Source of the DNA: Paludibacteraceae bacterium
GTDB taxonomy: Bacteria; Bacteroidota; Bacteroidia; Bacteroidales; Paludibacteraceae
Direction: 5' to 3'
Assembly (NCBI GenBank): GCA_024405875.1
Contig: JAKSOA010000012.1
Location: 1-59,464, forward strand
Length of the DNA: 59,464 bases
The notes beneath the pieces are model-generated. The model was not told the DNA's origin. It saw only the letters and a program-made list of their open reading frames with translations, and made no database searches. Of the stretch, positions 1 through 59,464 are shown piece after piece. Position numbers and translations under genes: made by a program. Numbering within the stretch: the stretch's first letter is position 1; each line of letters opens with the position of its first letter.

Positions 1-1264
1 ACGGAATGGCGGCTATGTACGCCTTTATCTCTGTAAGTGCCGTGTCTATGTCATCGGCGTAGAGTGCCTGCACCACTCGCACAAGCATTGCGTTACTCTC
101 TCCGCCCGGTATGTTTGAGACTTCGGGCAGAAAAGCCTTCAGAAAGCCGTTCCTAACCTCTTTGTTAGGGAACCCCAATGTGTAAAGGTTTGTTATGCTG
201 TCGTAATTTTTTATGGTAAGGTAGCCGCTCTGGTAAAGCATAGGGAGCGCTGACACGGCAACCTCCGGTGATACGTTGAAATCGTCTTCATTAACACTTC
301 TGCCCTCTATGTTCTGTAGTTCTGTCTTGTGCCTACGCATCTCATTAAACAGGAACGTAGGTGTGCCTGAACTGTACCAATACTGACTCAGCATACCATC
401 ATTAAATGCGTTTATAAGGCTGAACGGGTTAAACACATCTGTAATTACTTCGTCATCGCCTTTTGAGAAATGGTAGCCGTCATAGTTCTCTGTGAGTTTT
501 GCAATAGCGTCATCATAACTGCATCTTAATTTATCTGCTAATGCCTGTATGTCCGGCTTGCACTGAGTTAGAAGTTCTTCCTTGGTTATGCCGCACAGTC
601 CGTCATACTCCGGCAGCATACTTATTGTTTTAAGGTTGTTTATCTCAGAGAATATGCTCAGTTGTGAGAACTTGGTTATGCCCGTTATGAAGCCGAAACG
701 CAGCATTGCGTCACAAATTTTTATTGGTCCGTAGAAGTTGCGGAGCATATCCCTTAACTCTTCAAACACCGCCTTGTTGTGCATAACTTTAAGCAGTGGT
801 GAGTCATACTCGTCTATAAGCAGCACCACTTTTTGACCTGTCTTTGCATACGCTCTGCTTATAATGCCTTCAAGCCTTTTGCCGAGTGTCACCTCATCAT
901 CTGCCTTGCCGTATAAGCGTTCATATTTTCCAAGCATCTGGCTCAAGTCCGCCCTTACATCATCAACTTTCATTGACTTTATAGAACTCATATCAAACCT
1001 TAGCACAGGGTACTTTACCCAATCTTTCTCAAGAGCATCTGCCTTCAAGCCTGCAAACAACTCCTTCCTGCCCTCAAAATAGCACTGCAACGTATCTACA
1101 AGCAGAGACTTTCCAAAACGGCGTGGACGGCTCAGGAACACATACTTGTACTTGTTGGCTATGTTATGTACATAACCAGTCTTATCTATATAGAATAGAT
1201 TCCTTTCAATTATCTCACTGAAAGTGTAAATCCCTAACGGGTAATTTTTTAGTTTTGTATCCAT
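1..1264 (-). CDS. AAA-ATPase-like / PD-(D/E)XK nuclease-like protein, 3' end cut by window
   Basis: About 421 codons are visible, reading leftwards from ATG at 1264 with no stop before the window edge. The N-terminus starts MDTKLKNYPLGIYTF and carries the typical opening of the AAA-ATPase-like family (Pfam AAA-ATPase_like, usually followed by a DUF1703 PD-(D/E)XK domain). The P-loop is RPRRFGKS at residues 46-53 and the Walker B region is LLIDEYDSPL near 148-157. The family is abundant in gut Bacteroidales and its role is unknown; an NTPase-nuclease function is inferred. The DUF1703 part, expected at the C-terminus, lies mostly outside the window. A good promoter sits 45 bp upstream and the gene appears to be transcribed alone. 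Confidence 0.85.
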   Translation of the reverse strand, partial: MDTKLKNYPLGIYTFSEIIERNLFYIDKTGYVHNIANKYKYVFLSRPRRFGKSLLVDTLQCYFEGRKELFAGLKADALEKDWVKYPVLRFDMSSIKSMKVDDVRADLSQMLGKYERLYGKADDEVTLGKRLEGIISRAYAKTGQKVVLLIDEYDSPLLKVMHNKAVFEELRDMLRNFYGPIKICDAMLRFGFITGITKFSQLSIFSEINNLKTISMLPEYDGLCGITKEELLTQCKPDIQALADKLRCSYDDAIAKLTENYDGYHFSKGDDEVITDVFNPFSLINAFNDGMLSQYWYSSGTPTFLFNEMRRHKTELQNIEGRSVNEDDFNVSPEVAVSALPMLYQSGYLTIKNYDSITNLYTLGFPNKEVRNGFLKAFLPEVSNIPGGESNAMLVRVVQALYADDIDTALTEIKAYIAAIP

Positions 1265-1308
1265 AATTCAACTGCCTGTTAAACACTTCACTAATTATCT
1301 TCACTTCA

Positions 1309-1340
1309 CAAAAATACTATTTTTTTTATAAAATCACAAA
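1309..1340 (-). promoter_or_regulatory. Bacteroidetes-type promoter for the AAA-ATPase-like gene
   Basis: On the minus strand, TTTG (1340-1337) is followed after 20 nt by TATTTTTG (1316-1309), matching the TTTG/TAnnTTTG consensus. The start codon is 45 nt further on. Confidence 0.6.
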
Positions 1341-1350
1341 ATCACAACAA

Positions 1351-1390
1351 AAACGGGTCAAAGGAGCGGTTATGCTCCCTTGACCCGTTT
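1351..1390 (-). terminator. Intrinsic terminator after the FISUMP gene
   Basis: A 17-bp stem (arms 1351-1367 and 1374-1390, six-base loop) lies 57 nt downstream of the stop of the gene ending at 1447. The single non-Watson-Crick position is a G-U pair in the minus-strand RNA but an A-C mismatch in the plus-strand RNA. A T-rich tract follows on the minus strand, so it serves the leftward transcript. A perfect 6-bp hairpin (1427-1440) lies between it and the stop codon. Confidence 0.75.
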
Positions 1391-1446
1391 GAACCTTGTT
1401 CCTTGAACCTTGTCCCTTGACCATTAGCACCTTCAGGTGCGTATTT

Positions 1447-2307
1447 TTAATCCCTTAGACAACGCACAGAAAGTCCGAGGTACTTATCGACGCTGTAGTC
1501 GCTCAAGTAGCCAATGAAGTAATTGAGGATCCTGTAGTAAGCGTAGCCGCTATAGCTCTCATCCGGAGTAGCCGTCCAGAAATAGGTATGGTAGCCAACA
1601 TTGTACACACTACTACCATCCGCGTAGCCTGCCGGCAGAGCCGCAAAACCATACGTATCTAAGCCGCTGCCATAGCCGTACCAACCAGAGGTGGTCTTCA
1701 AATGTTTGCCCGCCGTGGCTGTTCCCTTGCCGTCTGTCATTTCTATGTAGTTTTCAAGTGTCTGCCACTCCGCTCTTGACGGTACGTGCCACCCGTTGGG
1801 GCAGATGCCCTGACGCTTGCCACTGAACTCTGTTGTCTGTTCTTCCCCGTCCGCAACACCTACAGCCGCAGCCCAGTTGTAGAGGTAGCCCAATTTCTTT
1901 ACCTGTGCGTCAGTGAGGTTATCAGAATAATCATAATCTTTATTCCACTTGCTTTTGTCTGAAGCATCGGCGTAGTATGGGGCGTATGTGTAATCCTCTG
2001 ATGTAGGAACGGTGTTGTTTGTTAGCCATGTGGCGTTGTACGCCTCTGACTGTGTGTCATACTTTGAACAACGGTAGTTCTCCGCCATCCATACCTGTGT
2101 GCCTATGGTTACCTGTGGGTAGTCTGACGCATTGCACTTCTCACCCGCAGGAGTAGGGGTAGACGGGTCAGTAAAACTGATACTATCCACATTTGAAATC
2201 AGAAACTCTGTTTGTGTGCCATCATTGTTATACACCCAAAACTTTGTTTGTGCCATAGCGCATAGTGTTGCAACCAATGCAATCAGTATCAATGTAAATT
2301 TTTTCAT
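1447..2307 (-). CDS. Secreted FISUMP-domain protein
   Basis: 286 residues. A signal peptide (MKKFTLILIALVATLCAMAQ) leads into a short N-terminal segment with a NDGTQTEFLISNVDSISFTD pattern common in Bacteroidales exported proteins. From about residue 58 there is a Fibrobacter succinogenes major paralogous (FISUMP, TIGR02145) domain: VTIGTQVWMAENYR, LGYLYNWAAAVG, RQGICPNGWHVPSRAEWQTL, YGFAALPAGY and the final SVRCLRD. No enzymatic function is established for this family; a cell-surface role is inferred. It lies 16 bp downstream of another secreted protein gene and is probably cotranscribed with it. A paralogue lies at 48831-49583. Confidence 0.9.
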   Translation of the reverse strand: MKKFTLILIALVATLCAMAQTKFWVYNNDGTQTEFLISNVDSISFTDPSTPTPAGEKCNASDYPQVTIGTQVWMAENYRCSKYDTQSEAYNATWLTNNTVPTSEDYTYAPYYADASDKSKWNKDYDYSDNLTDAQVKKLGYLYNWAAAVGVADGEEQTTEFSGKRQGICPNGWHVPSRAEWQTLENYIEMTDGKGTATAGKHLKTTSGWYGYGSGLDTYGFAALPAGYADGSSVYNVGYHTYFWTATPDESYSGYAYYRILNYFIGYLSDYSVDKYLGLSVRCLRD

Positions 2308-2323
2308 ATTCGTTAATTTTTAA

Positions 2324-2788
2324 TTATTGTACTTGTATTTTAAACTGCTGTCCGTCGGCAACCACCATATAGGTTCCGGCAAGAGATATTGTACACTCGC
2401 AATGTGACGCCCTTACGCAGTCGCCCAACTGCTGACCTGCCATATTCCAGAATGTGATATTGCACTCCTCATCAGCCTCAACAAATATTGTCTTCCCTTG
2501 TGTGTAAACGTTCACATTAACATTAGCGGCTTCTACGTCCTGAGCTGAAGTTGGTTCAGCCTGCCCGAACTTGAGAAGTTTTGCTCCACCGTCCTCCTTG
2601 CCGTCCTTGCGGTTAACAACAAAACTTGGAGCCTCAGTTGACTCAGTGTCAAGTGTTATTTTTTGCACACTTGAAATGGCGTAATTGGTCTCAACTCCGT
2701 TTGCCTTTATTGAGATTAGGCATAGTTCCTCTGCCCCTGCCACAATTGGCAGCAACAGAAACATTGTAAAGTAAAAAAGCCTCTTCAT
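2324..2788 (-). CDS. Small secreted protein with a T9SS-like C-terminal segment
   Basis: 154 residues with a signal peptide (MKRLFYFTMFLLLPIVAGAEE). Residues 22-50 resemble the start of the downstream FISUMP protein (NGVETNYAISSVQKITL against DGTQTEFLISNVDSISF). The C-terminus (ITFWNMAGQQLGDCV ... GTYMVVADGQQFKIQVQ) looks like a type IX secretion C-terminal sorting domain: a short beta region ending in GxYxV and a hydrophobic-basic tail. The two genes form an operon behind a leader with two hairpins. No catalytic motif is visible. Confidence 0.7.
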   Translation of the reverse strand: MKRLFYFTMFLLLPIVAGAEELCLISIKANGVETNYAISSVQKITLDTESTEAPSFVVNRKDGKEDGGAKLLKFGQAEPTSAQDVEAANVNVNVYTQGKTIFVEADEECNITFWNMAGQQLGDCVRASHCECTISLAGTYMVVADGQQFKIQVQ

Positions 2789-2826
2789 AATTTATAACTA
2801 CTTGATTTTTAATATTTTACCCCCCC

Positions 2827-2885
2827 CTCCGTTTACACGGAGAGGGTAATTCTACCTCCTAATATATTTAAGCCGTAATCGGCTT
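2827..2885 (-). other. 5' leader with two short perfect hairpins
   Basis: Between the promoter at about 2920 and the gene starting at 2788 the leader can form two 6-bp hairpins, 2827-2842 and 2870-2885, with four-base loops. The first loop is GTAA in the minus-strand RNA, a GNRA-type tetraloop. The regulatory meaning is unknown. The rest of this 190-bp gap is AT-rich. Confidence 0.4.
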
Positions 2886-2919
2886 CTATGTCTTAGCATT
2901 GTTTTCTTTCTGTTGGGGA

Positions 2920-2927
2920 CAAAGATA
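2920..2927 (-). promoter_or_regulatory. Promoter -7 box for the secreted-protein operon
   Basis: TATCTTTG on the minus strand matches TAnnTTTG. No TTTG lies at the ideal distance upstream, so only the -7 element is supported. Confidence 0.45.
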
Positions 2928-2980
2928 GTGAAAATTACGCACTATTTTTTGTTTTGCAAAATTTTTTTGAGATTCTTCTG

Positions 2981-5071
2981 TTAACTTATAAAACTCCAAT
3001 TCACAACATTATGTGTCTTCTCCTTCAATTGCTCAAGCAGGAGTGCGTTTGACGGCGATGAGAGCATAGGGTCTGCCTTCAGTATTTCAGTAGCCTCTTC
3101 ACGGGCAAGCGTGAGAGCCTGTGAGTCACGGCTTAAATCAGCCACTTTAAGGTTGAAGGGAAGTCCGCTTTGCAGAGTGCCCTCAAGGTCACCGGGACCA
3201 CGCAGACGCAGGTCTGCCTCAGCAATCTCAAAGCCGTCTGTGGTTTGTGTCATTATATCAAGACGCTTGCGTGTCTCTGATGAGAGTTCATATTTTGTGA
3301 CAAGCAGACAGTATGACTGGTCACCGCCACGCCCTACACGCCCACGTAACTGATGCAGTTGTGACAGTCCGAACCTCTCAGCGTTCTCAATTACCATAAC
3401 TGTGGCGTTGGGAACATTCACTCCCACCTCTATAACGGTTGTAGCCACAAGCATATTTGCTCTGCCGCTTATGAACTCCTGCATCTGCACCTCCTTTTCA
3501 GCGGGTTTCATCTTGCCGTGAACCATACATACATTAAACTCACTGAATACATTTTTCATTGCCACAAATCCGTTTTCAAGGTCTTTCATATCACTCTTCT
3601 CTGACTCTTTTATAAGAGGATAGACCACATAGACCTGCCTGCCTTGTGCCATTTGGCGGCGTAGAAAATTATTGAGGGCTGGGCGTTTCTCATCAAAAAT
3701 ATGTTCAGTCCTGATTGCTTTGCGACCAGGTGGCAGTTGGTCAATTACACTGACATCGAGGTCACCGTAAAGAGTCATTGCAAGCGTGCGTGGAATAGGT
3801 GTAGCCGTCATAACAAGAACGTGTGGCGGACGTATGTTCTTGCTCCAGAGTTTAGCCCTTTGAGCCACGCCAAAACGGTGCTGTTCATCAATTATCACCA
3901 TTCCAAGCCTGTCAAATTTAACATTCTCCTCAAAAACAGCGTGTGTTCCCACTAAAATTTTCAATGACCCCGATGTCAACCCCTCTGATATTATCTCACG
4001 CTCCTTTCTCTTTGTGGAGCCGGTAAGCAGTCTCACCTCAAGTCCAAGCGGCTCAAGCATCTTGCTCATACTCTCATAGTGCTGAGTTGCTAAAATCTCA
4101 GTAGGAGCCACTATGCACGCCTGATAGTCATTGTCAATAGCCATAAGCATACTTAGCAGAGCCACTATAGTCTTGCCACTACCCACATCACCTTGCAAAA
4201 GGCGGTTCATCTGCCCCGGACCACGCACATCATCACGTATCTCCCTCAGCACCCTTTTCTGAGCCTCTGTAAGGTCAAATGGCAAGCACTCCTTGTAGAA
4301 AGTGTTAAAATAGTGACCAATAAGGGGGAACGGATGCCCCATAGCCTTGCTTTTGAACTGATTAGCCTGTTTTAGTATGGCAAGTTGTATGTAGAAAAGT
4401 TCTTCAAACCTAAGCCTTGCGAGAGCCCTGTCAAGAGTGGACATATCCTTTGGGAAATGAGCCTGAACCAAGGCGTCAGAGGCTGACGGAAAGTGATATT
4501 TGTCAATTATATGCTGCGGTAGAGTCTCCTTAATGGCACTGCGGTCAATGCTTTTAAGGGCAACCAATATAAGTTTTTGCAGAGCCTTTGAGTTGAGAAA
4601 ATGGTTCTTCATCTTCTCTGTGGTGTGGTACAGGGGCATAAAACCTGTCATACGGTCAGCCGATGGCTTCTCTATCTCTGGATGCACAAAATTGTAAGTG
4701 CCGTTGAATGATGATGGTTTGCCAAATATAATATACTCTGTATTAATGGAATAGGCATCAAGAATATAATTCAACCCTTTAAAGAATACAAGTTCAATAG
4801 TCCGCTCCCCGTCACTGAAAGTTGCCACAAGTCTTTTGGCACGTCCCTCACCCACAGGGCGGAATCCAAGTATGACACCCTTTATCTGTACGTATGCGGT
4901 AGCACTCTCAATGTCACGTATCTTATAGAACTTGCTGCGGTCAATATATCTGTACGGGAAACAGTGGATAAGGTCTGAAAGCGTGGTCACTTCCAACTCC
5001 TTCTCAAGCAGTGCGGCTCTTTTAGGTCCCACGCCAGGCAGATACATTATAGGTGAGTTGAGTTTCATCAT
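2981..5071 (-). CDS. recG: ATP-dependent DNA helicase RecG
   Basis: 697 residues from ATG at 5071, the usual RecG length. RecG remodels stalled forks and branch-migrates Holliday junctions. The N-terminal wedge/OB domain (SPIMYLPGVGPKRA, HCFPYRYID) is followed by superfamily 2 helicase motifs: GDVGSGKT at 294-301, IIDEQHRFG near 393-401, TATPIPRT, and HQLRGRVGRG (motif VI). The frame stays open a further 96 codons upstream, but that stretch overlaps the divergent ispD gene and is unlike RecG, so the start at 5071 (or the adjacent ATG at 5068) is preferred. Its promoter interleaves with that of ispD. Confidence 0.97.
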   Translation of the reverse strand: MMKLNSPIMYLPGVGPKRAALLEKELEVTTLSDLIHCFPYRYIDRSKFYKIRDIESATAYVQIKGVILGFRPVGEGRAKRLVATFSDGERTIELVFFKGLNYILDAYSINTEYIIFGKPSSFNGTYNFVHPEIEKPSADRMTGFMPLYHTTEKMKNHFLNSKALQKLILVALKSIDRSAIKETLPQHIIDKYHFPSASDALVQAHFPKDMSTLDRALARLRFEELFYIQLAILKQANQFKSKAMGHPFPLIGHYFNTFYKECLPFDLTEAQKRVLREIRDDVRGPGQMNRLLQGDVGSGKTIVALLSMLMAIDNDYQACIVAPTEILATQHYESMSKMLEPLGLEVRLLTGSTKRKEREIISEGLTSGSLKILVGTHAVFEENVKFDRLGMVIIDEQHRFGVAQRAKLWSKNIRPPHVLVMTATPIPRTLAMTLYGDLDVSVIDQLPPGRKAIRTEHIFDEKRPALNNFLRRQMAQGRQVYVVYPLIKESEKSDMKDLENGFVAMKNVFSEFNVCMVHGKMKPAEKEVQMQEFISGRANMLVATTVIEVGVNVPNATVMVIENAERFGLSQLHQLRGRVGRGGDQSYCLLVTKYELSSETRKRLDIMTQTTDGFEIAEADLRLRGPGDLEGTLQSGLPFNLKVADLSRDSQALTLAREEATEILKADPMLSSPSNALLLEQLKEKTHNVVNWSFIS

Positions 5072-5073
5072 AT

Positions 5074-5105
5074 TTTGCGAAGTTACAAAAAAATCGCTAC
5101 TTTTA
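5074..5105 (+). promoter_or_regulatory. ispD promoter
   Basis: TTTG (5074-5077), a 20-nt spacer and TACTTTTA (5098-5105) match the consensus. The ATG at 5114 is only 8 nt beyond the -7 box, so the transcript would be leaderless or nearly so. Confidence 0.6.
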
Positions 5106-5112
5106 CGGCAAA
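5078..5112 (-). promoter_or_regulatory. recG promoter, interleaved with ispD promoter
   Basis: On the minus strand TTTG (5112-5109) and TAACTTCG (5085-5078) are separated by 23 nt, slightly long. The -7 box is 6 nt from the recG ATG. The element occupies the same 40 bp as the opposing ispD promoter. Confidence 0.4.
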
Positions 5113-5113
5113 T

Positions 5114-5749
5114 ATGAAAAGATTCGTGATAATAGTGGCGGCTGGGAGCGGAAAACGCATTGGAGGAGCCGTGCCGAAACAGTTTCTTGAGATGGACGGC
5201 ACCCCTATTCTTATGCGTACCATCGTGGCATTCAGCCATATAGAGAACATTATTGTAGTACTTAATGAAGATTACATTGAGTTCTGGCGGGAGTTGTGCG
5301 TGAAGCATAACTTCAACCTGCCTCATACTGTGGTGAAAGGTGGTGTTGAGCGTTTCCACTCTGTAAAGAACGCACTTGTCTCAATCCCCGATGACGCCAT
5401 AGTGGCTATTCATGATGGTGTGCGCCCCTTTGTAACCCACGATGTCATTGAAGAGGCTTTTGCGGTGGCGGAGAGAGACGGAGCGGCTGTTCCCGTTATT
5501 GATTGCCCTGATTCAGTGCGAATTCTATCAAATGACGGCAGTGAGAGTAATCCTTTTGACCGTAGCAGAGTCAAACTTGTACAGACCCCGCAGGTTTTCA
5601 AGGCGGAGATAATCAAAAAAGCGTACAACGCTGAATTTGACAACTCGTTCACCGATGACGCATCTGTTGTGGAGCGTGCAGGGTTCAAAGTAGCGCTTAC
5701 AAGAGGCTGCACAGAGAACAAAAAGATAACCTTTCGCAGTGACTTGTGA
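5114..5749 (+). CDS. ispD: 2-C-methyl-D-erythritol 4-phosphate cytidylyltransferase
   Basis: 211 residues. It catalyses the CTP-dependent step of the MEP isoprenoid pathway, forming CDP-methylerythritol. The nucleotide-binding N-terminus VIIVAAGSGKRIGG with KQFLEMDGTPILMRT is diagnostic. IAIHDGVRPFV and the later FTDDASVVE are conserved IspD motifs. The ATG at 5114 places MKRFVIIVAAGSG at the N-terminus, as in relatives; the upstream TTG in frame lies inside the promoter. The gene is divergent from recG. Confidence 0.95.
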   Translation: MKRFVIIVAAGSGKRIGGAVPKQFLEMDGTPILMRTIVAFSHIENIIVVLNEDYIEFWRELCVKHNFNLPHTVVKGGVERFHSVKNALVSIPDDAIVAIHDGVRPFVTHDVIEEAFAVAERDGAAVPVIDCPDSVRILSNDGSESNPFDRSRVKLVQTPQVFKAEIIKKAYNAEFDNSFTDDASVVERAGFKVALTRGCTENKKITFRSDL

Positions 5750-5758
5750 AAAATTTAG

Positions 5759-5766
5759 TAAATTTG
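5759..5766 (+). promoter_or_regulatory. Promoter -7 box for the SPOR-protein gene
   Basis: TAAATTTG, 8 nt before the ATG at 5775 and immediately after the ispD stop codon. The -33 element is not clear. Confidence 0.45.
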
Positions 5767-5774
5767 CACCTATT

Positions 5775-6251
5775 ATGAATAAAAAGGTAGTTCTTATATT
5801 TTGCATTCTTGTCTCAACCATGACATTCGCAGGGCAAACAGGCTCTCTAACACTAAATCAGCCAAGTGGTTTGGACTCATTAGTTTATAAAAGCAGGGAG
5901 ATAAAGGCAGGTACGGCAAAAACTGTTGAGTCCCAAGGGTTCAGGGTTCAGATTTACTCAAGCAACCGCAGTCAGGAGGCTAAGGCAGGTGCGTTTGAGG
6001 TTGAGAAGAGTTTCTTAGAGGTTTTTCCTGACACACACGCATACGTAACATACTCCGCTCCGTTCTGGAAAGTGAGAGTTGGAGATTTCTCCACCTATTT
6101 TGAAGCCCTTAACTTCAGCAACACTATTAAAGACGCCTTCCCCGATTACGCAACAGAGATATTTGTAGTAAAGGAGAACATTAAGCCAATATATCTTGAT
6201 AATGGCGACAACAATTCAACCGTAGAGAATGCTAATCAAGATATACGATGA
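5775..6251 (+). CDS. Exported SPOR-domain protein
   Basis: 158 residues from ATG at 5775. The signal peptide is MNKKVVLIFCILVSTMTFAGQ. Residues about 55-145 form a SPOR-like repeat domain: a FRVQIYSSN strand, a helix, then a PFWKVRVGDF strand, matching the peptidoglycan-binding SPOR pattern. A role in the periplasm at septal or denuded glycan strands is inferred from the family. The stop codon overlaps the start of the next gene (6229), so they are cotranscribed. An upstream in-frame GTG at 5739 lies inside ispD and is not favoured. Confidence 0.8.
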   Translation: MNKKVVLIFCILVSTMTFAGQTGSLTLNQPSGLDSLVYKSREIKAGTAKTVESQGFRVQIYSSNRSQEAKAGAFEVEKSFLEVFPDTHAYVTYSAPFWKVRVGDFSTYFEALNFSNTIKDAFPDYATEIFVVKENIKPIYLDNGDNNSTVENANQDIR

Positions 6252-6837
6252 CAACCCCAACCCTAAGGAGATTTCCAAAGTGGTTGACACCTTGAGACAA
6301 GGAGGCGTTATTGTCTATCCTACAGACACACTGTATGCCCTTGGATGTGACATAACAAATGCCGAGGCGGTTGAGCGTATATGCCACATTAAGAACATTG
6401 ATGCAGACAAGGCTCTACTCACAATTGTATGCGGTTCAATAAGCCAGATTAGTCAGTTCACTACAATAAATGACACAACCTTCCGCATGCTGAAAGGTTG
6501 TCTTCCTGGTCCGTTCACATTTATTTTCAAAGGAAACAAGGAACTTCCAAAACCCTTACGCAAACGCAAACAGGTGGGCATACGTATTCCCGACAATGCA
6601 ATTGCCCGTGCAATAGTGGAGGCATTAGGTCACCCTATTCTCTCCTCATCAGTTCCTGTGAATGAGGACGACGAGGCATACTATACAAATCCTGAACTTA
6701 TTGATGAGTGCTACTCCAATTTGGTTGATTGTGTTATTGATGGCGGTACAGGTGGCACAGAAGTCTCAACCATAATTGATTGTACAGGCGATGAGCCCGT
6801 GGAGAAACGGAAAGGGAAGGGAATTCTTATTAAATGA
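6229..6837 (+). CDS. Sua5/YciO/YrdC family protein, YciO type
   Basis: 202 residues. The YrdC fold is recognisable from GGVIVYPTDTLYALGCD, KNIDADKALLTIV, LPGPFTFIF and VGIRIPDN. Compared with the true threonylcarbamoyl-AMP synthase elsewhere in this window (20598-21182), the K-R-x-x-x-K-S region is changed and the STSAN motif is replaced by SSSVPVNEDD, as in the YciO branch whose function is unsettled. It overlaps the preceding SPOR gene by 23 bp. TsaC activity is therefore unlikely to be its main role. Confidence 0.85.
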   Translation: MLIKIYDDNPNPKEISKVVDTLRQGGVIVYPTDTLYALGCDITNAEAVERICHIKNIDADKALLTIVCGSISQISQFTTINDTTFRMLKGCLPGPFTFIFKGNKELPKPLRKRKQVGIRIPDNAIARAIVEALGHPILSSSVPVNEDDEAYYTNPELIDECYSNLVDCVIDGGTGGTEVSTIIDCTGDEPVEKRKGKGILIK

Positions 6838-6844
6838 GAAAGAA

Positions 6845-6864
6845 GAAATTTTGGAGTAGCGAAG
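6845..6864 (+). repeat. Left arm of the GAGTAGCGAG intergenic element (copy A, partial)
   Basis: GAAATTTTGGAGTAGCGAAG matches the left arm seen in the complete copies at 8961, 21231 and 56350. The remainder is absent, and a TTAATTG tandem run follows up to the next start codon. Confidence 0.6.
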
Positions 6865-6892
6865 TATGTTAATTGTTAATTGTTAATTATTA

Positions 6893-8386
6893 GTGCGTGT
6901 AAGAATATTAATATTGCTATTATCTCTCTGCGGTGTAGCGGTGGCTATGGCGGCACCAAAACTCATTGTGACCATCTCTGTTGAGGATATGGATACTAAA
7001 TATCTCAAGGAGTTTGAAAGTGAGTTTACTAAGGGAGGCTTCAAGAGAGTGGCATCGGGGGAGAGATATGAGAAGGTTACGTTTGACTACATAACATCAG
7101 ACTATGCCGCCGATATGGCTACCATCTACACTGGAAGCAACCCCTGTATCAACGGAGTAATAGGAAAGAGGTACTTCAATATAAAAGAGAATAAAGAGTT
7201 ACTCACACTTTCTGACAATGAAAGTTACGGACTTAATGACGGAGGCAAACTTAGCGGCAAAAACATACACGCCACCACTTTTGCCGACAAACTCTATGAA
7301 TCAACATACGGTCTTTCAAAAATTGTCTCCATAGCCACAGACCCGACCGTGGCGATGGTTATGGCAGGACACTCAGGACTACCTGTCTATATGAACAACC
7401 TGACCGGTGAATGGAGTACCTCTTCTTATTATAAAGACGCACTTCCTGAATGGCTTACAACATACAACGCAGGCAAACCTGTTGAGGCGTACCTTGATAA
7501 GGATTGGGAGAATTTACTGCCTGCCGGTTACTATGTAATGGCGGCACGCAAGGGAAGTGTTGGGTTCAGATACTCAGTGCGAGGTGTGTGCAACGGACTT
7601 AAAATGTATGACAACTTCACCACAATGCCTCAGTGCAATGACTATATTTGTGACCTTGCCTTAAAAGCCATTGAAGGTGAGAAAATGGGCAATGACCTTA
7701 CAACAGACCTGCTTATGATTAACTTCTCTCTAAAAAAGTTCTTTATGAAGAGTGATGACCCATACTCATTGGAACTAGAGGACGCATACCTGAGGCTTGA
7801 CAAAACCTTGTCACGCCTGTTGGAAAACATTGAGAACAAATTGGGCAAGGAAAACATTAAGGTGGTTCTGATTGGCTCACGCACTGGAGAGATAAACACT
7901 ACATCGGGGATAAATCCAAAAGTAAAATATGAGGCGTTTACCATTGACCGCTATATGGCGCTGCTGAACTCATACCTTATGGCACACTTCGGGCAGAAAC
8001 GCTGGGTGCTAAGCGTTGGAGAGGGCAACATCTACCTTAACCGCAGTGAGATTGACAAGTCAGGACTGCAACTTAAAGAAGTTCAGGACAAGGCTATGGA
8101 GTTCTTCTACCTGATACCCGGAGTTCAGAATCTTTGCACCTCATATCAGATGGAGAGCGCTTTTTATACAACAGGAGTATTACGCTACGCTTATTACAGA
8201 GGTATGAGTGGTGATTTACTCTACTCACTTATGCCACGATGGTATGAGGTGAACCTTAAAGAGGTGCCAAACGGTTATTTCTCATCAGATATCACAGATG
8301 TTCCAGCCTGGATATATGGCGGCGGTCACCCCGATGCCACAATCGGCACCATAAAGGCTACCGAACTGCTTGACAATCTCCGTTAG
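6893..8386 (+). CDS. Secreted alkaline phosphatase/phosphodiesterase-superfamily protein
   Basis: 497 residues from a GTG start, with a signal peptide (RILILLLSLCGVAVAMAA). The fold resembles the alkaline phosphatase/nucleotide pyrophosphatase family: an early IVTISVEDMDTKYL strand in place of the metal-binding D, and DYAADMATIYTGSNPCINGVIG at the nucleophile region of that superfamily. Late motifs such as YGGGHPDATIGT correspond to the terminal metal-site segment. Substrate is unknown, and several canonical metal ligands are not obvious, so activity is uncertain. Its 3' end overlaps that of the convergent pnuT gene by 29 bp. Confidence 0.7.
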   Translation: MRVRILILLLSLCGVAVAMAAPKLIVTISVEDMDTKYLKEFESEFTKGGFKRVASGERYEKVTFDYITSDYAADMATIYTGSNPCINGVIGKRYFNIKENKELLTLSDNESYGLNDGGKLSGKNIHATTFADKLYESTYGLSKIVSIATDPTVAMVMAGHSGLPVYMNNLTGEWSTSSYYKDALPEWLTTYNAGKPVEAYLDKDWENLLPAGYYVMAARKGSVGFRYSVRGVCNGLKMYDNFTTMPQCNDYICDLALKAIEGEKMGNDLTTDLLMINFSLKKFFMKSDDPYSLELEDAYLRLDKTLSRLLENIENKLGKENIKVVLIGSRTGEINTTSGINPKVKYEAFTIDRYMALLNSYLMAHFGQKRWVLSVGEGNIYLNRSEIDKSGLQLKEVQDKAMEFFYLIPGVQNLCTSYQMESAFYTTGVLRYAYYRGMSGDLLYSLMPRWYEVNLKEVPNGYFSSDITDVPAWIYGGGHPDATIGTIKATELLDNLR

Positions 8387-8945
8387 AGAGTCGCCTCCAC
8401 TTCATATACCCCACAACCGCAAGAAGAGTGTAAACGGCATACAGCGCTGCTGTTATGTATATTCCCTTGTATATATAGAGCCCTACGGTAACCGCATCCA
8501 CAACAAGCCACACAAGCCATTGCTCCGTATATTTTTTAGAGAGCATCCAAAGAGCCACAATGGATAGCGCGGTGGTGAAACTGTCACAAACAGGAACTGT
8601 GCTGTTTGTGAATGTCACTAAAAGCAGATATATGGCAATATGCAGTATAGCGTAAGAGGCAACCAACAGCGGAATTGTACGTCGTGGTGCTGTGAGAACA
8701 GAATGAGGCACGGCATCTGATTTTTTTTGAGAATGACAGAGCCAGCATATAAGCCCGTATATGCCTGCAAGCACATAATATATATTAATGGCGGCATCAG
8801 CGTAAAGCCCAGCCTGGTAATATAGAATGCCGTGAACCACAGGCATAACAACACCCACAACCCATAGCCAGATGTTCACCTTATACTCAAGATAGAGGTA
8901 AAGCAAACCAAGTATTGTACCTATTATTTGTAATGCAAGCACCAT
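8358..8945 (-). CDS. pnuT: PnuC-family transporter, probable thiamine transporter PnuT
   Basis: 195 residues from ATG at 8945, with six to seven hydrophobic segments. PnuC-family marks are LYLYLEYKVNIWLWVVG, the YADAAINIYYVLAGIYGLICW segment and VDAVTVGLYIYKGIYITAALYAVY. In Bacteroidetes PnuC relatives beside a TPP-riboswitch TonB receptor have been predicted to carry thiamine (PnuT). The riboswitch at 11339-11416 heads this operon, so thiamine is favoured over nicotinamide riboside. The frame extends 14 codons upstream, but that part is encoded by an intergenic repeat. The thiamine pyrophosphokinase often found in this operon is absent. Confidence 0.85.
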   Translation of the reverse strand: MVLALQIIGTILGLLYLYLEYKVNIWLWVVGVVMPVVHGILYYQAGLYADAAINIYYVLAGIYGLICWLCHSQKKSDAVPHSVLTAPRRTIPLLVASYAILHIAIYLLLVTFTNSTVPVCDSFTTALSIVALWMLSKKYTEQWLVWLVVDAVTVGLYIYKGIYITAALYAVYTLLAVVGYMKWRRLSNGDCQAVR

Positions 8946-8960
8946 ATTAGTGAATAGTGA

Positions 8961-9037
8961 ATTTTTGGAGTAGCGAGAGGAGAACAAGTTTACTTGTTAT
9001 CCCGAGTCACGACAAAAATCATTAAACGAAGTTTAAT
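8961..9037 (+). repeat. GAGTAGCGAG intergenic element (copy B)
   Basis: Complete copy: left arm ATTTTTGGAGTAGCGAG, a first hairpin with 7-bp stem AACAAGT/ACTTGTT, right arm CGAGTCACGACAAAAA, then a second hairpin (9021-9037) with 7-bp stem ATTAAAC/GTTTAAT and loop GAA. It separates pnuT from the TonB receptor gene. GAATAGTGAATA tandem tracts lie on both sides. Confidence 0.75.
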
Positions 9038-9075
9038 AATAGTGAATAAAGAATAGTGAATAGTTTTAACAAATA

Positions 9076-11307
9076 TTAATTATTAATTATTATTTTCACG
9101 CTTCCTGTAGCATTGAATTTAGCCTGTGGGAAATAGTATCCCGTATCAGTGCGCACACCTCCGGAAACAGAACTTGAGGCAAAGGCATTGGAGCAATACT
9201 CAGCATTAAACAGATTATTAAGTGACACACCCAGAACTATGCGACAGGCGTTTTTTAAATTTATTGAGTATCCTAATTTCAGATTGGTGACCCAATAGGG
9301 GTCTATCGTGAGATTCTCATTTGAACTGTTTGTTATATACTGTCTGCCAACATAGTGCGTGTACCAACCCGCACTGAAACCGTGAGTCTCAACGCCAGCC
9401 TTTATCAAAGCCGTCACATTTGGCGAATAGGCAAGGTCTGTTGTTCCAAGATAGATGGCATCTGTGGTATATGTATCCTCATTGTACAAATATTCAGTAT
9501 AATTTAAGGCACGATTCTGACTCAGAGTAACATTACCGCCGAACCATAACCATTTAAGCGGTGTAGCCGTAATATCCAACTCAATACCCCGACGGTAACT
9601 CTCCGCTATGTTTGAATATAGGGGCTCATATATATCAGGATTCTGGGCGCCCGTCAGACATAACTGGTCCTTATAATTCATATAATAGAAGTTCAGCGTA
9701 CCCGTCACCCACTTTGATGCCACACTATAGCCCGCTTCCACGTCATAAAGCCTCTCAGGCTTTGGCATATTGCCATCGGTGGCGTCTGTAAAATCCCTTC
9801 TTGTAGGTTCACGGTTTGCCATCGCCCCCGACGCATATACCTTATGGTATTTGCAGAAATTGTAACTGACACCAATCTTAGGATTAACAAAATTATATGC
9901 CCTGTATATATTCAGCTGGTCCATAGCCTCTGTTGTGTGGTTATAGAGGTCACTTATTCCGTTTATATTGTAATCCACAAACCTGTACTGAACGTCAGCA
10001 TAGAGATTAAACCCTCTGAACGCCTCCCACAGAACCTTTGCAAAGAGGCTTACATCATTCTTACCACAGAAATTCCTGTAATACTCACTCCTGCCACTGA
10101 AATCAGAAGCCTTCATAACGCCTGTGACATTACCCCAGTGATTACTGCCGTATGATGTCCAGGAGACTCCGAAATCTGTGGTAACCTTGTCATTCTTATA
10201 TACCGCATAACCAATAAGTCCCCCGTAGTTACTACGCTGACTCTTCTCTCTTGTAAGATTACTGCGCTCCAACAGAGCCCCTGAGGCATCGTGGAGAGTG
10301 GTCAGACCATACTCCTTGAGTTTTCTGTCATTTTTATATTGGTCATACCAACCACTCCCAAATGTATAGTGCGCGGTTGCGTTAATAGACCAATTTCCGT
10401 TAAACTGATGCTTTACGCTCAAATGGTTGTTGGTCTGCAAAAAATTATCATTCTGATTCTGATAAAAACCAATCACCTTACCATTGTCATCTCTAATCTC
10501 TCCACACGGATTATAACGGCGGTTCTTTGCCATCTGCTCCTTTGTTATACCGTCCCAAGCATTGTAAGTGCGCTCTATTCCGCCAAAAGAGAGAATTTTA
10601 ACTGTAGTGTTCTGCGTCAGATAGCCGGCGTGAACCATATATGAGCCCAGATTTGATGACGCCCTCTCCACATAACCGTCAGATGATGTGTGTGACAGCG
10701 TTCCCTCTACAGCCCATTTCCCCTTTATCAACCCCGATGCCACTCTCATCAACTCCTTATTTGTATTATAAGAGCCGTACATAAACTCCAAATCCACCCC
10801 GAATTTATCCTGAAACTTCTGAGGCTCAAGGTTAATGGTTCCGCCAAAGGCTCCTGAGCCTACAGAAGAGCCTGTGGCACCACGCCCCACCTCAACACTT
10901 GATGCGGACTGTATCAGGTTTGGAGTATCAACCCAATAGACCTTGTGGCTTTCAGCCTCATTCAGCGGCACATCACCCATAGTTACATTTATGCGTGTGC
11001 CGTCATAGCCACGCATACGTATATCAGTATAACCCACACCGTTACCAGCGTCAGAGGTGGCTACAATTGAGGGTGTTGATTGCATAATGAACGGAATATC
11101 CTCAGCGGTAGTCAGATTCTTTATATCCTGTTCCGTAACAGTGGATATGACAACAGGCGCCGCTTCTGACGTTCGCATAGCGGTCACACTAACCTCATCT
11201 AATGTTTTTACAAGCGTTGAGTCATTCTCCTTTTCAAGAACGCTTAGTTTCTGTGCCACACAAAACACCGGTATGGTGGAAACAGCAATCATTAAAATTT
11301 TTTTCAT
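9076..11307 (-). CDS. TonB-dependent outer-membrane receptor, probable thiamine receptor
   Basis: 743 residues. Signal peptide MKKILMIAVSTIPVFCVAQ, then a plug domain: LDEVSVTAMRTSEAAP, IRMRGYDGTRINVTMGDVPL and VEVGRGATGSSVGSGAFGG. A 22-strand beta-barrel follows, ending in a strand with terminal aromatic/hydrophobic residues (ATGSVKIIINN). It imports a substrate across the outer membrane using TonB energy. The TPP riboswitch in the leader and PnuT downstream point to thiamine or a derivative (the OMR1-type receptor predicted in Bacteroidetes). No SusD partner is present, consistent with vitamin rather than glycan uptake. Confidence 0.93.
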   Translation of the reverse strand: MKKILMIAVSTIPVFCVAQKLSVLEKENDSTLVKTLDEVSVTAMRTSEAAPVVISTVTEQDIKNLTTAEDIPFIMQSTPSIVATSDAGNGVGYTDIRMRGYDGTRINVTMGDVPLNEAESHKVYWVDTPNLIQSASSVEVGRGATGSSVGSGAFGGTINLEPQKFQDKFGVDLEFMYGSYNTNKELMRVASGLIKGKWAVEGTLSHTSSDGYVERASSNLGSYMVHAGYLTQNTTVKILSFGGIERTYNAWDGITKEQMAKNRRYNPCGEIRDDNGKVIGFYQNQNDNFLQTNNHLSVKHQFNGNWSINATAHYTFGSGWYDQYKNDRKLKEYGLTTLHDASGALLERSNLTREKSQRSNYGGLIGYAVYKNDKVTTDFGVSWTSYGSNHWGNVTGVMKASDFSGRSEYYRNFCGKNDVSLFAKVLWEAFRGFNLYADVQYRFVDYNINGISDLYNHTTEAMDQLNIYRAYNFVNPKIGVSYNFCKYHKVYASGAMANREPTRRDFTDATDGNMPKPERLYDVEAGYSVASKWVTGTLNFYYMNYKDQLCLTGAQNPDIYEPLYSNIAESYRRGIELDITATPLKWLWFGGNVTLSQNRALNYTEYLYNEDTYTTDAIYLGTTDLAYSPNVTALIKAGVETHGFSAGWYTHYVGRQYITNSSNENLTIDPYWVTNLKLGYSINLKNACRIVLGVSLNNLFNAEYCSNAFASSSVSGGVRTDTGYYFPQAKFNATGSVKIIINN

Positions 11308-11312
11308 CTTTT

Positions 11313-11334
11313 AAGCAGTTGCGGGGGTCTGCTT
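11313..11334 (-). promoter_or_regulatory. Hairpin next to the receptor start codon, candidate riboswitch expression platform
   Basis: AAGCAG/CTGCTT arms (11313-11318 and 11329-11334) form a perfect 6-bp stem ending 5 nt before the ATG at 11307, downstream of the TPP aptamer. No T-tract follows, so translational control is more likely than termination. A competing CTGCT copy (11336-11340) could form an alternative pairing. Confidence 0.5.
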
Positions 11335-11338
11335 TCTG

Positions 11339-11416
11339 CTCCATCCCGGTCTCAGCATTACCTGTATCCGGTACAATGGGTATAATCTCAGCCTGAATAG
11401 TAGGGCACCCCTGGTT
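11339..11416 (-). promoter_or_regulatory. TPP riboswitch (THI box)
   Basis: Read on the minus strand, the aptamer core is present in order: CCAGGGGTGCCC, then GGCTGAGATTATACCC (the thi-box GCUGAGA...ACCC), then GATACAGGTAATGCTG (counterpart of GAUCUGGAUAAUGCCAG) and GACCGGGATGG. CCA and TGG close the outer helix. It binds thiamine pyrophosphate and would lower expression of the receptor and pnuT when thiamine is plentiful. Confidence 0.95.
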
Positions 11417-11426
11417 ATTTCGTGTG

Positions 11427-11434
11427 CAAAATTA
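11427..11434 (-). promoter_or_regulatory. Promoter -7 box of the thiamine uptake operon
   Basis: TAATTTTG on the minus strand lies about 11 nt before the riboswitch aptamer. The upstream region is a pyrimidine-rich TTCTTTC tract without a clear TTTG. Confidence 0.5.
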
Positions 11435-11473
11435 GTAATAAAAAAAGAAAGAAGAAAGAAAAAAGAAGAAATT

Positions 11474-12466
11474 TTACAGTTTGCAGCGGTCAATCTTGCC
11501 GTTTGGAGTGAGAGGAAGTGAGGTTACAGTGATGACCTCTTTAGGTTGCCAATACTTTGGAAGCGTGGATATTGCAGCCTTAAACAGAGGTTTTGAATGT
11601 GTGTATGCCTCTTCTGACACAACAAGCACAACCCTGCCGCCAAGCAGAGAGTCTGGCTTGGAGGTTATGGCAAAAGTTCCGGCAAGGTTTTGTGGCAAGG
11701 CGTCTGTAAGAAGGCGTTCCACCTCCTCAGCCTGAACCTTCACACCTCCTGTGTTAATGGTGTTGTCTGTGCGACCTAATATGCGGAAACGCCCGTTGCC
11801 ATCAAATTCAGCAATGTCATTTGTAACACGAGGTTCAGCACACACTGCGGGAGCGTCAATAACAAGTGTACCTTGAGAACTCAGACTAAGATTCACACCC
11901 TGAAACGGAGTGTACCACAGTGAGGCATCGGGGTTACTTAGACGGCGCAGAGCAATATGAGAGAGAGTCTCTGTCATACCGTATGTACTCCACACGGCAT
12001 TAGGAAAACTCTTCAACGCCTCAGCAAGAGTGCGGTCAATAGCACCGCCACCTATAATAAGGTGTCTGATACCTTTAAGAATCTCACATTGGGCAGGGTC
12101 TGCAAGAGAACGGATTATTTGCATTGGAATCATAGCGGCAAAGTCAATAGAGACCCTCTCTCCACGTGCCGCAGCGTCAGCGAATCCTTTAAGCGGCTCT
12201 GATGACGGTTCCACACTGAGAAGTCTCATTCCACGCTCAATAGAACGAACAACCATCATCTTGCCTGCAATATAATCAAGAGGCAGGCATAAAAGGGCGG
12301 TGTAGCCAGGCTTCAAGCCAAGAAAATCACAAGTTATGCGGGCACTTGAGAGCATTCTGCTTTTCTCAGCCATCATTCTCTTAGGCGTGCCTGTTGACCC
12401 CGATGTCATAACCTCAATGGTTGAACTATCAGAGTTCCACTGCTCTATGAACTGACTCAGATTCAT
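11474..12466 (-). CDS. menE: o-Succinylbenzoate-CoA ligase
   Basis: 330 residues. It activates o-succinylbenzoate with ATP and CoA in menaquinone synthesis. ANL-superfamily motifs are EVMTSGSTGTPKRMMAEK (P-loop), STYGMTETLSH, and a C-terminal RFRILGRTDNTINTGGVKV with a PLTPNGKIDR catalytic-lysine segment. It is shorter than the roughly 450-residue enterobacterial enzyme, as is common in Bacteroidetes, because the N-terminal subdomain is reduced. The start overlaps the menC stop by 4 bp. It is the last gene of the men operon. Confidence 0.93.
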   Translation of the reverse strand: MNLSQFIEQWNSDSSTIEVMTSGSTGTPKRMMAEKSRMLSSARITCDFLGLKPGYTALLCLPLDYIAGKMMVVRSIERGMRLLSVEPSSEPLKGFADAAARGERVSIDFAAMIPMQIIRSLADPAQCEILKGIRHLIIGGGAIDRTLAEALKSFPNAVWSTYGMTETLSHIALRRLSNPDASLWYTPFQGVNLSLSSQGTLVIDAPAVCAEPRVTNDIAEFDGNGRFRILGRTDNTINTGGVKVQAEEVERLLTDALPQNLAGTFAITSKPDSLLGGRVVLVVSEEAYTHSKPLFKAAISTLPKYWQPKEVITVTSLPLTPNGKIDRCKL

Positions 12467-13497
12467 TTAATGTGCCACATTTTGTCACCTTGAAGGGTGA
12501 GTTTTGACGGTTGGTTAGTGGTAAACAGAGCACCCGTGCCAAGACCTTGCGGAAAATCCTGCATTTTAGGATATTGGTCAGAAAGTATGCCGCACAGGTG
12601 TGCTATTGCGGTAAGCCCTATATTACTCTCAAGAGCGGAGGTAAGCCACCAGCCTATGCCAAGACTCTCAGCGGCTGCTATCCACTCAAAAGTTCCTGAA
12701 ATTCCTCCGTGAAGTGTAGGCTTTATAACAATATATTGAGGATTTATTATGGAGAGCAGTTGCAATCTCTCTTCAAGGGTGTTGACACCTATCAAATCCT
12801 CATCAAGGGCGATAGGAATGGGAGATTCAGCACACAGCCCAGCCATTCTGCCCCACTTGCCCGCCTTGATTGGCTGCTCAATTGAATGAATGTCAAAAGC
12901 GGAGAGCAGACGCAGACGCTCAGGTGCTTCATCGGAGGAGAAAGCGCCGTTGGCGTCAACTCTTATTGTCACCTGCTCCTTAGTAAAATCACGCCTTATC
13001 TGTTCCAGCAACGCAAGTTCCTTGTCAAAATCAATGGCTCCTATCTTTATTTTTATGCAACTGAACCCCTGACTAAGTTTCTCTTCCATATGCTCCCGCA
13101 TCTGCTCATAACTTCCCATCCAAACCAGTCCGTTGATTGTTATGGGACACTCAGAGCGCGCGAACCTTGAATCAACAGTGGTGAACCCTTTGCTTTGTAC
13201 AAACCATACGGCAGACTCAAGACCAAAGAGTACTGACGGGTAGGGACGCAGACGCTCAACAAGTTCCGGCGGCAACTCCCCTTTTGAGAAGGCGTCAATA
13301 ACGGAGGCATCGTGGATAATTTTATTAAGAAGAGAGCCGCAGGTGGAAAAATCAACGCTCAGGTCAGGAAGCGGGGCGCATTCACCGGCAATAACTCCGT
13401 CTACCGTTATATACCAACCTGTACGTTCTGTATAGACACCACGGGAGGTGCCTGCTGGGCTTTTGAATTGGAGTTTGTATGGAATAATACTTAACAT
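12463..13497 (-). CDS. menC: o-Succinylbenzoate synthase
   Basis: 344 residues of the enolase superfamily. It dehydrates SHCHC to o-succinylbenzoate. Conserved features are the KIKIG lysine motif near residue 150, VRVDANGAF (metal ligand D), HSIEQPI (E), ALDEDLIG (D) and IVIKPTLHGG (catalytic K). It is fused by a 4-bp overlap to menE. A 71-bp gap with a repeat and a tandem duplication separates it from menB. Confidence 0.93.
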   Translation of the reverse strand: MLSIIPYKLQFKSPAGTSRGVYTERTGWYITVDGVIAGECAPLPDLSVDFSTCGSLLNKIIHDASVIDAFSKGELPPELVERLRPYPSVLFGLESAVWFVQSKGFTTVDSRFARSECPITINGLVWMGSYEQMREHMEEKLSQGFSCIKIKIGAIDFDKELALLEQIRRDFTKEQVTIRVDANGAFSSDEAPERLRLLSAFDIHSIEQPIKAGKWGRMAGLCAESPIPIALDEDLIGVNTLEERLQLLSIINPQYIVIKPTLHGGISGTFEWIAAAESLGIGWWLTSALESNIGLTAIAHLCGILSDQYPKMQDFPQGLGTGALFTTNQPSKLTLQGDKMWHIK

Positions 13498-13502
13498 TGT
13501 GA

Positions 13503-13528
13503 GATACTTCGCTTCGCTCAGTATGACG
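13503..13528 (+). repeat. CTTCGCTTCGCTC short hairpin repeat (copy 1)
   Basis: An ATAC/GTAT stem encloses TTCGCTTCGCTCA and is followed by GACG. It shares its core with copies at 39017-39042 and, diverged and inverted, 29565-29590. Confidence 0.5.
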
Positions 13529-13544
13529 AGCGTATTAGGTGATG

Positions 13545-13577
13545 ACGGGCGTTAGGGGATTACGGGCGTTAGGGGAT
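13545..13577. repeat. 17-bp tandem duplication overlapping the menB stop codon
   Basis: ACGGGCGTTAGGGGAT occurs at 13545-13560 and again at 13562-13577. The second unit contains the menB stop codon and its last codons, so the 3' end of menB has been duplicated in tandem. Confidence 0.85.
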
Positions 13578-14429
13578 GTATGGATACTGGTCAAAATCGG
13601 GGTCACGTTTCTCAAGGAACGCCTTGCCACCCTCCTGCGCCTCATCAGTGAAGTAATAGAGCATAGTGGCGTCACCGGCAAGTTCCTGTATGCCTGCTTG
13701 ACCGTCAAGTTCAGCATTAAGTCCAGCCTTAATCATACGAAGTGCTATAGGGCTGCGTTTCATAATTGTCTTAGCCCACTCAACCACCTCATCCTCAAGC
13801 CTCTCATAAGGGACAACCTTATTAACCATACCCATATCATAGGCCTCCTGTGCGGTATAGAGTTTGCATAAGAACCAAATTTCACGGGCACGTTTCTGCC
13901 CCACCTGACGGGCAAGATATGAAGAGCCGAAACCAGCGTCAAAACTGCCGACCTTAGGACCTGTCTGCCCGAACTTTGCGTTCTCTGACGCTATAGTGAG
14001 GTCACAAACAACGTGAAGGACGTGTCCGCCACCAACAGCAAAACCATTGACCATTGCAATGACAGGCTTTGGAAGTGAACGTATCTGTTTCTGAACATCA
14101 AGCACATTAAGACGTGGCACACCATCACCACCAACATATCCGCCACGACCCTTGCAATGCATATCTCCGCCACTGCAGAACGCCTGAACCTTGAGAAAAT
14201 CCTCCCTGCTCTGACCCTCTACGGGTTCTGTAGGCGCTCCGGTAAGCACCACCACTCTTATGTTCCTTGCCTCACGGCAGAATAAAAGCGCGTCACTAAT
14301 CTCCTGAGTTGTTACAGGCGTGAACGCATTACGGTAGTGAGCACGGTTTATTGATATACGTGCAATCCCATCAAACTCATCAAACAGAATCTCACTATAT
14401 TTCTTAATTCTCTTCCACTCTCTTTGCAT
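13569..14429 (-). CDS. menB: 1,4-Dihydroxy-2-naphthoyl-CoA synthase
   Basis: 286 residues of the crotonase superfamily. It closes the naphthoquinone ring from o-succinylbenzoyl-CoA. Oxyanion-hole and active-site segments are visible: [19 protein letters not shown] (bicarbonate/substrate loop), [21 protein letters not shown] and [12 protein letters not shown]. The C-terminus [16 protein letters not shown] is typical of MenB. It lies 2 bp downstream of menD. The stop codon is inside a 17-bp tandem duplication. Confidence 0.96.
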
Positions 14430-14431
14430 TG

Positions 14432-16009
14432 CTATAGTCTGTTTTTAGTAAATACCTCAATTATCCTAACCCCCTTCATTTCCTCTTTCATTAACTCTTC
14501 ACTATTCCTCACCGCCACATACTCCACTCCCGCTGTGAGCGCTATCCCCTCCGCCATAAGTGATGACTTGCCCGCTATATACTCACACATATACGGAGAG
14601 GCGTCAAGCCCTTTCAGACTCTTGAAGATAGAGCCTCCGCCATTATTCAACAACACAATTACAAGCGGTGCGTCTGACACACGCTTTTGGAGCGCTCCGC
14701 AGAACAGAGCGTTGCTGTCATAGAAAAATGATAAATCACCAGTAATAAGCAACGTGGGCTTGCCACTTGCCGCCCAATAACCTACAGCAGTTGAGACCGA
14801 ACCGTCAATACCATTGACACCCCTGTTGCAGAAGATGTTGTTTGGTAACTGCGGAGCAACCCTCTGCAAGGCACGCACCGCAGTGCTGTTAGCCACTTGA
14901 ACAGACCAATCCTCCGGTATGACTGACGCAACCTTACTTATAACAGCCAAATCACTCATAGGCTCAAATTTCTCAACAGGCAGTGAAGCCACGGCATCTC
15001 TCCACTCATTTGCAAGAGAGAGTGAGCCGCCAAACCTGGCAATAGAGCATAGAAAATCCTTAGGAGATGATTCTATAAATGTTGTGACACACTTGAATGT
15101 GTCAGGCAAGTCATTGACCGATGTAGTGACACGGCAGAGCATACGAGGCGGATAGTTCCTAATGAAGTTCTTTAAGGCTTTTGACACTATATGACCACCT
15201 ACATAGGCGACACTCATAGGTCTCAGTCTCTTCAAATCCTCATCCGTAGCGGTTGAGAGCACCCTGTCAAACTCACCTATGGCACCTGTTCCCTGTAAAT
15301 TGGCAAGTTGCTCGGCAAAAACAACAATCCCGTTCCTTGTCATCTGCCTTACGGCGTCACGTATTGTGTCATCGGGGTTAAGTTGCCCCACTATAACCAT
15401 ATCAAAGAGGTCTGTGAAGTGAGAGACCTCACCACAGCCAGCACTGTATTCCACTCTCTTTACTAATGGCAAAGACTCTGTGTTGAAATTGAACAACGGC
15501 TCTGATATGGGAACATTTATATGAGAGGGGACGTTAAGCCTGTTCATCTTTATAACAGCCTCATCTACAAGCCTTTCACAATACCACGCATCTTCATCAG
15601 ATGAGACTTCGGGCAGTTGCACGCTGCAACCAACCACAGACGACAGGGCTTCCGTTTGTCTGATTGTCTGCCCGTCCATCTGTCCTATCCAGCACTCTGG
15701 TCGGTCAGCGGAGATGACAAGTAGCGGCAAAGAGTGGTAGAACGCCTCTGAAACGGCAGGTGCCGTATTAAGCAATGCCGAACCTGACGTACAGCAAACA
15801 GCCACAGGAGAACCTGTAGCCTCTATCACCCCGATGGCAAAGAATGCGGCGCTACGCTCGTCAGTAACCTGAAAGAGTTCCATACCAGCCTCCGCAAAGT
15901 TGTGTACCAGAACTGCATTCCTACTACCCGGACATACTACAACCCTGCTGATGCCGTATGAGAGCATCTTTGCTGTAAGAATATTGCAGTTTTTCTTATC
16001 AGAGTACAT
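14432..16009 (-). CDS. menD: SEPHCHC synthase
   Basis: 525 residues, thiamine-diphosphate dependent. It joins 2-oxoglutarate-derived succinyl to isochorismate. Characteristic parts are [12 protein letters not shown] near the N-terminus, [20 protein letters not shown] (catalytic Glu region), [16 protein letters not shown], and the ThDP fold [12 protein letters not shown] with NNGGGSIF in the C-terminal domain. Its start overlaps the menF stop by 1 bp. Confidence 0.96.
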
Positions 16010-17007
16010 TATATTATACTAATTATTGTCTGTAACTTGCTCTCTGTCTCACACCACTCATCTGCGGCATTTGAGCCTTTGACCAACCCGCCGCCCGCAT
16101 AAAGCAGAGCCTCACCACTATTGAAATTCACACATCTGAGATTAACATATAAATGAGTATCATTACCCACGATACCCGTAATACCTGCGTAACAAGAGCG
16201 GTCATACCCCTCATTCCTCTCAATGAATTTACGTGCGGCGTCACGTTCAAGCCCACACACGGCAGGTGTTGGGTGCAATGCTGACGCCACCTCCAAAACA
16301 GAGCGGTCATCAGTCAGAGAGAAACTGAAATCGGTCTTTATATGCTTAATCACCCCAGCCTCGGCACTATATGGCTCACTCTCTTTGACATCGTGGGAGA
16401 ACCTGCTCAAAACAGTGCGGACAAAACCTGTTACAAAAGCCTGTTCCCGCTTGTTCTTCTCACTCCACTCTCCCTCTCCTGACGGCATAGTCCCCGCTAA
16501 CGCAACACTATGAAAAGTGTCTTCGCCTCCCTCAACAAGCAGTTCCGGTGAGCAGCCGAACCAAACACCGTTCCGCGCGGTGCTGAGGACATACACAAAT
16601 GCTGACCTGTATTTTGCACACGCTCTTTTAAACAAGACTTGCAGGTATGCCTCACTTACAGGCGAACTTAACTGCAATTTATGGCATCTTGAAAGCACAA
16701 GTTTCTCATACTCCCCTCCCTCAATAGCGTTATAGAAGACCTCAAACACACTATCATATTCATCACGCTCATTTTTGCAACTCTCTGCGTAAGCGTACTT
16801 TATACGCTCACCGTCAGGCAACTCATCTACCAAACCTGTTGAATATGACTCACTCTCTATTAAAACGCCCTCTTCTCCATTGAATTTTGACAATATAAAA
16901 CCTTCAGCGCCATTTAATGAGACTAATGAATGGAATTGTCTTTCTGAACCGCTTATAAGTGTGAAGTGCTTCTCAAACGGGAACCTATATAGAGCGAAAG
17001 GTCTCAT
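16009..17007 (-). CDS. menF: Isochorismate synthase
   Basis: 332 residues of the chorismate-utilising family. It converts chorismate to isochorismate at the entry to menaquinone synthesis. Motifs: KLVLSRCHKL, FGCSPELLV, ALAGTMPSGEGE, LHPTPAVCGL and YAGITGIVGN with LRCVNF. It is short compared with E. coli MenF, lacking part of the variable N-terminal region. It overlaps both neighbours by 1-4 bp, so it is inside the men operon. Confidence 0.94.
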   Translation of the reverse strand: MRPFALYRFPFEKHFTLISGSERQFHSLVSLNGAEGFILSKFNGEEGVLIESESYSTGLVDELPDGERIKYAYAESCKNERDEYDSVFEVFYNAIEGGEYEKLVLSRCHKLQLSSPVSEAYLQVLFKRACAKYRSAFVYVLSTARNGVWFGCSPELLVEGGEDTFHSVALAGTMPSGEGEWSEKNKREQAFVTGFVRTVLSRFSHDVKESEPYSAEAGVIKHIKTDFSFSLTDDRSVLEVASALHPTPAVCGLERDAARKFIERNEGYDRSCYAGITGIVGNDTHLYVNLRCVNFNSGEALLYAGGGLVKGSNAADEWCETESKLQTIISII

Positions 17008-17414
17008 TGAAGCACATAATTTGTGACACGTTCTGTTGAGAGCAATTTGCCTTCCGCGTCAGTTATGTCAACATTCCACACGTGCAGAGTGGCTCCAGCC
17101 TGTATAAGAGTGGCTTTCCCATATACAAATCCCTCTGTAGGGCTCATAGCAATGTGGTTCCCTGTTACCTGAATGCCGCAGACCTTGACATCGGAGCTGA
17201 CAATTGAACAAGAGGCGGCACCGGCAAGTGTCTCTGCAAAAGCAAGATAAGCGCCTCCATGAACAACTCCGAAGTATTGACGGGTGGCTGAATTTATGGG
17301 CATAACCCCCTTGAACTCATCACCGTCAGACGGCAGAAATTCAATACCGAGGGTTCTTACCATAGTACCCTCCATACGCTCATTCAGTTTTTTACACTCC
17401 TCTTTTGTTAACAT
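17004..17414 (-). CDS. Hotdog-fold thioesterase, candidate DHNA-CoA thioesterase
   Basis: 136 residues of the PaaI/YdiI-like hotdog family: LGIEFLPSDGDEFKGVMPIN, the VVHGGAYLAFAETLAGAAS catalytic helix with H-G-G and E, and ITGNHIAM. Members hydrolyse acyl-CoAs. Its position inside the men operon, overlapping menF by 4 bp, suggests it removes CoA from 1,4-dihydroxy-2-naphthoyl-CoA (the MenI step). The enzyme assignment comes from context; the fold is clear. Confidence 0.85.
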   Translation of the reverse strand: MLTKEECKKLNERMEGTMVRTLGIEFLPSDGDEFKGVMPINSATRQYFGVVHGGAYLAFAETLAGAASCSIVSSDVKVCGIQVTGNHIAMSPTEGFVYGKATLIQAGATLHVWNVDITDAEGKLLSTERVTNYVLQ

Positions 17415-17417
17415 ATT

Positions 17418-19193
17418 TCACTCTGCTGATAATTCAACCAACATTTCACGGTATGCTGACAGAACCTTTGATTTTGAGACAAAACCAATATATTTATCAC
17501 CGTCAAGCACAGGCAGATTCCAAGCGCGTGAGTCATCAAATTTGCGTATGACACTCTCCACTGGCTCACCTATATAGACCTTTGCCGGCGGTGACACCAT
17601 AAGTCGGCGGACGCTGAAACGGTTATATAGTTCAGGGCGGAACATAATGTTCCTAACCTCTTCAAGTGAAACTATTCCTAAGAACACACTATTACGGTCC
17701 ACTACCGCAAATATGTTTCTCTTTGACTGTGATATCAGTTTAATAAGGTCTCCGAACATAGCATTCGGGCTGATTGTCTGAATATCGGTCTCTAAAAGGT
17801 CTTCGGTCTTCAGAAGCGTGAGCACTGCCTTATCCTTATTATGTGTCATAAGCTCCCCTTTCTTGGCAAGACGCATTGCGTAAAGGCTGTGAGGCTCAAA
17901 TACATAGATGGTACAGTATGAGATAACGCTCACAATCATAAGTGGTATGAAGAGTTCATAACCGCCTGTTAGTTCGGCTATAAGGAATATTCCTGTAAGA
18001 GGGGCGTGCATAACTCCTGACATAAGACCAGCCATTCCCGCAAGAGCAAGGTTCTGAGCAGGCACGTCACCGAATCCCAATGCCTGCAACACTACAGCCA
18101 CAAGGAATCCTGTAAAGCAACCTACAAATAGTGACGGAGCGAATATACCTCCGCATCCGCCAGCGGCGTTCGTGGCAGCCGATGCGAATATCTTAAAGAG
18201 AATTATCAGAAGCAGATATGCTATAAGCCAATAGGTGCTGTTCTGCAAATTCCAGAACATACTATGCTCAAAAATCTCTGATGTATTCAGGTTTAGCAAC
18301 GCTGAAATTGAGTCATAACCCTCACCGTATAGCGGAGGGAATATGAATATCAACGCACTGAGAATAACCGCCCCTATCACAAACTTCACCCAGAAATTGC
18401 TTATCTTGCGGAATATGTTCTCTATCCAATTCATTCCCCTTGTGAAGTAGAGAGAGAAGAAACCACACACCACTCCCAATATGAGGTAGTAGGGAATCCT
18501 GCTGAGAGAGAAGGACTCACCTTGCATAACAAACTGAGCCTCAGTACCCATAAACAGATACGCCATAGTAGTGGCGGTAACTGATGATATAAGCAGCGGT
18601 ATTACCGATGAGAATGTCATATCAAGCATAAGCACCTCAAGAGTGAATACAATACCCGCTATCGGGGCTTTAAAGATTCCCCCGATGGCACCTGCGGCAC
18701 CGCACCCTACCATAAGCATCAGGGTCTTTTGGTCAAGTTTGAAAAAACGTCCGAGGTTTGAACCTATGGCGGAACCCGTCAGTACAACAGGAGCCTCAGC
18801 ACCCACAGAACCACCAAAGCCAATGGTGACGGAACTTGCCACCACTGATGACCACATATTGTGAGGTTTTATTATGCTCTTTCGTTGAGAGAGTGCGAAA
18901 AGAATCTTAGTGACACCGTGGCTTATGTCATCTTTGACAACATACTTTACAAAGAGAGCGGCTATCAGAATACCTACGGCGGGGTAAAGCAGATATAGGT
19001 ACTGCTCGTGATAAACAGAGAAATTTGTTGTCAGAAGATATTGGATAAGATGTATTATCTGTTTCAGAATACAGGCTGCTATTGAGGTAAAGATACCCAC
19101 AAGGAAACTGAGGAGTATCACAAACTTATCATTAGGGATATTCCTCTCTCGCCACTTAAGCAGCCTGTCATATCTTGAAGTCCAACTACTCAT
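17418..19193 (-). CDS. ClC-family chloride channel/antiporter with CBS domains
   Basis: 591 residues. About ten to twelve membrane segments in residues 20-430 carry the ClC signatures GFGGSVGAEAPVVLTGSAIG (anion site with gating Glu), GIFKAPIAGIVFTLEVL and GGIFAPSLFVGC. Two CBS domains follow (about 465-585). It moves chloride or exchanges it for protons, and the CBS pair may sense nucleotides. It abuts the sugar transferase gene (no gap) and the thioesterase (3-bp gap). Confidence 0.94.
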   Translation of the reverse strand: MSSWTSRYDRLLKWRERNIPNDKFVILLSFLVGIFTSIAACILKQIIHLIQYLLTTNFSVYHEQYLYLLYPAVGILIAALFVKYVVKDDISHGVTKILFALSQRKSIIKPHNMWSSVVASSVTIGFGGSVGAEAPVVLTGSAIGSNLGRFFKLDQKTLMLMVGCGAAGAIGGIFKAPIAGIVFTLEVLMLDMTFSSVIPLLISSVTATTMAYLFMGTEAQFVMQGESFSLSRIPYYLILGVVCGFFSLYFTRGMNWIENIFRKISNFWVKFVIGAVILSALIFIFPPLYGEGYDSISALLNLNTSEIFEHSMFWNLQNSTYWLIAYLLLIILFKIFASAATNAAGGCGGIFAPSLFVGCFTGFLVAVVLQALGFGDVPAQNLALAGMAGLMSGVMHAPLTGIFLIAELTGGYELFIPLMIVSVISYCTIYVFEPHSLYAMRLAKKGELMTHNKDKAVLTLLKTEDLLETDIQTISPNAMFGDLIKLISQSKRNIFAVVDRNSVFLGIVSLEEVRNIMFRPELYNRFSVRRLMVSPPAKVYIGEPVESVIRKFDDSRAWNLPVLDGDKYIGFVSKSKVLSAYREMLVELSAE

Positions 19194-20591
19194 CTACATT
19201 CCCTCTCCTGTTATGATTGTTTTTAACGTATATATTGCAATCTTTATATCCACAAGCATTGAGGCATTCTCAATATATATTATATCATACGAAGCCCTCT
19301 CTACCATCTGCTCAACTGTATTGGCATATCCGAATTTAACCATTCCCCACGATGTTATGCCCGGTTTGACATTCTGTAGCATATAGTAATAGGGAGCGCT
19401 CTTAACAATCTGGTCAATATAGAACTGGCGTTCAGGTCTGGGCCCCACAATTGACATATCACCTCTCAGCACATTATAAAATTGCGGCAACTCATCAAGG
19501 CGGTATTTTCTCATCCACTTACCAATCTTTGTGACACGCGGGTCTGATTCAGCCGTAAGCATCGGGGTACCATTCTCAGCACCGTATATCATACTGCGGA
19601 ACTTGTACATTTTGAAAGGCTTGCCGTGAAGTCCTACGCGTTCCTGACTATGAATAGGGTGTCTGCCTATGCAAAGTGCAAGCACACAGTAGAGCGGAGA
19701 GAATATAATCAGAGCCAAGATGGATACGAATATATCTGTAAGCCGCTTGAAGTTTATTTCAAAGGCACTCATCTTAACGGCAGACATATCAATCATAGGC
19801 ACGCCATAAATGGTATCCAACCTCACACAACCTGTAATCAACTGGTACTTTGAGGGTATGAACTTAATTTTCACACCTGTGTTTCCCACGATTCCCATAA
19901 TTGAGTATATCTCCGACTCCGTAGTGTTCTCAGTGGCTATGATAATCTCCTGTATATTAAGTTCGTCAATCAGACGCTTTATATCAGTGCGTTTGCCAAC
20001 CATCATCTTCTCCGGAACAGCCACTGATGCAGATGGAGACATATTTACAAAACCTCTTATAATAAACCCTGTGGATTTAGGCATAGCCTGCAAATCAGCA
20101 TAGAGTTTGGCGGCTCTCCGCCCCGCCCCCAGAACAAGTGTATTGAAACCTAACTCTCCGTTTTTTATTCTCTCACTTGTGCTTGTGGTTATTATTATCC
20201 TGGCGGCATACGTCAGCACAAACTGAAGACCCATAAGTGCCAGAAGTGAGGACAAATAGACGCTATAATCACTCACAGGGTCATCTATTATAATGCCAAA
20301 GAACAATATGATAGAACCTACTACAGTTGTTAGAAGTGTGGAGATAAGTTCTGTCAATCTTGACTTGAAGCATACGTCATTATAGTACCCGGATAGCCAA
20401 TAGAGTGAAAGCCAGAATATGGGAATAAGCGGATATACAATTCTTGCATTATATTCGGGAATAAGAAACTCATACCGGAACGATGCGTTAGTAAACTCCA
20501 TCATTCTTATTCCGTTAAGCAGAGCCCAAGCCACAAGTGACGTCAGGGCGTCAAAAAAGAGGTACTTATATAATTGCCTTCTCCCTTCCAA
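19194..20591 (-). CDS. Polyprenyl glycosylphosphotransferase (undecaprenyl-phosphate sugar-1-P transferase)
   Basis: 465 residues. Four N-terminal membrane spans, a Rossmann-like central part (FNTLVLGAGRRAAKLY) and one more span lead to the bacterial sugar transferase domain: SQERVGLHGKPFKMYKFRSM, KWMRKYRLDELPQFYNVLRGDMSIVGPRPER. It starts lipid-linked glycan synthesis by moving a sugar-1-phosphate onto undecaprenyl phosphate at the inner membrane. No glycan cluster surrounds it; it sits between tsaC and a ClC gene. Confidence 0.94.
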   Translation of the reverse strand: MEGRRQLYKYLFFDALTSLVAWALLNGIRMMEFTNASFRYEFLIPEYNARIVYPLIPIFWLSLYWLSGYYNDVCFKSRLTELISTLLTTVVGSIILFFGIIIDDPVSDYSVYLSSLLALMGLQFVLTYAARIIITTSTSERIKNGELGFNTLVLGAGRRAAKLYADLQAMPKSTGFIIRGFVNMSPSASVAVPEKMMVGKRTDIKRLIDELNIQEIIIATENTTESEIYSIMGIVGNTGVKIKFIPSKYQLITGCVRLDTIYGVPMIDMSAVKMSAFEINFKRLTDIFVSILALIIFSPLYCVLALCIGRHPIHSQERVGLHGKPFKMYKFRSMIYGAENGTPMLTAESDPRVTKIGKWMRKYRLDELPQFYNVLRGDMSIVGPRPERQFYIDQIVKSAPYYYMLQNVKPGITSWGMVKFGYANTVEQMVERASYDIIYIENASMLVDIKIAIYTLKTIITGEGM

Positions 20592-20597
20592 AACAGC

Positions 20598-21182
20598 CTA
20601 CTTTCTTAAAAGTACAAATGTACCATTTTTTTCCAATTTAATAATTGAGGAAGGCTCTTTTTTTTCTCTATCTGAGCGGCGGAAATCAACTATATGGTCA
20701 ACTCCGTTCTTAATCTCATCTGAAATCTCAGGGAAACAGGCCGCCGCAGGCTGACCGCTGATATTCGCAGACGTGGATACCACGGGCTTGCCGAGCGCTC
20801 CGCACAGATATTTTGAGAACTTCTCAGAGGTTACGCGCATTCCAAGACTTCCGTCCTCCGCTATAAGGTTTTGTGCCACGCCTTTGGCATCGGGGTAGAT
20901 AATGGTAATAGGTTTGTCAGCAAGTTCCGCAAGGTCATAGGCGATTTCAGGTATCTCTGCAACATATTGTGCCACACGAGCCATTGAATCCACAAGACAG
21001 AGCATTGACTTGCTGTCCTCACGGCGTTTGAGGGCGTAGATTTTTGCTACGGCGGTGGCATTGGTGGCGTCACAGCCTATGCCCCAGACAGTATCCGTAG
21101 GGTAAAGTATAATGCCTCCCTCCTTCATAACCTTCACAGCCTTTTTCACCTCTTCCACTAATATTTTGTCATCATATTCCAT
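20598..21182 (-). CDS. tsaC: Threonylcarbamoyl-AMP synthase (TsaC/Sua5 family)
   Basis: 194 residues from ATG at 21182 (an in-frame GTG lies 9 bp upstream). It forms threonylcarbamoyl-AMP for the tRNA t6A37 modification. Diagnostic segments are GGIILYPTDTVWGIGCDA, KRREDSKSMLCLVD, PITIIYPD, LGMRVTSEKF and VSTSANISGQPA. There is no separate Sua5 C-terminal domain. It heads the long operon that runs down to menE and faces recJ across a palindromic divergent promoter. Confidence 0.92.
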   Translation of the reverse strand: MEYDDKILVEEVKKAVKVMKEGGIILYPTDTVWGIGCDATNATAVAKIYALKRREDSKSMLCLVDSMARVAQYVAEIPEIAYDLAELADKPITIIYPDAKGVAQNLIAEDGSLGMRVTSEKFSKYLCGALGKPVVSTSANISGQPAAACFPEISDEIKNGVDHIVDFRRSDREKKEPSSIIKLEKNGTFVLLRK

Positions 21183-21200
21183 AATTTGCACATTTTACAT

Positions 21201-21216
21201 TATCTTTGCAAAGATA
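21201..21216. promoter_or_regulatory. Palindromic back-to-back -7 boxes between tsaC and recJ
   Basis: TATCTTTGCAAAGATA is a perfect 16-bp palindrome, giving a TAnnTTTG box on each strand. It lies 18 bp upstream of the tsaC ATG and upstream of recJ. Polymerase could bind in only one direction at a time. Confidence 0.6.
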
Positions 21217-21230
21217 CAATAAAAGGAGAA

Positions 21231-21302
21231 ATTTTGGAGTAGCGAGAGCAGAGTAAATGAATTTACTCTGCCGAGTCACGACAAAATTCAAGGCGAAACC
21301 TT
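21231..21302 (+). repeat. GAGTAGCGAG intergenic element (copy C)
   Basis: Complete copy: ATTTTGGAGTAGCGAG, hairpin 1 with perfect 11-bp stem GCAGAGTAAAT/ATTTACTCTGC and loop GA, CGAGTCACGACAAAAT, then a small AAGG/CCTT hairpin with loop CGAAA. It matches the inverted copy E at 56350-56424 very closely. Confidence 0.8.
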
Positions 21303-21342
21303 AAAGGAGAAAGTTTAAAGTAGCGAGAGCAGAGTAAATTTA
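21303..21342 (+). repeat. Second left arm of the GAGTAGCGAG element (copy C2, partial)
   Basis: Directly after copy C a diverged repeat of its left arm (AAAGTAGCGAGAGCAGAGTA core) reaches to 8 nt before the recJ start codon, so it probably forms the recJ 5' untranslated region. Confidence 0.65.
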
Positions 21343-21350
21343 TTTGAATT

Positions 21351-23072
21351 ATGGAGAATAGATGGATAATAAACAACCTCTCTGAAGAGGATGAGAAATG
21401 CCAAAAGGCATTGGAGGAACAACTGAAGATAAGCCCCACTCTGTGCCGCCTGCTTGTACAGAGAGGAATTAAGACTATGGATGAGGCTCGCCGCTTCTTC
21501 CACCCGCAACTTGAGCATATCCACGACCCGTTCCTTATGAATGATATGGACAAAGCCGTGGAGCGTATAAACCGTGCGTTAGGCAAGAAGGAGAAGATTC
21601 TTGTCTATGGAGACTACGATGTTGACGGCACCACCGCTGTCACCCTTGTCTATAAGTTCCTTCAGCAGTTCACCTCAAACATTGACTTCTATATTCCAGA
21701 CCGCTACGATGAGGGTTACGGCATATCATACAAAGGCATTGACTACGCCTCAGAGAACGGTTTCTCACTTATAATTGTCCTTGACTGCGGTATAAAGGCG
21801 GTTGAGAAGGTGAAGTATGCCACACAACGTAATGTTGACATTATAATCTGTGACCATCATAACCCCGATGACACACTTCCTGCGGCGGTTGCTGTTCTTG
21901 ACCCTAAACGAGTTGACTCCACCTACCCGTACGCACACCTCTCAGGTTGCGGAGTGGGATTCAAACTTATGCAGGCATTTGCCATAAGCAACCACATACC
22001 ATTTGAGAGACTGCTAAACCTTATGGACCTGCTTGCCGTAAGCATAGCCTCTGACATAGTCCCTATAACAGGAGAGAACAGAGTACTTATGTTATTCGGA
22101 CTCAAGCAGTTGAATCAGAACCCCTGCATAGGGTTGAAAGGAATAATTGATGTATGCGGACTCAGGGACAAGGAGGTTACAGTAAGTGAGATTGTCTTTA
22201 AGATTGGACCAAGAATCAACGCCTCAGGACGTATGCACTCTGCCGGCGAGGCGGTTGAGCTCCTTATTACAAAAGACCTTAAGTTTGCAAAGGAGCGCAG
22301 CAGCCAGATAGACAGTTATAACCAGGAACGCAAGAACCTTGACAAAAAGACTACTGAAGACGCACTTGAGAGCATTGTGAGTGATGATGAGTTTGCAAAC
22401 AAGAACTCAATAGTTGTATATAACCCTAAATGGAGCAAGGGTGTAATAGGCATAGTGGCGTCACGCCTCAGTGAGAAGTTCTACCGCCCGTCAGTAGTCC
22501 TCACACTGTCAAACGGATACGCTACAGGGTCGGCACGCTCAATAAGCGGCTTTGACATATACAAGGCCATAGACTCATGCCGTGATTTGCTTGAGAATTT
22601 CGGCGGGCATATCTATGCGGCGGGGCTTACCCTCAAAGAGAAGAATGTGCCTGAGTTCCAACGCCGTTTTGATGAGTATGTCTCAGCCAACATAACTGAG
22701 GAGCAGAAAGTTCCGCAGATTGATGTTGACGCTACCATACACTTCTCTGAGATAACACCAAAATTCTTCAACATACTACAAAAGTTCGCACCGTTCGGTC
22801 CTGACAACCTGAAGCCTGTGTTTGTCACACACAATGTGGTTGATTTTGGAACCAGCCGACTTGTGGGCAAGGAGTTGGAGCACCTCAAACTTGAACTTAC
22901 TGAGCCTGACAGTGAGAATGTTATGAACGGAATAGCATTTGGTATGGGAGAGAAGTTCAATGACCACATTAAGGACCTCAAACCTATTAGCATCTGCTAT
23001 ACTATTGAGGAGAACAACTTCAATGGCAACAAAAGCATACAACTTATGGTTAAAGATATTAAGGAAGCTTAA
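21351..23072 (+). CDS. recJ: Single-stranded-DNA-specific exonuclease RecJ
   Basis: 573 residues. 5'-3' exonuclease of recombination and mismatch repair. DHH-family motifs appear in order: VYGDYDVDGTTAV (motif I), IIVLDCGI (II), IIICDHHNPDD (III, DHH) and GCGVGFKLMQAF. The DHHA1 region FGGHIYAAGLTL and an OB-like C-terminal domain follow. The last eight codons form one arm of a perfect 24-bp inverted repeat whose other arm is in the 3' untranslated region. Confidence 0.96.
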   Translation: MENRWIINNLSEEDEKCQKALEEQLKISPTLCRLLVQRGIKTMDEARRFFHPQLEHIHDPFLMNDMDKAVERINRALGKKEKILVYGDYDVDGTTAVTLVYKFLQQFTSNIDFYIPDRYDEGYGISYKGIDYASENGFSLIIVLDCGIKAVEKVKYATQRNVDIIICDHHNPDDTLPAAVAVLDPKRVDSTYPYAHLSGCGVGFKLMQAFAISNHIPFERLLNLMDLLAVSIASDIVPITGENRVLMLFGLKQLNQNPCIGLKGIIDVCGLRDKEVTVSEIVFKIGPRINASGRMHSAGEAVELLITKDLKFAKERSSQIDSYNQERKNLDKKTTEDALESIVSDDEFANKNSIVVYNPKWSKGVIGIVASRLSEKFYRPSVVLTLSNGYATGSARSISGFDIYKAIDSCRDLLENFGGHIYAAGLTLKEKNVPEFQRRFDEYVSANITEEQKVPQIDVDATIHFSEITPKFFNILQKFAPFGPDNLKPVFVTHNVVDFGTSRLVGKELEHLKLELTEPDSENVMNGIAFGMGEKFNDHIKDLKPISICYTIEENNFNGNKSIQLMVKDIKEA

Positions 23073-23091
23073 TATCTTTAACCATAAGTTG
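23040..23091. repeat. Perfect 24-bp inverted repeat spanning the recJ stop codon
   Basis: Arms 23040-23063 and 23068-23091 with loop GAAG. The left arm is the end of the recJ coding sequence, the stop TAA (23070-23072) is in the right arm. No T-tract follows, so it is not a standard intrinsic terminator. Confidence 0.95.
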
Positions 23092-23094
23092 CAC

Positions 23095-23119
23095 GGTTAT
23101 ACGGTAAAACCGTATAACC
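23095..23119 (+). terminator. 11-bp hairpin downstream of recJ
   Basis: GGTTATACGGT/ACCGTATAACC arms with loop AAA, three bases after the larger inverted repeat. A stretch CTCTTTACC follows rather than a T-run. It may help 3'-end formation. Confidence 0.45.
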
Positions 23120-23136
23120 TATGCTCTTTACCTATT

Positions 23137-23180
23137 ATGACCCCATCCCAAACCCTTCCCTCAGGGAAGGGCTTAGTCGC
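23137..23180 (+). repeat. 44-nt ATGACCCC repeat with central hairpin (copy 1)
   Basis: Begins ATGACCCCATCCCAAACCC, has the stem CCCTTCCC/GGGAAGGG with loop TCA and ends GGGCTTAGTCGC. An inverted copy at 54062-54105 is identical at 40 of 44 positions. The remaining gap to ribF is AT-rich. Confidence 0.8.
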
Positions 23181-23280
23181 TTTGCTCCGTAATGTTGCTT
23201 TCTATACCCTTTTATAACTTTACAACTTTCAATTCTAAATTCATCTTATAACCTATGTTCATAAAAAAAGTGTCTGAATT

Positions 23281-23311
23281 TTTGTACTTTTATTATAGAA
23301 TTGTACCTTTG
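23281..23311 (+). promoter_or_regulatory. ribF promoter
   Basis: TTTG (23281-23284), 19 nt, TACCTTTG (23304-23311): full match to the consensus, 16 nt before the ribF ATG. Confidence 0.75.
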
Positions 23312-23327
23312 CGGAAATTTTACTTTT

Positions 23328-24242
23328 ATGACAGTTTTTGAAGATATATGTCAGGCACCTCAAGATGGTGGATATGCGTGCGCGATAGGTTTTTTTGACG
23401 GCGTGCATCTTGGTCACAAGGCTCTTCTTGCCACTTTGAAGAAAGCCGCCGCAGAGAGAGGTCTCAAAACATTAATAGTGACTTTCAAGCAACACCCTCG
23501 TGAAATTATGAAGGCCACATACGTACCAAGCCTGCTTACAACAACAGCGGAACGTCTTCAAATAATGGAGAAAGAGGGCATTGACGCCTGCTATCTTATA
23601 AAGAGTAAATCAATTTTTGAGCAGACAAGTTCATACTTTATGCACCATACGCTTGCTGAGTTGAATGTAAAATATCTGCTTGTAGGGTATGACCACCACT
23701 TTGGCAGTGACCGTGAGCACGGCTTTGAATACTACAAGAAAATTGGAGCGGAATATGGAATTGAGGTAGGACAGGCGGAGGCTATGCTTGTAGCAAAAAA
23801 CAAGGTCAGCTCATCAGCCATACGTAGGGAACTTGAGGCGGGGAAGGTTGACGGCATAAGTAAACTCTTAGGTTACAACTACTTTATTGAAGGTACTGTA
23901 GTACACGGACGTAATGTTGGCAAGATAATAGGTTTCCCTACCGCCAATATATGTCTGAGCGATGTCCGCAAACTTATACCAATGGGCGGAGTCTATTCCG
24001 TAAAGGTTAGCATTGAGGGTGAGCGTAAATCCTACAAAGGAGTACTCAACATAGGTGTCAGACCAACCTTCATAGATTTGAAGTCAGTAAAGACAATAGA
24101 GGTTCACATTCTTGACTTCAGCGAAGACATCTATAACAAACATATAAGAATTGAGTTTGTCAAATTCCTTCGTTCAGAGGAGAAATTTGAGACTACGGAA
24201 CAACTCACACAGCAGATTTCTGAGGATTTGAAGAGGGTGTAA
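23328..24242 (+). CDS. ribF: Bifunctional riboflavin kinase / FAD synthetase
   Basis: 304 residues from ATG at 23328. The N-terminal FAD synthetase (nucleotidyltransferase) domain has AIGFFDGVHLGHKALL and VGYDHHFGSDREHG with KVSSSAIRREL. The C-terminal flavokinase domain has GTVVHGRNVGKIIGFPTANI, GVYSVKV and LNIGVRPTF. It makes FMN and FAD from riboflavin. The upstream in-frame TTG lies in the promoter and is not used. It converges on the wbqC-like gene with 10 bp between stop codons. A weak hairpin (24234-24254) encloses the ribF stop. Confidence 0.95.
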   Translation: MTVFEDICQAPQDGGYACAIGFFDGVHLGHKALLATLKKAAAERGLKTLIVTFKQHPREIMKATYVPSLLTTTAERLQIMEKEGIDACYLIKSKSIFEQTSSYFMHHTLAELNVKYLLVGYDHHFGSDREHGFEYYKKIGAEYGIEVGQAEAMLVAKNKVSSSAIRRELEAGKVDGISKLLGYNYFIEGTVVHGRNVGKIIGFPTANICLSDVRKLIPMGGVYSVKVSIEGERKSYKGVLNIGVRPTFIDLKSVKTIEVHILDFSEDIYNKHIRIEFVKFLRSEEKFETTEQLTQQISEDLKRV

Positions 24243-24252
24243 GAGAAACACT

Positions 24253-24849
24253 CTACTGAAGAAAAAGCACCGCCTCCGGTCCCTCATTAAGCAGGAGGTC
24301 AAGGGCGCTTAGCCCTGGTGTGAAACCGAATTTCTCTCTAAAAACCTGATAATACGGCTTTATAGCAAGTTCCGCCGGAACAGCGGACTTCTTCTCTACC
24401 AAACCGCGGTAATCATTTATGACATCGTGGTTAAAAGTGTTTGTAAATGAGAAGTTACACTTGATTCCAAGCAACTGAGCCAGGCGCTGCTGCAGTTCAA
24501 AATTGAAATCAACTAAGAAACGGTATTGTTTTGTGTAGAAAGGGAGCAGGTCATCTGCGTAGAACTCAAGGAAGGGGCTGGAGTTATACGCCGCCTCAAT
24601 GGCACGCCAATGTTGCGTCCGCCACTCCGTACCGTCAATGATAATATCTTGTACAAGAGTCTTTTCCTGTGGCTTTATTACAGGGATTGTAAGAGCCTCA
24701 ACCCCGTTTGGTCCAAGAATAAGGCATCGGTTACGGAAGGTCTGACGGCTGTAGTGGTCATTAACCTCAATGAGAACATCATCAGCACCAGCCATCAGTT
24801 TATAGAGTGCCGTACTGCCAAGGTATGTTGATGAGATTGTGACGCTCAT
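24253..24849 (-). CDS. WbqC-like family protein
   Basis: 198 residues. WbqC-like features are an N-terminal YLGSTALYKLM segment, the EVNDHYSRQTFRNRCLILGPNGVEALTIPV stretch, and THWRAIEAAYNSSPFLEFY-type residues (here TQHWRAIEAAYNSSPFLEFY). Relatives are linked to polysaccharide genes, but the biochemical role is unknown. It overlaps lepB by 4 bp, an arrangement common in Bacteroidales (dapB-lepB-wbqC). Confidence 0.85.
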   Translation of the reverse strand: MSVTISSTYLGSTALYKLMAGADDVLIEVNDHYSRQTFRNRCLILGPNGVEALTIPVIKPQEKTLVQDIIIDGTEWRTQHWRAIEAAYNSSPFLEFYADDLLPFYTKQYRFLVDFNFELQQRLAQLLGIKCNFSFTNTFNHDVINDYRGLVEKKSAVPAELAIKPYYQVFREKFGFTPGLSALDLLLNEGPEAVLFLQ

Positions 24850-26264
24850 TTTATGTTGTCAACCTTGCTGAAGAGTCGGCTGAAACGGATTTTGCCTGTA
24901 AGAGAGGCGTCCTTGTCCCAAGATAGCCAGATGAATATAGGTTTGCCGACAATATGGTCTTCAGGAACAAAGCCCCAGTAACGTGAGTCGGCTGAGTTAT
25001 GACGGTTGTCTCCCATCATCCAGTAGTAGTTCATACGGAATGTGTATGAGTCCGCCACCTCACCGTTAATGTATATCACGCTATCCTTAACCTCAAGAGT
25101 ATTACCCTCATAGTTCTTGATAATACGCTCATAGAGAGGCAGATTGTCAATTGTCAACTCTGTTGTGGCGCCTTTGCGTGGAATATATATGGGACCATAG
25201 TTGTCACGTGTCCAGCCTTTGTATGACTCAGGATAGTACTTGCCCGCAGGGAATACCTGTCCGCTGAATACACCTGGGTCAACGGTCATTTTTTTCACAT
25301 TGGGCAGAGACTTCATCTTGTCAGCCATCTTAGCGGTAAGTGGTACGTAGAATACAGGATTATGCTGCCCCGATGCCATAGGCATACGCGTACGGTCATC
25401 AACACTCACCCCTATCTCATCAAACTGCTTGTCTGATATGCTTCTGCCATCGGTCTCAACAAAGTAGTTAAGTTGCTTGTTCTCAGGCTCTTTTATGGCT
25501 GAACCATTAATATAGATATTGTTGTCAATAATCTGCAATGAGTCACCAGGCAGACCTACGCAACGTTTCACATAGTTCTCACGGCGGTCAACAGGGCGGC
25601 ACAAGACACGCCCGAACTGCTCAGGATTACTCTTAATTATCTTTCTACCCTCAGCCATACACATCTGCTGCGGCAGTTTTACATTAAGACCGAACCTCAT
25701 AAGAGAGTTAGCCCCTACTTGCGCGCACAGTGAGTAGTAGTCGGGGTTCTGCTGATAGGTCGCAACTGTATCACCAGCGGGAAAATTGAACACAACTATG
25801 TCCATTGCGTGGATTGTGTCAAGACCGGCAAGGCGTTTGTACTCCCACTCAGGCCACTCAATGTATGACTTTGTATCCCTTGTTCCCGGCAGAGTATGCT
25901 GTGTGAGAGGCATTGAGAGCGGAGTCATAGGCACACGAGGTCCGTAACTAACCTTGCTCACATATAGGAAATCACCCACAAGCAGAGATTTCTCCAAACT
26001 TGATGACGGAATCTGATAGTTCTGGAAAATGTAGAGGTTTATGAAATAGACAGCCACAAGTGCGAACAGTATGGCGTCAATCCAACTGAACAGAGTGTAG
26101 AGATGCTTGTTCTTGGTCTTTTTCCAGAATGTCCAAGGAATAATCTTTGTAATGTATATATCAAATATGAACGGAAGCAGAAAAAGCCACCAATAATTTC
26201 CCACCCATACAATAAAGAGCACGTAGAGAAGTGCTACTATTGAGAATTTAATCCACTGCTTCAT
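24846..26264 (-). CDS. lepB: Signal peptidase I
   Basis: 472 residues, the large Bacteroidetes form. It cleaves signal peptides of exported proteins at the periplasmic face. Two to three N-terminal membrane spans are followed by the catalytic serine motif (YQIPSSSLEKSLLVGDFLYV), the lysine box (ENYVKRCVGLPGDSLQI) and a late GDNRHNSADSRYWGFVP box. The region between the Ser and Lys boxes is expanded relative to E. coli. A 52-bp gap with TAATTAATAATTAA tandem repeats separates it from dapB. Confidence 0.94.
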   Translation of the reverse strand: MKQWIKFSIVALLYVLFIVWVGNYWWLFLLPFIFDIYITKIIPWTFWKKTKNKHLYTLFSWIDAILFALVAVYFINLYIFQNYQIPSSSLEKSLLVGDFLYVSKVSYGPRVPMTPLSMPLTQHTLPGTRDTKSYIEWPEWEYKRLAGLDTIHAMDIVVFNFPAGDTVATYQQNPDYYSLCAQVGANSLMRFGLNVKLPQQMCMAEGRKIIKSNPEQFGRVLCRPVDRRENYVKRCVGLPGDSLQIIDNNIYINGSAIKEPENKQLNYFVETDGRSISDKQFDEIGVSVDDRTRMPMASGQHNPVFYVPLTAKMADKMKSLPNVKKMTVDPGVFSGQVFPAGKYYPESYKGWTRDNYGPIYIPRKGATTELTIDNLPLYERIIKNYEGNTLEVKDSVIYINGEVADSYTFRMNYYWMMGDNRHNSADSRYWGFVPEDHIVGKPIFIWLSWDKDASLTGKIRFSRLFSKVDNIK

Positions 26265-26316
26265 TATAATTAATAATTAATAATTAATAATTAACAATCC
26301 TTGACCCTTGTCCCTA

Positions 26317-27033
26317 TTAAAATTTCAGCATATCACTCATTCCAAGTATCCCTTTCTTGCCGTATGTGAATTCAGCGGCAAGAACGGCGCCAAGAGCGAA
26401 ACCCTCACGGCTCTTTGCACTGTGGGTTATTGTTATCTCATCAACGGGAGAGTCATAATGAATTGTATGGATTCCCGCTACCTCACCCTCACGTATAGCC
26501 TCAATCCCTATCTGAGAGGCGTCCTGCTCCCTACCGAGAACCCAACTTTGCTTGCGGTCAATATTCTCAAGCAACCCTTCGGCAAGTGTGACAGCCGTAC
26601 CGCTTGGAGCGTCAAGTTTATGAATATGGTGAGTCTCAGTCATATCAACATTATAATTCTCAAAACCGTTCATAATCTTTGCAAGATAGTTGTTAAGTGC
26701 AAAGAATATGTTTACACCAAGAGAGAAGTTTGATGTCCAGAAGAACGCCAGACCCTTCTCCTCACAGAGAGCCTTAACCTCAGGCATCCGCTTGGTCCAG
26801 CCTGTTGTACCGGAGACCACGCTCACCCCCTCAGCAAACGCTTTCTTGTAGTTTTCAACCGCCACACTTGGTGCGGTAAACTCAATAGCCACATCGGCAC
26901 TGCGGAATGCATCGGAGTGGAAATCCTCCTGATTGTCAATATCTATACGTGCCACTACCTGGTGACCTCTGCTAAGGGCTATTCTCTCTATTATATGCCC
27001 CATCTTACCATAACCTATTAACGCTATCTTCAT
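26317..27033 (-). CDS. dapB: 4-Hydroxy-tetrahydrodipicolinate reductase
   Basis: 238 residues. NAD(P)H-dependent step of lysine/diaminopimelate synthesis. N-terminal Rossmann motif IALIGYGKMGHIIE, then IEFTAPSV, VVSGTTGWTKR, and the catalytic/substrate box ETHHIHKLDAPSGTAVTLAE. It heads the dapB-lepB-wbqC operon. The 146 bp between it and yraN hold short hairpins (27119-27156) but no gene. Confidence 0.96.
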   Translation of the reverse strand: MKIALIGYGKMGHIIERIALSRGHQVVARIDIDNQEDFHSDAFRSADVAIEFTAPSVAVENYKKAFAEGVSVVSGTTGWTKRMPEVKALCEEKGLAFFWTSNFSLGVNIFFALNNYLAKIMNGFENYNVDMTETHHIHKLDAPSGTAVTLAEGLLENIDRKQSWVLGREQDASQIGIEAIREGEVAGIHTIHYDSPVDEITITHSAKSREGFALGAVLAAEFTYGKKGILGMSDMLKF

Positions 27034-27179
27034 AAATTCCTGTATATAATTCTCTATTTTGCTAACAGTTAAAGGAATTTATGAAAATTCCTTCCTTGTT
27101 TATTGGGACACATTCCCAAACCTTTGCGTGCTTCGCACGGACCGCAGAAGCGGTCTGGTCGCACCACCGCATCACCGTA

Positions 27180-27548
27180 TCACCGAACAGGTGCCATAAA
27201 GGCGTCCTCTATATGATTCACACGATATGAGCCATCGGGGTCACGAATTATTGCCATAATGTCAAAACGCACGGGAAGGTCAAGTCTGTGGTACTTTATG
27301 TACCCGTCTGCGGCATTCACAATGCGGCGTATCTTTTTCTCTGATACCGCCTCCTCCGGTTCTCCGTATTGCTCAGACGTGCGGGTCTTAACCTCTATGA
27401 CAACAAGCGTCTCATCTTTCTCCGCCACAATGTCAAGTTCAAGATGACCGCAATGCCAGCGAGTGTCTCTAATCACATAGCCCGCACTCTCAAGCCACGA
27501 CTTTGCAGCCTTCTCCCCTTCAACTCCAATTAGTGTGTTGCTTAGCAT
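27180..27548 (-). CDS. YraN family (UPF0102) endonuclease-like protein
   Basis: About 122 residues from ATG at 27548. Restriction-endonuclease-like motifs: GEKAAKSWLESAGYVIRDTR, H-C-G-H-LELDIVAEKDETLVVIEVKTR, giving the D...ExK core. The function of YraN is unknown. An in-frame extension upstream would run through the promoter, so the later ATG is preferred. The stop codon lies in an ATCACCGT tandem repeat. Confidence 0.85.
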   Translation of the reverse strand: MLSNTLIGVEGEKAAKSWLESAGYVIRDTRWHCGHLELDIVAEKDETLVVIEVKTRTSEQYGEPEEAVSEKKIRRIVNAADGYIKYHRLDLPVRFDIMAIIRDPDGSYRVNHIEDAFMAPVR

Positions 27549-27560
27549 AAAAATAAATAG

Positions 27561-27593
27561 TATCTTTGCAACTCTTTTAGGGTGACAAAGATA
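27561..27593. promoter_or_regulatory. Convergently overlapping promoter pair between yraN and the RHH gene
   Basis: TATCTTTG on the plus strand (27561-27568) serves the gene at 27601. TATCTTTG on the minus strand (27593-27586) serves yraN. The boxes face each other across 17 bp, so each polymerase would transcribe across the other box. Confidence 0.5.
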
Positions 27594-27600
27594 TAAAAAA

Positions 27601-27828
27601 ATGAAAGGCAAAGCAAAAAAAACGGTTCAGCCAGTCAATGCCGGATATAATCCATATATCAGGCGTAACCGCATAACTTTTATGCTTAACGACAAGGAGA
27701 TGGCCGCTCTTGGACGCTTGTATGCCAGATATAAGGTTAAGAATAAGTCAAAGTTTCTGCGTGAGGCTGTAATGAGTGCGGTTTTAAAGCGGTTGGAGGA
27801 GGATTATCCGTCACTATTTGATAAATGA
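27601..27828 (+). CDS. Small ribbon-helix-helix-like protein
   Basis: 75 residues. After a basic N-terminus, RRNRITFMLNDKEMAALGRL looks like the beta strand and first helix of a ribbon-helix-helix DNA-binding fold, with KNKSKFLREAVMSAVLKRL as the second helix (as in MobC-type or antitoxin proteins). It lies 1 bp upstream of tadA and shares its promoter. No toxin or mobilisation gene is adjacent, so it may be a small conserved regulator. The function is not established. Confidence 0.65.
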   Translation: MKGKAKKTVQPVNAGYNPYIRRNRITFMLNDKEMAALGRLYARYKVKNKSKFLREAVMSAVLKRLEEDYPSLFDK

Positions 27829-27829
27829 A

Positions 27830-28267
27830 ATGAGTGCGGAAGATGAGAGATATATGAGGCTTGCCATTATGGAGGCTCGCAAGGCTTATGAGGCAGATGA
27901 GGTTCCCATAGGAGCCATCGTGGTGTTGAATGATACAATTGTGGGGCGTGGATACAATCTAACGGAGAGACTTTCTGATGTTACGGCACACGCTGAGATT
28001 CAAGCAATTACAGCGGCAACGGGAACATTAGGCTCAAAATATCTTGAGGGGTGCACCCTGTATGTTACTGTTGAGCCTTGCGTTATGTGCGCAGGTGCTA
28101 TGTATTGGGCTAAGATAGCACGTTTGGTCTATGGCGCCCATGATGACAAATATGGCTACACTCAGAAGGCTCCTGATTCACTCCACCCGAAAACGGTGGT
28201 TGAAAGCGGAGTGCTTGCAGAAGAGTGTGCTGATTTAATGAAGAATTTTTTTAAGAATAAAAGATAA
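27830..28267 (+). CDS. tadA: tRNA-specific adenosine deaminase
   Basis: 145 residues from ATG at 27830. It converts A34 to inosine in tRNA-Arg(ACG). The zinc and catalytic motifs are THAEIQAI (HAE) and [16 protein letters not shown] (PCxxC). The in-frame TTG at 27818 is inside the preceding gene. Its stop overlaps the tyrS ATG by 1 bp. Confidence 0.94.
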
Positions 28268-29556
28268 TGGATTTTGTAGAAGAGTTAAAATGGCGTGGAA
28301 TGCTAAATAGCATAATGCCTGGTACACAAGAGCATTTGAATAAGGAGATGACTACCGCTTATTTAGGTATAGACCCTACTGCGGACTCTCTTCACATTGG
28401 TCACCTTTGCGGAGTTATGATGCTTCGTCATTTCCAACGTTGCGGTCACAAACCTATAGCACTTATCGGTGGCGCAACAGGTATGATTGGAGACCCATCG
28501 GGGAAGAGTTTGGAGAGAAACCTGCTTGATGAGGAGACACTGCGTCATAACCAAGCGGCAATAAAAAAACAACTTGAGCATTTCCTTGATTTCAACGGCA
28601 CGCAACCTAACGCCGCTGAAATGGTTAATAACTATGACTGGATGAAGGGGTTCTCATTCCTTGATTTCGCACGTGAGATAGGAAAGCACATAACCGTCAA
28701 TTATATGATGGCTAAGGAGTCAGTGCAGAAGCGTTTGAACGGTGAGGCTCGTGACGGTCTGTCATTCACTGAGTTCACATACCAACTGCTTCAAGGCTAT
28801 GACTATATGCACCTTTATGAGACAAAAGGTTGCCGCCTGCAACTTGGAGGCTCCGACCAATGGGGCAACATAACAACAGGTACTGAACTCATACGTCGCA
28901 AACTTGGCGGTGAGGCGTATGCTATAACTTGTCCGCTTATCACAAAGGCTGATGGTACTAAGTTTGGCAAGACTGAGAGTGGTAACATCTGGCTTGACCG
29001 CCGTTACACTTCACCATATAAATTTTATCAGTTCTGGCTCAATGTCGCTGACGACGATGCCGCACGCTATATTAAAATATTCACATCACTTCCAAAAGAT
29101 GAGATTGAATCCCTGATAGCGCAGCACGCTGAGGCACCTCACCTGCGTCTGCTTCAGAAGAGACTTGCTGAGGAGGTTACCGTTATGGTTCACTCCCGTG
29201 AGGATTATGAAAAGGCTGTTGAGGCATCGGGCATACTGTTCGGCAACGGAACGGCAGATTCTTTGAAATCACTTGATGAAGCCACCCTTATGGACGTGCT
29301 TGCAGGTGTTCCAAGTTTTGAGTTCTCAATTGCAGAGAATGAGGGAGCCCGACTTGCAGACCTTATGGTTGACAAGACACAGGTGTTCCCGTCAAAAGGT
29401 GAGATGCGCAAACTTGTGCAAAATAACGGTTTCTCAGTCAACAAGGCAAAGATATCTGACCCAAACGCAACATTCTCTTCTGATATGCTTTTAGACGGCA
29501 AATACCTGCTTGTACAGAAGGGCAAGAAGAACTATGTGCTGTTGATTGGTAAATAG
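28267..29556 (+). CDS. tyrS: Tyrosyl-tRNA synthetase
   Basis: 429 residues, class Ic synthetase. HIGH motif in [14 protein letters not shown]; the KMSKS counterpart is KFGKTESGN; tyrosine-binding [13 protein letters not shown] and [14 protein letters not shown]-terminal S4 RNA-binding domain ends the protein ([18 protein letters not shown]). It closes the RHH-tadA-tyrS operon. Confidence 0.97.
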
Positions 29557-29564
29557 AGTGGCTC

Positions 29565-29590
29565 CGTCATTTTGAGCAAAACGAAAAATC
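29565..29590 (-). repeat. Diverged inverted copy of the CTTCGCTTCGCTC repeat
   Basis: CGTCATTTTGAGCAAAACGA resembles, on the opposite strand, the CGTCAT...GAGCGAAGCGAA pattern of the copies at 13503 and 39017. Confidence 0.4.
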
Positions 29591-29601
29591 TTTGAAAAAA
29601 A

Positions 29602-29633
29602 TTTGCTGGTACATTAAATTTGTTGTACTTTTG
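29602..29633 (+). promoter_or_regulatory. Promoter of the tRNA-Met/tRNA-Gln operon
   Basis: TTTG (29602-29605), 20 nt, TACTTTTG (29626-29633). The first tRNA starts 32 nt later. Confidence 0.7.
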
Positions 29634-29665
29634 CACCGCTTCGGTAAAAAGAGCAATTCAATGAT

Positions 29666-29739
29666 GGGCTCATAGCTCAGTCGGTTAGAGCATCGGACTC
29701 ATAACCCGCAGGTCCTTGGTTCAAGTCCAAGTGGGCCCA
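29666..29739 (+). tRNA. tRNA-Met (CAT)
   Basis: 74 nt. Acceptor GGGCTCA/TGGGCCC, D arm GCTC/GAGC, T arm CTTGG/CCAAG with TTCAAGT loop, anticodon loop CTCATAA. CCA is not encoded. The anticodon stem is weak: TCGGA against CCCGC gives only three Watson-Crick pairs, with T27-C43 and A31-C39 mismatches. Elongator Met is most likely; a lysidine-modified Ile2 tRNA cannot be excluded. Confidence 0.9.
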
Positions 29740-29746
29740 CACTGAT

Positions 29747-29818
29747 TGCCTTGTCGTATAATGGTTATTACATCAGATTTTGGTTCTGGCTATCTCTGTT
29801 CGATTCAGAGCAAGGCAA
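29747..29818 (+). tRNA. tRNA-Gln (TTG)
   Basis: 72 nt. Acceptor TGCCTTG/CAAGGCA, anticodon stem TCAGA/TCTGG with loop TTTTGGT, T arm CTCTG/CAGAG with loop TTCGATT. CCA is not encoded. It follows tRNA-Met by 7 bp. Its 3' end is repeated in inverted form at 29855-29869. Confidence 0.94.
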
Positions 29819-29869
29819 CAAAAAAGAGTGGATTTTCCACTCTTTTTTGTTTTAGCCTTGCTCTGAATC
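29802..29869. repeat. Long inverted repeat: tRNA-Gln 3' end mirrored beyond its terminator
   Basis: GATTCAGAGCAAGGC (tRNA 3' part, 29802-29816) is complementary to 29855-29869. With the inner terminator stem this makes about 31 paired bases, interrupted only by a three-base bulge (29852-29854). The following 90 bp hold small hairpins (CGTGC/GCACG, GCCC/GGGC). Confidence 0.9.
29820..29848 (+). terminator. Terminator of the tRNA operon
   Basis: 13-bp perfect stem (AAAAAAGAGTGGA and its complement) with a TTT loop and a six-T tail, directly behind tRNA-Gln. Confidence 0.85.
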
Positions 29870-29962
29870 AATCCTTGTTTACGGGGTGTACCCCGAACCC
29901 CCTCGTGCTCCGCACGGTGCCCTTCGGGCTTTTTACCTTTTCTACTGGGGCGTATACCGTTT

Positions 29963-30002
29963 TGAGACAAGTTGGGGATATCAAAAAAAATCACTACCTT
30001 TA
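29963..30002 (+). promoter_or_regulatory. Upstream region of the WYL gene: candidate operator half-site and -7 box
   Basis: TGAGACAAGTTG (29963-29974) recurs inverted upstream of the HIRAN gene (31362-31373). It lies 20 bp before TACCTTTA (29995-30002), so it occupies the -33 position. This arrangement fits autoregulation by the WYL protein; binding is inferred. Confidence 0.4.
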
Positions 30003-30026
30003 TAGTTGATTTTAATCACTATCCCT

Positions 30027-30932
30027 ATGAACACTTCCACTATTTTTAAAGAGTATATCTGGCTAGTAAACACTATTCGCAAGGCTGGCAGAATAACCTT
30101 TTCTGAAATTCAAAGCAAATGGCTTGAAACTGATATGAGTGAAGGGCTTGAACTTGCACGCAGCACATTTAACCGCCATAAAGATGCCATTGAGGATATA
30201 TTTGGCATCTACATAGAGTGTGACCGCAAAGATGACTACCAATACTATATTGGTAACAGTGAAGTGTTTAATGAAGATACTGTACAGAACTGGATGCTCT
30301 CAACCCTATCTGTCCACAACATTGTAAGTGAAAGCATCTCTCTGCAGAACAGAATAGTGCTTGAGCCAGTGCCGTCAGACAGCCTGCTGCAAACCATAAT
30401 AGACTCTATGAAGCGTAATGTTATGATAGAAATCACCTATTGCAGGTATGGGAACATAGAGCCTAAGGATTACATATTTGAGCCGTATTGCATAAAACTT
30501 TTCAAGCAAAGATGGTATGTATTGGGGCATTTCCCTTCTGACCCCGATTATTTCCGCACATTCTCTTTTGACCGCATTCAGAGTGTGAAGCCCACCGATA
30601 TTAAATTTGAAACAGACCCTGATTTTGATGCAAAAGAGTACTATAGTGAGTGCTACGGAATGCTCTCAGGCGATGGTACTGAAGCGGAAAAAGTTGTGCT
30701 CAGAGCATACGGGAAAGAGCAGTTCTATATTAATGACCTACCTTTGCATCATAGCCAAAACATAATAGAAAAAGGTGAAGACTACACTGATTTTGAATAC
30801 TTTATACGCCCCACCATTGATTTTATGGAGCATATTCTAAGTAAAGAGTCAAGACTTAAAGTCATCTCGCCAAAATGGCTTGCAAATGATATTAAAGCAA
30901 TGCACGCAGGTGCTGTGAAAATTTACAAATAG
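30027..30932 (+). CDS. WYL-domain transcriptional regulator
   Basis: 301 residues from ATG at 30027. The N-terminus is a winged-helix-like segment (TFSEIQSKWLETDMSEG, LARSTFNRHKDAIEDIFG). Residues about 115-220 form a WYL ligand-sensing domain (VMIEITYCRYGNIEPKDYIF with PYCIKLFKQRWYVLGHF as the W-Y-L core), followed by a WCX-like C-terminal extension. Such proteins respond to nucleic acid or nucleotide ligands and often control defence or DNA-damage genes. It is tail-to-tail with a HIRAN gene (5 bp between stops). Confidence 0.9.
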   Translation: MNTSTIFKEYIWLVNTIRKAGRITFSEIQSKWLETDMSEGLELARSTFNRHKDAIEDIFGIYIECDRKDDYQYYIGNSEVFNEDTVQNWMLSTLSVHNIVSESISLQNRIVLEPVPSDSLLQTIIDSMKRNVMIEITYCRYGNIEPKDYIFEPYCIKLFKQRWYVLGHFPSDPDYFRTFSFDRIQSVKPTDIKFETDPDFDAKEYYSECYGMLSGDGTEAEKVVLRAYGKEQFYINDLPLHHSQNIIEKGEDYTDFEYFIRPTIDFMEHILSKESRLKVISPKWLANDIKAMHAGAVKIYK

Positions 30933-30937
30933 AAGAT

Positions 30938-31312
30938 TTACTTATCTTTCTTCTCTTGTTCTTTTCTGTTAACTCTTATAGTTATCAGTATTTGATGTTC
31001 AAAGTCAGCATCCTCATCAATACGGCTTACAATGCAGTTGAAAATTTCAGTCCAACCAGATTCAAGAATCATTGCCAATTCATAATTCTCCGCTCTGGGA
31101 ATATAACCTAACAGATAAGGCTCAACCTTATCAGTACCTTTAATAGGCATATCAAACATAATGGCAACGGCATTGGGGTCATACTTGTTATCCATATCTC
31201 TTGCAAGTCTTAATGGTGTACCCACTTTCAATTTATCCCAAACCAAATCTGCGTCACTGTACCTTCTACCTGCCACACGGCACTCTTGAAAAAATAGATT
31301 CTTTGCTTTCAT
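30938..31312 (-). CDS. HIRAN-domain protein
   Basis: 124 residues. The single recognisable domain is HIRAN: FFQECRVAGRRY, LKVGTPLRLARDMDNKYDPNAVAIMF, YLLGYIPRAENYELAMIL. In other proteins HIRAN binds 3' single-stranded DNA ends and is fused to helicases or nucleases; here it stands alone. It is tail-to-tail with the WYL regulator, and its promoter carries the 12-bp box also found upstream of that regulator. A role linked to damaged or foreign DNA is inferred. Confidence 0.85.
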   Translation of the reverse strand: MKAKNLFFQECRVAGRRYSDADLVWDKLKVGTPLRLARDMDNKYDPNAVAIMFDMPIKGTDKVEPYLLGYIPRAENYELAMILESGWTEIFNCIVSRIDEDADFEHQILITIRVNRKEQEKKDK

Positions 31313-31349
31313 AATTGTAAATTTTAATGGTTAAACTTCAATTCACCAG

Positions 31350-31408
31350 CAAAGATAAACGCAACTTGTCTCAGAACGTGGGACAAGTAAAAAAATTTTG
31401 TATCTTTG
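31350..31408. promoter_or_regulatory. Divergent HIRAN/lipoprotein promoters with a dyad between them
   Basis: The HIRAN -7 box TATCTTTG (minus, 31357-31350) and the lipoprotein -7 box TATCTTTG (plus, 31401-31408) flank an inverted repeat ACTTGTC (31364-31370), 11 nt, GACAAGT (31382-31388). The dyad overlaps both spacers. Neither side has a good TTTG, so an activator or repressor acting on both is plausible. Confidence 0.5.
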
Positions 31409-31467
31409 CAATTAGAGGAATGGCATACAATTGATTTTAAGAATAAACTAAAGAACAAAGAATAAAA

Positions 31468-31845
31468 ATGAAATCATACAGAAAACAGAATATAATAGTA
31501 GCACTACTACTGTGCTGCGTCACACTACTCTCTTGTAATACAACTACTAAAAAGTGCGGAGCAGACAAAGACACCCACGATTGCATAGGTTCAGCCGGGT
31601 ATGTATGGAGTGAGATTTTGCAAGAGTGCGTACGCCCTTGGGAAACAGGTTCATCGGTGGCTGTACCTAAAAAAGAGGGGGATTCCTACACAAAAGAGTA
31701 CCACATAGTGTTTAACGCAGACGGCACACAAGCAGAACTTCTTGGCATAGGCATACTACGCCCCTCCGCAGATGGCACTTGGGAAAGTGAAGACGGCAAC
31801 ATCAAGGTAGTTAAAACCGATGATGGTTTTGCGGTGGAGGAATAA
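31468..31845 (+). CDS. Small lipoprotein with a Cys-containing GYVWSE motif
   Basis: 125 residues with a lipoprotein signal peptide and lipobox LLSC (Cys about 23). The mature part begins with DCIGSAGYVWSEILQECVRPWE, a two-cysteine segment that may form a disulfide, and then a beta-rich stretch (YHIVFNADGTQAELLG). It resembles small Bacteroidales surface lipoproteins of unknown function. It shares a divergent promoter and dyad with the HIRAN gene and converges on recO with 9 bp between stops. Confidence 0.75.
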   Translation: MKSYRKQNIIVALLLCCVTLLSCNTTTKKCGADKDTHDCIGSAGYVWSEILQECVRPWETGSSVAVPKKEGDSYTKEYHIVFNADGTQAELLGIGILRPSADGTWESEDGNIKVVKTDDGFAVEE

Positions 31846-31854
31846 AATGTAAAA

Positions 31855-32532
31855 TTATGCATACATCTCCTCCAGCACATCAAGGGATTTGACGGCGGGC
31901 ATATCGGGGAGGTTCATCTGGTAGTAGAGAAGCAATAGACGCAGCAGGGATTTGCGTTCATCGTGGTTGAAAATATTGACATTTCCCCCCGATGCGGCAT
32001 CTACAAGCCTTATAAAGAGTTCTCGCTCTCTCTGCTCCACAAGGGTTCCCACAAACTCACGCAGCACCACATTCTCAAAATCCCGGACAGGGTTGAAGCC
32101 TAAGGCATCTGCGTAGTCAAGCAGGAAACGAATGGCAAAGTGACCGTCAACTGCTGTGTCTGAATTAAGAGACTTTACAACATCAAGCACTTTATTGTAA
32201 AGAATAAGGTCTGCGTTACCATCAACTGTGGTACAACAAACCAAATCAGAGACAAACATAGCGACACTTATTTTTGCAGGAGATAGCACACCCATAGATA
32301 AGGGTTTGGCGTCCTTTATCTGCTGCACAGTGCGAGATGGCTTGCTGTCAAAATCAATTTCAAGAAGAGTGAGTGGCTGAAGCATTGAAGTGCGTATGCG
32401 AGCCCTCCTGCTCTGCGGGGCATAGATGGCAAATGACAACTTGCCTGCCTCTCTTGTAAGTATCTGAGCAATATAGTTGTTTTCTGAATACTTGCTGCAA
32501 CGGAGCACTATTCCCTGACTCTTTATCTCCAT
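31855..32532 (-). CDS. recO: DNA repair protein RecO
   Basis: 225 residues. RecO helps RecA load on SSB-coated DNA in the RecFOR pathway. The N-terminal OB fold is marked by QGIVLRCSKYSENNYIAQILTRE-like sequence and LSFAIYAPQ. A helical C-terminal part (FLLDYADALGFNPVRDF) follows. The zinc-finger cysteines of some RecO proteins are missing, as usual in Bacteroidetes. It overlaps the upstream protease gene by 10 bp. Confidence 0.9.
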   Translation of the reverse strand: MEIKSQGIVLRCSKYSENNYIAQILTREAGKLSFAIYAPQSRRARIRTSMLQPLTLLEIDFDSKPSRTVQQIKDAKPLSMGVLSPAKISVAMFVSDLVCCTTVDGNADLILYNKVLDVVKSLNSDTAVDGHFAIRFLLDYADALGFNPVRDFENVVLREFVGTLVEQRERELFIRLVDAASGGNVNIFNHDERKSLLRLLLLYYQMNLPDMPAVKSLDVLEEMYA

Positions 32533-34754
32533 AGGAACTTATGGATTTCAGTTGACGCTGAACCCTGCAAAACAATAATATAGAGACCTTGCGGTGCGGC
32601 AAACGGCACAACAGCGGTTTTATCAGAGAAGAGAAGAGTACCTGTGGCAAGGCTTCTTCCACTCATTTCCTTTATTATGTAATCACACTTCTCTGTGTCA
32701 GCAATTGAGATTACCCTCAACTCTCCGTCATCAGCCACCACTATACTAAAATAATTCGGCACAGGCTCATCACACTCATATACCCTCGACGGCTTTACAT
32801 CAGCCACCACAGGTTGCAACCAAAGTGACGCCGCCTGAGGCTGTGACGGGTATGATGTAAATGCAGACCAAACGCCATTTCTATAATAGTATGCGGAGTT
32901 CCCCGATGCACGGTTCGTAGTCTGATATAGGGCAAGGGTGTCCGGAGTGGCGTAATTCTGGAAAGAGATTCCTATATAGCAATCCCTAAACGCCTTCACA
33001 GGAGACGGGAATCTTACGTAGGTGTCACGGGTGTTCCAACCCGTTGTAATGGTCTCACTAATGCTTCCGTCATACTTGTAGGCATAGTCATAAGGCTTGA
33101 CAGTTACTGAGGCAAGTTCCTCACCCGGATTTGAGCCTCCCGCATAGACCTTTACATTAACAGGATGTCCACTGACATATTTTCCCTTGTAAGTTCCAAT
33201 ATATACGCCATACACCTCAGTCTCCTCATCAAACAGATAACGCTCTGCGTATGCTGTGCAGCCAAGCGAGTTATGTCCTGCCTGATAGCCTGTGGCGCCA
33301 CCGCTGAGACGCTGATACCCCACTATATCATAGGGGGAGAAATTAGAGGCTCTGTAGCAAGGCTGGTCATAGGCATACGGGTCTGCTCCGTCCATACTCT
33401 TAACGCCTTGATTATGAGGGTCAAGCCAACGCTTCAGTTGCATCTCTGAATCAACGTGGAACTCCCAGGCAAAACTCAGTTGCCAAAAGTAGTCATTAAC
33501 AGGATTCTCACAGAATGAGGAGCCGCCTGTCAGGCAACCAATGATTTTACCATCAGAATTAAAAAGCGGAGAACCCGATGAACCACCCTGTGTGGCACCC
33601 ACCCTCCAGCGGCTGATTTTCCAGAATGAGTTATATTTGAACTTCTGCGTCTCAAAATCAACCTTTGAGATGGTTGCAGTTACATTGGCGTATGAAATCT
33701 TTGTAAAATCACCATTAGGGTGGTGAATGCACTTATATGGGGAGAGATAACCGGCACTCTCATTAGCGTCCCAACCCGCAAGATAGGGGCGGTAATCCTT
33801 AGGCGGCATCTGGTAGAGTTCAACCATAGCCAAATCCAAATCCTTAGCCGCTGTTACAGATGTGGCTCCCGCCATAGAGAGTTCAGAACTACCCTTCACG
33901 CCCTCTCTGACTTTATGATTCTGAAAATAGAAGACACTTGTGGGAGCGTACTTTCCCTCATAAAAGACGTGATTGGCGGATATTACATATGGCTTACCAT
34001 CGGGGTTATTTATAAGAGAGCCACTGGCATACCAACTCTGACGCAGATCAGTTCCGGTAACATAAATCAAGCAGGAGGCGTTTACGGCTGGATTCTGCGG
34101 GTCATCAAGAAACGCCTGCGGAGAACAGGTTATGCCGCCATCGGGGTTTGTCCTTTTCAGATAGCCGTTTGTGTCAAAGAAGTTATGGCTTGCGTACCCT
34201 ACTCTGAGCCTTCCCTTGAATTCACTCCCCGATGCCTCCATAGGTTCCTGATACTCAACTATTATAGTATCAGCGGAGAGAGGCTGCACGGGCAGAATAT
34301 TATTCGGGTTATTATTATCACTTGAAAATGAGCCTATTACAATAGATTGAGAGGGATTATAGAGGAATAGATTAGCCCCGTCAGGAATATTGAATTCAGA
34401 GAAGACAACACTTAAAGCCACGGCTCCCGGCGATGTTATACCCGTTCTCCAAACTCTGTACCCATTTGAGTTGAAAGTAATTCCGCTGTCATATGGGGTT
34501 ATGTCAACCTTGCATACATTACCTGCCACAAAACGTTTTTCTCCACCATCCGCAGGATGATAGACTGTGTCAACATCAAGGGTTTGAAAGAAATCATACG
34601 CACCAAGTGCCGAGAACCTTCCGCCACCCTTAATCACACCGCAGTGGGCATAGTCATCGGGGTTAAAGGGCATAGGAGCGCCACCACCGCTAATCTGAGC
34701 AATTGCCGCCACCGCAACCGTTAACAGAACTAATATGTTACAAATTCTCCTCAT
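32523..34754 (-). CDS. Secreted trypsin-like (lysyl endopeptidase-type) serine protease
   Basis: 743 residues with a signal peptide. The central protease domain shows a serine-protease triad: YVISANHVF (His), AKDLDLAMVEL (Asp) and GGSSGSPLFNSDGKIIGCL (Ser), with the CSPQAF/CLIYV cysteine region typical of lysyl endopeptidase relatives. The C-terminus (ELRVISIADTEKCDYIIKEM, GLYIIVLQGS) resembles a type IX secretion sorting domain. It is probably exported and surface-bound or released. The substrate is unknown. The first His box is SANH rather than TAAH, but the geometry is kept. Confidence 0.85.
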   Translation of the reverse strand: MRRICNILVLLTVAVAAIAQISGGGAPMPFNPDDYAHCGVIKGGGRFSALGAYDFFQTLDVDTVYHPADGGEKRFVAGNVCKVDITPYDSGITFNSNGYRVWRTGITSPGAVALSVVFSEFNIPDGANLFLYNPSQSIVIGSFSSDNNNPNNILPVQPLSADTIIVEYQEPMEASGSEFKGRLRVGYASHNFFDTNGYLKRTNPDGGITCSPQAFLDDPQNPAVNASCLIYVTGTDLRQSWYASGSLINNPDGKPYVISANHVFYEGKYAPTSVFYFQNHKVREGVKGSSELSMAGATSVTAAKDLDLAMVELYQMPPKDYRPYLAGWDANESAGYLSPYKCIHHPNGDFTKISYANVTATISKVDFETQKFKYNSFWKISRWRVGATQGGSSGSPLFNSDGKIIGCLTGGSSFCENPVNDYFWQLSFAWEFHVDSEMQLKRWLDPHNQGVKSMDGADPYAYDQPCYRASNFSPYDIVGYQRLSGGATGYQAGHNSLGCTAYAERYLFDEETEVYGVYIGTYKGKYVSGHPVNVKVYAGGSNPGEELASVTVKPYDYAYKYDGSISETITTGWNTRDTYVRFPSPVKAFRDCYIGISFQNYATPDTLALYQTTNRASGNSAYYYRNGVWSAFTSYPSQPQAASLWLQPVVADVKPSRVYECDEPVPNYFSIVVADDGELRVISIADTEKCDYIIKEMSGRSLATGTLLFSDKTAVVPFAAPQGLYIIVLQGSASTEIHKFLWR

Positions 34755-34758
34755 ACAA

Positions 34759-34766
34759 CAAAGTTA
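34759..34766 (-). promoter_or_regulatory. Promoter -7 box of the protease gene
   Basis: TAACTTTG on the minus strand, only 4 nt from the ATG at 34754, implying a leaderless transcript. No ideal -33 element is visible. Confidence 0.45.
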
Positions 34767-34805
34767 CACAATATTTGCGGTTACACCACTTTTTTCCACC
34801 CTTTT

Positions 34806-35690
34806 TTAGCTATTAACTATCTGAAGCAGGTACTCCTGCTCTGTCTGACCGGGGGTGGCACTCCACTCCACTTTGTCAGATACACCAAGCAGGTGCATAT
34901 CCATAACGCTGGTATAACCTGAACGGCATATTATTTTATCAGCACCAAGAATATAGGGTAACAACTCAGTCGCCCTATATTTTTTTGCTATGACAATATT
35001 AAGATTTTCGCTTGAGAAACGCTCTTTAATGCTATTTTCAAACATTGTACGCTGCGGCTCAACGCCTGAAAGAATTGCAAGCACATCACACTTTTTTGGC
35101 TGCACAAAAGGCTTTAGGTATGTGAAACGTGAAAGCGGTCCTATAAACCTGGCGTTGACAGGCAGAGGGTATTTATGATTCAAATCTCCGGCAAGTGAGT
35201 CATCGGGGTTTTCATAATCAGGAACAAGGCACTCATCAAACTTTTCTATGATATGCCTGTGAATCCTATATGCAAGCGGTTCAAGCCATTTAAGACCTTT
35301 AGGCATCTTGATCATTATCTGATGGGTAATATATATGCTATGCACACCGCTGCCATAAAGCCCGAAGCGGTTGTCAGAAATAACCTTGTCTATCTCCAAA
35401 TCCTTTACAATACGCTTTATCTCCCTATGCTCCTTAATGGAATTACGCACAATAGAGGGCAGGCATCTAAGCATTGCAAATACCTGAGTGTCTGATTTGG
35501 AGTACCTTATCTTAAAAGAGGGTATGTATCGGCACCAGAGCGTGGAAAACTCACTGCGTAGCAGTTCAAGAGACTCTCCGTCACCGCCAATAACCACCTC
35601 ATGACCCTCTTTTAGCAGGTCATTTATTATTGGAATACACCGTGTGGCGTGTCCCAAACCCCAGTTTAATGGTGCAACAAGTACTTTCAT
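34806..35690 (-). CDS. Glycosyltransferase, GT28/MurG-like, short C-terminus
   Basis: 294 residues. N-terminal Rossmann half VLVAPLNWGLGHATRCIPII is the acceptor-binding GxGH motif; the C-terminal donor half includes SGVEPQR, IICRSGYTSVMDM and TPGQTEQEYL. Relatives in Bacteroidetes usually run some tens of residues beyond TPGQTEQEYL; here the protein stops six residues later (LQIVNS). A recent truncation or a naturally short form is possible. Donor and acceptor are unknown. Confidence 0.8.
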   Translation of the reverse strand: MKVLVAPLNWGLGHATRCIPIINDLLKEGHEVVIGGDGESLELLRSEFSTLWCRYIPSFKIRYSKSDTQVFAMLRCLPSIVRNSIKEHREIKRIVKDLEIDKVISDNRFGLYGSGVHSIYITHQIMIKMPKGLKWLEPLAYRIHRHIIEKFDECLVPDYENPDDSLAGDLNHKYPLPVNARFIGPLSRFTYLKPFVQPKKCDVLAILSGVEPQRTMFENSIKERFSSENLNIVIAKKYRATELLPYILGADKIICRSGYTSVMDMHLLGVSDKVEWSATPGQTEQEYLLQIVNS

Positions 35691-35788
35691 AGTTAAAAGT
35701 TGAAAGTTGAAAGTTAATAGTTTTTACAATCTGTTCCTCCCTTTAGGGGGTTAGGGGGCACTATTCTTTATTCTTTCTTCACTATTCA

Positions 35789-36538
35789 CTATACCGTTAC
35801 GCTTACTCCAATCCCCAACCTCTTGATTTTTGCCGCTACGCCGTCAAGGAACTCACGTGTTACAGGTTTCAGGGTATCAAACGGAGTTTTGCGGTCAAGA
35901 CTATAGATTTGGACTGACTTAGGCTGAATTACGGTATATGCCTTTAGCAGAGCGGCAACCTCAGCATCGGTGGTGTTATCTACTGTATTGCCCGTTAAAA
36001 ACAGCGTTTGAATAATACAGTTACCGGCAAACTGAGCCATATCATTTATATGTGCTTCCAAATCAAACTCACCTGTATTAGGGCGGTTAATGGCGGCTAC
36101 ACTTGCAGGCAAAGCACTGTCAAGTTTCAGAATGTTGTTATCAACCTTACGCAGTGCCATTGCAACCTTAGGATTTTTTATCTGCCAGGCGTTTGTAAGC
36201 ACAGATATTTGAGTTTGCGGAGCATAGCGGTTTCTCAGCCTGATGGTATCATCAATAATCTCAGCAAACTCAGGGTGTAGAGTAGGCTCTCCGTTACCTG
36301 CAAAAGTAATGGTATCCAGAGGCTCGTGGTCTCCCTTTAGATACGCTTCAAGGTCAGAATAGACCTGCTCTCTTGTAGGCATTACGGTATCTTCTCTGCC
36401 GTCCTTATTAAGTCCTGCCTCACAATACACACAATCAAACGAGCAAATCTTGCCGTTATTAGGCTCAAGATTTACGCCAAGTGATGTTCCAAGCCTGCGG
36501 CTCTTTATTGGTCCGAAAATAGTTGAATTACAAATCAT
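35789..36538 (-). CDS. Radical SAM protein
   Basis: 249 residues. The Fe-S cluster motif is ICSFDCVYCEAG (CxxxCxxC), followed by the SAM-binding FAGNGEPTLHPEF and a TIM-barrel order typical of the family. SVLTNAW and LDSALPASVAAINRP are later conserved strands. No accessory cluster is visible, so the substrate cannot be named. Relatives in Bacteroidetes are annotated only as radical SAM proteins. The 98 bp upstream contain AT-rich tandem tracts, no gene. Confidence 0.88.
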   Translation of the reverse strand: MICNSTIFGPIKSRRLGTSLGVNLEPNNGKICSFDCVYCEAGLNKDGREDTVMPTREQVYSDLEAYLKGDHEPLDTITFAGNGEPTLHPEFAEIIDDTIRLRNRYAPQTQISVLTNAWQIKNPKVAMALRKVDNNILKLDSALPASVAAINRPNTGEFDLEAHINDMAQFAGNCIIQTLFLTGNTVDNTTDAEVAALLKAYTVIQPKSVQIYSLDRKTPFDTLKPVTREFLDGVAAKIKRLGIGVSVTV

Positions 36539-36558
36539 ACGTATGACTTATTTTTCGA

Positions 36559-36588
36559 TTCACCGATTAACCAGTTCACCGATTAACC
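36559..36588. repeat. TTCACCGATTAACC tandem duplication at the argH stop codon
   Basis: The 14-mer occurs at 36559-36572 and 36575-36588; the second copy contains the argH stop. A near copy (TTCACCGGTTAACC, 53421-53434) sits on the stop codon of the PAP2 gene. Confidence 0.85.
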
Positions 36589-37908
36589 TACAAGTATCCT
36601 TTCTGCATTATTAACTTTCTTGAATGGGAACTGGGCAATCACACTGTCCATAAGTGCGGCTATTTTATCATTGCAAAGGTTGCCTATGCTACCCTCGTGG
36701 GTGTGGTGTATTTCCTTGTTTGCTTTGAAGTTACCTGCCTCAATATCAAGTCCCACCTTTTTATAGGCATCACGGAAAGGCATACCCTCTGTGGCAAGAC
36801 GGTTCACCTCCTCCACACTGAAAATGCAGTCATACTTAGGGTCATCAAGAATATGTTCATTAACAGTAATCTCAGCCATCATACGCTTAACCATACTGAG
36901 GCAGTCAAGAATCTCATCAAACATAGGAAGGTAAGACTCCTTGATAATCTGCAAGTCACGGAAATAGCCCGACGGCAGATTATTGGTAATCATCATTATC
37001 TCATTTGGAACGCTCTGAATCTTATTACATTTGGCACGTGTGAGTTCAAAGACATCGGGGTTCTTTTTATGAGGCATAATACTTGAGCCGGTGGTATATT
37101 TAGGGTCAAGTTTCATAAAGCAGAAGTTCTGGCTTGTGAACATACAACTGTCAAAGGCGAGTTTTGAGAGAGTTCCAGCCACCGATGCCACAGCCTGTGC
37201 CACTATGCGCTCTGTTTTTCCTCTGCCCATCTGAGCATATACAACATTATAATTCATTGAGTCAAAGCCCAACAGCTCTGTAGTGAGCGTGCGGTTAAGA
37301 GGAAATGAACTGCCGTAGCCCGCCGCACTGCCAAGAGGATTACGGTTTGCCACCTTGTAGGCTGCAAGAAGCATCTGCATATCATCTAAAAGGCTCTCGG
37401 CGTATGCCCCGAACCATAAGCCAAAAGAAGATGGCATTGCCACCTGCAAGTGGGTGTAGCCTGGAATTAGAACATTCTTATATCTCTCACTCTGTTTCTG
37501 AAGCAGGTCAAACAAATCCTTAACGGCAGAAACCACTTCCTGTAACTTTGAGCGCGTAAAGAGTTTAAGGTCAAGCAGAACCTGGTCATTACGTGAACGC
37601 CCGCTATGGAGTTTCTTACCTACCTCACCAAGCATCAACTCCACCTCTGAGTGAATATCCTCAACACCAGGCTCTATCTCAAACTCTCCATTTTGTATTT
37701 TTGTATATATCTCACGCAACCCCTTAAGCAAGGCGTCACGGTCTGCTGTTGAGAGAAGTCCTATGGTCTCAAGCATCGTGGCGTGAGCCATAGAGCCTAT
37801 AACATCAAACGGGGCAAGGTACATATCCATCTCAGCATCCTTGCCAATGGTATAACGCTCTATTTCAGAGTCAACAGTAATGTTTTTTTGCCAAAGTTTG
37901 TTTGCCAT
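36583..37908 (-). CDS. argH: Argininosuccinate lyase
   Basis: 441 residues from ATG at 37908. Last step of arginine synthesis, splitting argininosuccinate. Family signature TGSSIMPHKKNPDVFEL is complete, with HSEVELMLGE, SGRSRNDQVLLDLKL and GYTHLQVAMPSSFG. The upstream in-frame TTG would add two residues. It follows the SRPBCC gene by 2 bp. Confidence 0.96.
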   Translation of the reverse strand: MANKLWQKNITVDSEIERYTIGKDAEMDMYLAPFDVIGSMAHATMLETIGLLSTADRDALLKGLREIYTKIQNGEFEIEPGVEDIHSEVELMLGEVGKKLHSGRSRNDQVLLDLKLFTRSKLQEVVSAVKDLFDLLQKQSERYKNVLIPGYTHLQVAMPSSFGLWFGAYAESLLDDMQMLLAAYKVANRNPLGSAAGYGSSFPLNRTLTTELLGFDSMNYNVVYAQMGRGKTERIVAQAVASVAGTLSKLAFDSCMFTSQNFCFMKLDPKYTTGSSIMPHKKNPDVFELTRAKCNKIQSVPNEIMMITNNLPSGYFRDLQIIKESYLPMFDEILDCLSMVKRMMAEITVNEHILDDPKYDCIFSVEEVNRLATEGMPFRDAYKKVGLDIEAGNFKANKEIHHTHEGSIGNLCNDKIAALMDSVIAQFPFKKVNNAERILVG

Positions 37909-37910
37909 TT

Positions 37911-38339
37911 TCAATATTCTATTTTTGTTAATGCCTCTGCCATCATCTCTATGCCCTGCTCAAGTTTTCCACCAATCATTGGTTTCATAAAGAACGGAAT
38001 GTCAGCACGCAGGGTGAGACGCAGTTTTGTATCGCCAGGCTCTTTTTCAACCAGTTGAATCCAGAAATTGAAATCAAGCGGTGAACGGTCTGCCGCAAAT
38101 TTAATTGTCTTGAAAGGTTCTGTCTCAATTATCTTAAGACCGACCTGCCCTACAGGGTCAATATCTATATATACACTATCTGTATTGAGGGTAATATCCT
38201 TAATCTTTACCTTATCCTGAGGCACCTGCTCCTTGTACTTATCAATTACAGGTTGCAGTTGAGACAAGTCAGTAAGTTTTGAGAATACCCTCTCAGCCGA
38301 TGCTGCTATATGCTTTACGCTACTTTGATAATCACTCAT
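37911..38339 (-). CDS. SRPBCC (START-like) family protein
   Basis: 142 residues. Helix-grip pattern: HIAASAERVFSKLTDLSQL, central beta strands (GLKIIETEPFKTIKFAAD, LRLTLRADIPF) and a long C-terminal helix (MIGGKLEQGIEMMAEALTKI). Such proteins bind hydrophobic ligands; its own role is unknown. It sits between pyrE (1-bp overlap) and argH in one operon. Confidence 0.8.
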   Translation of the reverse strand: MSDYQSSVKHIAASAERVFSKLTDLSQLQPVIDKYKEQVPQDKVKIKDITLNTDSVYIDIDPVGQVGLKIIETEPFKTIKFAADRSPLDFNFWIQLVEKEPGDTKLRLTLRADIPFFMKPMIGGKLEQGIEMMAEALTKIEY

Positions 38340-38974
38340 CAGGCATTCCAGATTGATGGGTCCTTACGCCACTCCCTCAGTGTTGGAAGAGCGCTTTCAG
38401 GAATATAGTTAATATCAAGAGCCTTCTTGATAATTGCCTCATAGTTGCTTAGTGTTGTAAGTTCCACTCCAGCATTTTTGAATGTCTGCTCCGCTACAGG
38501 GAATCCGTATGTAAAGGTGGCAACCATACCAAGCACTATGCTGTTTTTCTCTCTCTTAATAGCCTCGACAGCCTTCAGACTGCTACCGCCTGTAGATACC
38601 AAATCCTCTACTATAACCACCTTCTTACCATCTTCTATATAACCTTCAACAAGGTTCTCCATTCCGTGGTCTTTCTTGGCGGAACGGATGTAAAGGAAAG
38701 GCAGTCCAAGTTCCTCAGCCACCAACGCACCCATTGCAATGGCACCTGTGGCAACGCCTGCGATAGCCTCAGCATCGGGGTATTTTTCAAGAATAATATG
38801 CGCCAACTCTATCTTGATAATAGAACGGACTTGCGGGAATGACAAGGTTTGACGGTTATCACAATAGATTGGTGATTTCCAACCTGACGCCCAAGTGAAA
38901 GGCTCTGACGGTCTTAGTTTCACCGCCTTGATTTCAAGCAGTTTACCTGCTACTAATGATTCTACTGATTCCAT
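38339..38974 (-). CDS. pyrE: Orotate phosphoribosyltransferase
   Basis: 211 residues. Converts orotate and PRPP to OMP in pyrimidine synthesis. The PRPP-binding motif is VVIVEDLVSTGGSSL; KDHGMENLVEG and FTWASGWKSPIYCDNR are further OPRTase marks. It heads the pyrE-SRPBCC-argH operon. The 96 bp upstream contain a hairpin repeat and ATTGAAA tandem tracts. Confidence 0.95.
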   Translation of the reverse strand: MESVESLVAGKLLEIKAVKLRPSEPFTWASGWKSPIYCDNRQTLSFPQVRSIIKIELAHIILEKYPDAEAIAGVATGAIAMGALVAEELGLPFLYIRSAKKDHGMENLVEGYIEDGKKVVIVEDLVSTGGSSLKAVEAIKREKNSIVLGMVATFTYGFPVAEQTFKNAGVELTTLSNYEAIIKKALDINYIPESALPTLREWRKDPSIWNA

Positions 38975-39016
38975 AATTTTTAATTGAAAATTGAAAATTG
39001 AAAGTTAAAAGTTAAA

Positions 39017-39042
39017 GATCTCTCGCTTCGCTCGAGATGACG
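39017..39042 (+). repeat. CTTCGCTTCGCTC-type hairpin repeat (copy 2)
   Basis: GATCTC stem arm, TCGCTTCGCTC core, GAGATGACG. Core and TGACG tail match copy 1 at 13503, while the stem bases differ but still pair. Confidence 0.55.
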
Positions 39043-39070
39043 GAATGTGGTCATTTTCAACTTTCCACTT

Positions 39071-40117
39071 TCAACTATTTACATACTCTCTCCATTTGTT
39101 TATCAGATTCTGCATATCTTCCGGAATAGCAGAATCAAAATTCATACGCTCACGGGTTTCAGGGTGCTCAAAACCTAAAGTTTTGGCGTGCAAGGCTTGC
39201 CTTGAGCATATCTTAAAGCAATTCTCCACAAACTGACGGTACTTTGGGAATGTTGTTCCTTTTAAAATCTTGTCTCCACCATACCTCTCATCAGAGAACA
39301 ACGGGTGCCCAATATGTTTGAAATGCGCCCTTATCTGATGGGTTCTGCCCGTCTCCAACCTGCACTCCACAAGCGATACATACCCAAAACTCTCCAACAC
39401 TCTGTAATGCGTTACGGCGTGTTTGCCTATTTCACTGCCCTCTGGAAAGACTGTCATTGCAAGGCGGTCTTTAGGGTCTCTGCCAATGTTCCCGACTATT
39501 GTACCCTCCTTGTCAGGCTCTCCCCACACAAGTGCGTTATACAGCCTGCTTGATGTCTTGTTGAAGAACTGCAAAGAGAGGTGAGTCTTGGCGTGAGGCG
39601 TCTTAGCCACCACAAGTAACCCCGATGTATCCTTATCAATCCTATGCACAAGCCCTAAACGCTCATCACCAGCCACAAGCGGCTCCCGTTCCCCAAAATG
39701 CCACGCAAGAGCGTTAAGCAGCGTACCCTCAAAGTTCCCGTGACCAGGGTGAACCACCATACCCGCAGGTTTGTTCACCACAAGCAGTGAGTCATCTTCA
39801 TATACAATGTCAAGCGGAATATCCTGCGGGATAATTGAGGTATCCCTTGGCGGATAATCAAGCATAATGGTGACAACATCACCGGGCTTAATCTTGTATG
39901 ATGACTTCTGCGGCACACCGTTAACCTCAATGTTACCGGCATCGGCACTCATCTGAACACGGTTACGTGAGGTACCCGTAATGCGGTCTGTGAGAAACTT
40001 GTCAAGCCTCATAGGAGTCTGACCAGGGTCTGCCGTAAAACGGAAGTGCTCATAACGCTCATCAGAGGGCTCAACGCTCTCCATAGTGTCATCAAACAGT
40101 TCCTCTTCCTCAAACAT
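39071..40117 (-). CDS. rluD: 23S rRNA pseudouridine synthase, RluD family
   Basis: 348 residues. An N-terminal S4 domain (MRLDKFLTDRITGTSRNRVQ, GDVVTIML) precedes the RluA-type catalytic domain with the HRIDKDTSGLLVVAKT box containing the catalytic Asp. GRTHQIRAHFKHIGHPLFSDERYGG is the conserved C-terminal signature. An acidic N-terminal extension of about 30 residues is present. It starts 6 bp downstream of the PASTA gene. Confidence 0.93.
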   Translation of the reverse strand: MFEEEELFDDTMESVEPSDERYEHFRFTADPGQTPMRLDKFLTDRITGTSRNRVQMSADAGNIEVNGVPQKSSYKIKPGDVVTIMLDYPPRDTSIIPQDIPLDIVYEDDSLLVVNKPAGMVVHPGHGNFEGTLLNALAWHFGEREPLVAGDERLGLVHRIDKDTSGLLVVAKTPHAKTHLSLQFFNKTSSRLYNALVWGEPDKEGTIVGNIGRDPKDRLAMTVFPEGSEIGKHAVTHYRVLESFGYVSLVECRLETGRTHQIRAHFKHIGHPLFSDERYGGDKILKGTTFPKYRQFVENCFKICSRQALHAKTLGFEHPETRERMNFDSAIPEDMQNLINKWREYVNS

Positions 40118-40123
40118 ACTATG

Positions 40124-40747
40124 TCAAAATGTAATTTCCTCTTCCAAAGAACCTGCCACTGACTCTTCCATCGTGGTTATTGAATCCTGCTCCATATCAA
40201 GTTCATTACTACCCACATATAGTTCAATACCTGAACCTGCCTGAAGTGTCTCACCCGGAAGAACCTGCCTGCCTCTGTAATAGACGCCAAGCACCAAATC
40301 ATTGTACTCACTTGGCTTATATGTTACCTTGTCAATTTTGAACCCCGATGCCTCAAGAATAGTTCCAGCCTGACGTATTGATATGTCAGTGACCTCAGGC
40401 ATAGCAACCATCTCATCAAGTACGGCGTTTGTAATGAGGTAAATCTTTCTGTACTGCTTCACCATACTTCCAGCCGCAGGGTCCTGCTCCACTATGGTAC
40501 CCTTTGGCACCGCATCAGAATAGACGGAATCAACCACCTCATACCTTAGATTCTTGCCATCAAATAGATTTGCGGCAGACTTAACCCTGAGCCCCACAAC
40601 ATCAGGCACAACCTGCTGTTCCCCGTGGTTAGTGTATGACATAAGCCATATAAGGACTATTACTATAAGTAACAGCGCCACTAAAAACATATAGCAAATA
40701 TGCTTGGTCAGCGGGTGCTTCTTAAAAAAATCTGTAAACTTACTCAT
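40124..40747 (-). CDS. Membrane-anchored PASTA-domain protein
   Basis: 207 residues. One membrane span (residues 17-37) is followed by three PASTA-like repeats (VVPDVVGLRVKSAANL, MVAMPEVTDISIRQAGTIL) facing the periplasm, and an acidic tail. PASTA repeats bind cell-wall fragments, but no kinase domain is present here, as is usual for this Bacteroidetes family upstream of rluD. Confidence 0.88.
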   Translation of the reverse strand: MSKFTDFFKKHPLTKHICYMFLVALLLIVIVLIWLMSYTNHGEQQVVPDVVGLRVKSAANLFDGKNLRYEVVDSVYSDAVPKGTIVEQDPAAGSMVKQYRKIYLITNAVLDEMVAMPEVTDISIRQAGTILEASGFKIDKVTYKPSEYNDLVLGVYYRGRQVLPGETLQAGSGIELYVGSNELDMEQDSITTMEESVAGSLEEEITF

Positions 40748-40753
40748 AGGTTA

Positions 40754-40785
40754 CAAAGTTAGCACTTAGCAAGTGAAATTACAAA
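40754..40785 (-). promoter_or_regulatory. Promoter of the PASTA-rluD operon
   Basis: Minus strand TTTG (40785-40782), 20 nt, TAACTTTG (40761-40754); the start codon follows after 6 nt. Confidence 0.65.
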
Positions 40786-40806
40786 AAAATTTATTTACAC
40801 AAAAAA

Positions 40807-40829
40807 AGGTGACTTTTAGTAAGTCACCT
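40807..40829 (-). terminator. rpmH intrinsic terminator
   Basis: AGGTGACTT/AAGTCACCT 9-bp stem with a 5-base loop, followed on the minus strand by seven T residues. Confidence 0.85.
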
Positions 40830-40846
40830 CTCTATAGTAATGCTTC

Positions 40847-40871
40847 AACTAATAACCTCAGATTATTAGTT
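40847..40871 (-). repeat. Hairpin enclosing the rpmH stop codon
   Basis: AACTAATAA/TTATTAGTT arms (9 bp) with a 7-base loop; one arm is the last Asn codon, the stop and adjacent bases of rpmH. Confidence 0.75.
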
Positions 40872-41027
40872 ACGGCGAACGCTGGCCTCATCAGAAACTG
40901 TAAGTTTCTTGCGACCCTTTGCTCTGCGTGCTGCTAATACTCTACGGCCGTTGGGAGTTGACATTCTCTCTCTGAAACCGTGCTTGTTCGCTCTCTTTCT
41001 GTTTGATGGTTGAAATGTGCGCTTCAT
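40866..41027 (-). CDS. rpmH: 50S ribosomal protein L34
   Basis: 53 residues: starts [20 protein letters not shown] and continues with [20 protein letters not shown], the full L34 signature. The C-terminus ([13 protein letters not shown]) is a short extension typical of Bacteroidetes. It stands alone with a strong promoter and terminator; dnaA and rnpA are not adjacent. Confidence 0.97.
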
Positions 41028-41065
41028 CGCTGTATGTTTTTATATTATTTATCAATTTGGGAGGG

Positions 41066-41096
41066 CAAAGGTAATACTTTTTATACTATCTGCAAA
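41066..41096 (-). promoter_or_regulatory. rpmH promoter
   Basis: Minus strand TTTG (41096-41093), 19 nt, TACCTTTG (41073-41066), 38 nt before the ATG. Confidence 0.75.
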
Positions 41097-41119
41097 AAAT
41101 AATGGGATTTTTTTATTTC

Positions 41120-41419
41120 CTAATCTTCAAACTCAAAAAACTCATCAATTTTTGTAAGCGTAAGTATCTGTTTTATATCAGGTTTCATTCCCTTGATTAA
41201 AATTGTCCCGGATATTTGTTTCCTGATTTTAAGGAAAAGTCTCAAACCAGATGAACTGATATATTCCAAACCGTAGCAATCAATAGCAAGTTGTTTCCCC
41301 TGAGATTGTGCTATAAGTTCATCAACCTGAGCGCACAACTCTGTGGCAACCTCTGTGTTAAGTCTGCCACTCAGGGTACATACAACATTATCTTCGTTCT
41401 GTTCTATATTGAAGTTCAT
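41120..41419 (-). CDS. STAS-domain anti-anti-sigma-factor-like protein
   Basis: 99 residues, a single STAS domain: VVCTLSGRLNTEVATELCAQ, then LAIDCYGLEYISSSGLRLFLKIRKQ with the phosphorylatable serine region, as in SpoIIAA/RsbV. A partner kinase or phosphatase is not nearby. It probably acts in partner switching, but the target is unknown. Its start codon lies inside a 12-bp inverted repeat. Confidence 0.85.
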   Translation of the reverse strand: MNFNIEQNEDNVVCTLSGRLNTEVATELCAQVDELIAQSQGKQLAIDCYGLEYISSSGLRLFLKIRKQISGTILIKGMKPDIKQILTLTKIDEFFEFED

Positions 41420-41443
41420 AAAATTTTATTTTAAAATTTTATG
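41417..41443. repeat. 12-bp inverted repeat including the STAS start codon
   Basis: CATAAAATTTTA and TAAAATTTTATG separated by TTT. The start codon is at one end and its mirror at the other. Confidence 0.75.
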
Positions 41444-41448
41444 CATGT

Positions 41449-41582
41449 TTGTTCGTGACTCGGCATAATCAGGTAAACCTGCTTCCTAAGTTTTTCTCTG
41501 TGTGTTGATTAGAATAAATTCTATCAACACTCATCGTAAAACTTGAATCTGCTACGCAGATTCTGCCCTCGCTACTCCAAAC
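41449..41582 (-). repeat. GAGTAGCGAG intergenic element, long variant (copy D)
   Basis: Inverted copy with TTCGTGACTCG at the left end and CTCGCTACTCCAAA at the right. Between the arms are CAGGT/ACCTG, a bulged 13-bp stem around 41500-41530, and GAATCTGC/GCAGATTC. It is about twice the length of the other copies and fills the gap between the STAS and gpmI genes. Confidence 0.6.
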
Positions 41583-41631
41583 AGTCATAAATACTAGTTA
41601 ATACCTTGTCCCTTGACCTTTTAATTAAGGC

Positions 41632-43149
41632 TCACGCCTTAATCAAATTGCTTCCGCTCATCTCCTTTGGTTGCTCAAGCCCCATAATATGGAGTATTGA
41701 CGGAGCCACATCGGCAAGAATACCGTCCTCAGTCCTGGCGTCCTTGTTATCAGTAACATATATGAACGGAACAGGGTTCAGTGAGTGGGCGGTGTTTGGT
41801 GTGCCATCGGGGTTGACAGCGTTATCAGCGTTACCGTGGTCTGCAATTATAATTGCCTCATAACCTGTGGCGCGGGCAGCCTCAATAACAGCGTGAACGC
41901 AGGCGTCAACAGCCTTCACAGCCTTCTCTATTGCAGGATACACACCTGTGTGACCTACCATATCGCCGTTGGCAAAATTGACAACTATAAAATCATATTT
42001 ATCTTCTCTGATAGCATCAACAAGTTTGGCGCATACACTGAACGCACTCATCTCTGGCTGCAAGTCATACGTGGCAACCTTTGGTGAGTTTACAAGTATG
42101 CGGTCTTCATTGTCATACGGAGTCTCCCTGCCGCCGTTGAAGAAGAATGTTACGTGGGCGTACTTCTCTGTCTCAGCAATGTGAAGTTGTTTGAGACCCT
42201 TTGAAGAGATATACTCACCAAGTGTGTTCTCAACATTCTCCTTATCAAACAGTATATGCACGCCTGTGAAAGAGGCGTCATACGGGGTCATACAGTAGTA
42301 CTGCAGGTTAGGAATTGTGTGCATTCCAGCCTCAGGCATATCCTTTTGGGTAAGGGCTATTGTAAGTTCCTTGGCACGGTCATTACGGTAGTTAAAGAAG
42401 ATAACCACATCACCCTCCTTAATGCGTCCGTCAACATTTGAGTTTACAATAGGCTTTACAAACTCATCTGTAACGCCGGCATCGTATGATGCCTGCATAG
42501 CCTCAACCATATTTGAGAACTTAGCGCCCGTACCGTTTACTATAAGGTCATAGCCCTCTTTTACACGTTCCCAACGTTTGTCACGGTCCATAGCGTAGTA
42601 ACGTCCTATTATAGAGGCAATTACACCAGCACTTTTTGCGATATGCGCCTCAAGAGCCTTTATAAACCCGATACCGCTCTTAGGGTCAGTATCTCTGCCG
42701 TCCATAAAACAGTGGATAAAGCAGTTCTTAAGTTCATACTCTTTGGCAATGTCACAAAGTTTAAAAAGATGGTCAAGAGAACTGTGCACGCCGCCGTCAG
42801 ATGTCAGACCCATAAAATGGATGTTCTTACCCGTCTCTTTTGCGTATGAGAAAGCGGAGACAATCTCCTTGTTTTGAAGTATTGAGCCGTCAGCGCAAGC
42901 CTTGTTGATTTTTACCAAATCCTGATATACAACACGTCCTGCTCCAATGTTAAGGTGACCCACCTCTGAGTTACCCATCTGACCGTCGGGCAGTCCAACA
43001 TTCTCCCCCGATGCCTGAAGTTGGGAGTTTGGATAAGTGTGGACAAGATAATCCCAATATGGAGTCGGAGTACTTGAGATAACATCAGCATAAGAGCGGG
43101 AACCTATACCCCACCCGTCTAAAATCATTAATAACGCTTTCTTTGACAT
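41632..43149 (-). CDS. gpmI: 2,3-Bisphosphoglycerate-independent phosphoglycerate mutase
   Basis: 505 residues, dimanganese enzyme interconverting 3- and 2-phosphoglycerate. [10 protein letters not shown] (metal site), [20 protein letters not shown] with the catalytic Ser, [23 protein letters not shown], and [16 protein letters not shown] near the C-terminus. The stop codon is in the loop of an 8-bp hairpin (41624-41643). Confidence 0.97.
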
Positions 43150-43179
43150 AATTCAATATTTTTTTATGTATATGGGGTA

Positions 43180-43210
43180 CAAATTTACACAAACGAGAGC
43201 AAAAATCAAA
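43180..43210 (-). promoter_or_regulatory. gpmI promoter
   Basis: Minus strand TTTG (43210-43207), 19 nt, TAAATTTG (43187-43180). The -33 element lies in a 37-nt repeat shared with the promoter of the Na/Pi gene. Confidence 0.7.
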
Positions 43211-43229
43211 AAATGCTCGCATTTTTTGA
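43193..43229. repeat. 37-nt promoter-associated repeat (copy 1)
   Basis: Begins ACGAGAGCAAAAATCAAAAA and contains a 10-bp hairpin (TCAAAAAATG/CATTTTTTGA). It is identical at 34 of 37 positions to 44958-44994. Confidence 0.8.
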
Positions 43230-43234
43230 AACAC

Positions 43235-44920
43235 CTACTTTTTTATGGCACCCTTTACAGTTTTTCCAACATTGATTAAGTGGTCAGAAATACGCTCACT
43301 ATTGCTTGCCAATTCCAAAAATTGTGCACCCACTAACGGAGTGCATAACCCCTTGGTCATACGCTCAATATGGTTTGCAGACATCTTTTCACACAAATCA
43401 TCCACTTGGTCCTCATAGATGTGAGCCTGATTGTAGGCTTCAGCATCGGCGTCCATATAAGCCTTCATAATGTTTTGATATACAGAGAATATCAATTCCC
43501 TCATTTGTTCAATCTCCTCTATGGCATCTTTTGAAAAACGCACTTTGTTGTCCTCCATCAATGCCGCATATTCTGTAATGTTTTCTGCATAATCACCTAT
43601 GCGTTCCAAATCTGATATGGTTCTAATGGCACCTGTCAAATATCGGTGGTCTTCTTCAGTCATTGATTTCTCATTCAGGCGTATAATATATGAAACCAAA
43701 GAATGATTCAGGAAATTCAATTGGTCTTCATTCTGCTTAAACTCCTCCATTTTTGAAAAATCCATTTCACATATTGTTTGCAGTGATATGTCATAATTTC
43801 TGAGTGCAACGGATGCCATATTCTCTATCTCCAATTTAGTTTGACGCACTGCAATGATAGGTGTTCTTAACATGTTCTCGTCCAAAAAGAAATAATGAGG
43901 CTGTGCAGATTGTGGTATATCGGCAGTCTTGTCAGGAATCATTTTGCATACCACTTTCACCAAGATGTTGGTCAGCGGCATCATAATCAGCACTGTACAA
44001 ACATTAAAAACAGTATGGAACATTGCAAGTTGTAGTTGAGGGGCAGATGGAAACATATTCTCAAACAACACCCCTAAATTCAGACTGTTACCTGTTGTAA
44101 CATTCATTATCATAGCCAAAAGCATAAACACAACCACACCGGAGCAGTTAAACAGCAGGTGTATCAGTGATGTTCTTTTTGCGTTTATACCCGATGTCAT
44201 TCCAGCAATAATAGCCACAACGCAGGAACCTATATTGGAACCCAATGTCAAATAAATACCCTGTTCCAAATTGATTAGTCCTGCTACAACCATAGTCAAT
44301 GCTATGGAAGTTGTAACGGAAGATGATTGGATGATGGCGGTTATAACCGTTCCCAACAGAACCAGTAAGACAGGATTTGATATTTTTGCCAGGAAAAACT
44401 TAACCTCTTCCATCGCAGCAAAGTCTCCCATTGCGCTGCTCATCATGCTCAATCCCACAAACAACATTCCAAAACCTGTAATTATGCCGCCAATGGTCTT
44501 AAACTTATCTGTCTTGGCAAACAATGCCATAAACGCGCCTATTCCGGCAAGTGATGCAAATAAGGTTGTAGTGGAGATGCCGCCGCTGCCAAACATACCC
44601 AATGCAACTATTTGTGCGGTAATGGTGGTACCTATGTTTGCTCCATAGATTATGGTGGCGGCTTGTGTAAGTGACATGATTCCAACATTCACAAAACCAA
44701 TCACCATAACGGTAGTGGCACCTGAAGATTGAATTGCCGCCGTACCCAATGCCCCTATTCCAACTCCAAGCCAACGGCTGTGAGCGGCTTTTGAAAACAT
44801 TGCTTTAAGTCTGTCACTGCTGGCGGTCTCAAGGTTAGTTGACATCATTTGGCATGCCACCAAAAAAATGCCGATACCAGCCATTAAGGTCAGCACGGCA
44901 ATGAGTAGAGTGGATATCAT
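43235..44920 (-). CDS. Na/Pi cotransporter family protein with PhoU-like domain
   Basis: 561 residues from ATG at 44920. Two inverted Na/Pi-cotransporter repeats contain QSSGATTVMVIGFVNVG and QSSSVTTSIALTMVVAG, with GANIGTTITAQ and GSNIGSCVVAI. The C-terminal part (about 360-560) is a helical PhoU-like domain with LERIGDYAENITE and SERISDHLINVG. It probably imports or exports phosphate; direction is not determined by sequence. An upstream frame extension covers the promoter and is rejected. Confidence 0.93.
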   Translation of the reverse strand: MISTLLIAVLTLMAGIGIFLVACQMMSTNLETASSDRLKAMFSKAAHSRWLGVGIGALGTAAIQSSGATTVMVIGFVNVGIMSLTQAATIIYGANIGTTITAQIVALGMFGSGGISTTTLFASLAGIGAFMALFAKTDKFKTIGGIITGFGMLFVGLSMMSSAMGDFAAMEEVKFFLAKISNPVLLVLLGTVITAIIQSSSVTTSIALTMVVAGLINLEQGIYLTLGSNIGSCVVAIIAGMTSGINAKRTSLIHLLFNCSGVVVFMLLAMIMNVTTGNSLNLGVLFENMFPSAPQLQLAMFHTVFNVCTVLIMMPLTNILVKVVCKMIPDKTADIPQSAQPHYFFLDENMLRTPIIAVRQTKLEIENMASVALRNYDISLQTICEMDFSKMEEFKQNEDQLNFLNHSLVSYIIRLNEKSMTEEDHRYLTGAIRTISDLERIGDYAENITEYAALMEDNKVRFSKDAIEEIEQMRELIFSVYQNIMKAYMDADAEAYNQAHIYEDQVDDLCEKMSANHIERMTKGLCTPLVGAQFLELASNSERISDHLINVGKTVKGAIKK

Positions 44921-44943
44921 AATAATCCGATGTAATTGTTTGG

Positions 44944-44975
44944 CAAAGGTACAAAAAACGAGAGCAAAAATCAAA
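44944..44975 (-). promoter_or_regulatory. Promoter of the Na/Pi cotransporter gene
   Basis: Minus strand TTTG (44975-44972), 20 nt, TACCTTTG (44951-44944), within the shared repeat module. Confidence 0.7.
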
Positions 44976-44994
44976 AAAAGCGAGCATTTTTTGA
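44958..44994. repeat. 37-nt promoter-associated repeat (copy 2)
   Basis: Same sequence as copy 1 except three central bases. It is part of a perfect 15-bp inverted repeat (44964-44978 with 44987-45001). Confidence 0.8.
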
Positions 44995-45011
44995 TTTTTG
45001 CCGAGTGAAAG

Positions 45012-46148
45012 TTAACGTTGCTTTATCAAAAACTCCAAATAGTTTTCCGGGGTAACAACAACTGACGATGTCGGATTATATGTATTCAAAAATTTATTTG
45101 GGAATTTAGTGGTCTGCTTCTTACTATTCCACTTAATCTCAAACAATGAGATTTTTCCGTCATATTCCTCTATGTAGTCTATCTCCTGCTTATCTGTAGT
45201 ACGCCAAAAATAACTTTTTACATATCTTCTATGATAACGATTATATTTTAATCTTTCTGAAATAAAGAAATTCTCCCACAAAGCCCCTATATCACCCCTT
45301 AAATCAGGACTTGAGAATGTTTGTATAATGGCATTTCTTACCCCATTATCATAAAAATATATTTTCTTACTTTTTGTGAGTTCTGTTCTAATGTTTCTAC
45401 TGAAACTATTAAGCGTAAATATTATATAACATTTTTCAAGCAGATTTATGTATTTTTCCACCGTCTTACTATCCAACCCCACTGTTTTTGACAATTCATT
45501 ATAAGAAACCTCACTTCCTACCTGAAGGGCTAATGCCACAAGCAACTTATCTAAGAATCCTGATTTTTGCACATCGTGTAGTTCAAGTATATCTTTGTAA
45601 AGGTAACTATCTGTCAGTTCCGTCAGTAAATCGCGTACATCAGAGGCACCGTTTATAACATCGGGATATGAGCCATAAATAAGTCTGCTGTCAAAACGCT
45701 GTTTTACATCTATTAAACCATTATTAGCATATAATTCTTCTGTTGAGATAGGGTATAAATAGTATTCCCACTTCCTTCCTGTTAGCGGTTCTTCCAACTT
45801 ATTCCTTAAGTCAAAAGCAGATGACCCCGATACCAATACCTGCACTCCCTCAATATTATCAATGATGATTTTTAATGTAAGACCTATGCCGTTTACACGC
45901 TGTGCTTCATCAATTATAATAGTTTTATTACCGCCTATAAGCAGTTTCAATTCCGCTAAATTACAATTAGACAGAGAACTCCTTACTTGTGGAATATCAC
46001 AATCCAACCATAATACAGGACCTTCCATTTTTGATTTCAGTTCTTTAAGTAAGGTGGTTTTGCCCACTTGTCTTGCCCCGATTATAATGATAGCCTTGCC
46101 CTGATGACAATGCTCCATAATGTCTGAGAGAATAAATCTTTGTATCAT
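45012..46148 (-). CDS. AAA-14/DUF4143 ATP-binding protein
   Basis: 378 residues. Walker A IIIIGARQVGKTTLL at about 21-34, Walker B KTIIIDEAQRVNG, sensor VLVSGSSAFDL, then the DUF4143 half with a winged-helix-like LSKTVGLDSKTVEKYINLLE and a C-terminal EIDYIEEYDGKISLFEIKW nuclease-like core (D-x-ExK). The family is widespread in bacteria and archaea, its role unproven. Two tandem hairpins with a constant loop sit upstream, and a relic of another such ATPase lies beyond them. Confidence 0.9.
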   Translation of the reverse strand: MIQRFILSDIMEHCHQGKAIIIIGARQVGKTTLLKELKSKMEGPVLWLDCDIPQVRSSLSNCNLAELKLLIGGNKTIIIDEAQRVNGIGLTLKIIIDNIEGVQVLVSGSSAFDLRNKLEEPLTGRKWEYYLYPISTEELYANNGLIDVKQRFDSRLIYGSYPDVINGASDVRDLLTELTDSYLYKDILELHDVQKSGFLDKLLVALALQVGSEVSYNELSKTVGLDSKTVEKYINLLEKCYIIFTLNSFSRNIRTELTKSKKIYFYDNGVRNAIIQTFSSPDLRGDIGALWENFFISERLKYNRYHRRYVKSYFWRTTDKQEIDYIEEYDGKISLFEIKWNSKKQTTKFPNKFLNTYNPTSSVVVTPENYLEFLIKQR

Positions 46149-46189
46149 GCCCGATATATTTTTGCCAAAAGTACTATATTTTATTTAAT

Positions 46190-46251
46190 AATCCAAAAAT
46201 ACGGCAATATTTTTGGAATGTAATCCAAATTTATGGCAATAGATTTGGAAT
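46190..46251. repeat. Two tandem hairpin units with a constant GGCAA loop
   Basis: Units 46190-46219 and 46222-46251, period 32. Each has the form TCCAAA(4 nt) with a YGGCAA loop and the complementary arm ending TTTGGA. Stem positions 7 and 8 differ between the units and the opposite arm changes to match. They lie about 42-103 bp upstream of the DUF4143 ATPase start. Confidence 0.75.
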
Positions 46252-46275
46252 AATAACCCAGGTAAACATAGTTTC

Positions 46276-46318
46276 CGCTCTCACTGCTCCAAAACTTCAC
46301 CGAGTACCCTCAGGGTAC
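46276..46318 (-). repeat. Diverged half of the GAGTAGCGAG element (copy F)
   Basis: CGCTCTCACTGCTCCAAAAC resembles the right end of the inverted copy E. A GTACCC/GGGTAC hairpin with loop TCA follows at 46304-46318. Confidence 0.4.
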
Positions 46319-46326
46319 GAGTAAAG

Positions 46327-46566
46327 TTACACAAACGAGAGTGAGTTAATTATAGCAACGATGCCATATATAGGGGTAAAATCCTTTGTCCTTGCTCCTT
46401 TTTGCAAAGAACCTATATTGAAGCGCTTTTCGTGTTTTTGCAGCTGTCTAGGAATGGAATCCCAAATTTTTATGACTTTTGAGGCATCCTCTTCGGCGTA
46501 ATGATACACCAAAACAAGATTATTAAGATGGCTATCTATACACCAAAACAAGATTATCTGCCACAA
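46327..46566 (-). pseudogene. Remnant of a second DUF4143 ATPase
   Basis: An open stretch of 79 codons. Residues about 24-60 (AEEDASKVIKIWDSIPRQLQ, then KHEKRFNIGSLQKGARTKDF) match the conserved middle of AAA-14/DUF4143 proteins (IW-SIP-QL-KE-KKF ... GAR-REY). Walker motifs and the C-terminal domain are gone, and the first 20 codons cover a 20-bp direct repeat (46504-46523, 46538-46557). It is best read as a decayed paralogue of the intact neighbour. The 147 bp beyond it, up to aroB, show nothing recognisable. Confidence 0.65.
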
Positions 46567-46713
46567 ATGTAGTGATTTTTACATAAAATCAAAAAATTGC
46601 AGGCGTTTTTGTTTCAACTGACAGGTCACTCACTTACAATGTAGAGACAGGCTATGGAAATAAAATACCGCTTTGGATGTTTGGCTTGCTATACTGATGT
46701 GGAGTTCTAATGC

Positions 46714-47793
46714 CTACAACGCATCTCTAAAATAGTCCAACGCCTCAAATATCTGCTCTTTTGTGAGGGTGCGGTTAATTTCAGGGGAGCCTGGCTTTGA
46801 GAGTAAGGTGAAATTTACGGCACCTATGGCACTGTTCTTCTTATCGTGGAGCATAAGAGCGTAGAGTGACTCATAGTCATCACAACCTATGCTGTAAGTG
46901 CCGTAATGTTCCCTTATATAAGAATTCACCATACTCAACAATCTGTTATCCAACCCGTTATGCTTATATGAGAGGAACAGTTCCACCGTTAAGCCAAACG
47001 CCACGGCATATCCATGACTCAGGGGCTTGCCACCTTCAAGCATTGCGTTCTGATGAGAGAAACTCTCAAAGGCGTGACCTACAGTATGCCCAAGGTTAAG
47101 TGCTTTGCGAATACCATTTTCCATAGGGTCAACAGCCACTATATTCTCTTTGACTTGGAGAGATTTTCTTATAATTTCAAGCCACATTTCAGGCTCTATG
47201 TGCGAAGGGGCACTTGAGAGCAATTCCATTAAATCATTCTCAGATGAGAGCAGAGCGTGCTTAATCATCTCTGCATACCCCGATAGCAGTTCCTCTTTTG
47301 TAAGTGTCTGTAAATAAGCGGGATATATAATAACTTCAGATGCCTTGTTAATGACACCTATCTCATTTTTCAGTCCCTTGAAATTGAAACCTGTCTTGCC
47401 ACCTGTGGCGGCGTCAATCATACTCAGAAGAGTAGTGGGGATATTTATGAAACGGACGCCTCTTTTGAATGTGCTGGCGGCAAAGCCTCCCAAATCAGTA
47501 ACCATTCCGCCACCCAGATTAATGACAAGGCTTGAGCGTGTGGCTCCATTCTCTACAAGGAAACGCCATATTGATATTACGGCATCAAGGTTTTTGTTCT
47601 CATCACCCTCTTTAAGCATTATCACCCTTGCCCCTTTCAACTCAGGTAATGCGGAGAGCAAGGCATTCAGGCAGTATTTACTGCTGCCTGTATCAGTAAT
47701 TATAAAAATTTGTTCCGGTGTAAGCCCATCCAAAAGCGGTCTCACATCGGAACATAGATTCTGACTATAGACTATTTTACTTTCTGATGTCAC
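46714..47793 (-). CDS. aroB: 3-Dehydroquinate synthase
   Basis: 359 residues. NAD-dependent second step of the shikimate pathway. [53 protein letters not shown] (zinc ligand Glu) and [13 protein letters not shown] (zinc ligand His) are all present. It overlaps asd by 17 bp, so the two are cotranscribed. Chorismate also feeds the men operon of this window. Confidence 0.96.
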
Positions 47794-48790
47794 CCTCTTT
47801 TACAAGATATTCAGCAATTTGAACAGCATTAAGGGCGGCACCCTTCTTAATCTGGTCTCCAACGCACCAGAAAGTGATGCCGTTAGGGTTGGCAAGGTCT
47901 TTGCGGACACGCCCTACATAAACGGGGTCAAGGCCAGACTTGAAAAGAGGCATTGGATATATCTTCTCTGAAGGGTTATCCTCAAGAACCACTCCGTCTG
48001 CCTTAGCAAACGCAGCCTGAACCGCCTCTACTGTAAGAGGTTTCTCTGTCTCAACCCATACAGCCTCAGAGTGAGCGCGGAGAGACGGTACACGTATGCA
48101 AGTAGCACTGGTAGCAATGTCTGTGTGCATAATCTTCTTAGTCTCATTGTACATCTTCATCTCCTCCTTGGTGTAGCCGTTATCTGTGAACACATCAATC
48201 TGGGGGATAAGGTTGAAAGCAAGTTGATAAGCAAATTTATTTACAGTAACAGGCTCATTATTAAGAACTTGACGGTACTGCAACTCCAACTCCGCCATAG
48301 CGGCGGCACCAGCGCCAGAGGCAGCCTGATAAGTTGATACGTGAACACGCTTAATGTGTGAAAGTTCCTCGATAGCCTTAAGGCAGACAACCATAATTAT
48401 AGTAGTGCAGTTAGGGTTTGCAATAACACCACGAGGACGCACCTTTGCATCAGGGGCGTTTACCTCAGGAACAACCAACGGGACATCAGCGTCCATACGG
48501 AAAGCGCTTGAGTTATCAATCATAACAGCCCCGAACTTGGTTATATCCTTCTCAAACTCCTTTGAGATACCCGCTCCAGCCGATGTGAAGGCAATATCAA
48601 TATCCTTGAAATCATCACCGTGAACCAACTCCTTTACAGTATATTTCCTGCCCTTGAACTCATATTGTGTGCCGGCACTTCTGGCAGACCCGAAAAGAGT
48701 AAGATTGGTAATAGGGAAATTTCTCTCGGCAAGCACTCTCAGAAACTCCTGTCCTACAGCGCCACTTGCACCTACAATTGCTACATTCAT
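47777..48790 (-). CDS. asd: Aspartate-semialdehyde dehydrogenase
   Basis: 337 residues. Reduces aspartyl phosphate for lysine, threonine and methionine synthesis. [18 protein letters not shown] (NADP site), [31 protein letters not shown] (catalytic Cys), TYQAASGAG and the later [13 protein letters not shown] are diagnostic. Confidence 0.96.
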
Positions 48791-48796
48791 AATTTA

Positions 48797-48829
48797 TTAT
48801 CTTTAATTTTTTGAGCCACAAAGATAATA
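48797..48829 (-). promoter_or_regulatory. asd-aroB promoter inside a 10-bp inverted repeat
   Basis: Minus-strand -7 box TATCTTTG (48826-48819), within TATTATCTTT (48795-48804) and AAAGATAATA (48820-48829), a perfect 10-bp inverted repeat with a 15-nt spacer. Confidence 0.5.
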
Positions 48830-48830
48830 T

Positions 48831-49583
48831 TTAATTCTTTACGCACCTTACACTCTGTCCTATATTTTTATCGTAGGGGTCTGAACCACATTGGTCAGAG
48901 TCATAAGCAAACGTTCTCTCAAAAGCCTTCTCCTTGCTTGAGCCACCAACAGTAGCAGTCCAGAAATGAGAGAGGAAACCTACTTGATATATGCTTGTAG
49001 CATATGAGAAACCTCCTGGCAATACCGCAAAGCCGTACGAGTCACTCCCGTTTCCATTCTCATTCCACCCCGATGTTGTCTTTAGATACTTTCCAGCCGA
49101 TGCTATCCCCTTACCATCTGATTTCTCTATGAAATCAATCAGGGTGTTCCATTCGGCAAGTGTAGGAATATGCCAGCCGTTAGGGCATATTCCCTGACGA
49201 GGCTCAGTAAAATTCTCTGTCTGTTTGAGACCGTCAGCCACACCCACAGCCGCAGCCCAGTTATAGAGATAACCCAACTTAGCCCTGTGGCTTTCATTCA
49301 TATAATCAGGCAACTTAACCTTTGAGACATCAGCAAAGTAGGGTGTATATACCTGCTCATTTGAAATGGATACTGATTTAACGCCAGCCTTATAAGCCTC
49401 AGATTCAGTATCATACTTATAGCAACAATAATTCTCTGCCATCCACACCTGTGTGCCAATTGTCACTTGTGCATAATCTGACGCACTGCACTTTTGAGGA
49501 AGTGGCTGCGGGTCTTCTTTTTTTTCACAGCCTGATAACAGGAGCACAAACAGAACTCCTATAAAGAGAAAATGTTTATTCAT
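48831..49583 (-). CDS. FISUMP-domain lipoprotein
   Basis: 250 residues from ATG at 49583. Lipoprotein signal FLFIGVLFVLLLSGC, then a FISUMP domain: VTIGTQVWMAENYCCYKYDT, LGYLYNWAAAVGVADG, RQGICPNGWHIPTLAEWNTL, YGFAVLPGGFSY and QSVRCVKN. It is a paralogue of the protein at 1447-2307 with a different export route (lipid anchor rather than soluble secretion). The function is unknown. Confidence 0.9.
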   Translation of the reverse strand: MNKHFLFIGVLFVLLLSGCEKKEDPQPLPQKCSASDYAQVTIGTQVWMAENYCCYKYDTESEAYKAGVKSVSISNEQVYTPYFADVSKVKLPDYMNESHRAKLGYLYNWAAAVGVADGLKQTENFTEPRQGICPNGWHIPTLAEWNTLIDFIEKSDGKGIASAGKYLKTTSGWNENGNGSDSYGFAVLPGGFSYATSIYQVGFLSHFWTATVGGSSKEKAFERTFAYDSDQCGSDPYDKNIGQSVRCVKN

Positions 49584-49647
49584 AGTCAAACCTTATTTTT
49601 TATACCGCTAAATTACAAAATAAATATCTTACACACAAAAGATTTTG

Positions 49648-49655
49648 TATCTTTG
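49648..49655 (+). promoter_or_regulatory. Promoter -7 box for the secreted gene at 49718
   Basis: TATCTTTG, 62 nt before the ATG. No TTTG at the ideal spacing. Confidence 0.4.
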
Positions 49656-49717
49656 CCACATCTCCCCTATTTGATTTATGACAGCACCTCCTTCATTCCG
49701 CCATATTTTGACAGAGA

Positions 49718-50641
49718 ATGAGAAATATCTTTACAGCCGTAGCCTTGCTATTATGCCATCTGAGTGCGGTGGCGTGGAAAGGTGATTCAGACAAGTTTGT
49801 ATTCAACGCTGACACCATAAGCCTCTCCGCACCGGCTGAGTCAGGAGAGGCTCTGCTTTATGACACCTGCACCGCCTGCTACAACGCCACGTGGAGAGCC
49901 ACATTTAAGTTTGACTACGTACCATCATCATCAAACTACTGCAAATGGTTCATTATGGCTGACTCCACCTCTTTCAGCACAGAACTAAACGGCTACTACC
50001 TGAGAATAGGCTACACAGGAAAGAACATAGCACTTTGCCATCAGAGCGGTTCAAAGAGTGAAACCCTCTCTCAGGGTGATGAAGGCAGAATAACCGCAGG
50101 AGAGCCAATAACCATAGTGGCACACCGCTCTGAGACAGGGGCGTGGCGTGTATTGTCAATTGCAGAAAATGAGGCGGACTCAACACTTGAGGCTGAGGCT
50201 TTTGACGCCGCCGTGCAAAACAACCGTTACAGCGGTTTCCACTTCAAATATACCTCCACACGCTCCAATGCCTTTCATATCTGGAACTACAGTCATCGGG
50301 GGAAGAAGATTGACTACTCTGACCACGATTCCGGCTCCGTTTGGATTGAGCCCCTCACCTTCACCCCGGATGGAGACTCACAGAATGACCTTGCGTACAT
50401 CTTTTACAAACTGAATGAGCCTGCCGTGGCAAACATCTATGTTTTTAATGCGAATGGAGTGCTGGTGAAACATCTGGTAAACAACACCCAACTGCTTGAG
50501 CAGGGCGTGGTAACCTGGGACGGACTCTCTGACCGCAAACTGCTTATGCCACCAGGCATCTATGTAGCGCTTTTTGAGGCATTCACAGCAGAGAAAGTAA
50601 TCCTACGCAAAAAGATACCGTTTGTTTTAGGGGTTAAATAG
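49718..50641 (+). CDS. Secreted protein with lectin-like and FlgD/Ig-like domains
   Basis: 307 residues with a signal peptide (MRNIFTAVALLLCHLSAVAW). Residues about 25-200 look like a concanavalin/LamG-type beta sandwich (DTCTACYNATWRATFKFDY, GYYLRIGYTGKNIALCHQ). The C-terminus (LTFTPDGDSQNDLAYIFYKL, VANIYVFNANGVLVKHL, VVTWDGLSDRKLLMPPGIYV) is a FlgD-like Ig fold often found in type IX secretion proteins. Surface binding or adhesion is inferred. Confidence 0.7.
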   Translation: MRNIFTAVALLLCHLSAVAWKGDSDKFVFNADTISLSAPAESGEALLYDTCTACYNATWRATFKFDYVPSSSNYCKWFIMADSTSFSTELNGYYLRIGYTGKNIALCHQSGSKSETLSQGDEGRITAGEPITIVAHRSETGAWRVLSIAENEADSTLEAEAFDAAVQNNRYSGFHFKYTSTRSNAFHIWNYSHRGKKIDYSDHDSGSVWIEPLTFTPDGDSQNDLAYIFYKLNEPAVANIYVFNANGVLVKHLVNNTQLLEQGVVTWDGLSDRKLLMPPGIYVALFEAFTAEKVILRKKIPFVLGVK

Positions 50642-50668
50642 AAAATAAGGCTGGCGTAAGCCAACCAA

Positions 50669-50714
50669 GCGGGCTTCTGCCCGCCGTGCGAAGCACGAAA
50701 AGGGGCGTAGCCCC
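50669..50714. repeat. Cluster of short perfect hairpins
   Basis: GCGGGC/GCCCGC (loop TTCT), CGTGC/GCACG (loop GAA) and GGGGC/GCCCC (loop GTA) follow each other within 46 bp, after GGCTGGCGTAAGCC. CGTGC/GCACG also occurs near 27120 and 29905 with other loops. Confidence 0.7.
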
Positions 50715-50730
50715 ATAAAAGAAGGGAAAA

Positions 50731-50774
50731 AGGTACAAAAAAAGGTTGGCTTACGCCAACCTTTTTTCGTACCT
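50731..50774 (-). terminator. tRNA-Arg terminator extended by an inverted copy of the tRNA 3' end
   Basis: 20 paired positions with one mismatch: GGTTGGC/GCCAACC core with loop GTAA (minus strand), T/A runs, and AGGTAC pairing with GTACCT, which is the tRNA 3' end. It ends the leftward tRNA-Arg transcript. Confidence 0.8.
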
Positions 50775-50841
50775 CCGAGGGGAATCGAACCCCTATCTAA
50801 AGTTTAGGAAACTTCTATTCTATCCGTTGAACTACAGAGGC
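50770..50841 (-). tRNA. tRNA-Arg (CCT)
   Basis: 72 nt. Acceptor GCCTCTG/CGGAGGT (two G-U pairs), D arm GTTC/GAAT, anticodon stem GAAGT/ACTTT with loop TTCCTAA, T arm GGGGT-type GGGG/CCCC with TTCGATT. CCA is not encoded. Confidence 0.93.
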
Positions 50842-50851
50842 AAATATCAAA

Positions 50852-52192
50852 TCATTCACATTGGTCCATTGCGTTCTTAATGTTGCACACCTCAAGTTTT
50901 GAGGCATATTTATAGACCTGTTCCAAAGCGTCGGCCCAGCCATACCATTTGCCTGAATTTGAGAATATTCTGTTTGTCAGGCAGCAGCAGAACTGTCCAT
51001 TGACATTTTTTATTCTATTTACAATAGGTACAATGGCAGCCTCAATAGCATTATGATGGACACCCATAGCCTTAAGAGCCATATCTGTAATGGCAAGATT
51101 ATGAACCATAAGACGTGTCTTGCTCTCGTGCTTTATATCATAGAAACGGAACGGCGTGCAAGTGCTGGCACGGAACCCTATGGCATCGTGGTAAGCCATT
51201 GAATAATCATCTGTTATACCAATCTTAAGAAGCGTCTCATACCCGACAGGCAGTGAGAAGGCGAACTTGTCATACATATTTGTATCAACACGCTGCTTTA
51301 CAATATGTTTCTCAAGTTTACGCAACTCCCTACGAGCCTTTTTTGTATTATTATATGTACCAATGGACGGATGCAATCCGGTGGTATAGTTTCTGCGAAG
51401 ATTCTTACGCAGTTTGCTGAACGTTGTGTAAATGTTATGACAACACCTGCGACCCTTCTTAATCATAACAAAGAATGTAGGGTTAAGAGTGGTGTGGTTA
51501 TGGAAACTGAGAATCTTGTCAAAATTATCATACGGGTCTTTCTCAAGAAACAAACGCACTCTCAACTGATGAATGAAACTCTTGAACTGTCCTGTGAAGA
51601 GTTTTTTAATAAGAGAGACGATAGAGAGTGTTATGGAGTTATACCTATATTTATAGAAGTTGTCAATGACCACAGATGAGTGCATTCTGAACTCACCTTT
51701 TTTAGCAGGTTTATACTTCAATTTCCTAACCAACATAGATTCAAGCATATACGCCCACTCATCAACCAACGGACGGTCAAGAAAACCATTCTTGTAGGCA
51801 AGACTGCTCTCTTTCTTAAAACGGCTAAGTTCATCTTTCTCACCATAGTACTCCTCATATCGGCTCAGCAGAAAGAAAGAGGCTGAGAAGATGTCAAACG
51901 GCAGGTCATACTTGTCATCGCCTGTCCTGAAGAAAATCTTGGTGTCATTCCACTCAGTAACAGTTGTATCCTGGTCTCTTATTCCATCTTGGAAGACCAA
52001 ACCGTGAGGACGGATGTTGAAAGCATTGTCCAGAGTTAAAGTGCGTGAATAGACAATCAACGGCTCCTTGCACTCCCTTGCCTCATTCTCATCTCTTATA
52101 ACGGAGACCTTATCATTAAGAATCTTCTCAAATATATGGTGTGCTATATATTTGAAACGCGGTGTGTATTTTTCAGTATATATATATATCAT
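50852..52192 (-). CDS. Polysaccharide-deacetylase-like protein (Bacteroidetes DUF7033-type)
   Basis: 446 residues. The N-terminal half (VFQDGIRDQDTTV, DIFSASFFLLSRYEEYYG, RPLVDEWAYML) is the conserved domain that precedes NodB-like deacetylase folds in Bacteroidetes. The C-terminal half holds ILSFHNHTTLNPTFF, GLHPSIGTYNN and GITDDYSMAYHDAIGFRAST, corresponding to metal-binding and catalytic regions of polysaccharide deacetylases. A cell-surface glycan substrate is likely. It overlaps radC by 4 bp. Confidence 0.8.
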   Translation of the reverse strand: MIYIYTEKYTPRFKYIAHHIFEKILNDKVSVIRDENEARECKEPLIVYSRTLTLDNAFNIRPHGLVFQDGIRDQDTTVTEWNDTKIFFRTGDDKYDLPFDIFSASFFLLSRYEEYYGEKDELSRFKKESSLAYKNGFLDRPLVDEWAYMLESMLVRKLKYKPAKKGEFRMHSSVVIDNFYKYRYNSITLSIVSLIKKLFTGQFKSFIHQLRVRLFLEKDPYDNFDKILSFHNHTTLNPTFFVMIKKGRRCCHNIYTTFSKLRKNLRRNYTTGLHPSIGTYNNTKKARRELRKLEKHIVKQRVDTNMYDKFAFSLPVGYETLLKIGITDDYSMAYHDAIGFRASTCTPFRFYDIKHESKTRLMVHNLAITDMALKAMGVHHNAIEAAIVPIVNRIKNVNGQFCCCLTNRIFSNSGKWYGWADALEQVYKYASKLEVCNIKNAMDQCE

Positions 52193-52884
52193 AATAGATG
52201 TGAATCTGCAAAACTGTAATAACCGTCACCCCCGACTATTATATGGTCAAGCACCCTTATTCCAAGAGCCGAAGCGCCTGATATCAGCACTTTTGTAAGT
52301 TTTATATCCGCCTCACTTGGCTCAACGCCTCCGCTTGGGTGATTATGGCATAGCACAATGCCCGTTGCAAGATGTTGCAGAGCCTCCTTGAAGATATGCT
52401 TGGGGTCAACAAGGGTCTCGTGAACTCCACCCGATGACACTCTTACCTTACCTATCAGACGGTTTGAATGATTGAGCATCATAACCCAAAACTCCTCATA
52501 CCTGGCGTCAGAGAGCATAGCGCTGAATATGTCAGCAGCCTGACGGCTTGACTGAATACGCTCACTCCTCAAAGCACCCTCCGCCTGACGACGGCGTCCT
52601 ATTTCAAGTGCGGCAAGCAGAATAACCGCTTTTGCCTGACCAATGCCGTTGATGCCTCTTAGTTCCTTGTAATCCATCTTGGATAACTGAGAAAAGCGGT
52701 CTCCGGCCTTTTTCAAAATCTCCCTGCCAAGTTCCACGGCACTTTTGTTCCTTGTCCCTGAACCTATGAGAATTGCAAGCAACTCTGCGTCAGAAAGAGC
52801 GGAGACTCCGTGTAACAGGCATTTTTCTCTTGGGCGGTCGTCTTCTTTCCAACCTTTTATGCCCTGAATAAGTTTTTCCTGCAT
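52189..52884 (-). CDS. radC: RadC family (UPF0758) JAB-domain protein
   Basis: 231 residues. An N-terminal helix-hairpin-helix (LRGINGIGQAKAVILLAALEIG) precedes the JAB/MPN metalloprotease-like domain with CHNHPSGGVEPSEAD (H-x-H...D zinc site). The name is historical and the activity is unproven. Promoter TTTG/TACCTTTG lies at 52954-52922. Confidence 0.92.
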   Translation of the reverse strand: MQEKLIQGIKGWKEDDRPREKCLLHGVSALSDAELLAILIGSGTRNKSAVELGREILKKAGDRFSQLSKMDYKELRGINGIGQAKAVILLAALEIGRRRQAEGALRSERIQSSRQAADIFSAMLSDARYEEFWVMMLNHSNRLIGKVRVSSGGVHETLVDPKHIFKEALQHLATGIVLCHNHPSGGVEPSEADIKLTKVLISGASALGIRVLDHIIVGGDGYYSFADSHLL

Positions 52885-52921
52885 AAAAAAGAATTTTAAT
52901 TAAGACGGCCTATTAATGTCA

Positions 52922-52954
52922 CAAAGGTACTAAATTTTTATTTTTTATTGCAAA
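52922..52954 (-). promoter_or_regulatory. radC promoter
   Basis: Minus strand TTTG (52954-52951), 21 nt, TACCTTTG (52929-52922). It is back to back with the tRNA-Glu promoter. Confidence 0.65.
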
Positions 52955-52958
52955 AAAA

Positions 52959-52990
52959 TTTGGGCATAAAGAAAAAATAAACTAATTTTG
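52959..52990 (+). promoter_or_regulatory. tRNA-Glu-rpsT promoter
   Basis: TTTG (52959-52962), 20 nt, TAATTTTG (52983-52990), 18 nt before the tRNA. Confidence 0.75.
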
Positions 52991-53008
52991 CACACTCTTT
53001 TTGGGGAA

Positions 53009-53080
53009 GGCCCATTCGTCTATCGGTTAGGACGTAAGATTTTCATTCTTGAAAGAGCAGTTCGATTCTGCTATGGGCTA
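53009..53080 (+). tRNA. tRNA-Glu (TTC)
   Basis: 72 nt. Acceptor GGCCCAT/ATGGGCT with a G-U first pair, anticodon stem TAAGA/TCTTG with loop TTTTCAT, T arm GCAG/CTGC with TTCGATT. CCA is not encoded. It is cotranscribed with rpsT, 28 bp downstream. Confidence 0.92.
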
Positions 53081-53108
53081 CGATAAACAAAATAAAAAGT
53101 AATAGAAA

Positions 53109-53363
53109 ATGGCGAATCACAAATCGTCTGAGAAGAGAATCAGACAAACAGAGACAAGAAGATTGCACAATCGCTATTACGCAAAAACAATGCGTAACGC
53201 AGTAAGAGATTTACGTGCAACACGTGAGAAATCAGAAGCGGAAGCAATGCTTCCAAAGGTATCAGCAATGCTTGACAAACTTGCTAAGATTAACGTTATC
53301 CACGCTAACAAGGCAAGCAACCTTAAGTCAAAACTTGCTCTTTTCATCAACAAGATGAAATAA
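53109..53363 (+). CDS. rpsT: 30S ribosomal protein S20
   Basis: 84 residues: [21 protein letters not shown] then a second helix ending in [20 protein letters not shown], the S20 signature. Lys/Arg-rich as expected. It follows tRNA-Glu in one transcript and ends at a strong terminator. Confidence 0.97.
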
Positions 53364-53382
53364 TAGTACTGACTCACAAAAC

Positions 53383-53417
53383 AAAAGCCTGCTTCCATAA
53401 CGGAGGCAGGCTTTTTT
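53383..53417 (+). terminator. rpsT terminator (bidirectional)
   Basis: 14-bp stem with one G-U pair (AAAAGCCTGCTTCC and complement), loop ATAAC, six T residues. The A-run on the other side lets it also serve the PAP2 gene converging from the right. Confidence 0.9.
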
Positions 53418-53428
53418 CTGTTCACCGG

Positions 53429-54037
53429 TTAACCAAAAATCAGAAGTGGCAGCGGGAACATCACTGTAAACCCTAATAAAGTACCGGCTATAAGTTGCCA
53501 AGGGGTATGCGCGTCAAGCCTGAGACGTGCCGAGCAGACTAAGCCGCAGCAAATTATAAGCACCACATAGAGTGGCGGATTATAGACACCGTATGAGAAA
53601 CCTATATACAGTGTGGCGCCCAGCAATCCGCTTATGCCTGTGGCGTGAGCGGATATTTTCCAAAAGAAATTTATCCCCGTAACCAAGGCAAGAGCCACTG
53701 ATGCCATAAGTATGACACCACCTACAACAAGAGAGCCAAGTTTCATAAAGAACCACGCCGTTCCACAATAGCAGAGCAGGGTGAAGAGATACGCCCATAT
53801 TCTCTGCCTACGGTCCGATGCCTGCGGAGTTGTTATAACCTTAAGTTTAATAAGCGACAGATACCATAGCACAGGCAGAATAACCATCAGAAAAATTGCT
53901 ATACCTATGACAAGCAGTTTGGCGTGCATATTGTAGCCATAGAACTGAGGCACTGCAATAAGAAGCAGCAACCCATACATTGGAACTAGCAAGGGCTGGA
54001 ACAGAATAGTTAATATTTGTGCAATGCGGTCACTCAT
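53429..54037 (-). CDS. PAP2-like membrane phosphatase
   Basis: 202 residues from ATG at 54037, with about six membrane spans. The late motifs KISAHATGISGLLGA and SARLRLDAHTPWQLIAGTLLG match PAP2 motifs II and III (S-x-H and R...H-x-x-x-D/Q-x-x-x-G). The first PAP2 motif is not obvious. It may dephosphorylate a polyprenyl or phospholipid phosphate. The stop codon lies in TTCACCGGTTAACC. Confidence 0.82.
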   Translation of the reverse strand: MSDRIAQILTILFQPLLVPMYGLLLLIAVPQFYGYNMHAKLLVIGIAIFLMVILPVLWYLSLIKLKVITTPQASDRRQRIWAYLFTLLCYCGTAWFFMKLGSLVVGGVILMASVALALVTGINFFWKISAHATGISGLLGATLYIGFSYGVYNPPLYVVLIICCGLVCSARLRLDAHTPWQLIAGTLLGFTVMFPLPLLIFG

Positions 54038-54061
54038 TATAGTTACGGAGCACATTTATGT

Positions 54062-54105
54062 GCGACTAAGCCCTGCCCTGAGGGCGGGGTTTGGGGTGGG
54101 GTCAT
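54062..54105 (-). repeat. 44-nt ATGACCCC repeat with central hairpin (copy 2)
   Basis: Inverted relative to copy 1 (23137-23180), 40 of 44 identical. One stem pair has changed from T-A to G-C on both arms, and another from T-A to a G-U in the RNA of this strand. It lies between PAP2 and ackA. Confidence 0.8.
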
Positions 54106-54114
54106 ATACGCTAT

Positions 54115-54160
54115 GATACTTGAACTTACTATGACAGAGTCATAGTAAGTTCATAGTATC
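54115..54160. repeat. Inverted repeat carrying the ackA stop codon
   Basis: Arms 54115-54135 and 54139-54160 (21 pairs, one bulged base) with loop AGA. The right arm is the last codons of ackA including its stop (54140-54142); the left arm is their inverted copy in the 3' flank. Confidence 0.9.
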
Positions 54161-55333
54161 TTGTGCAATCATCAACTCTTCATCAGTAGGAATAATAACA
54201 ACCTTGACCTTTGAGTCCGGGGTTGATATTACACGCTCAATGCCACGACACTTGTTAGCCTCCTCATCAAGTTTTATGCCAAGGAATGCGAGATTGTCAA
54301 CCAAAATCTTACGTAGCGGAGCCTGGTTCTCACCCACACCACCTGTAAGAACAATTACATCAACACCTCCAAGAGCGGCAGTATATGCACCTATGTACTT
54401 AATCCAACGATACATATACATATCAATAGCAAGTTTGGCACGGTCATTGCCACCATCGGCGGCTGCCTGAGCGTCACGCATATCAGATGAGCCTCCTGTA
54501 ATACCTTGAACACCAGACTGTTTATTGAGCAGAGAGGAAACCTCAGCAGGTTTCAGGTTATTCTTGTTCATAAGATATGTTACAGCACCTGCGTCAATAT
54601 CTCCGGAGCGGGTACCCATCATCAAGCCCTCAAGCGGAGTGAAACCCATTGTTGTATCAACAGATTTTCCATCTTTTATGGCAGTTATGGAGCCACCGTT
54701 ACCAACGTGGCACGTAATCATCTTTGTACCCTCTACAGGAATACCTAAAAACTCACAGGCACGAGCGCTCACATAGCGGTGGCTGGTTCCGTGGAAACCG
54801 TAACGGCGTATGCCGTAAATCTCATACAAACTGTACGGAATAGCGTACATATATGCCTTTTTAGGCATAGTTTGGTGGAAAGCGGTGTCAAACACGGCAA
54901 CTTGAGGCACTGATGGAAGAATCTTGGCAATGGTGCGGATACCCTCAATGTTGGCAGGGTTATGAAGAGGAGCCATATCGGCACACTGCTCAATCTGATT
55001 GAGCACCTCCTCTGTAATCAGCACACTCTTATTAAATTTCTCACCTCCGTGAACAACTCTGTGACCAACGGCGTTTATCTCTGACATTGACTTAATGGCG
55101 CCATACTCACTTGATGTGAGAATCTCAAAGATGAAAGCAATAGCCTCTGTATGCGTAGGCATATTACGCAAGAGGGTCTTTTTAGAGCCATCGGCAAGTT
55201 TAAACACATTGCAAGAGTCAGGAAGACCAATCTTCTCAACACCACCTGCAGCAATCACATTTCCACCGGCAGCCATATCAAAGAGTTTGTACTTGACAGA
55301 GGAGCTACCGCAATTTAGAACTAGAATTTTCAT
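54140..55333 (-). CDS. ackA: Acetate kinase
   Basis: 397 residues. Makes ATP and acetate from acetyl phosphate. LVLNCGSSSVKYKLF (phosphate 1), VVHGGEKF, VFDTAFHQTMP, RYGFHGTSHRYV, CHVGNGGSITAI, TPLEGLMMGTRSGDID and LTGGVGENQ are present. It follows pta by 1 bp. The last codons are mirrored downstream. Confidence 0.97.
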   Translation of the reverse strand: MKILVLNCGSSSVKYKLFDMAAGGNVIAAGGVEKIGLPDSCNVFKLADGSKKTLLRNMPTHTEAIAFIFEILTSSEYGAIKSMSEINAVGHRVVHGGEKFNKSVLITEEVLNQIEQCADMAPLHNPANIEGIRTIAKILPSVPQVAVFDTAFHQTMPKKAYMYAIPYSLYEIYGIRRYGFHGTSHRYVSARACEFLGIPVEGTKMITCHVGNGGSITAIKDGKSVDTTMGFTPLEGLMMGTRSGDIDAGAVTYLMNKNNLKPAEVSSLLNKQSGVQGITGGSSDMRDAQAAADGGNDRAKLAIDMYMYRWIKYIGAYTAALGGVDVIVLTGGVGENQAPLRKILVDNLAFLGIKLDEEANKCRGIERVISTPDSKVKVVIIPTDEELMIAQDTMNLL

Positions 55334-55334
55334 A

Positions 55335-56330
55335 TTATGCTTGATTTGAGGTTATTATTATCATTTTAATTATATCATCAACATTACAGCCACGTGAAAG
55401 GTCATTCACAGGGGCTGCCATACCTTGAAGTATAGGACCTACGGCAACTCCGCCACTCAGACGCTGTGCAAGTTTATAACCAATATTGCCTGCGTCAAGG
55501 TTAGGGAATACCAATACATTGGCGTCACCCTGAATATTACTGCCCGGAGCCTTACTCATACCCACTGATGGAACAATAGCGGCATCAGCCTGGAACTCAC
55601 CGTCAAGGCAGAGGTCAGGAGCCATCTCCTTGGCAAGACGTGTGGCGGTCTGAACCTTCTCCACACAATCGTGCTTGGCGCTACCCTTAGTTGAGAAACT
55701 GAGCATCGCAACCTTTGGCTCAAAGCCTCCAAGAACTCTTGCGGTAGAGGCGCTTACTACGGCAATCTCAGCAAGTTGCTCAGCCGTAGGGTCGGGAGTT
55801 ACAGCACAGTCAGCAAATATGAATGTGCCGTTATGTCCGTACTCCGCCTTTGGTATAATCATAAGGAAAGCACCAGAGACAACGCTTATGCCTTTCTTCA
55901 TCTTAATAATCTGAAGAGCCGGACGCAGCACATTGCTGGTGGCGTTCATAGCACCGGCAACCTCTCCGTCGGCATCGCCGTTCTTAACCATAAGAGAGGC
56001 AAGATATAAAGGACTGTCGTGGACAAGTTTGCGAGCCTCATCCTCTGTCATACCCTTGTTCTTACGCAATCCATAAAGAAGTTGTACATACTCCTCTGCC
56101 TTAGGGTCAGACTCCACATCAAAAATTGTAGCCTTATCAATGCACTTAAGACCCATTTCCGCAGCCTTTGCAAAGATTTCCTCTTTTTTACCCAGCAGAA
56201 TTACATCTGCCAAACCCATCTCCATTGCCTTGCAGGCAGCCTCTAATGTGCGTGCCTCAAGCGATTCAGGCAATACAATTCTCTTTTTGTTTGCCTTAGC
56301 CCGCTCCGCTAATTGTTCAAATATTTCCAT
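55335..56330 (-). CDS. pta: Phosphate acetyltransferase
   Basis: 331 residues from ATG at 56330, the short single-domain Pta. Converts acetyl-CoA and phosphate to acetyl phosphate. ERAKANKKRIVLPES near the start, GEVAGAMNATSNVLRPALQ, and MSKAPGSNIQGDANVLVFPNLDAGNI as the catalytic core. The frame stays open upstream for 32 codons through the intergenic repeat, which is not part of the protein. With ackA it forms the acetate branch. Confidence 0.96.
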   Translation of the reverse strand: MEIFEQLAERAKANKKRIVLPESLEARTLEAACKAMEMGLADVILLGKKEEIFAKAAEMGLKCIDKATIFDVESDPKAEEYVQLLYGLRKNKGMTEDEARKLVHDSPLYLASLMVKNGDADGEVAGAMNATSNVLRPALQIIKMKKGISVVSGAFLMIIPKAEYGHNGTFIFADCAVTPDPTAEQLAEIAVVSASTARVLGGFEPKVAMLSFSTKGSAKHDCVEKVQTATRLAKEMAPDLCLDGEFQADAAIVPSVGMSKAPGSNIQGDANVLVFPNLDAGNIGYKLAQRLSGGVAVGPILQGMAAPVNDLSRGCNVDDIIKMIIITSNQA

Positions 56331-56349
56331 AATGTTAACTGTCCACTTT

Positions 56350-56424
56350 ACAACTTCGTTGTGAATTTTGTCGTGACTCGGCAGAGTAAATAAATTTACT
56401 CTGCTCTCGCTACTCCAAAATTTC
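56350..56424 (-). repeat. GAGTAGCGAG intergenic element (copy E)
   Basis: Inverted complete copy: ACAAC/GTTGT hairpin (loop TTC, i.e. GAA on the element strand), TTTTGTCGTGACTCG, hairpin 1 with the 11-bp stem GCAGAGTAAAT/ATTTACTCTGC, then CTCGCTACTCCAAAAT. It lies between xerD and pta. Confidence 0.8.
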
Positions 56425-56433
56425 AACTTTCAA

Positions 56434-57318
56434 TTAAATTCTTCCTCTCGGATGAAACTCTGTTATAGTATTTCTCAAATTCTCCATACTTATATGTGTG
56501 TATATCTCGGTTGTAAGAATACTCTCGTGACCTAGCATCTGCTGAATGGCTCTCAAGTTAGCCCCACCTTCAAGCAGATGGGTGGCAAATGAGTGGCGGA
56601 ATGTGTGAGGGCTCAACTCCGTCTTCACGCCCGCCTCTGCGGCATAACGCTTAACCATTATGAACACCATCTGCCGGGTTAGTTTTGAACCACGACGATT
56701 AAGGAACAGATAGTCCTCATTGCCCGGTTTTATCTTGAGTGACCTACGCCATACCAGATAGTTGTCAATATCCTTTAACGCTGTCTCTGATATAGGCACA
56801 AGACGCTGCTTGCTACCCTTACCCTCAACCTTCACATACATCTCATCAAAGAACACATTACTTATTCTAAGCCCCACAAGTTCACTCACACGCAGTCCGC
56901 AACTGTACATTGTCTCTATTATGGCGCGGTTACGGTGTCCCTCATCGGCACTCAAATCAATAGCACCCTTTATTGCGTCAATCTCCTCTACACTGAGCAC
57001 GCTTGGCAAGTGCTGTCCAAGTTTCGGAGCCTCTATCAGTGCCGCCGGGGAGTCCTTTATAATATCCTCCATAACAAGATACTTATAGAACTGTTTTATC
57101 CCCGATATAATTCTCGCCTGAGAGCGGGTTGCAATGCCCATCTCACTCAGTTCCACCAAAAAGGCGGTGAAATCTTCCAATTTGGCATCGTGGTAATTAA
57201 TGCCACGAGCCTCAAAAAACTCCATAAGTTTCTCAATATCACGCACGTATGCGTCAATAGTATTAGAAGAGAAACTCCTTTCAAGTACCAGATACCTTCT
57301 GAAACCAGGCTCTATCAT
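56434..57318 (-). CDS. xerD: Tyrosine recombinase XerD
   Basis: 294 residues. N-terminal SAM-like core-binding domain (VLERSFSSNTIDAYVRDIEKL), catalytic Arg in SCGLRVSELVGL, Lys in GKGSKQRLVP, HTFRHSFATHLLEGGANL (HxxR), GHESILTTEIYTHI (H and nucleophile Y). Length and motifs fit chromosome-dimer resolution by XerCD at dif, not an integrase of a mobile element. It overlaps the acyltransferase gene by 4 bp. Confidence 0.92.
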   Translation of the reverse strand: MIEPGFRRYLVLERSFSSNTIDAYVRDIEKLMEFFEARGINYHDAKLEDFTAFLVELSEMGIATRSQARIISGIKQFYKYLVMEDIIKDSPAALIEAPKLGQHLPSVLSVEEIDAIKGAIDLSADEGHRNRAIIETMYSCGLRVSELVGLRISNVFFDEMYVKVEGKGSKQRLVPISETALKDIDNYLVWRRSLKIKPGNEDYLFLNRRGSKLTRQMVFIMVKRYAAEAGVKTELSPHTFRHSFATHLLEGGANLRAIQQMLGHESILTTEIYTHISMENLRNTITEFHPRGRI

Positions 57319-58457
57319 AACGCCGCCGCTTGATTAATAGCGGGGTTGGCATACATCTCAAGCAACTTGCCACGCAAAAAATCAACATCTTTGCCTGGAA
57401 TGTCAATCAAATCAATCCTGCTCTGCAAATAACACTTAAACGCCTCAGCCTCAGCACTGTTATACTTATCAGCAAATCTCTTTCCACCTTCAAGCAGGTC
57501 TGCTGCCACATAGTTGTTTGCAAAAAGTTTGTAACCACTATGTATCTCACGGTCAAGCATCTCTGCTATAACCCTCGCCTTCTCATTTTTTGACTCCCCG
57601 ACAGTTGCCTCAGCAAGACCTCTGAGCGGTTTGCCTATCACAAAACTAACACGTCCCTTGTAACCCATCATACCCGTCTTCATATTCAAGAGGTCCTCCT
57701 GCGGAGTCTTCTTGTAATCAGGCAGGTCACGCTTTAGTTGGAACTCACGAGCCTTCAGATAGTCACACGGGTCAAACTCATAGTTTATTGAGACCGGAGT
57801 AATGTTAAGCGCCTCAACATCAGTTGCTATATCTCCACTGCCACTCATACCGAACATCTTTATTATAGAGGTCTGCGTACGGTCATCGGAGTTCTTGGCA
57901 CGACCTTCACGCTGTGCTATCCAAACAGACTCCCCCGCCTCACGGGTAAGCCTTATATACTCTGACAGGTGCTTTGATATGAGCAGCAATTCCTTAAGTG
58001 AGCCGTCACGCTTTACCACGAAAGCCTTGTTCACCCTTACGGCGTACGCTATCCACGGGGCGGCAAGCAGGTTGTTTCCAATACCTATCTGCCCTGTCTT
58101 GAACCCCTTATAGAGTAAATGTGAGTTCAGAAAAGCCGAATCAAGAACTATATCTCTATGATTTGATACAAACAGATTCCCCTTCTCACGGTCAACATTC
58201 TCATCGCCCGTCAATGAAACCTCTTTGCAAGTCTTATGTTCAATGGTAGTTATTATTACCCCGATAACCTCTTCCTGAAACTCATCTACTGTATTAATAG
58301 GTCCAAGGTTTCTTAGGAAATATTCTGCATAATCCTTTCCAAGCACCTGCTGCACAATTGCCTTGACTTGTGGCTCTGCCACTATTTTGGCATACGCCGT
58401 TTGAACCTCCTCATCATAGAGGCGTCTGATGTCATCAAATTCTACAGGATATTTCAT
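57315..58457 (-). CDS. PlsC-like acyltransferase
   Basis: 380 residues. The acyltransferase block NLFVSNHRDIVLDSAFLN has the HxxxxD active site; WIAQREGRAKNSDDRTQ is the second conserved block (EGxR). It probably esterifies a lysophospholipid or glycerol phosphate at the membrane. It is longer than simple PlsC proteins. It is cotranscribed with xerD. ATTAGTAATTAGTAATT tandem repeats fill the 39 bp before the CYTH stop. Confidence 0.85.
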   Translation of the reverse strand: MKYPVEFDDIRRLYDEEVQTAYAKIVAEPQVKAIVQQVLGKDYAEYFLRNLGPINTVDEFQEEVIGVIITTIEHKTCKEVSLTGDENVDREKGNLFVSNHRDIVLDSAFLNSHLLYKGFKTGQIGIGNNLLAAPWIAYAVRVNKAFVVKRDGSLKELLLISKHLSEYIRLTREAGESVWIAQREGRAKNSDDRTQTSIIKMFGMSGSGDIATDVEALNITPVSINYEFDPCDYLKAREFQLKRDLPDYKKTPQEDLLNMKTGMMGYKGRVSFVIGKPLRGLAEATVGESKNEKARVIAEMLDREIHSGYKLFANNYVAADLLEGGKRFADKYNSAEAEAFKCYLQSRIDLIDIPGKDVDFLRGKLLEMYANPAINQAAAL

Positions 58458-58496
58458 TCAATTAGTAATTAGTAATTAGCAATTAGTAATTAATCC

Positions 58497-58988
58497 TTAC
58501 GCATTAAGTTTTTGCTGGAGGGCTATTATCTGGGCTGCCTTGCGTGAAAGGGCGGCGTTTGAGTAACTGCGGTCAAGTGAGACCTCCTCTCCAGCCCATT
58601 CGGGCAACTCATATTCCGCATCCTCACTCTCAAGTTCAATCTCAGCCACTATCAAACCTTTATGCACGCCAAGGAACTCATCAACCTCCCAAATTCTGCC
58701 ACCCACATTAACCTTATATCTTATCTTCTCAATTTCAGGATATAGTGCCATCTTGAGCATCTCCTCTGCATCACTCACAGGTATCTCATACTCAAATTCA
58801 GGACGGCTTATACCCACTGTCTTGCCCTTGATTGTAAGAAACGCCCGTTTCTCCCCCCTCTCATCTATTATGCGGACACGGGTCGTGGCTCCGCTCTCTG
58901 CCAGATAGCCCTGACGGTAGTAGGCTCCGCCCTCTGCGGGCGCCTTCCACTTCTCATTCACCAGAAATTTCTTCTCTATCTCAAGCAT
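58497..58988 (-). CDS. CYTH-domain protein (triphosphate tunnel family)
   Basis: 163 residues. The N-terminal LEIEKKFLV (ExExK) and alternating charged strands (TTRVRIIDERGEKRAFLTIKG-like order, RPEFEYEIPV, WEVDEFLGVHKGLIVAEIELE) mark the triphosphate tunnel fold. Bacterial members hydrolyse inorganic triphosphate or act as adenylate cyclases. The triphosphatase role is the more usual one in bacteria but is not shown here. Confidence 0.92.
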   Translation of the reverse strand: MLEIEKKFLVNEKWKAPAEGGAYYRQGYLAESGATTRVRIIDERGEKRAFLTIKGKTVGISRPEFEYEIPVSDAEEMLKMALYPEIEKIRYKVNVGGRIWEVDEFLGVHKGLIVAEIELESEDAEYELPEWAGEEVSLDRSYSNAALSRKAAQIIALQQKLNA

Positions 58989-59056
58989 TGTTTCACAAAA
59001 AATTTAATACTATTATTCGTATATACACTCGCATTATGCAGAAGCTCTATTTCCTC

Positions 59057-59141
59057 AAAAAAGTTCAAGATTTGTTCGGAGACTCGCGAAACTCGCTTCG
59101 CTCAAACACTCGCTCGTGCCTCCAAAGCTACGAACTTTTTT
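59057..59141. repeat. Composite palindromic repeat rich in ACTCGC
   Basis: Outer 10-bp arms AAAAAAGTTC/GAACTTTTTT (59057-59066, 59132-59141) and GGAG/CTCC further inside enclose ACTCGC repeated three times with TTCGCTC. It lies between the CYTH and argE-like genes. No coding potential is visible there. Confidence 0.65.
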
Positions 59142-59191
59142 TCGGTCGCTTCTAAATAATGTTCGTTGTATATACTCATATTGTAATTTTA

Positions 59192-59464
59192 TCAGATTTG
59201 TAAATCTTTTAGCAATTCAACATACAAATTCACTGCATCAGAAATTTCTGATAAATAGATGAACTCATCAGCAGTGTGGGAGCGGGATGAGTCTCCCGGA
59301 CCTATCTTGACTGACGGGAACGGCATAAGCGCCTGGTCTGACATAGTGGCTGAGCCGAAACACTTGCCTCCCATTGCCTTGAACCGCTTTACCACAGGAT
59401 GACACATATCCACACCTGACGGTTTAAGGCGTGTTGAGCGGGGTGTGACAGAGCATTTCACATT
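59192..59464 (-). CDS. argE: M20-family deacetylase/peptidase, probably acetylornithine deacetylase, 5' part outside the window
   Basis: The last 90 codons of a gene that runs off the right edge. KAMGGKCFGSATMSDQALMP and IGPGDSSRSHTADEFIYLSE contain the conserved C-terminal metal-binding region (G-P-G-D-S...H-T-x-x-E) of M20 enzymes such as ArgE and DapE. ArgE is preferred because of the PGDSSRSHTADE form seen in Bacteroidetes and because argH is present in this genome; DapE cannot be excluded. Confidence 0.8.
   Translation of the reverse strand, partial: NVKCSVTPRSTRLKPSGVDMCHPVVKRFKAMGGKCFGSATMSDQALMPFPSVKIGPGDSSRSHTADEFIYLSEISDAVNLYVELLKDLQI

Follow-up and report, generated by a model that had tools for sequence, protein, structure and literature searches.

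The window, meaning the whole stretch of 59,464 nucleotides that was analysed, holds three complete copies of a short palindromic element, each followed by a second small hairpin, together with a long variant and three partial copies (Table 1). The left arm, TTTTGGAGTAGCGAG, occurs ten times in the window at up to three mismatches (1.44 expected) and the right arm, CGAGTCACGACAAAA, five times (1.08 expected), numbers reached in 0 of 100 shuffles for either arm. The complete copies and shared arms described in the initial annotation are thus well above chance. The left arm is the part that all three partial copies have kept. One of these, annotated at 46276-46318, does have its left arm there, but it lies on the minus strand and runs on to lower coordinates. 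Likewise the long variant, given as 41449-41582, is present, but it is itself a repeat extending over 41415-41607, with copies in genomes G002 and G003. In sequences of this variant (L109, L111, L115-L119) several extra hairpins can be made out by eye, with stems that change with compensation between copies.

Table 1. Copies of the palindromic element in the window, with adjoining features
Feature	Position	Strand	Evidence
Complete core hairpin (arms and hairpin 1)	8963-9017	+	CM match E 3.3e-21; RNA fold
Hairpin 2, ATTAAAC-GAA-GTTTAAT	9021-9037	+	Read from letters; RNA fold
AATAGTGA on either side of the 8961 copy	8953-8960, 9038-9045		Read from letters
Complete core hairpin	21232-21286	+	CM match E 1.6e-21; RNA fold
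Hairpin 2, AAGG-CGAAA-CCTT	21290-21302	+	By reading; folded stretch ended at 21299
AAAGGAGA on either side of the 21231 copy	21222-21229, 21303-21310		Read from letters
Left-half partial copy, adjoining 3' end of the complete 21231 copy	21313-21343	+	Left arm 21313-21327, 3 mismatches; remainder by reading
Complete core hairpin	56366-56420	-	CM match E 5.9e-22; RNA fold
Gene with the 56366-56420 copy on its leader side	55335-56330	-	Crude ORF call
Hairpin 2, ACAAC-GAA-GTTGT	56350-56362	-	By reading; RNA fold
Long variant, extra hairpins between arms 41568-41582 and 41448-41462	41415-41607	-	Arm search; extent from G002/G003 matches
Palindrome after long variant, holding start codon 41417-41419	41417-41443	-	Read from letters
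STAS-domain gene starting in that palindrome	41120-41419	-	Pfam STAS E 2.2e-14
Left arm alone	6849-6863	+	1 mismatch
Left arm (46280-46294) and part of hairpin 1, right arm not found	46253-46294	-	2 mismatches; remainder by reading

The arms had been described as flanking a separate hairpin. Arms, hairpin 1 and hairpin 2 all exist, but the two arms form a stem of 15 x 15 positions with each other, and the element is a single hairpin of 55-60 nt. Counted from the outside, the arm stem has five pairs and a tandem G.A, then two pairs up to an A.C, two more up to a second tandem G.A, and a single pair, above which come a bulged base and hairpin 1. When the three complete copies of the window were folded as RNA, this arm-arm structure was returned, with z scores of -3.8, -4.6 and -5.0. 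Among the 99 best-scoring copies, not all of which are independent, hairpin 1 has a two-base loop (T-TT-A, C-TT-G or T-TC-A) in 90, and a second small hairpin exceeds the threshold in 77 and falls short of it in 22, compared with 34 of 99 above it when the flanks were shuffled (one shuffle). A fold is conserved in which the outer stem varies and stays paired, tandem G.A motifs and a bulge are kept and the apical loop is small; a second hairpin usually accompanies it. Three-base loops were found in 30 of the 49 distinct second hairpins, 17 of these 30 being C-GNA-G. GNA loops are described in the available text of PMC4686876 as forming very stable DNA mini-hairpins, and their occurrence here may be taken as a hint, though no proof, of a fold in DNA. 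For two copies the opposite strands were folded as well, giving RNA energies of -19.7 and -24.3 kcal/mol against -19.5 and -23.8 and a different outer part. Since they fold equally well or better, strand specificity is carried only by the kept G.A letters and by the sense bias reported below.

Searches with covariance models yielded far more than the window copies. Of 1415 candidates in the own genome 150 were scored with the first model, and at least 28 of these were full-length copies at E below 0.01, some of them belonging to a second subfamily with TTACTAGG; at E 0.01 the same model had matches in 18 of 41 genomes. Fourteen of the 16 genomes of the genus carry 1 to 99 copies, among them 99 in G006, 89 in G008 and 69 in G009, and none were found in G007 and G014. 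With a broader model relatives were found in 52 of 247 sampled Bacteroidales genomes at E 0.001; copy counts at this level are lower bounds, at most 23 candidates having been scored per genome. Tandem arrays with a period near 75 bp are present in G229 and G052, and the core pattern was also matched in a contig of a Paludibacteraceae MAG from horse faeces.

Congeneric species also have their copies at different places. None of the three complete copies of the window is present at any of the 13 orthologous places aligned (the 56350 copy is missing from five relatives with the same neighbours, the 21231 copy from five and the 8961 copy from three), and these copies must therefore have been gained recently or lost repeatedly. 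Moreover, an alignment of the region before rpmH showed a long form in G002 and G003, a short form in G010 and neither in G001 and G012. The element is thus dispersed, and the proposal of selection on structure rather than recent copying is supported in its first half, the fold being constrained as described below, but not in its second. Both are true: the repeat disperses and its fold is constrained.

The closest likeness in kind is to the REP/RAYT systems, which according to the available text of PMC3733652 also consist of short palindromic repeats in many copies, mostly intergenic and with several subfamilies per genome. The present element is twice as long and keeps tandem G.A motifs, does not track with a Y1 transposase and is seldom placed between convergent genes (9 of 96 copies). 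Nor does the hairpin have a GTAG/GTGG tag at its foot; in one subfamily GTAG forms part of the paired arm, and the TTACTAGGAACGAG and TGCAAGCGAG types lack it. The copies could nevertheless be REPs that owe their movement to a Y1 HUH transposase (RAYT) working on single-stranded DNA hairpins, as is known from REP elements, with the transposase gene now lost or unassembled. Small palindromes forming stable hairpins, in high copy number and with no coding capacity, are what would be expected, and RAYT subclass 2.6 of the Bacteroidetes is flanked by atypical secondary structures, as far as the accessible part of PMC6006769 describes them. This explanation is unlikely, because GTAG is not constant between subfamilies and because the transposase and the element do not go together. 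Y1 (PF01797) was not detected at E 0.001 in the own genome, the assembly of which is 79% complete, and within the genus it exceeded the cut-off in 2 of 16 genomes, neither of them the copy-rich G006 or G008. Across the order it is present in 28 of 52 element carriers and in 120 of 195 other genomes (p 0.34), and in 3 of the 14 genomes with nine or more element copies. Among the 33 Y1 loci scanned, no Y1 gene flanked by the element was found; the element occurs at one locus, in G009, about 770 nt from the gene. A resident Y1/RAYT as the mobiliser was rejected, there being no association in the own genome, the genus or the 247 genomes of the order. A reverse transcriptase was also considered and set aside: RVT_1 is encoded in 5 of the 16 genus genomes (G000, G002, G006, G011, G012), and no relation to copy number was seen. 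The search for Y1 and for reverse transcriptase thus brought up no mobilising enzyme.

Palindromic repeats without a dedicated transposase have a parallel in the CGTC-tagged REPs, which the available text of PMC3733652 reports from Bacteroidetes too, with stems of 8-9 bp and loops of 4-5. Neither a CGTC tag nor an 8-9-bp stem was seen by eye in the 99 copies; many left flanks end in GAAA, GAAT or GACT(G). The palindromic elements of Rickettsia can sit in open reading frames, judging from the part of PMC10969869 available, and comparable to this is L187 (1468-1977; genome G237), where a relative of the element lies inside an open frame that continues into an hsdS-type gene (Pfam Methylase_S, E 1.6e-10). 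The Rickettsia elements differ in being about 150 bp long and often in frame with a conserved peptide, whereas nearly all copies here are non-coding. In L187, and in L172 of G159, CTTAA-like words stand on both sides of the relative. By eye, L172 shares the NVP start with L187, the true start codons being uncertain. At the gathering threshold Rfam returned tRNAs alone, and the long variant and the 21.2-kb copy gave no credible match at E 1. In the literature covered, which leaves out most subscription papers, we recognised no description of the present hairpin family. It is known in kind and, as far as these searches show, new in sequence, structure and distribution, and its fold with kept mismatches is an uncommon one.

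The initial annotation had placed the element only between genes. This is so within the window according to the crude ORF call, but 15 of the 99 copies overlap a crude ORF, and the relative in G237 lies in the hsdS-type frame; placement mostly before or between genes was borne out. Neighbours were usable for 96 of the 99 copies. In co-directional gaps 47 are in sense and 20 in antisense (p 0.0013), 20 lie between divergent and 9 between convergent genes, and the 27 copies of the own genome are divided into 19 sense, 4 antisense, 4 divergent and none convergent. In the genus of the window the element is biased to the sense direction. The replication strand does not explain this bias, since 14 of 26 own copies lie on the G-rich strand, or 12 of 19 where the skew is clear (p 0.36, low power; for ORFs, 181 to 86), and insertion according to replication strand was rejected on the same comparison. 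A start codon forms the end of the 3' arm of hairpin 2 in five copies of the own genome. Same-strand promoter motifs were found within 200 nt upstream in 2 of 95 copies, where shuffled sequence would give 0.2 of 99, and downstream in 5 of 95. With so few upstream motifs, transcription of the leader copies stays putative.

The sense bias, the leader position, the start codons inside some second hairpins, the kept G.A and the covarying stems could all belong to a cis-acting regulatory RNA that is retained for some shared signal and disperses only secondarily. The genes downstream have no theme in common. The five copies that end in a start codon precede genes of unrelated families (P-II, nucleotidyl transferase, queuosine synthesis, decarboxylase and STAS), to which L34 can be added. 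Moreover 20 of the 67 co-directional copies are antisense, 9 of 96 lie between convergent genes, and none of the three complete copies in the window is conserved from one species to another, all of which makes a shared regulatory function improbable.

The stems had been said to vary between copies and yet always to pair, and compensatory variation was found far above the shuffled and slid controls. In 11 chosen copies of the own genome both partners change in 8 of 21 pairs (covariation score 0.292 against 0.120 shuffled). An alignment of 91 matches from the own and other genomes (73 distinct rows) has compensatory changes in 21 of 21 pairs and 93.1% of cells paired, and scores 0.468 against 0.157 when shuffled and at most 0.080 when slid; its rows, which are related to one another, were fitted to the structure and include a few short or opposite-strand matches. 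In addition, when copies were placed without regard to the mismatch letters, GA still stood opposite GA at the inner mismatch in 93 of 109 distinct copies. The compensatory changes together with the opposed GA/GA show that the fold is constrained. The pairs covary as would be asked of a structured RNA, but a DNA fold would look identical. Quasi-palindrome correction is template switching at DNA palindromes, and it could make stems appear to covary in the absence of any selection on structure. Such a process would fit the AT-rich stems of the start-codon hairpin, in which A/T blocks shift between copies and stay palindromic. Correction would, however, erase mismatches, and here GA/GA stays opposed while the neighbouring pairs vary, and the outer stem varies while the adjoining mismatches are retained. 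We hold this explanation to be about as improbable as a common regulatory signal.

The longest word shared between the two flanks of a copy averages 5.83 against 5.19 in permutations within subfamilies, and words of seven or more are shared in 37 of 99 copies against a mean of 21.9 and a maximum of 29 (200 permutations within subfamilies), the direct repeats being specific to each copy. Arrays of 7-8-nt repeats fill the same gaps in relatives that lack the element, and so no target duplication is claimed. Arrays of the AAAGTTGA, AAAGGAGA and AATAGTGA type were noted in the 8.9, 21.2 and 56.3 kb gaps and their orthologs, and they differ between species. Read by eye, the ends showed no terminal inverted repeats of the kind that a MITE shares with an IS, and a target duplication is not separable from the local arrays. 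If the element were a MITE that a DDE transposase moves, duplicating 8 bp of target, the copy-specific flanking repeats would be accounted for, but this is the least likely of the explanations weighed, as the two ends are not mutual inverted repeats, the outer stem differs between subfamilies and the 7-8-nt arrays of element-free relatives can explain the same repeats. The BrickBuilt MITEs of Porphyromonas gingivalis are likewise small Bacteroidales repeats with tandem units, but they have another sequence, IS5-type inverted ends and 23-nt repeats, and CGAG does not occur in the portion of their description available (PMC4596501); identity with BrickBuilt was rejected as unrelated.

Taken together, it is rather probable that these are non-autonomous, REP-like palindromes of the Bacteroidales which spread as a folded single strand and which, in leaders, form an mRNA hairpin. 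Of this reading the dispersing palindrome is well supported. Spread would proceed via a folded single-stranded intermediate, either ssDNA or RNA, recognised by a putative enzyme other than a resident Y1/RAYT transposase. A sense copy in a leader would then become a putative 5'-untranslated hairpin of the mRNA, tolerated or kept perhaps because its junction leaves or supplies the ribosome-binding and start region, with mRNA stability or access to the start codon as its predicted effect. Palindromic repeats that lack a transposase are a standing problem, and the signature of variable stems around constant tandem G.A lets carriers be found and the mobilising enzyme be sought by co-occurrence. If leader copies do affect the mRNA, many genes of the genus would have an exchangeable 5' hairpin for which no Rfam model was found.

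A broader version of the non-autonomous palindrome reading is more doubtful. Mobile hairpins throughout the Bacteroidales might spread as a folded single strand with a non-Y1 enzyme, supply leaders with a hairpin bearing both ribosome-binding site and start codon, and in other families provide a Bacteroidetes-type promoter on the reverse strand. On the opposite strand, within 40 nt of the left arm, TANNTTTG was found in 7 of 26 placed order-level relatives (L073, L076, L169, L174, L176, L185, L186) against 1 of 26 in the control, six further relatives being unplaced. A TTKG box at promoter spacing also occurs in three of these seven, and in order-level relatives the reverse strand may serve as such a promoter.

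Among IMG/VR contigs 32 stretches (L227-L258) match the core pattern, two with 2 matches and one with 3, and carriage of these candidate copies by phages or prophages is possible. On reading, another palindromic repeat (GGTCMCTGAGCTTGTCGA...) appears to be nested with copies L093, L094, L097, L098 and L148-L150 or to interrupt them.
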